A stretch of 23,240 bases of DNA from a candidate division KSB1 bacterium (lineage in GTDB: Bacteria; Zhuqueibacterota; JdFR-76; DREG01), in NCBI GenBank assembly GCA_022566355.1, contig JADFJB010000075.1:1-23240 (forward strand), read 5' to 3'. Below the pieces are notes generated by a model. It saw only the letters and a program-made list of their open reading frames with translations. It made no database searches and was not told where the DNA came from. Below, in pieces: positions 1 to 23,240 of the stretch. The stretch's first letter is position 1. Every line of letters begins with the position of its first letter. Position numbers and translations under genes: made by a program.

Positions 1-146
1 AAATGGCATCAAAAGTTCCGACGGATATGACGGAGGATGAAGTTCGCCGCGCTGCTTTTCCTATGCACCTGGTCGACATTAAAGTTTGTGCCGTGGATGA
101 AATTTGGTCCGGATTGAAGTTGGTGATCCGGAAAGAATACCGGTAA
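1..146 (+). CDS. 3' end of a DUF3052-like protein (partial)
   Basis: Frame 3 is open from the window edge to TAA at 144-146, giving 47 visible codons after the partial first one. The visible C-terminus contains VDIKVCAVDEIWSGLKLVIR. From memory this resembles the end of DUF3052-type proteins, whose tails carry a 'D-K-x-C-A-V-D-x-x-W-S-G-L-K' block; I could not test this by search. The ATG at position 3 is probably internal, because the frame continues to the edge and the preserved piece starts mid-domain. It is the only plus-strand gene I accept and converges on the next gene, with 63 bp between the stops. Its function is unknown. Confidence is good that it is coding and moderate on the family. 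Confidence 0.6.
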   Translation, partial: MASKVPTDMTEDEVRRAAFPMHLVDIKVCAVDEIWSGLKLVIRKEYR

Positions 147-209
147 TTGTGATTTGATTTGTGCGCTTTTCTAGCAGGTTTTTATGAGGAGGAGGACGGG
201 TTTCCTTTA

Positions 210-959
210 TTAATCTAGACGGTACCACTCAACTCGTAATTTATTATTTTCATCCATTTCCCCCTTAGTCGAGTCTTTTGCCAAGATAATCTGTTTTCTG
301 ATTTCTTTTTCTGCTTCAATCTTCTTGGGACTTTTTTTTCTACCTACTTTTTCCGGGGTTATACAGTTCTTCATTTCCAAAGTACGATTCAGGCGTCTGT
401 AGCAGCCATTTTTGAAAGACTTTTTCTTTGCCATTTTCATAAAGAAATTATCGAAAGCGATTAACAGGTCATCGGCCAACTGATTAATATTGATGGCAAG
501 GTATATGACGTCCTTGTGGCCTTTCTTATCGAAGGTTTTCATGTTAACGAGCCTATTGTGATCTTCATCGCTTCTGTTGGATGACCATTCTACAACAATT
601 TTCCGATTACCTTTCATTACATAATACCTATAAGGGACAAACTGGTGTACTGTGCCATGGCGCCACATCGCAATCAGCAGATTTTTATATGGCCTATAGT
701 GTTTCGGAAAAAAATCTTGAATAAACCGCATAGCTTTCCGCGTGCTTGCCCCATCTTCATTTGGATAGTTATTGTAGGCGATTGAGCCAAGGAAATCTAT
801 AAAACAAAACACCTGCCTTGGAATACTAAACCAGCCAGCATTTGTATCATCATACTCCCCTTGCTGCGAGAGATTGCTTTCGTATTTGGCAATCTCAATC
901 ACATCGATTTTTATAGAATCGCGAACTTTTATTAAATAAGAGGTCAAACCCACAAACAA
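210..959 (-). CDS. Hypothetical protein with an R-x4-H motif
   Basis: This 249-residue protein has no domain I can name with certainty. The start is a TTG with GGAGAG five bases upstream; a GTG two codons later is the alternative. The N-terminal half has a conserved look (AGWFSIPRQVFCFIDFLG at 41-58). Residues 97-105 contain MWRHGTVH, an R-x4-H motif (R100, H105) of the kind found in HEPN-fold proteins, but the fold is not established. The C-terminal 60 residues are lysine-rich and charged, possibly nucleic-acid binding or disordered. No signal peptide or membrane segment is visible, so it is probably cytoplasmic. Upstream (994-1050) lies a leader element also found before the DUF1697 gene. 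It could be an orphan toxin-like or defence-related protein, but that is inference. Confidence 0.6.
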   Translation of the reverse strand: MFVGLTSYLIKVRDSIKIDVIEIAKYESNLSQQGEYDDTNAGWFSIPRQVFCFIDFLGSIAYNNYPNEDGASTRKAMRFIQDFFPKHYRPYKNLLIAMWRHGTVHQFVPYRYYVMKGNRKIVVEWSSNRSDEDHNRLVNMKTFDKKGHKDVIYLAININQLADDLLIAFDNFFMKMAKKKSFKNGCYRRLNRTLEMKNCITPEKVGRKKSPKKIEAEKEIRKQIILAKDSTKGEMDENNKLRVEWYRLD

Positions 960-993
960 TTACTCTCCATATTCTCAATAGCCCTTCTGATAT

Positions 994-1050
994 CCTAATT
1001 TAACGAACCTACACTCAAAAAATCAAACCTTTTTTTCGCCACACATCCCC
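994..1050 (-). repeat. Leader repeat, copy 1
   Basis: This 57-bp segment matches 2190-2244 at most positions with small indels. Read on the minus strand, both contain GGGGAT, an A-run, GGTTTGATTTTTT, a variable GTARG stretch and end in AATTAGG. It lies 35 bp before the TTG start of the 210-959 gene and nearly touches the stop codon of the NUDIX gene. It carries TTGATT, 18 bp, then TAAATT, which could act as a promoter. The downstream GGAGAGTAATTG also resembles the ribosome-binding region of the second copy. Confidence 0.6.
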
Positions 1051-1052
1051 TC

Positions 1053-1478
1053 TCAATCGGTCGAAAGGTAGCCCATCGCCTGGAACAATTTCCAAGTCCT
1101 TCCAGTGAATAGCTTTTTGTTACGAACTAGTTGATCTGCCCTTTCGACAGTGGGCCGGTTAATGATGACCAGGGCTGTGGTTTCGTCTCCTTTCTGGACG
1201 AGGACGGACAGGTCGATCTGGTCGACCTCTATCTTGAAGACAAAGTCAGCCTGTTCTCCGGCTTGGACTCTGACTGGTTCAACCGAGCTTTGTCGAACAT
1301 GATCTAGAAGCGATTCGCCGTTTACTTCCTCGCTCAGCTCACGCAACAGCGAACGCTTTGGGTCCTCACCGCGGTCGATCTTGCCACCTAGCATCTCCAA
1401 CCTTCCGTCCTTTTTCGCCTTACCTGCGAAGAGGTATCCGTTCTGATCAAAAATCATCAGCTTTGCTGCAGACTTCAT
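1053..1478 (-). CDS. NUDIX hydrolase
   Basis: This 141-residue protein belongs to the NUDIX superfamily, whose members hydrolyse nucleoside diphosphates linked to another moiety, using a divalent metal. The complete Nudix box G-x5-E-x7-R-E-L-x-E-E is present at residues 32-51 (GGKIDRGEDP begins at 31; R46, E47, E50 and E51 follow), so it should be catalytically competent. The frame extends 25 codons further upstream to 1553, but I chose the ATG at 1478 because GGGAGG sits 5 bases before it. The promoter at 1561-1588 would also start transcription close to 1553. The substrate cannot be read from the sequence. It lies in the patchwork region with no operonic partner of obvious relevance. Confidence 0.88.
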   Translation of the reverse strand: MKSAAKLMIFDQNGYLFAGKAKKDGRLEMLGGKIDRGEDPKRSLLRELSEEVNGESLLDHVRQSSVEPVRVQAGEQADFVFKIEVDQIDLSVLVQKGDETTALVIINRPTVERADQLVRNKKLFTGRTWKLFQAMGYLSTD

Positions 1479-1483
1479 AAGCG

Positions 1484-1489
1484 CCTCCC
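1484..1489 (-). promoter_or_regulatory. Shine-Dalgarno GGGAGG of the NUDIX gene
   Basis: On the minus strand GGGAGG is followed by five bases (CGCTT) and then ATG at 1478. This decides the start of the NUDIX gene against the longer frame beginning at 1553, which has no such site. Confidence 0.75.
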
Positions 1490-1560
1490 AACATAGTTTT
1501 ATACAAGTCTCATATACTACCAAGACGGCAATATTCGTCGCATAAAAAGCCAAATTTGTG

Positions 1561-1588
1561 ATTATATTGCAACATTAAAATTGATCAA
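1561..1588 (-). promoter_or_regulatory. Probable sigma70 promoter of the NUDIX gene
   Basis: On the minus strand TTGATC is followed by a 16-bp spacer and a perfect TATAAT. Transcription would start near 1554, leaving about 75 nt of leader before the ATG at 1478. Confidence 0.5.
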
Positions 1589-1609
1589 CTTACAGCTGTT
1601 TGTTTTGTA

Positions 1610-2152
1610 TTATTTCTTTACCATTGAAATTATTTTCTCAACTGTATTCCAATTTCTAGCCGTTACTGGCACGCCCATAGCCTTCTCAACTTTTGCGACC
1701 AGCTTTGAACGACCGATTCCATCAGGCGCATATAGATAAAATACTTTATTTATAAGCTCATATTTCTCAGTTTTGAATTTAATCGCCTTAAGGCTATCAA
1801 GGTCCGGTTCTTCAGGCACAGAATCCAAGAAAAAGAAATGCAATATTTTCCCTTTGCTATTATCAAATGGATTATTTTCAATTGCAGCTTCCAGTTCCGA
1901 CACCTGAAGTAACAATACCTTTGGCTCAAAGCCATGGCTTACATGGATTTTTGCACCAATTTCCGTGGCCGTCTTGTTCGAACATTTCGTTTTACTCCGA
2001 AACACCACATTACCACTTTGTATGTAGCTGCTGACATCCTCAAAACCCATCTTTTCAAGAATCCCCACCAATTCCTTCATGGGGAGAATGTTCTTCCCTC
2101 CAACATTGATACCTCTAAAAAGTGCAATATAGATGTTCACGCCTGCAGCCAA
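1610..2152 (-). CDS. DUF1697 family protein
   Basis: This 180-residue protein matches DUF1697 along its length. The N-terminus has the hallmark ALFRGINVGGKNILPMKEL (residues 10-28), followed by SYIQSGNVVF (42-51). The near-C-terminal ARNWNTVEKI is also typical. The length is normal for the family, whose biochemical role is not established. The start is TTG at 2152, chosen because AAGGAG lies eight bases upstream; a GTG four codons in would be too far from that site. No signal or membrane segment is visible, so it is cytoplasmic. A leader element (2190-2244) similar to that of the 210-959 gene precedes it. Confidence 0.9.
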   Translation of the reverse strand: MAAGVNIYIALFRGINVGGKNILPMKELVGILEKMGFEDVSSYIQSGNVVFRSKTKCSNKTATEIGAKIHVSHGFEPKVLLLQVSELEAAIENNPFDNSKGKILHFFFLDSVPEEPDLDSLKAIKFKTEKYELINKVFYLYAPDGIGRSKLVAKVEKAMGVPVTARNWNTVEKIISMVKK

Positions 2153-2160
2153 GAATTATT

Positions 2161-2166
2161 CTCCTT
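2161..2166 (-). promoter_or_regulatory. Shine-Dalgarno AAGGAG of the DUF1697 gene
   Basis: AAGGAG on the minus strand lies eight bases before the TTG at 2152 and supports this rare start over the in-frame GTG at 2140. Confidence 0.65.
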
Positions 2167-2189
2167 TATGTATTGGATCATCACCCAAC

Positions 2190-2244
2190 CCTAATTAGCG
2201 ATCCTTACGCTTAAAAAATCAAACCTTTTTTGCTACATATCCCC
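2190..2244 (-). repeat. Leader repeat, copy 2
   Basis: This is the second copy of the element at 994-1050, ending 38 bp before the DUF1697 start. It shares GGTTTGATTTTTT and the terminal TAATTAGG. The promoter-like pair TTGATT and TAATTA is present with a 19-bp spacer. The following GGAGAATAATT resembles the GGAGAGTAATT after copy 1, so the similarity may run to the start codons. Confidence 0.6.
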
Positions 2245-2284
2245 TTTTGAGAGGCTGTGTTCTGAGCCTGGCGAAGTGGGAAAG

Positions 2285-2310
2285 AAAACCCCGCTCTGGG
2301 CGGGATTTTT
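2285..2310. terminator. Bidirectional rho-independent terminator
   Basis: A stem CCCGC (2290-2294) and GCGGG (2300-2304) with a five-base loop is flanked by AAAA on the left and ATTTTT on the right. It therefore reads as a terminator on both strands. On the minus strand it would stop transcription coming from the glycosyltransferase locus and the redoxin remnant. Confidence 0.8.
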
Positions 2311-2328
2311 AAGGATGTGCTTTTTTCA

Positions 2329-2454
2329 TAACGAACTTACTCAGTGGTGCAAGAGTTTCAGGACATTTCATCTGCGAATTTGCACAAAGCTTTGAGAAAG
2401 CAGAAAAGTAGCCCATTCAACTGGAGCTCTTGCATCCACTGCGCAAGTTCGTTA
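2329..2454 (-). repeat. Large imperfect palindrome, attC-like
   Basis: The left arm is 2329-2361 and the right arm 2421-2454, with a 59-bp loop. The arms match at 29 of 33 positions plus one bulged base. Layout from the tips inward: a 10-bp stem TAACGAACTT, a three-base imperfect step, CAGTGG, one extra base on one arm only, TGCAAGAG, then a weaker CAG end. Terminal AAC/GTT trinucleotides, an inner mismatch and a single extrahelical base are features of integron attC sites. It lies just after the redoxin remnant in that gene's direction. The outer R-box consensus is not fully met and no integrase is present, so a MITE-like or REP-like element is equally possible. Confidence 0.55.
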
Positions 2455-2506
2455 GAATCTTGTATGTTGCATAATTCTTACAGACTCACAAAATTAATTC
2501 GACCCT

Positions 2507-2800
2507 TTAATTGCTGCAGTATGCAAAAGCCCCAGATTTTCTGTGGCGAATAAGGCCATTGCTATCGATAATAAAAGCGGTTGGGGTAACAATGACCCCG
2601 TATTTTTTCCAGATTTCGTTGTCAATGATTGACTCGAATTGAAAATCGAATTTGCTATGATATTTCAAAACTTCACTTGAATCGCGTGAAATGAAATTGA
2701 TATTCTCACTGCTCACAAATTTGTGGCGCATTCCCTTTAATAAAGGCATGCTAGTAGTTGTATCACCACAATCTGGATGACTTAAAAGAAGAACGGTCAT
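2507..2800 (-). pseudogene. Truncated redoxin/thioredoxin-like remnant
   Basis: The 97-residue frame starts TVLLLSHPDCG, which matches the strand before the active site in AhpC/TSA-redoxin proteins. It ends with YGVIVTPTAFIIDSNG, the cis-proline strand and turn. The N-terminal third of a normal redoxin domain is missing. A stop codon lies two codons upstream of the ATG in the same frame, and no clear ribosome-binding site is visible. The CxxC active site has become CGDTTTS, so only one cysteine remains and thiol-disulfide exchange through a CxxC is excluded. In the neighbouring frame, GGT AAA just before the ATG would read as the expected Gly-Lys, hinting at a frameshift. I judge it a decayed fragment, although a short expressed protein cannot be ruled out. 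Confidence 0.6.
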
Positions 2801-2929
2801 CTTTTACCAGGGTTATCAAACAGGAGGGAAAAGCCTCTGAACACCGCCCATTCCGGTTGTGTAATTTTGATTTTCCTGTTTGTGATTGTGATGTTCAATT
2901 TCAGTCAGTAAGTAATAATTGACTGCTTT

Positions 2930-5900
2930 TTACCAGACCATAATAGCGTTAGCCACAGCCCTGGGTTCCGGCGGTAGGCTGTAAACATCTTTTTCATAAT
3001 CATGGTTGTAGGGTGAAATATTTAGAATATTATTATCAACAACCAAGGTGCTACTGCCTCCGGGATCGAAGCCCATCGCATCAACAATTCCTTGAGCTTT
3101 GAGGATTTCCGCCATGTCGATGTGCGTAGCCCCGACGGATTCCCGTATGCGGCCATTAATCGCTAAAATTGACAGATCGCCATTACGATCTATTCCAATC
3201 GCGATTTTAGGCCCCCGCATATCCGTGTAGTCTAATCGAGCAGCCTGGGTCCTGATCGAATTACCCGTCTTCCACCCTTCCAGTTCCATGTTAATACAAC
3301 CTTCAGCATCTTTCAGAAGTTGCGGACCAGCTTCAATAGCCGATTCAATTTCTTCCCAGTCATTCATTCGAATGTTAAGCTCTTGTCCAGGTTGCCATGT
3401 CTTTGGCATTAGATTTACAGGAAAGGAAAGCGTCAATCCTACAGGTAAAACTGAGATGTTTTGCCCTTTTTCCGTGGAAATAACTTCTTTTATTTTATTA
3501 CCAGCCAATCTTACCAATGTCCTGCCATTTCCCGGCAGATTGTTTGGCTCATAAAGTAAGTCATAAAAACAAGGTGTTTCAAAAGGTGTTGTAAGGTTGT
3601 AAGATTCTTTTGAAAAGTGGATTGGGCCCATCGGACCATCAATGGTGATGCCTTTGGAACAGTTGACTAGCCGGATATCCAGGTTGCCATTCGGCATAAC
3701 CAGGAAAGCTGGTTTGTTGAACAGGGGTGGCGCAAGCACTTTTCCTTCGGAAATGATCAACCCGAGCGGGGACCCAATAAATATTTCAGGAATACCAAGT
3801 TTGCCAACGAGTTCCGGATTTAAAATGTAGCCGCCATTCCAGGCAATTCTCACGTTTTTTTCAACTTTCCGGGAAAATTCTTCAATAAATTCCATAACCG
3901 TCTTCGGTCTATCTGAAGTCGAAACAACAGAAAAGTGCCATTTTTTTTGTGACTTGCTAATAGCAAGATGAGCCAACACTCCAGCCCATGGCAAGCCATC
4001 CGAATAGATGTCATTAATGGAACTGTGTGTAACTTCATCATCTTGCCGTTCTGATTGATCCAATTTTTTTAGAACAGTCTTGATAGGTGTTCCTTTTTCC
4101 TCAGCGTCATTTTTCAGCACTTTTAGTACATTCTCTTCCCCCATAGAATCACACAATTTGCGGAATCGGAAACTGTCAAGGATCTTGCTCAGTCCTTTAC
4201 CATCCTGAACCGATGTCGGAAATGCCAGGTTAAACCTCAGTCCTGCAGGAACCCACTGAACATAACCACTTCCCATAGGTATACCCAGAATTTTTTCGGC
4301 TAATATGTGGGAGACTTTGCCAATGTGGATGCGGTCGACATCTACGATATCAGTCATCATAGCGGCATTGTCACCAACAGTGATCAGTATGCCTTTTCTA
4401 TCCCTGATTTTTTCAAGTGCCTCTGCTGCTTTTCTGCCAATTTCATAGAAGTGAATACCGACACTAAATTGTTTACTTTTAATGATTTTACAGACACCAC
4501 GCTCAAAAAGCAACTTAAGTTCTTTGTTATCGCTGTAGTATATATGAGATTTTAGCACCTCGGCTGTCACGGAATTGCCTAATGATTTTTCACGTTGAAT
4601 AATATAAATAGGCGCCAGATCAACACGATCAAAGAACCTTTCATGGATTTTTTCATTTTTTTCCAAGCCTAATCGTCTCCTTACCGGGTCGAGAGCAAAT
4701 AGTTCTAATTCGAGTTCGAGATTTCGGCCAGGAACCAGGGCAATAGGGGTATTTCGTTCTAAATGTTCTTCAAGTTCTTCAACATTGTCAATTGCTAAAT
4801 CAGCATTATCATAAAGTGTAGCTAAATTAGTATTCCAGTTGTCACTAATGCGAGAACTTTCAATTTTAATGATTGGAGGCGGCGCTATGATCTTATTATA
4901 AAGAAGATTGATTACACCTGTTAACTCCTGAGGTGTTAAATCGTGGTAAGGATAGCAATTTTTGTTGCGATGACGATAAGCGAGCGAGTGGTCATGGCGT
5001 ATTTGGAATTCACTCTTTCGATATGTAAAAATGTCATCGACACTATTAAAAAATTCGTGCATCAAATCCAGTGGCACTGGCGTTGGGTCTGGCGTATAAT
5101 CGACCAATTCCTGTGCAAACTGCATAGCCCATCCGCGCAATTTCTTTTCTTCAACTCTAAAGTAACTCGGATCGATCAGGGATTTAAGGAAAATCATAAA
5201 TCCCATTTGGCCATAGCCAGGCAGGTATTGGCGGTGGTTTGTGTTAAGCAGATTTGATGCGTATTCTTTGTTTTCGTTTAAGTGGTGTTGATACTCCTCC
5301 AGAGACCTTTGTGCAATTCTGGCTGAAATATGCTCTGGACTTAGCTGCAAATAAAGCTTTTCCAATATTTTTTCAAATTCGCTAACCAGGGCATCGAAAC
5401 TATACCGTTTTTCAACGATTTGTTTGTTTCGAGCTTTAAAATGCTCGTATCCCTTTGGAGAGAAAAGTTGGCGTTTAACCAACTCAATAATATCATTGCT
5501 CAATTCAGGATCGGTAAATTCGATTACCGTAAGGCGTTCGGATTTTGGCAAATGTTCGCCAATCACATTGGAGTAGGCAACTTCAGGTTCATAGCGTCGG
5601 CAGAAGATAGGGATACCACATGCAGCGGCTTCGATAATAGGCAGGCCACGCCCTTCGGTTTCACTTGGAAGCATCACCAATGAAGCAATATTGTATAATT
5701 CAGAAATTTTGATGGGATGTTCAAAATGTTGGATGAAGGAAGGTTTATCGTATTGGCTCAACATAAATCCCAAGAATATTTTGTTTCTGTGTTTTTCCTG
5801 AAGCCTTGCGATGGTATCGCCAAATGATTGGATGACATGTAGAAAGTATTTGAAATGGCCGGTCGCGATTGGCCCCGAAACCAGTATTGTTATTTTCAAT

Positions 5901-7075
5901 TGTTCATTTTGCTCAAAATATTCGTTTACTTCATCATCCTCAAATAGTTTTCTGATCAAAGTAAAATTAATTTCGATGGTTTTTCTGCTGAGAATTCTTG
6001 TTGGCTGCAGTAATATAATGTTATCCTGCTCAAAATCAATGAATGAACCATCATCAGCCCCGATCAAAACAGGTTTCAAACTTTCTTCTTTTTGACTATA
6101 TAAGTCTATTGTTGTTGCAACCGAATTGACCTGAACTGTTCCGTTATTATTGGCGAACATTGCGGCTAATTGACGAAAGATTTCGCTTTTTCGGTGATCA
6201 TCTATCTCATGATATTTTTCAAAATCAATGGCAGTGTCAATATGAGTTACATTTGCGGGATTGAGACCATGCCAACGGATGAGCTGTTCGGTCTGGAAAG
6301 CATTAATATTAACGGATAACCAGGAGCGTGAGTCCCACGGATAAATCATTTCTAGGATTGAAAAAACTTCACCTAAATGGTAGTTCTTGAAAAAGTGGTC
6401 TCGTGCGCCAGGTTTGATATTATGGTAGGTCGTATCAATTTCACTATGGCCACCCTCCCAGTAGAAGTCGTGATTATTACAAATAACCGGGATACCCAGA
6501 TATTCTGAAATAAAAACCAGGGCTAATGCGAGTGAGACGTTCCCGGGATTTGAATTGGTGTTTATTATATATAGCAGCTTGATATCGTTTTCCCGGATGT
6601 AATTGCCGAGCTTTTCGCAAATGACAATCACTTCTTTCCAAAAACTTAAAATCAGTTTATTATAAACATCTCCACCTCTTACCAGTTTTCGGTAGAAAAA
6701 ATCACTGTATAAAGGCCAATTATCAAAGCTAGATAGTTCATCAAGTTGCAAGCATTTCGCTTCCGGAAAACGATAGAATTTGCTATTTTCGTGAAATTCT
6801 CCGGCAATATAGTGCAAGTTAATATTCCCCAATATTTTTTTGAATACCTGTACATACTTTTCACTTTCCATTGTAGCGCCGTCGATTGAATAGGAAAACG
6901 TGATAAAGGCAATACCCCCTTTTGATATCGATTTCAAAAAATCGTCAAAAGATCCGGTAAATTGGGCACTTGGGACTTCCCTGTTTTCTTTAAATCGATC
7001 GATGAATAAGCCAAGATCAAACCAGGTATTAATTTTTTCAGCTTTAAGCTTGTCAAGCATTGTGGTGGCATCCAT
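2930..7075 (-). CDS. GT4 glycosyltransferase-phosphodiester glycosidase fusion
   Basis: This 1381-residue protein has three parts. Residues about 55-580 are a GT-B, GT4-type glycosyltransferase with NNHDFYWEGG (200-209), TRILSRKTIE (359-368) and the E-x7-E motif SETEGRGLPIIE (E474, E482). Residues about 580-1040 match no family I recognise; they include a patch at 895-950 (ILITVGDNAAMM, GYVQWVPAGLR). Residues about 1045-1381 are a phosphodiester glycosidase (NAGPA-type, PF09992-like) domain with WNGGYIL (1079-1085), GPKIAIGI, INGR (1306-1309), GFDPGGSST (1335-1343) and a terminal PRAVANA. No signal peptide or membrane segment is visible, so both activities are predicted in the cytoplasm. It is last of three GT genes, 111 bp after the previous stop. 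It may build and trim a sugar-phosphodiester product, but substrate and product are unknown. Confidence 0.87.
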   Translation of the reverse strand: MDATTMLDKLKAEKINTWFDLGLFIDRFKENREVPSAQFTGSFDDFLKSISKGGIAFITFSYSIDGATMESEKYVQVFKKILGNINLHYIAGEFHENSKFYRFPEAKCLQLDELSSFDNWPLYSDFFYRKLVRGGDVYNKLILSFWKEVIVICEKLGNYIRENDIKLLYIINTNSNPGNVSLALALVFISEYLGIPVICNNHDFYWEGGHSEIDTTYHNIKPGARDHFFKNYHLGEVFSILEMIYPWDSRSWLSVNINAFQTEQLIRWHGLNPANVTHIDTAIDFEKYHEIDDHRKSEIFRQLAAMFANNNGTVQVNSVATTIDLYSQKEESLKPVLIGADDGSFIDFEQDNIILLQPTRILSRKTIEINFTLIRKLFEDDEVNEYFEQNEQLKITILVSGPIATGHFKYFLHVIQSFGDTIARLQEKHRNKIFLGFMLSQYDKPSFIQHFEHPIKISELYNIASLVMLPSETEGRGLPIIEAAACGIPIFCRRYEPEVAYSNVIGEHLPKSERLTVIEFTDPELSNDIIELVKRQLFSPKGYEHFKARNKQIVEKRYSFDALVSEFEKILEKLYLQLSPEHISARIAQRSLEEYQHHLNENKEYASNLLNTNHRQYLPGYGQMGFMIFLKSLIDPSYFRVEEKKLRGWAMQFAQELVDYTPDPTPVPLDLMHEFFNSVDDIFTYRKSEFQIRHDHSLAYRHRNKNCYPYHDLTPQELTGVINLLYNKIIAPPPIIKIESSRISDNWNTNLATLYDNADLAIDNVEELEEHLERNTPIALVPGRNLELELELFALDPVRRRLGLEKNEKIHERFFDRVDLAPIYIIQREKSLGNSVTAEVLKSHIYYSDNKELKLLFERGVCKIIKSKQFSVGIHFYEIGRKAAEALEKIRDRKGILITVGDNAAMMTDIVDVDRIHIGKVSHILAEKILGIPMGSGYVQWVPAGLRFNLAFPTSVQDGKGLSKILDSFRFRKLCDSMGEENVLKVLKNDAEEKGTPIKTVLKKLDQSERQDDEVTHSSINDIYSDGLPWAGVLAHLAISKSQKKWHFSVVSTSDRPKTVMEFIEEFSRKVEKNVRIAWNGGYILNPELVGKLGIPEIFIGSPLGLIISEGKVLAPPLFNKPAFLVMPNGNLDIRLVNCSKGITIDGPMGPIHFSKESYNLTTPFETPCFYDLLYEPNNLPGNGRTLVRLAGNKIKEVISTEKGQNISVLPVGLTLSFPVNLMPKTWQPGQELNIRMNDWEEIESAIEAGPQLLKDAEGCINMELEGWKTGNSIRTQAARLDYTDMRGPKIAIGIDRNGDLSILAINGRIRESVGATHIDMAEILKAQGIVDAMGFDPGGSSTLVVDNNILNISPYNHDYEKDVYSLPPEPRAVANAIMVW

Positions 7076-7186
7076 GGCAATTTCTCTATTTTTGAATTAA
7101 CCTAAGGATATGAAAGTTCAACTATCTAACTCATTCATACAGCAAAACCAACTGAATACGATTTCTACTTATGATTCAGAAAAAAG

Positions 7187-8464
7187 TTATATATGATAAA
7201 ACAATGTCTCTAATTTTGCCCTTAAAGCATTATACGAAAAATGCATTTTACCTAAGTTATAGTTATTTTCGCCAATTTCTTTCTGCAATTTCTTGTCATG
7301 AATAATTTGATCAATTTCAGCTACAGCCTTGTCAGTGAGCTTACCGTCTTCGATCATAACAATTTCAAATCCTTTGCTGCCGATATCTTGCCAGAAAACT
7401 GGCTTGTAATTATTGACAAATACTGGAGTTTTGGCAAGAGCCGCCTCGACAAAGGCATTTCCAAAACCTTCATAGGTGCTGAAATAGGTACAGGCAGTCG
7501 CATGCGCATATGCATCTGAGAGGGAGTACACTTTTTCGCCCTGCAGGTTTTTGCCTCTATCATTCAAGATGCGGTGTGAAGCAAAGATGATACGTTCGTT
7601 CAATTTCTGTTCATCTATCATTGCAATTAATTCTTTGTAATAGCCCTTACGATCATCATCAGCTGCGCTACCCGTAATCACTAGTTTAATCCTTTTGTCA
7701 TCCAGTTTTTTGATCAATTCTATTGCTGTCTCAATACCCTTCCTTTTCACAATCCTGGTAATTTGAAACAATAGGATATCGTCCTTTTTCAAACCCAAAT
7801 TTTCAGGAAGGTCATCGTTATAGTCATCTTTTTCACCATAGGATAAATCGAAATCCATGACATTAGGCACGAATAATGATTCGATATTAAATTCTTTTTT
7901 AAGATAATCCTTACTGTAGGTATTGATTACCGCATGTCGGACATGTTTTATCTGAATGGGAAATGTCTCGGTTATTATTTCCTGAACCTCCTCAAAAGGA
8001 GTGGAATAGCGCGTTCCTCTCTCCCAATGAAAATCGTGATCATGACAAATCATTTTGATACCTGTATGTTCTACCAACTTTTTAATCGCCATACCCATCG
8101 ACAAATGTGCTGGCAATGCCGAAGCATTCTCAGAGATGATCACATCTATATGGTTCTTCATAACCCACTTGAACATCTGGATAGCCAGATCGTCGGATGC
8201 CAATTTCAAATGTAAAAGCAATTCAGAGGGTTCATCCTGCGGAAAGAAGAAAGTTCGATTTTGTTCCCATTCGCAATTTGGAGAAAAAAAGGAAAGACTC
8301 GGAATCAACATCTTGTGGTCTGGAGTAACGATCGATTTTCTAAATCGTCCGGAGAGGATAAAGACTTCATGCCCCATTTGATGCAAAATCTTGATCCACT
8401 TCTCGGTCTCCAATGCAACACCGTCCACATCTCCGATTCTTCCAATAATAATTCCAACTTTCAT
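7187..8464 (-). CDS. Glycosyltransferase family 4 protein, paralogue A
   Basis: This 425-residue protein is a GT-B fold, GT4-type retaining transferase, probably using a nucleotide-sugar donor. The N-terminus MKVGIIIGRIGDVDGVALE is the first Rossmann strand and glycine-rich acceptor-side loop. HDHDFHWERG lies at 141-150, the donor-side RKGIE at 241-245 and the E-x7-E motif YEGFGNAFVE at 331-340. AGGAG lies seven bases before the ATG. It aligns without gaps to the neighbouring 425-residue protein at roughly 70% identity by eye, so the two arose by tandem duplication. No export signal is visible. Acceptor and sugar are unknown; a soluble glycoside or glycerate-type solute is possible from the family but not shown. 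Confidence 0.9.
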   Translation of the reverse strand: MKVGIIIGRIGDVDGVALETEKWIKILHQMGHEVFILSGRFRKSIVTPDHKMLIPSLSFFSPNCEWEQNRTFFFPQDEPSELLLHLKLASDDLAIQMFKWVMKNHIDVIISENASALPAHLSMGMAIKKLVEHTGIKMICHDHDFHWERGTRYSTPFEEVQEIITETFPIQIKHVRHAVINTYSKDYLKKEFNIESLFVPNVMDFDLSYGEKDDYNDDLPENLGLKKDDILLFQITRIVKRKGIETAIELIKKLDDKRIKLVITGSAADDDRKGYYKELIAMIDEQKLNERIIFASHRILNDRGKNLQGEKVYSLSDAYAHATACTYFSTYEGFGNAFVEAALAKTPVFVNNYKPVFWQDIGSKGFEIVMIEDGKLTDKAVAEIDQIIHDKKLQKEIGENNYNLGKMHFSYNALRAKLETLFYHI

Positions 8465-8619
8465 ACCGAACTCCTATGAAATTGTAAGTCAAGTGTTGAT
8501 TCTTAAAAATGGTGGTTAAAACTACTATTCGTATTTATGCTAATTCATTATACAAATAATTTGTGCTTTGATGCAATACTTAACCGGGAAAAGCAAGATG
8601 GAAGGATATTCGTTTTGGC

Positions 8620-9897
8620 TTAGATGTGGTAGAACAAAGCCTCAAGTCTCTCCCTTAATACATGATATGAAAAGTTGGTTTGGCCTAAAAGATAATTGTA
8701 GTCTGCCATTTCTTTTTGCAGTTTTTTATCGTAAAGAACTTTCTCCATTTCAGATATTGTTTTATCTGTTAACTTGGAATCTTCAATCATTACTGTCTTG
8801 AAACCTTTATTGCCAATGTCTTCCCAATAAACCGGTTTGTAGTTGTTTACAAAAATGGGTTTTTTAGCCAGTAAGACTTCTACAAATGTATTGCCAAATC
8901 CTTCGTAAGTACTGAAGTAGGTACATGCAGTTGCGTGGGCATAAGCATCGGAAAGTGAATAGACCTTTTCTCCATTTCTGCCCTGTGATCTATCGTTGCG
9001 AATCTTATGGTCTGCAAAAATAACTTTGCCATTTAACTTCTTGTCATTTATCGTTTCTATTAATTCTTTATAATAGCCTTTGCGATCGTCGTCGGCAGCA
9101 CTTCCAGTTATAACTAACTTGATTTTTTTATTGTCCAACTTTTCAACAAGCTCAAGAGCTGTTTCTATCCCTTTTCTCCTTAAGATCCGGGTTACTTGGA
9201 ATAAAGGAATATCATCTTTTTCTAAATTCAAGGCCTGCAATAAGTCCTTATTGTATTCATCCTTTACACCGTATGGTTGGTCAAAGTCCATGACATTGGG
9301 TACAAGCACTGAATCGATATTGTAGTTCTTTCTGAGATATTCTTTGCTGTAGGTATTGATCACCGCGTGCCGGGCATGTGGGATCTGCGGGGGAAAGGTT
9401 TCTTCGACGATCTTCTGCACTTCTGGGAATGGCGTGAAATAGCGTGTGCCTCTTTCCCAATGAAAGTCATGGTCGTGGCAAATGATATTGATGCCAGTAT
9501 TCTCAACCAGTTTCTTAATGCCCATGCCCATAGATAAATGAGCAGGCAGTGCTGAGGCATTTTCGGATATAATCACATCCAGGTTATTTTTCATGACCCA
9601 TTTGAACATCTGAATGGCAAGATCATCGGAAGCCACATGTAAGTGACTCAATAATTCAGATGGTTCATCGGGGGGGAAAAAGAAAGCTCTGTTCTGTTCC
9701 CATTCACAATTGGGCGAGAAGAAAGACAAACTTGGAAGCACAGTTGTATGTTCGTTCTCAACAACTTTTTTTGTAATGCGACCACACAGGATAAATATCT
9801 CATGCCCCATTTTCTGTAAAATATGAATCCATTTTTCTGTTTCCAGGGCAACGCCGTCAACATCACCTATTCTACCAATAATAATTCCAACCTTCAT
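8620..9897 (-). CDS. Glycosyltransferase family 4 protein, paralogue B
   Basis: The first gene of the three-gene glycosyltransferase locus encodes 425 residues, the same length as paralogue A. The first 24 residues, the HDHDFHWERG block, TGSAADDDRKGYYKELI and YEGFGNTFVE are identical or nearly so. Differences concentrate around residues 40-55, 210-230 and 295-310, the kind of places where acceptor specificity may differ. Both Glu of the E-x7-E motif are kept, so it should be active. A 155-bp gap separates it from paralogue A, long for a compact operon, so an internal promoter is possible. An inverted repeat at 9939-9985 lies 42-88 bp before the start and may be regulatory. Confidence 0.9.
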   Translation of the reverse strand: MKVGIIIGRIGDVDGVALETEKWIHILQKMGHEIFILCGRITKKVVENEHTTVLPSLSFFSPNCEWEQNRAFFFPPDEPSELLSHLHVASDDLAIQMFKWVMKNNLDVIISENASALPAHLSMGMGIKKLVENTGINIICHDHDFHWERGTRYFTPFPEVQKIVEETFPPQIPHARHAVINTYSKEYLRKNYNIDSVLVPNVMDFDQPYGVKDEYNKDLLQALNLEKDDIPLFQVTRILRRKGIETALELVEKLDNKKIKLVITGSAADDDRKGYYKELIETINDKKLNGKVIFADHKIRNDRSQGRNGEKVYSLSDAYAHATACTYFSTYEGFGNTFVEVLLAKKPIFVNNYKPVYWEDIGNKGFKTVMIEDSKLTDKTISEMEKVLYDKKLQKEMADYNYLLGQTNFSYHVLRERLEALFYHI

Positions 9898-10271
9898 AAC
9901 CCTGTCACTTTCCTTTACACATCCACTTAGTTGTTTTTTTGTCGATTAAATAAAACTTAATTGCTGCCTAAAAATTTATCGACAACTTTCTAGATACGCT
10001 TGATTCAAACCAATCAACATTTAAACGAACAAAAAGGGTTCTGATACAAAAATGGTAAATTAAGAACCAATTCTACTAAAAGCAAATAAAAATAATTAGG
10101 ATTTGAAGAGCAGAACAAATGAATCAAAATGGGCTTTTTCGACTTATTGTAAGCCACCCAGTTTGATTTTTTCAATTAGGGAGAAATAGTTAAGACAGTC
10201 AAGCAAAGGAAGCTAGATCCCACCCCGTTTGGAAATTGCTTATATATTCATATTTACAAAAATTGCATCGT
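9898..10271. other. Gene-free A+T-rich stretch before the GT locus
   Basis: There is no reading frame of note in these 374 bp. It contains the inverted repeat at 9939-9985 and should hold the promoter of the glycosyltransferase genes. I could not find a pair of -35/-10 boxes good enough to report. Confidence 0.6.
9939..9985. promoter_or_regulatory. Inverted repeat, possible operator of the GT locus
   Basis: TTGTCGATTAAAT (9939-9951) and ATTTATCGACAA (9974-9985) are inverted copies differing by one inserted base, 22 bp apart. The position, just upstream of the first GT4 gene, suits a regulator-binding site. The arms are too A+T-rich and lack the T-tract expected of a terminator. Confidence 0.4.
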
Positions 10272-10520
10272 TTACGGTTTTCTAAACTGACTAATCCGTC
10301 CTTTCAAACTGAACCACGATATGTAATTGTCTTTCAATGTCTTTTTCAGAAACCGATTTCTTAAAAAACTAATTATCGGAATATACACTGCAATGATTAG
10401 AAATTTTGAAATATTGTAGTCAAAAAAATTAAAACCAATATATTTTTCTAATTCAATCGCAATAAAACCCGCTATCGCTGGCACTCCAATGATACAAAAT
10501 AGAAATACGTTTCTAGTCAT
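10272..10520 (-). CDS. Small two-helix membrane protein, hypothetical
   Basis: This 82-residue frame starts MTRNVFLFCIIGVPAIAGFI. Two hydrophobic segments, about 4-22 and 38-55, are separated by an acidic/aromatic loop (ELEKYIGFNFFDYN) and followed by a basic tail ending RISQFRKP. The positive-inside pattern suggests a hairpin with the tail in the cytoplasm. I do not recognise the family. No clear Shine-Dalgarno site precedes the ATG, so expression is uncertain. It stands alone between the glycosyltransferase and aromatic clusters, 79 bp downstream of the creatininase-family gene's stop; it could be the last gene of that transcript. Confidence 0.45.
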   Translation of the reverse strand: MTRNVFLFCIIGVPAIAGFIAIELEKYIGFNFFDYNISKFLIIAVYIPIISFLRNRFLKKTLKDNYISWFSLKGRISQFRKP

Positions 10521-10599
10521 TTTACTATTTCACAATCTTTATTGCTTAAAATAATGAAATAAAATTAAGGGTAATAATATGACATACATAATACAAACC

Positions 10600-11370
10600 C
10601 TACTCACCAATTTCCAACGCTTCCAGAACTTCCGTAGCAATCATTTCTGCAAGCTTATCTAGCATTTCACGGCCATGGTCTTCTGTAGCTTTTGCCGGAG
10701 CACCGGCATACGATTTTGTCAAACCCATTTCAGCGAAATCAATGATACCGGCATTTATTTTTTTAGACAAACTGATGGGTACTTCAGGCAGTTCTAATCT
10801 CTTATCATCATCAACCATTGCAGGTGTTGCAGACATCATTATAGAAGTTTCATATTCGCCGGCATGGCACTCGCCCCTTTTGAATTCATCGGACAGTGTT
10901 CGTCCCCATCGTTTTGTGAGTGGGCATGCAACGGATGCTTTGCCGGTTTCTATCTCTTTTATCGAATTATTTATCGCAGTAAACTGGACTGGCTCAAGAT
11001 GATTATTGATTAAGCAGACATGCGCTACGCCATTCTTTAAGAAAGCGTGGATTACTTCTCTTAAATAAGAAGTCAATGTTTCTGAAGAAATGGAAATGGC
11101 TCCTTTAAAAGCGCTGGCACACTCCGTCACGCCATAATGAACCGGCGGAGCTATCAACGGAATTACCTGATTTTGCTCAAGAATATTCGCAGCGCGGATA
11201 GCAGCATGATGAGAGATTACCGTATCCGTGATGAGCGGCAGGTGTGGGCCATGCGGTTCCAGTACCCCAACGGGCAATAAAATTACAACTGGTTTATTAC
11301 TCTCGATGAATTGGGCGAATTGTTCCGTGGTAAGCTCAGCCAAGCTATATTTGTTCGCTTTCATTTCCAT
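10600..11370 (-). CDS. Creatininase-family amidohydrolase
   Basis: This 256-residue protein belongs to the creatininase (creatinine amidohydrolase) family, metal-dependent hydrolases of cyclic or linear C-N bonds. The metal site is visible: EPHGPHLPLITD at 38-49 (E38, H40, D49), NNHLEP at 122-127 (H124, E126) and the later CHAGEYETS block. Its start overlaps the ligase stop by 10 bp, so the two are translationally coupled. Lying at the end of an aryl-CoA catabolic operon with a Rid protein, it may act on a nitrogen-containing intermediate or a lactam/amide by-product of anthranilate breakdown; that role is inferred. True creatinine hydrolysis is not supported by the context. An in-frame ATG two codons in is an alternative start. 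Confidence 0.87.
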   Translation of the reverse strand: MEMKANKYSLAELTTEQFAQFIESNKPVVILLPVGVLEPHGPHLPLITDTVISHHAAIRAANILEQNQVIPLIAPPVHYGVTECASAFKGAISISSETLTSYLREVIHAFLKNGVAHVCLINNHLEPVQFTAINNSIKEIETGKASVACPLTKRWGRTLSDEFKRGECHAGEYETSIMMSATPAMVDDDKRLELPEVPISLSKKINAGIIDFAEMGLTKSYAGAPAKATEDHGREMLDKLAEMIATEVLEALEIGE

Positions 11371-13070
11371 GGACTTTGACCAGACTTTTCCTGCTCAATA
11401 AGGACTTTACGATCGACTTTACCGCGATCGTTTCTCGGAAGATCCCCGACAAAAATTACCCAACGTGGATATTTGTGTTTCGACAACTTGCTTTTGACAA
11501 AATCCTGAAGTTCAATTCTAAGATTATTTTTAGCATCTTCATTAGAAATGCGGGGTAACTCGTTTTCACGAATCACGACAAATGCTTTGGGCTTGTCTAA
11601 TCCATCTCCTTTTGCCGGAATAACAGCAGCCATCGCAATCGCAGGGTGTTCCTGCAAGCATTCCTCGACCTCCAGCGGCGCTACCCAGATGCCGCCGACT
11701 TTAAACAGGCTGTCTGCACGGCCGGAGAACCACAGGTAGCCATCTGCATCCAAGCGGAATAAATCACCGGTTTTGCACCAATGGCCATGGAAGGTTTGCC
11801 AGCTTTTGTCGCGATCCTGAAAATAGCCCAAGGCTACACTATCGCCCTTTACCCACATGACTCCGGTTTCATTTGCGGGTAGTTCTTGCGCTCCGGGACC
11901 ATCAGCATTTGTGGGAAGGATTTTGATTGTATAGCCATTAACAACACGGCCAAGTGATCCCGGTTTTATATCACCAAGACGATTGCTGGCATAAATATGG
12001 AACATTTCAGCCGAGCCGATGCCATCATAGACGTCGTTACCAAAGCGTTCCATAAACCGCTTAAGAAGTGCGGGTGGCAATGCTTCCCCGGCAGATAAAT
12101 GAAAACGAACACAGGATAAATCCAGGCCTGCTTTGCCTGATTTAATCAATGCATCATCATAGTCAAGCAGTTTAGACATCATTGTTGGAACATTTGTAAC
12201 GATAGTTGGCCGGTACATTTCTATGGCCTTCGCCAGGTTTTCCGGTGTTGGCGGTTCTGAATATAAACAAGCCGTAGCGCCGACAGCGAATGGAAACATT
12301 AAATTTGTACCGGTTGAATAGCCAAAAAATAAACGGGGGACGCTTACCGTACTGTCATCAGTTTTGTAACCGACTGTCCCTTTTGCGTATACTTCAGTGT
12401 TAAATGCAAAATCCCGATGAGTATGAACTGCCGCTTTCGGTTCCCCGGTAGAACCTGATGTAAATAACCAAACCGCTAAATCATCGCGTTTGATATCCGG
12501 AGGGGTGGTATGTTTATGATCCCTGCCTTTTTCTATAGCCTCGGATAACGAAATGATTTCAATCCGAGTATGGTCCAATGAGTGCGCTATTCTGCACCGG
12601 GCTTCCGGATTCTCTCCTGTAGCAGTACCCGGAACAAGTAAAATTGCTTTTAAATATGTATTTTTTCCTAGCGAATGCGATAGGTTTTCTACAACTATTG
12701 GCAGTGTAATTAAAACAGTCGCTCGACTATACGCAAGGACATATTCCAAGTCTATAATCGGAGCTGAAGGATTGCCCATAGCCACCACAGCCCCATGAGC
12801 TAACGTCGCAAAAAAAGACCAGGCAAACGGCGGAACATCCGGCAAAACCGTGTATATTCTCTCTTCTCTACCGACACCTATAGATTGAAAATAGTTAGCA
12901 AGACAGCGAGTTCTTTCAGCAACCTCCGAATATGTGTATTTCAGTTCACCATATCGAATCGCAACTTTGTCTCCCAATCCTTCCTTTAAACGATCGAATA
13001 GATAATAATCTGCGAGATTAAACACATCGGGAAATTTCACTTCTTTGGAATGCTTTTGTATCGAAGCCAT
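11361..13070 (-). CDS. Benzoate/2-aminobenzoate-CoA ligase family protein
   Basis: This 569-residue acyl-adenylate enzyme converts an aromatic acid, ATP and CoA to the aryl-CoA thioester in the cytoplasm. Motifs in order: the ATP loop TSGSTGEPKA (204-213), YDGIGSAEMFHIYASNR (348-364), which is characteristic of the benzoate-CoA ligase branch, TGDLFRLDADGYLWFSGRAD (434-453) and the catalytic lysine K551 in PRNDRGKVDRK. Length is slightly above the usual 510-540 residues. With an adjacent aryl-CoA monooxygenase the likely substrate is 2-aminobenzoate (anthranilate); benzoate or salicylate are alternatives. It follows the Rid gene by 61 bp and overlaps the creatininase gene. No obvious defects are seen. 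Confidence 0.88.
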   Translation of the reverse strand: MASIQKHSKEVKFPDVFNLADYYLFDRLKEGLGDKVAIRYGELKYTYSEVAERTRCLANYFQSIGVGREERIYTVLPDVPPFAWSFFATLAHGAVVAMGNPSAPIIDLEYVLAYSRATVLITLPIVVENLSHSLGKNTYLKAILLVPGTATGENPEARCRIAHSLDHTRIEIISLSEAIEKGRDHKHTTPPDIKRDDLAVWLFTSGSTGEPKAAVHTHRDFAFNTEVYAKGTVGYKTDDSTVSVPRLFFGYSTGTNLMFPFAVGATACLYSEPPTPENLAKAIEMYRPTIVTNVPTMMSKLLDYDDALIKSGKAGLDLSCVRFHLSAGEALPPALLKRFMERFGNDVYDGIGSAEMFHIYASNRLGDIKPGSLGRVVNGYTIKILPTNADGPGAQELPANETGVMWVKGDSVALGYFQDRDKSWQTFHGHWCKTGDLFRLDADGYLWFSGRADSLFKVGGIWVAPLEVEECLQEHPAIAMAAVIPAKGDGLDKPKAFVVIRENELPRISNEDAKNNLRIELQDFVKSKLSKHKYPRWVIFVGDLPRNDRGKVDRKVLIEQEKSGQSPWK

Positions 13071-13131
13071 AAATATCTACATCTTTCAAAAATTCTTACA
13101 TCATAATAATTTCTTATTTATTAATCATTGT

Positions 13132-13530
13132 TCAAATGTCCATTGGCAGCACCGCAGTTGCTTCAATTTCCACTTTGGCTCTTGTTTCCAAAAGCGCTGA
13201 AACCTGGAATAAACTCATAGCGGGATAATGTCTGCCAATTTCTTCATGATAAACTATGCCAATTTCTTGTAATGAGTTTCGATAATCTTCCAGGTTGATC
13301 AGGTACCAAACCATGCGGACGATATGTTCAGGTTTGGCTTTGGCCTCCGCCAAAATTCTAACAACATTTTGAAGACATTGTCGAACTTGATCGATCAAGC
13401 TATTATTTACGATTTCAGAATCTTTATTCCATGCAACCTGACCGGCAACAAAAATCATTTCTCCTTTTACTTGAATACCATTACTATATCCGGAAGGTTT
13501 TTTCCATTCTTCAGGTTGTAATATTTTCAT
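13132..13530 (-). CDS. Rid (YjgF/YER057c/UK114) family protein
   Basis: This 132-residue protein has the family's normal length. RidA proteins form trimers and hydrolyse reactive enamines/imines. FVAGQVAWNKD (27-37) and KVEIEATAVLP (119-129) mark the family. The arginine that RidA uses to bind the substrate carboxylate (R105 in the enterobacterial protein, in the P-A-R-S context) is replaced: here the sequence is YPAMS with Met at 105. Archetypal 2-aminoacrylate deaminase activity is therefore unlikely; it fits Rid subfamilies that lack this residue. It lies 14 bp after the acyl-CoA dehydrogenase stop. A role on the enamine-type product of 2-aminobenzoyl-CoA dearomatisation is attractive but inferred. 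Confidence 0.88.
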   Translation of the reverse strand: MKILQPEEWKKPSGYSNGIQVKGEMIFVAGQVAWNKDSEIVNNSLIDQVRQCLQNVVRILAEAKAKPEHIVRMVWYLINLEDYRNSLQEIGIVYHEEIGRHYPAMSLFQVSALLETRAKVEIEATAVLPMDI

Positions 13531-13544
13531 TTAAATATCTCTAT

Positions 13545-14705
13545 TTACAGTTCTTTTAGTGTTTCTTTTGCGATGATAAGTTTTTGAATTTCCGATGTGC
13601 CTTCATAAATCCGCAACGGACGAATATCACGATACAGTTCCTCTACGGGCATTCCTGAAACCACACCCAAACCACCAAATATCTGCACAGCAGAATCAAT
13701 AACTTGTTGAGCTGATTCAGTCGCATATAGCTTGGCCATTGCGGCTTCTCTCGGGATTCGCTCAGCGCCATTGTCCTTGCTCCACGCGGCACGATAAACC
13801 AACAGAGCACTGGCGTCGATCTGAACAGCCATTTCTGCAATCTTTTGCTGAATCATTTGATATTCTGAAAGCAACTGACCGGATATTTGCCGTTTTTTGC
13901 ATCGGGCCACTGCTTCATCCAATGCTTTCCTGGCAAAACCCAATGCAGCTGCTCCTACCGTAGATCTAAAAACATCCAATGTGGATAATGCTATTTTCAG
14001 TCCTTGTCCTGGTAATCCAACTAATTGGGATTCTGGTACACGGCAGTTTTTAAAGATGATGGTACCCAAAGGATGTGGTGAAATAATCTCAATTTTTTCA
14101 CTGCACTCAAGCCCGCTTGTGTTTGCATCCACTACAATTGCTGTAAGTCCATTGTTGCGATCCTCTCCCGGGTTTTGTCCAAATACAACATAAAAATCAG
14201 CAATTCCAGCATTGGATATCCATGTTTTGCTGCCGTTAAGAATATAATCTGAACCTTCTTTTTCGATTGTTGTCTGGATAGAGTTTAAGTCGGAACCGGC
14301 ATCCTTTTCAGATAAAGCAAATGCGGCAATGGCGCTGCCAGCTGCAACTTTCAGAAGATATTTCTCCTTTAACTCACCAGAGCCAAATAAAGAAATAGCC
14401 CCGCTACCTAAACCCTGCATAGCAAATACAAAATCAGCCAAACTGGAATATCTTGCAAGCGTCTCCCTGATGATACATAAAGAGCGCACATCAAGTTTTT
14501 CATTAATGCCGCCAAAATTCTCAGGAACCACGTATTTCAACCAACCGGTTTCGCCAAGACTTAGTACGATTTGCTTGCATGCTTCATATTCATCTTCTTT
14601 TTGGTATGAAGGTATATTCTCCCTGGCCCATGTTTCAAGGGACTTAGCAAGCTCACGATGGTTCTCGCTGAAAAATGGCCAGGAAAGAAAGGTTTTGTCA
14701 GGCAT
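13545..14705 (-). CDS. Acyl-CoA dehydrogenase
   Basis: This 386-residue FAD enzyme removes two hydrogens alpha-beta to a CoA thioester and passes electrons to ETF. FALSEKDAGSDLNS (about 129-142), TWISNAGIADFYVVFG (161-176), GGLGV and the C-terminal IYEGTSEIQKLIIA are standard. The Glu in YEGTSE (about 368) is the expected catalytic base. A TTG one codon earlier (14708) is possible, but I prefer the ATG at 14705. It overlaps the enoyl-CoA hydratase stop as TGATG, and AAGGA lies five bases upstream. In the cluster it would oxidise the alicyclic CoA intermediate after dearomatisation. The exact substrate is inferred. Confidence 0.92.
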   Translation of the reverse strand: MPDKTFLSWPFFSENHRELAKSLETWARENIPSYQKEDEYEACKQIVLSLGETGWLKYVVPENFGGINEKLDVRSLCIIRETLARYSSLADFVFAMQGLGSGAISLFGSGELKEKYLLKVAAGSAIAAFALSEKDAGSDLNSIQTTIEKEGSDYILNGSKTWISNAGIADFYVVFGQNPGEDRNNGLTAIVVDANTSGLECSEKIEIISPHPLGTIIFKNCRVPESQLVGLPGQGLKIALSTLDVFRSTVGAAALGFARKALDEAVARCKKRQISGQLLSEYQMIQQKIAEMAVQIDASALLVYRAAWSKDNGAERIPREAAMAKLYATESAQQVIDSAVQIFGGLGVVSGMPVEELYRDIRPLRIYEGTSEIQKLIIAKETLKEL

Positions 14706-15514
14706 CAATTTCCTTCAAATTTAGGGATTTCTTTCTTTACGAATGCATGATACGCCCTGTGAAAGTCTTTTGTTTGCATACAAATTGCCTGAGCCTTGGC
14801 TTCTGCCTCCACTGATTCTACTATGCCCATTTCCCACTCTTCACGAAGCATTTTTTTAGTCATCGCGTGGGCAAAAGTTGGACCTGTTGCTATCATCTCG
14901 GCAAAGGACTGAGATTCTTGCAATAGCTTATTCGGTTCATAAATTCGATTGTAAAATCCACAGCTAAATGCTTCGGGTCCCTTCATAACTCTGCCGGTAT
15001 AAAGCAGCTCAGCGGCTCGTCCATGTCCAATAATTCGCGGTAGAATTGAGCAAGCGCCCATGTCGCAGCCGGCAAGCCCTACCCGTACAAATAAAAATGC
15101 CACTTTACTTTGTTCTGTACCAAACCGTAAATCAGAGGCCATTGCAATTGCAGCGCCTGCTCCAACACAGATTCCATCAATCGCTGATATAATTAACTGG
15201 GGACAGGTTTGCATGGCGATGATCAAGTCTCCTGTCATTTTAGTAAATTTGTTCAGATCTACCTCATCCATTTCCACCAGGGGCCCGATAATCTCATGCA
15301 CATCCCCACCAGAGCAGAAATTGCCTCCAGATCCCGTAAACACTACGGATTTCACATCCTCCACTTCTATTAAATTGCGGAACAAGTCCCTCAATTCAGC
15401 ATAAGAATCGAATGTTAACGGATTTTTTCTTTCCGGTCGATTCAACGTGATCGTCGCAACTTTGTTTTTAACCGACCAGAGAAAATGTTTCGGCTTGAAA
15501 TCTGAACCCTTCAT
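14705..15514 (-). CDS. Enoyl-CoA hydratase/isomerase family protein
   Basis: This 269-residue crotonase-fold enzyme has the oxyanion-hole segment [17 protein letters not shown] and the second one around [20 protein letters not shown]. The region that normally holds the second catalytic Glu reads [20 protein letters not shown], where Asp (in CDMGA) may substitute. This variant fits the enoyl-CoA hydratase branch associated with 2-aminobenzoate/salicylate-CoA clusters as I remember it. The start ATG has AGGAG four bases upstream (15519-15523). It is the first gene of the five-gene unit running to the creatininase gene and is separated by 360 bp from the monooxygenase gene. Hydration of a ring or ring-opened enoyl-CoA is the likely step. 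Confidence 0.9.
14711..14715 (-). promoter_or_regulatory. Shine-Dalgarno AAGGA of the acyl-CoA dehydrogenase gene
   Basis: AAGGA lies inside the hydratase 3' end, five bases before the ATG at 14705. It favours ATG over the adjacent TTG at 14708 and points to translational coupling. Confidence 0.6.
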
Positions 15515-15680
15515 GCCTCTCCTTCTTATTCACCAATTGTCATGAGAATATCTCGATTTGTATATAAATGTGCGATCTTTTTCTTTAAATCACAAAAAAC
15601 AAATCATAAATTCCAATTAAATTTCAATTTCTAATTTAACATGGATTAATTCAATCTTAAGTAAAATATATCATTATCAG

Positions 15681-15714
15681 CCTTCGACGATTTTATCCTA
15701 AGCGATGTCGAAGG
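15681..15714. repeat. Inverted repeat CCTTCGAC/GTCGAAGG
   Basis: Perfect 8-bp arms (15681-15688 and 15707-15714) enclose 18 bp. The TTCGAC/GTCGAA pattern resembles palindromic intergenic repeats seen in many genomes. There is no T-tract, so it is not a canonical terminator. Confidence 0.4.
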
Positions 15715-15774
15715 GGCCAGGTCTGCAGAAACTTAAGTTCGATTCTGTTCACAATGGCATCAAAAAATTTAACG

Positions 15775-15794
15775 TGAGTTTGACATCAAACTCA
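15775..15794. promoter_or_regulatory. 20-bp perfect palindrome, operator or terminator
   Basis: TGAGTTTGA-CA-TCAAACTCA has 9-bp perfect arms around two bases. The compact dyad is the size of a TetR- or MarR-type operator and lies 261 bp before the hydratase start. On the minus strand an A+T-rich tract with six T's follows the hairpin after a few bases, 80 bp beyond the monooxygenase stop, so a weak terminator is the alternative. Confidence 0.45.
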
Positions 15795-15874
15795 GCCATT
15801 TAGTATTTTTATTTTCGAAAATTGGGTATTGGAGTTTATTTGTCATTTGATTTTTGTTATTTGACATTTTTGTT

Positions 15875-18166
15875 TTAGATAGGTCCAATTTGCGATTCTC
15901 TCGCTCGACGAGACAAAGTCTCCAATTGCTGCTTGCCACTCAAGTACTGGTCGGGCCATTTAATATCCTCATAACCAAGCTGAGCTGCTGCACGCAAAGT
16001 CCAGAACGGATCCCAAAGATGAGGCCGGGCAAGCAAGCAGAGATCTGCGCGTCCGGCTGCAATAATGCTGTTTACATGATCCGGTTCATAGATATTTCCA
16101 ACCGCCATTGTGGCAATCCCGACTTCCAGGCGAATCCTTTCTGAAAAGGGCACCTGGTACATCCTGCCATATACAGGTTCTTGATCGGGGCTGACCTGGC
16201 CGGCAGATACGTCAACGATATCAACATCGTGCTGTTTTAGCATCTTTGCAATTTCGATTGAATCATCGATAGTGATGCCATTCTTTACCCAATCAGAAGC
16301 AGAAATCCGCACAGACATTGGCTTATTCTCAGGCCAAACTGCACGCATTGCGTCGAAGACTTCGAGGGGATATCGCATTCGGTTTTCCAATGAACCGCCA
16401 AAGTCATCGCTACGAATATTGGTAATTGGCGATATGAAGCTGGATAACAAATAACCATGTGCACAATGCAGCTCCAAAAGATCGAAACCAGCTTCATCGG
16501 CCTTAAGGGTGGCTGCCACAAAATCTTTTTTGATCCGCACCATATCTTCAGTCGTCATTTCGACAGGAACCTGGTTTTGTTCTGTGTACGGAATCGGAGA
16601 TGGCGCATAAATGGGCCAGTTGTCACCATCCAGGGGAACATCGTAGCCTTCCCAACCCAATTTTGTCGAACCTTTTCTACCCGCGTGACCAATCTGCAAT
16701 CCAAACTTAATTTCACCATACTGATGCACAAAATCAACAATTCGTTTCCAGGCTGTTGTATGTTCGTCGCTATACAAACCGGCACATCCGGGGGTAATGC
16801 GGGCGTCCGGCGAAACACATGTCATTTCTGTAAACAGCAATCCGGCGCCGCCCATTGCTCGAACGCCAAAATGCACAAAATGGAAATCGGTAACTTTTCC
16901 ATCCACTGCACTGTACATGGCCATGGGTGAACAAACAACTCGATTTTTGATCTCCATCTCCCGGATTCGAAATGGCAGAAACATAGGTGGAATGGCTTTC
17001 GCATGTTCTCTACCGGTTGACTTCGTACCCAACCACTTTTCAAAATTCTCTAAATAGGCTTTATCACGTAACCGTAAGTTTTCATGGCTAACTCTTTGGC
17101 TGCGGGTAATCAGGCTGTATGCGAATTGTTCAGGTTCCAGGTGGCCTTTCAACCCGACTTGCTCAAACCATTCCGTACTGTTGCGTGCGGCACTTTGCAA
17201 CCGAAGGACCTCGATTCTTCTTTCTTCCTGATAATTCTGCAATGCAGTTTCCAGATCGTCATACTCATGGATTTTGTTAGACAAAGCAATGGCACTCTCC
17301 AGGGCTAATTTTGTGCCGGAACCTATAGAAAAATGAGCGGTGGCTGCTGCATCGCCCAATAGTACTGTTTTATTGTGGTACCAGTTTTCACAATTCACTC
17401 GTGGGAAACTCATCCAAACAGCCGATCCACGCAAGTTTTCTGCGTTTGAAATCAAGTGATGGCCATCCAAATATTCTGCGAAAAGGTTTTCGCAATACTC
17501 TATACCCTCCTCTTTGCTCATCATATCAATGCCGGCTTTGTACCATACATCTTTATAGCACTCTACAATAAAAGTACTCATGCCTTTTTCGAAGCGATAG
17601 CAGTGAGCTTGAAACCAGCCAAATTCTGTTTCCTTAAAAATAAATGTGAAGGCACCAAAAGTCTTACGAGTACCCAGCCAAACATATTTGCAGTGACGAA
17701 AATCGAAATCCGGCTTAAATTTATTCTCATATTTTTTTCGAATGATGCTGTTTGCGCCGTCTGCAGCTACGATTAAATCAGCACCCATAAATTCGGTATC
17801 ATTCTGAATATCATTTTCGAAATCAATTTTGACACCCACCTCTTCCGCTCGTTTTGTCAAAATTTCTAATAGAGTCTGACGAGAAATGCCGCTAAAACCA
17901 TGTCCACCGGATTTAATGATTTTTCCACCGAAATGAACATCGATATCGTCCCAATGCACAAAAGCGTCTGTAATTTGAGTGTAGGTTTCTGCATCAACTG
18001 ATTTTAGATTATCCAGCGTACCATCGGAAAAGACAACCCCCCAGCCATAGGTATTGCCGCGTTCATTTCTTTCGAAAATAGAAAGTTCATGCGAGGGGTC
18101 TTTCATTTTCATTTGAATGGCGAAATAAAGGCCCGCAGGGCCGCCGCCAATAATGGCTACTTTCAT
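15875..18166 (-). CDS. 2-aminobenzoyl-CoA monooxygenase/reductase-type flavoprotein (salicylyl-CoA 5-hydroxylase family)
   Basis: This 763-residue two-domain flavoprotein has an N-terminal FAD monooxygenase (about 1-380) with [12 protein letters not shown] (5-16), [12 protein letters not shown] (40-51) and [20 protein letters not shown] (269-288). The C-terminal Old Yellow Enzyme-type FMN reductase (about 395-745) has [10 protein letters not shown] (491-500) and [14 protein letters not shown] (567-580). This fusion is known for 2-aminobenzoyl-CoA monooxygenase/reductase of Azoarcus evansii, which hydroxylates and then reduces the ring to 2-amino-5-oxocyclohex-1-ene-carboxyl-CoA. Automated annotation often calls it bifunctional salicylyl-CoA 5-hydroxylase/oxidoreductase. 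The neighbouring ligase, hydratase, dehydrogenase and Rid protein favour anthranilate. The promoter at 18265-18293 precedes it; the leader has no strong ribosome-binding site. Confidence 0.92.
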
Positions 18167-18264
18167 AATAGATAATTGTAACTGTGATTTTTCTGTTTTT
18201 TAGTTTTTATCTCTTATTCAAAAGGGCATAGACAGAGTGTTATTTTCAAGATACAGAATTATAT

Positions 18265-18293
18265 ATTTTAGAAGGAGATTTCTTAAATGTCAA
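18265..18293 (-). promoter_or_regulatory. Sigma70-type promoter of the monooxygenase gene
   Basis: On the minus strand a perfect TTGACA (18288-18293) is followed by 17 bp and TAAAAT (18265-18270). Transcription would begin near 18258, about 92 nt before the ATG at 18166. Nothing else in the gap competes, and the upstream gene ends at 18441. Confidence 0.65.
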
Positions 18294-18440
18294 GTTTGGA
18301 ATGAAAAATTAATAAAATTTAACAGAAAATGATTTATGGTCAATAGAATTTTTTAGAATAGCTGATATAGTTTTTATTAGAATCATTTCATTGCATCTTT
18401 GTTTTTGGTATGTTTTCAGGGTAAACTAATGATTTTTCAA

Positions 18441-19328
18441 CTAAAACTCAATCCCGGGAGCCAAAATTAACCTGAATATGAGTAGTAAAAAAACCAGAAT
18501 GATAATGGGTTTCCAACATATTTTATTATTGACAACATTTCCTATAGATTTAATATTTTCCACCCCGGGCGCTACTGACCAAATCCACGGGATTGAAAAC
18601 ACAAGCAAAATAAAAGGAGAGATTAATTGAGTTATGGGAGGGATGCGAAAAGGGATAATAAACACACAACCCACAGCAGCTGCACCCACAGCGATAAAGC
18701 GAATATAATGAAGCTTCATTTTAGGATTGCTTAAATCCACTGTGTCAGGAGCGATTTCCAATAATGGCCTGCTAAACCAAATGCACACTACAATAGTGGC
18801 AAGGATACTTAAAATTGCCAGGCCAAATAGCACAGTTTGATTTAGACCCAAATAACCCACTAGCGCCTGGCCCACATCCGTATTGGAGTCAAAAACGGCC
18901 ACCATAACCTGGGGTATTGATTGTATCAGCCCATGAAAAGCCAGCCATAAAATGAGCAATTTCCACTCATTCCCGGTGTTTCTTATTCTTTGAAACCAGG
19001 CCCAGCATATCAAACCGATAATGAAGATTGCCAAAGCCCCTGAACCCTGCATTAAAGATTCCATGGGATGATGACCCGACCAGTTATGGTTATTATGATA
19101 CAAGGTTGATTGCAGACCGAGTACCTTTTTACCCAACACCAGAAATAATTCCTGGTAAAAGAATATCACATTATAGGCAACAGCGTACAAAACTGCAGAA
19201 TTCAATAAAGCTAAGTAGTGGGTTAATCTTGGTTTTTCAAATTTATTTTTATACCTACGAAGATTCAGAAGTCCAATTAATATTGGACCTAAAATAAGGA
19301 ACGAAAAGAATATCCTGGTTAAAATCAT
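18441..19328 (-). CDS. Multi-pass membrane protein of unknown function
   Basis: This 295-residue protein is strongly hydrophobic, with about eight likely membrane segments (near 5-22, 40-66, 95-112, 122-142, 160-184, 208-225, 228-250 and 272-291). Between the second and third segments is a His/Asn-rich loop, LYHNNHNWSGHHPMES, followed by a Trp-rich helix. A further FHGLIQSIPQ sits at about residue 130. The histidines could bind a metal, but no known protease or oxidase motif is matched. AGGAAA lies before the ATG. It is 45 bp downstream of the SDR gene and may be co-transcribed with it. I do not recognise the family. Confidence 0.7.
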   Translation of the reverse strand: MILTRIFFSFLILGPILIGLLNLRRYKNKFEKPRLTHYLALLNSAVLYAVAYNVIFFYQELFLVLGKKVLGLQSTLYHNNHNWSGHHPMESLMQGSGALAIFIIGLICWAWFQRIRNTGNEWKLLILWLAFHGLIQSIPQVMVAVFDSNTDVGQALVGYLGLNQTVLFGLAILSILATIVVCIWFSRPLLEIAPDTVDLSNPKMKLHYIRFIAVGAAAVGCVFIIPFRIPPITQLISPFILLVFSIPWIWSVAPGVENIKSIGNVVNNKICWKPIIILVFLLLIFRLILAPGIEF

Positions 19329-19373
19329 TTTATTATTTCCTGAAAGACTAACCTTTGAAGGGATTGTTTCTCT

Positions 19374-19973
19374 TCAATAAATTCTTATTATTTCTCCATT
19401 CCCCATTCCTTCAATACTTCTTACGTAGCCATTGATTACTTTTTGCATCGGTATCGGATTATGGCCAGGAAAATAATCCGAATATTTATCGACTGCATCT
19501 TCAACCAACCCACAGGACACAACATTAACCCTTATCCCATTTTTCATTTCCAAAGCCGCAGCTTTAACAAAACTGTGAATACCGCCATTCACCATGGCCG
19601 CGCTTGTGGTCATGAGTACGGGATCATCCGCCAATATTCCGGTGGTTAAGGTTATGGAACCATTTTGGTTGATATAATTTTGCCCGATTCGAACTAAGTT
19701 GACTTGCCCCATTAATTTACTCTTAATACCGATATAGAAATCGTCTTCTGATAATGATTCAAGTTTGTCCCACTTGGCTTCTCCGGCAGCACATACTACC
19801 GCATTTATATTTGCAACCGATTCAAACATAGCTTTAATCGAAAGGCTATCTTCAATATCAACTGTGATGTCACAATCTCTTCTTCCGGCAACTAAAGTCT
19901 CGTGTTTACTTGAAAGATATCCAGTTACCTTTTTACCAATGGTCCCCTTGCCGCCAATGATTAATATTCTCAT
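19374..19973 (-). CDS. Short SDR-family protein lacking the Tyr/Lys pair
   Basis: This 199-residue protein is a short-chain dehydrogenase/reductase-like Rossmann protein. The nucleotide-binding IIGGKGTIGK (5-14) is intact, followed by VAGRRDCDITVDI (28-40) and VVCAAG (59-64), the NNAG equivalent. Near residues 122-142 the classical Y-x-x-x-K is absent: the segment reads TTSAAMVNGGIHSFVKAAAL, and aligning its downstream Phe and LE places Ala and Asn at the Tyr and Lys positions. IRVNVVSCG follows as usual. This is typical of a group of about 200-residue SDR proteins of unclear reaction, so ordinary alcohol dehydrogenase chemistry should not be assumed. Short T/A-rich repeats precede the start; the ribosome-binding site is weak. 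Confidence 0.85.
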   Translation of the reverse strand: MRILIIGGKGTIGKKVTGYLSSKHETLVAGRRDCDITVDIEDSLSIKAMFESVANINAVVCAAGEAKWDKLESLSEDDFYIGIKSKLMGQVNLVRIGQNYINQNGSITLTTGILADDPVLMTTSAAMVNGGIHSFVKAAALEMKNGIRVNVVSCGLVEDAVDKYSDYFPGHNPIPMQKVINGYVRSIEGMGNGEIIRIY

Positions 19974-20065
19974 TTATCTTTTCTCTTTTTTACTTTACTT
20001 TTTACTTTTTAAATATGCTGCCAACGATTAATAAATCACGTCTAAATGAAATTTATCTGCGGCTA

Positions 20066-20530
20066 TTAATTTTCGTCTAATTTAAAATCCGGATTATATA
20101 TAATTCCGAGTATGTTACCCCAGGGATCCTTTACAGAAGCGACCATTAATTCTCCTCCTACATTAGTGGGTTTTTCAACTGCAATGGCTCCCAATCCAAG
20201 CAACCTGTCATAAGTTTCCTTTATATGATCCACACCCCAATAAGCAACGACACTTATACCTTTGTTTGTTGCGGGATTCTCTTCCGGCAGTAACCCCAAT
20301 TCATAACCGCCAATATTAAATCCGACATAAAACGGTTCGTCAAAATAAGGCTCTATCTCAAAAACTTTGGAATACCATTCTTTGGCTTTTTGAAGGTCAC
20401 CTACATGATATACTATTGTTCGCAATCCGAGGAATGAAGTTTTCATTGTAACCTGTTCCTTTTTTGTATCTTGAGCTAAACCTGGTTGAAATAAACAAAT
20501 AATCAAAACAGCTACGTTAATAATTTTCAT
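20066..20530 (-). CDS. VOC (glyoxalase/bleomycin resistance) family protein, probably exported
   Basis: This 154-residue protein starts with a likely Sec signal peptide: MKII, a hydrophobic core VAVLIICLF, and a probable cut after LAQ or GLA (about 17-20). The VOC domain follows: GLRTIVYHVGDLQKAKEWY (35-53), YELGLLPEE, VDHIKETYDRLLGLGA and the C-terminal VKDPWGNILGIIYNP. AAGGA before the first ATG supports the long start; the Met at residue 29 would give the usual cytoplasmic form. VOC members bind a metal or small molecule and include lyases, dioxygenases and resistance proteins; which applies here is not evident. Export of a VOC protein is uncommon. The gene stands alone, with gaps of 181 and 92 bp to its neighbours. 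Confidence 0.87.
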   Translation of the reverse strand: MKIINVAVLIICLFQPGLAQDTKKEQVTMKTSFLGLRTIVYHVGDLQKAKEWYSKVFEIEPYFDEPFYVGFNIGGYELGLLPEENPATNKGISVVAYWGVDHIKETYDRLLGLGAIAVEKPTNVGGELMVASVKDPWGNILGIIYNPDFKLDEN

Positions 20531-20711
20531 CAGGTTTCCTTCAGTAATATAGGCTAATAATTTGAATCAAAAAGTACTAAAAATAAATAAAAAAGCAAAA
20601 TTTGTTTGGCACAGCTTTTATGCCTTCTCTGTTTCTTTGTGCTTAATAGTGGCAGAGATTCGTAAAAGCGACGAACCTAATTTTATATGAGAAACTTCAA
20701 TTTCTTGAAAG

Positions 20712-21536
20712 TTATTTTGGTTTACCCCTTTTCATATTCTTATTAAATGGCATTTTCAATTGATAGAGCACATTTTCGTCTGTGGCGTCATCGAGGATGT
20801 CTAATCCGTAGCGCACCTTTTGGGGATCGCCATAGACCAATGTGCCGAAAATACGATCCCAGAAGGAGAAGATATTGCCATAGTTTCTGTCGGTCCAGGG
20901 CAGCTCAAAATGATGATGAAATTTATGCACATTGGGCGTGATAAAAACAAAACTTAGCGGTTTGTCCAGCCAAAGTGGCACAATGACATTCGCATGGGTC
21001 ATGTAGGCGAAGAAGACGGTAACGATGCGATAGAAAAAGTAGAAAGCGATGGGGGCGCCAATCACAATAATTGCAAATAAAGCAAAGATTTCCCGCAAAA
21101 TATAATCGCCCGGATGATGGCGTGTTCCGGTTGTTACATCCACTTTGGTATCGCTATGGTGGATCATATGAACCCTCCACATCCAATTGACTTTGTGCAG
21201 CAGGTAGTGAACAGTATATTGCGCCACCAGGTCTAATAACAGGACTGCAATCAGCAATTCAGCCCAGATGGATAATTTGATGTAGAATAACAAGCCAATT
21301 TCATTTTGCTGGATCCAGTTGAATATGCCAACTGTAATAATACCGAAAATAATATTGATGGTGATCGTAAATGCCAGAAACACAAAATTAATACGAGCAT
21401 GGCGCCACTTACGATAATCAAATCGAAATAAGGGGTAATTGCCTTCCAGAACCCAGGTAAAAGCCAAACAACTAATGATCCAAACCAGTTTCTGCCAGGC
21501 CGGCATTTGCTCGAAGAAGTTAAGGAAAGAGTCCAT
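20712..21536 (-). CDS. Sterol desaturase/fatty acid hydroxylase family protein
   Basis: This 274-residue integral membrane di-iron oxygenase has the three histidine clusters in order: HYLLH (110-114), HMIHH (123-127) and HKFHHH (204-209), plus TRHHPGD at 138-144. About four to five membrane segments lie around 15-31, 50-72, 88-108, 148-168 and 168-188. Family members hydroxylate or desaturate sterols, fatty acids, ceramides, carotenoids or alkylglycerols using O2. The bacterial substrate cannot be told from sequence alone. It starts 43 bp after the DUF3326 stop, so it is probably in the same transcript as DUF3326 and the S-adenosylmethionine decarboxylase-like gene. All metal ligands appear intact. 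Confidence 0.9.
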   Translation of the reverse strand: MDSFLNFFEQMPAWQKLVWIISCLAFTWVLEGNYPLFRFDYRKWRHARINFVFLAFTITINIIFGIITVGIFNWIQQNEIGLLFYIKLSIWAELLIAVLLLDLVAQYTVHYLLHKVNWMWRVHMIHHSDTKVDVTTGTRHHPGDYILREIFALFAIIVIGAPIAFYFFYRIVTVFFAYMTHANVIVPLWLDKPLSFVFITPNVHKFHHHFELPWTDRNYGNIFSFWDRIFGTLVYGDPQKVRYGLDILDDATDENVLYQLKMPFNKNMKRGKPK

Positions 21537-21579
21537 GGTTTGAACCTAATCAACTTTTGGAGAACTTAGAGGAATAATA

Positions 21580-22944
21580 TTATTCAAAAGTATTTTTTAC
21601 AGAAGACTTAACCGTTGAATTTTTTATTTCTTTATTATTGATTATACCGTTTTCTTCATCATTAAGAATTTTTGTACGTGGAATGGGTCTTCGAATCGTT
21701 TCCAGTTTAATTCCCGCCTTAATAGCATGCATAATACCAACGGCTTCTAAATAGTTTTCCACAATAAATAATTTACCGGGTTGGAATGGGAGGTCTTCTA
21801 AATTATTTAGCATATAATTTTTGTTTTCTTTAACCGCAATAACGGGTATGCCATGTTCCATTGCCGCTAATGTTGGCAGACCAATACAACCATCCGGAAT
21901 AATTAAACAAGAAATATCTTCAACATTTAATCCTTTATCATATGAAACGATCTTAGGGCTTTTGTGCAAGCCTTTTAATATACAATGAAGATATGTAACC
22001 GAGGATGTCTCTGGCGCTTTTCTTGGATCTACAATACCAACATCCAGATCCATTATTTCTCTGGAAACCATCATTGGAGAATGAGCACATGGAACTCTAA
22101 ACTCTTCTGCAATACTATGTGTTAACATGGCTTCAATTCCGCCCCATGGATTTATCATTTCAATGTCCTTAAAATAATCGGTATGGTAACATTTTGGCAC
22201 TTCAATAAAAGTCGATAAACCAATCGCATCGTATTGATCTGCAAATTTATTAATTATCTCGAAAAGCCTTTCCAGGTGTTCAACCCTTCCTATAGCCCTG
22301 CCTGAGTTTGAATATGCCGAAACACTTTTTATGATGTGATCCATTTCATATACATCACAATCAATTCCTAAAGATATCCTGGCCGAAGAAACCGCATTGA
22401 TTATTTCATTATTAAATAATTCTTCTTCATGTTTATCCATTAGCATGAGTATTCTGTTGGACCGTACTTTTTTTAATCCTATTTGTCCCATCATTAAGCG
22501 AGTAATAATACTCCCCTCGACATATAGCGTATTCTCTGTCATTTCATTGATGTCGGATGCATTCACAACATTTGGATGGGTGATTAATTCATCACAAGCA
22601 GAAGCAATATATCTGGCAACTGCATTCCCATCGCCACAATGACCGCCAAACTTAGCGCCAATTCCAGTTGGAATTAATAATACTGCATTGAATTGTTGAG
22701 TGTTTTCAAATTCACGTTTATTGAAATTAAATATAGAATTGTTTTGAGAAACAGGATAATTTTCATTATTGACTAATGTGCCTAATTCACAAAAGTAGCC
22801 ATTATCATCAGTTAGTGAGATAACAAAACGATTCGGTATTTCATTCGAGCCAAGTTGTTCAATTGTTTTATTTGAAATGTACTCAAGCAAATCTTGATTA
22901 TCTGGTGTCTTTGGAATGATTATTTGTTTTTCTTCTAGTATCAT
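21580..22944 (-). CDS. DUF3326 family protein
   Basis: This 454-residue protein matches DUF3326 from about residue 85 to 420. The conserved blocks are LLIPTGIGAKFGGHCGDGNA (89-108), THPNVVNASDINEM (122-135), YVEGSI, INPWGGIEAMLTHSIA (264-279), AHSPMM, DPRKAPE, IIPDGCIGLPTLAAMEHGIP (348-367) and VENYLEA (395-401). The family is widespread, but I know of no defined biochemical function. An N-terminal extension of about 85 residues and a polar C-terminal tail lie outside the core. The gene starts 3 bp after the stop of the S-adenosylmethionine decarboxylase-like gene and precedes the desaturase by 43 bp. No signal peptide is visible. Confidence 0.9.
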   Translation of the reverse strand: MILEEKQIIIPKTPDNQDLLEYISNKTIEQLGSNEIPNRFVISLTDDNGYFCELGTLVNNENYPVSQNNSIFNFNKREFENTQQFNAVLLIPTGIGAKFGGHCGDGNAVARYIASACDELITHPNVVNASDINEMTENTLYVEGSIITRLMMGQIGLKKVRSNRILMLMDKHEEELFNNEIINAVSSARISLGIDCDVYEMDHIIKSVSAYSNSGRAIGRVEHLERLFEIINKFADQYDAIGLSTFIEVPKCYHTDYFKDIEMINPWGGIEAMLTHSIAEEFRVPCAHSPMMVSREIMDLDVGIVDPRKAPETSSVTYLHCILKGLHKSPKIVSYDKGLNVEDISCLIIPDGCIGLPTLAAMEHGIPVIAVKENKNYMLNNLEDLPFQPGKLFIVENYLEAVGIMHAIKAGIKLETIRRPIPRTKILNDEENGIINNKEIKNSTVKSSVKNTFE

Positions 22945-22947
22945 ATT

Positions 22948-23240
22948 TTATATTCTTTCAATTACTTGTGAATTGACTACTTTACCTTTAAACCATTCTT
23001 CGGAAAACTTCATAGCCATATCAGCATCAAAGTCCTTACAGGAAAAAACATTAATATACACATTTCCTAACATATCCAGGGTGTGTATCGTTATATTACT
23101 TGTTAATATAAACTGAACTGCTGTGGTTCCTTTTGTATGAGGCTCTGTCTGCTGCAATTCAGGTTCAATTCCATGATCATCCCACCAGCACAATTTTTCT
23201 GCTTTCATATCGATTTTCTCACATAAAAGATTGAAATATT
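22948..23240 (-). CDS. S-adenosylmethionine decarboxylase-like protein (5' end beyond window)
   Basis: The frame is open to the window edge; the Met at 23208 is probably internal, because readable codons (NLLCEKID) continue upstream. The visible 97 residues cover most of a small AdoMet decarboxylase. FILTSNITIHTLDM contains the expected autocleavage Ser followed by the catalytic IHT His, and VFSCKDFDADMA contains the active-site Cys. The end FKGKVVNSQVIERI is typical. Such enzymes self-cleave to make a pyruvoyl group and yield decarboxylated AdoMet for polyamines. The classical E-S-H around the cleavage site is T-S-N here, a difference that may affect activity. The 3-bp gap to DUF3326 indicates a shared transcript. 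Confidence 0.8.
   Translation of the reverse strand, partial: YFNLLCEKIDMKAEKLCWWDDHGIEPELQQTEPHTKGTTAVQFILTSNITIHTLDMLGNVYINVFSCKDFDADMAMKFSEEWFKGKVVNSQVIERI

Follow-up and report, generated by a model that had tools for sequence, protein, structure and literature searches.

A GT4, DUF89-fold and NAGPA-type fusion protein and its companion glycosyltransferase in uncultured bacteria

What might be the function of a single polypeptide that carries both a glycosyltransferase and a phosphodiester glycosidase and lacks an export signal? The question is raised by a gene in the 23,240-nucleotide stretch of DNA analyzed here (the window), which an earlier note, made from the sequence alone, had read as a fusion of a GT4 transferase with a glycosidase related to animal NAGPA. 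The gene is a single unbroken ORF of 1381 codons with an ATG start, running from 7075 to 2930 on the minus strand, and the window contains 0 N bases; the coordinates and length given in that note were exact, with the strand left out. Both of the named domains are present in the one chain, with Pfam families PF00534 and PF09992 each exceeding its gathering cut-off, but the two-domain reading overlooked a third domain of about 350 residues lying between them and a companion GT4 encoded nearby. The protein has a three-part architecture, consisting of a GT4 domain of the mannosylglucosylglycerate-synthase clade, a DUF89-fold domain and a NAGPA-type domain. What is chiefly new here is the DUF89-fold domain, along with the companion GT4. 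A fusion of a glycosyltransferase with a phosphodiester glycosidase was not found described in the published literature that was searched. The relevant features of the window are the following.

2930..7075, minus strand: whole fusion protein, GT4 + DUF89-fold + NAGPA, 1381 aa (ATG start, Pfam, homologues)
5282..7075, minus strand: GT4 half, residues 1-598, with an N-terminal extension of ~50 residues (Pfam, profile-profile, GT-B fold, conservation)
4205..5275, minus strand: DUF89/ARMT1-fold domain, residues about 601-957 (two AF2 models; fold matches 1xfi, 2g8l, 2ffj)
2933..4018, minus strand: NAGPA-type phosphodiester glycosidase domain, residues about 1020-1381 (Pfam, profile-profile, fold matches 5h3k, 3ohg, 6pku)
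7187..8464, minus strand: companion GT4, 425 aa, mannosylglucosylglycerate-synthase-like (NF041101 E 6.3e-66, under the equivalog cut-off)
8620..9897, minus strand: second, tandem companion GT4 copy, 74% identical to the first (NCBIfam, neighbour clustering)

Domain architecture of the fusion protein

The N-terminal half is predicted from sequence and models to be a retaining GT-B enzyme of family GT4. Glycos_transf_1 (PF00534) matches residues 454-496 (E 7.5e-8), and the EX7E glutamates E474 and E482, together with R364 and K365, the donor-phosphate Arg/Lys pair (RK, residues 364-365), are invariant in 24-25 homologues. The HDFYW motif occupies residues 202-206. In the AF2 model the GT-B fold matches GT4 structures with Z about 17-18, and the nearest folds include HepE, BshA, PimB' and WaaG. 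Profile-profile comparison aligns this half with the adjacent GT4 family across the full GT4 domain (E 1.1e-35), and the two have in common DGxxxE, HDFxW, TRIxxRKxIE and the EX7E glutamates, which comprise both donor- and acceptor-side motifs. The best NCBIfam match is the mannosylglucosylglycerate synthase NF041101, though at E 7e-11 its 41.5 bits do not reach the equivalog cut-off of 640.

At the other end of the chain, PF09992 matches residues 1238-1381 (E 3.5e-17, 63.6 bits versus a cut-off of 25), and it exceeds the cut-off in all 18 fusion members. The whole domain aligns with 21 NAGPA proteins from the collected loci (profile-profile E 4.5e-33), and its fold matches include human UCE, BACOVA_00430 and Slr0280, with Z about 19-21 in the AF2 model. 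The likeness to NAGPA/DUF2233 proteins extends over the profile, the fold and the conserved blocks. The NGG, NGR and DPGGSS blocks that the earlier note had picked out are at residues 1080-1082, 1307-1309 and 1337-1342, and are invariant or nearly so in 23-25 homologues. The alignment retains NGG and AGPxL, the Asp and the glycines of DxGGSS, and the final Arg, all of them invariant, whereas DGR has become NGR, PRT has become PKI, and the first Gly of DGGGS is replaced to give DPGGS. The fusion domain further differs from other NAGPA/DUF2233 proteins in being joined to a glycosyltransferase, in having no export signal, and in its own nearly invariant insertions, ILNPELVGKLGLPE, EGWKTxNSIxTQAAR and NISPYNxxYExxxYSLPPEPR. 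These long sequences lie around the active-site motifs and point to a specialized substrate. A GlcNAc specificity carried over from animal NAGPA is unsupported. Across lineages the NAGPA part has the highest identity of the three domains. The concern that catalytic residues of either enzyme might be lost in homologues is not borne out, since catalytic-type residues of the GT and NAGPA domains are both conserved.

Simple hydropathy gave no sign of a signal peptide or N-terminal membrane helix in the fusion or in any homologue, as had been claimed for the window's protein. The fusion places a NAGPA-type glycosidase in the cytosol, attached to a glycosyltransferase.

The middle domain was recognized from structure. 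Two separate AF2 models were made from alignments of 24 homologues, one of residues 570-1381 (mean pLDDT 82.3, pTM 0.77) and one of residues 1-1030 (mean pLDDT 84.5, pTM 0.83), and besides the NAGPA and GT-B folds that the earlier note would have led one to expect they contain a DUF89/ARMT1 fold that it did not mention. In the two models, respectively, the middle domain matches 1xfi with Z 19.7 and 17.7, 2g8l with 18.1 and 17.1, and 2ffj with 16.8 and 16.1, over about 230-290 residues, and in the 570-1381 model these matches stand far above the next unrelated ones at Z about 7. By sequence, the domain has no significant match in PDB or Pfam, and the PF01937 profile matches none of 21 middle-domain members at E up to 10; the DUF89 assignment is made from the fold only, since an hhalign comparison with DUF89 sequences yielded nothing credible. 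No stand-alone copy was found outside full fusions in 388 genomes chosen by kinship. This DUF89 fold, within an enzyme of glycoside metabolism, is invisible to current sequence profiles.

Characterized DUF89 proteins are metal-dependent phosphatases (PMC8669784). In a motif reading that follows strand order only, the invariant D763 coincides with the position of the first metal-binding Asp, but the residue after it is N, D or H, E789 or an alanine stands where the Asp of the ND motif is expected, and the KG-loop Lys is not conserved, such that most of the canonical catalytic residues look altered. Further invariant acids and bases are D635, E643, D695, H696, R701, R703 and D909, and the helical part has invariant blocks of its own, LKSLIDPS and DHSxxYRHR, not shared with DUF89/ARMT1 phosphatases. 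The models would make residues ~601-957 a candidate phosphatase or a structural bridge.

Companion glycosyltransferase and proposed pathway

In 18 of 23 loci the fusion adjoins a companion GT4, in varied order and orientation, and neighbour clustering finds no other neighbour that different phyla share. This points to a pathway of two genes whose product would be a small glycosylated metabolite. Three of the five loci without it (L039, L126 and L128) end close to the fusion, and the other two (L040 and L130) lack it in the available sequence. The window and two related loci have the companion as a tandem double copy. NF041101 is the best NCBIfam match of each of the window's companions, at about 223 bits against the equivalog cut-off of 640, and the companions share DGxxxE, HDFxW and EX7E with this family, as does the GT half. 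Both they and the fusion are far below the cut-off, and the synthase itself has neither a DUF89-fold nor a NAGPA domain. Elsewhere in the phylum (genome G008), one operon, which lacks the fusion, encodes a related GT4, a GpgS that exceeds its cut-off and a HAD-type hydrolase; in the window's genome, which is 98.5% complete, no GpgS exceeds the cut-off, and together these observations suggest the fusion as the upstream synthase of a related pathway. In two genomes of one family (L120, L121), the cassette is preceded by genes for a PPDK-like enzyme and a HAD hydrolase and followed by one for a sodium:solute symporter, and the hydrolase and symporter would fit a small soluble product.

The reading we prefer, with a probability of roughly 0.35, is that the fusion is a cytosolic multi-domain enzyme that works with the neighbouring companion GT4 to produce a small glycosylated metabolite resembling mannosylglucosylglycerate. 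With a nucleotide sugar as donor, the GT4 half would glycosylate a small acceptor, acidic or phosphorylated, and the companion would add a second sugar; the NAGPA-type domain may act on an intermediate or by-product, hydrolyzing its alpha-sugar-1-phosphodiester linkage or transferring the sugar from it. For the DUF89-fold domain there would be two options, a phosphatase site that has changed greatly or a structural link joining the two enzymes. The fusion would take the place of the separate GpgS synthase and phosphatase found with the related GT4 in other parts of the phylum. The product itself is probably not mannosylglucosylglycerate, as neither GT reaches the NF041101 cut-off. To our knowledge no phosphodiester occurs in a pathway of this type, which leaves the role of the NAGPA domain unexplained by it, and the proposed phosphatase step is weakened by the apparent change of most of the canonical DUF89 catalytic residues.

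A make-and-trim enzyme for a sugar phosphodiester, as the earlier note had envisaged, is possible. Another tentative reading is that a single-chain enzyme with three sites (the glycosyltransferase, an altered DUF89-fold domain and the phosphodiester glycosidase), together with one partner GT4, builds an undescribed sugar-phosphodiester metabolite, encoded by a two-gene cassette that has spread between phyla. As a conserved unit of two genes, the cassette opens an undescribed glycoside pathway of uncultured phyla to direct testing in E. coli.

TPS-TPP and mannosyl-3-phosphoglycerate synthase/phosphatase are bifunctional enzymes that combine a glycosyltransferase and a phosphate-handling domain in one cytosolic chain, and the fusion follows the same logic, although as far as we know their phosphatases are of the HAD fold and, unlike the fusion, they have no phosphodiester glycosidase. 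By analogy the DUF89-fold domain could be an active metal-dependent phosphatase with rearranged ligands, leaving the NAGPA domain as a third activity. The modeled fold, D763 and the other invariant acids and bases agree with this proposal, yet it is doubtful given that the motif reading finds none of the DN asparagine, the ND motif and the KG-loop lysine retained and that there is no kinship to the DUF89 family at the sequence level.

It is unlikely that the NAGPA-type domain has an editing role, an idea also raised in the earlier note, in which it would hydrolyze nucleotide sugars that are non-cognate or in excess (these being sugar-1-phosphodiesters) or faulty products, made or used by the GT half. 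We know of no GT4 that needs nucleotide-sugar or product editing, a hydrolase constantly active on nucleotide sugars in the cytosol would be wasteful, and the middle domain would be left without a role; against these points stand the constant presence of the NAGPA domain in the same chain as the GT, with both conserved, and the action of animal UCE on UDP-GlcNAc as well (PMC12024695). Less plausible again is a role for the fusion in making and trimming, from the cytosolic side, a surface glycan or a polymer resembling teichoic acid instead of a small metabolite. One locus (L048) does adjoin Wzy, flippase and other GT genes, and HepE, WaaG and PimB' are among the nearest GT folds, but the other 22 loci have no conserved polysaccharide genes, no flippase or lipid carrier gene is common to the lineages among the fusion loci, and hydropathy revealed no membrane-anchoring segment in the fusion.

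Distribution of the fusion and other genes of the window

A search across genomes of the kind the earlier note proposed shows that the three-part protein recurs in several bacterial phyla, with full-length homologues at 37-63% identity. Of 82 genomes in the window's phylum, five others encode it, one of them being candidate division KSB1 isolate OFTM356 (G013). One Bacteroidota family has it in 22 of 117 genomes, in some of these only as fragments at the ends of contigs, and it occurs as well in three genomes from two families outside the phylum. It is absent from the nearest genomes, which belong to the same family and order as the window's (G001-G006), and in a set of 395 genomes spread over the Bacteroidota phylum the centre genome itself was the sole match. 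This patchy occurrence suggests horizontal transfer or repeated loss. Viral contigs contain no relative of the fusion, and plasmids gave one weak NAGPA-like match and nothing more. A defence system was considered and rejected, as there is no PADLOC match for the fusion or the GT4s, and a GT4-conflict Pfam match, part of the same reading, is below cut-off.

The chance that an assembly or binning artefact joined unrelated genes is negligible, for although some homologues sit at contig ends, the architecture is seen in several lineages, independent assemblies supply more than 20 full-length homologues without internal stops, and dN/dS is 0.05-0.18 in each of the three domains (NG86, computable close pairs), indicating strong purifying selection on all of them. 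The fusion is a real, conserved, multi-phylum enzyme and belongs to a metabolic module.

Contigs with the labels Cloacimonadota and Woesearchaeota also contain copies or pieces of the fusion, perhaps because of mis-binning or transfer. One contig labelled Candidatus Woesearchaeota (L040:7734-11879) has the fusion without a companion GT4, and either transfer or mis-binning may account for the fusion's presence there. In the homologue at L048:4759-8745, an in-frame gap removes ~75 residues from the stretch joining the DUF89-fold part to the NAGPA part. In three genomes outside the phylum (L011, L151 and L152) the GT half exists by itself as a protein of ~600 aa, each time followed by a different GT4 gene on the same strand (374-385 aa where complete), and this pairing constitutes a second two-GT module in other phyla.

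Elsewhere in the window, an aerobic aryl-CoA degradation cluster occupies 10600-18166 on the minus strand and includes a benzoate-CoA ligase family gene, an acyl-CoA dehydrogenase, a PRK08258 enoyl-CoA hydratase, an NF006101 bifunctional salicylyl-CoA 5-hydroxylase/oxidoreductase, Rid and creatininase-family proteins; it looks like a pathway of the 2-aminobenzoyl-CoA type. At 21580-22944, also on the minus strand, a DUF3326 protein adjoins a fatty acid hydroxylase family protein.
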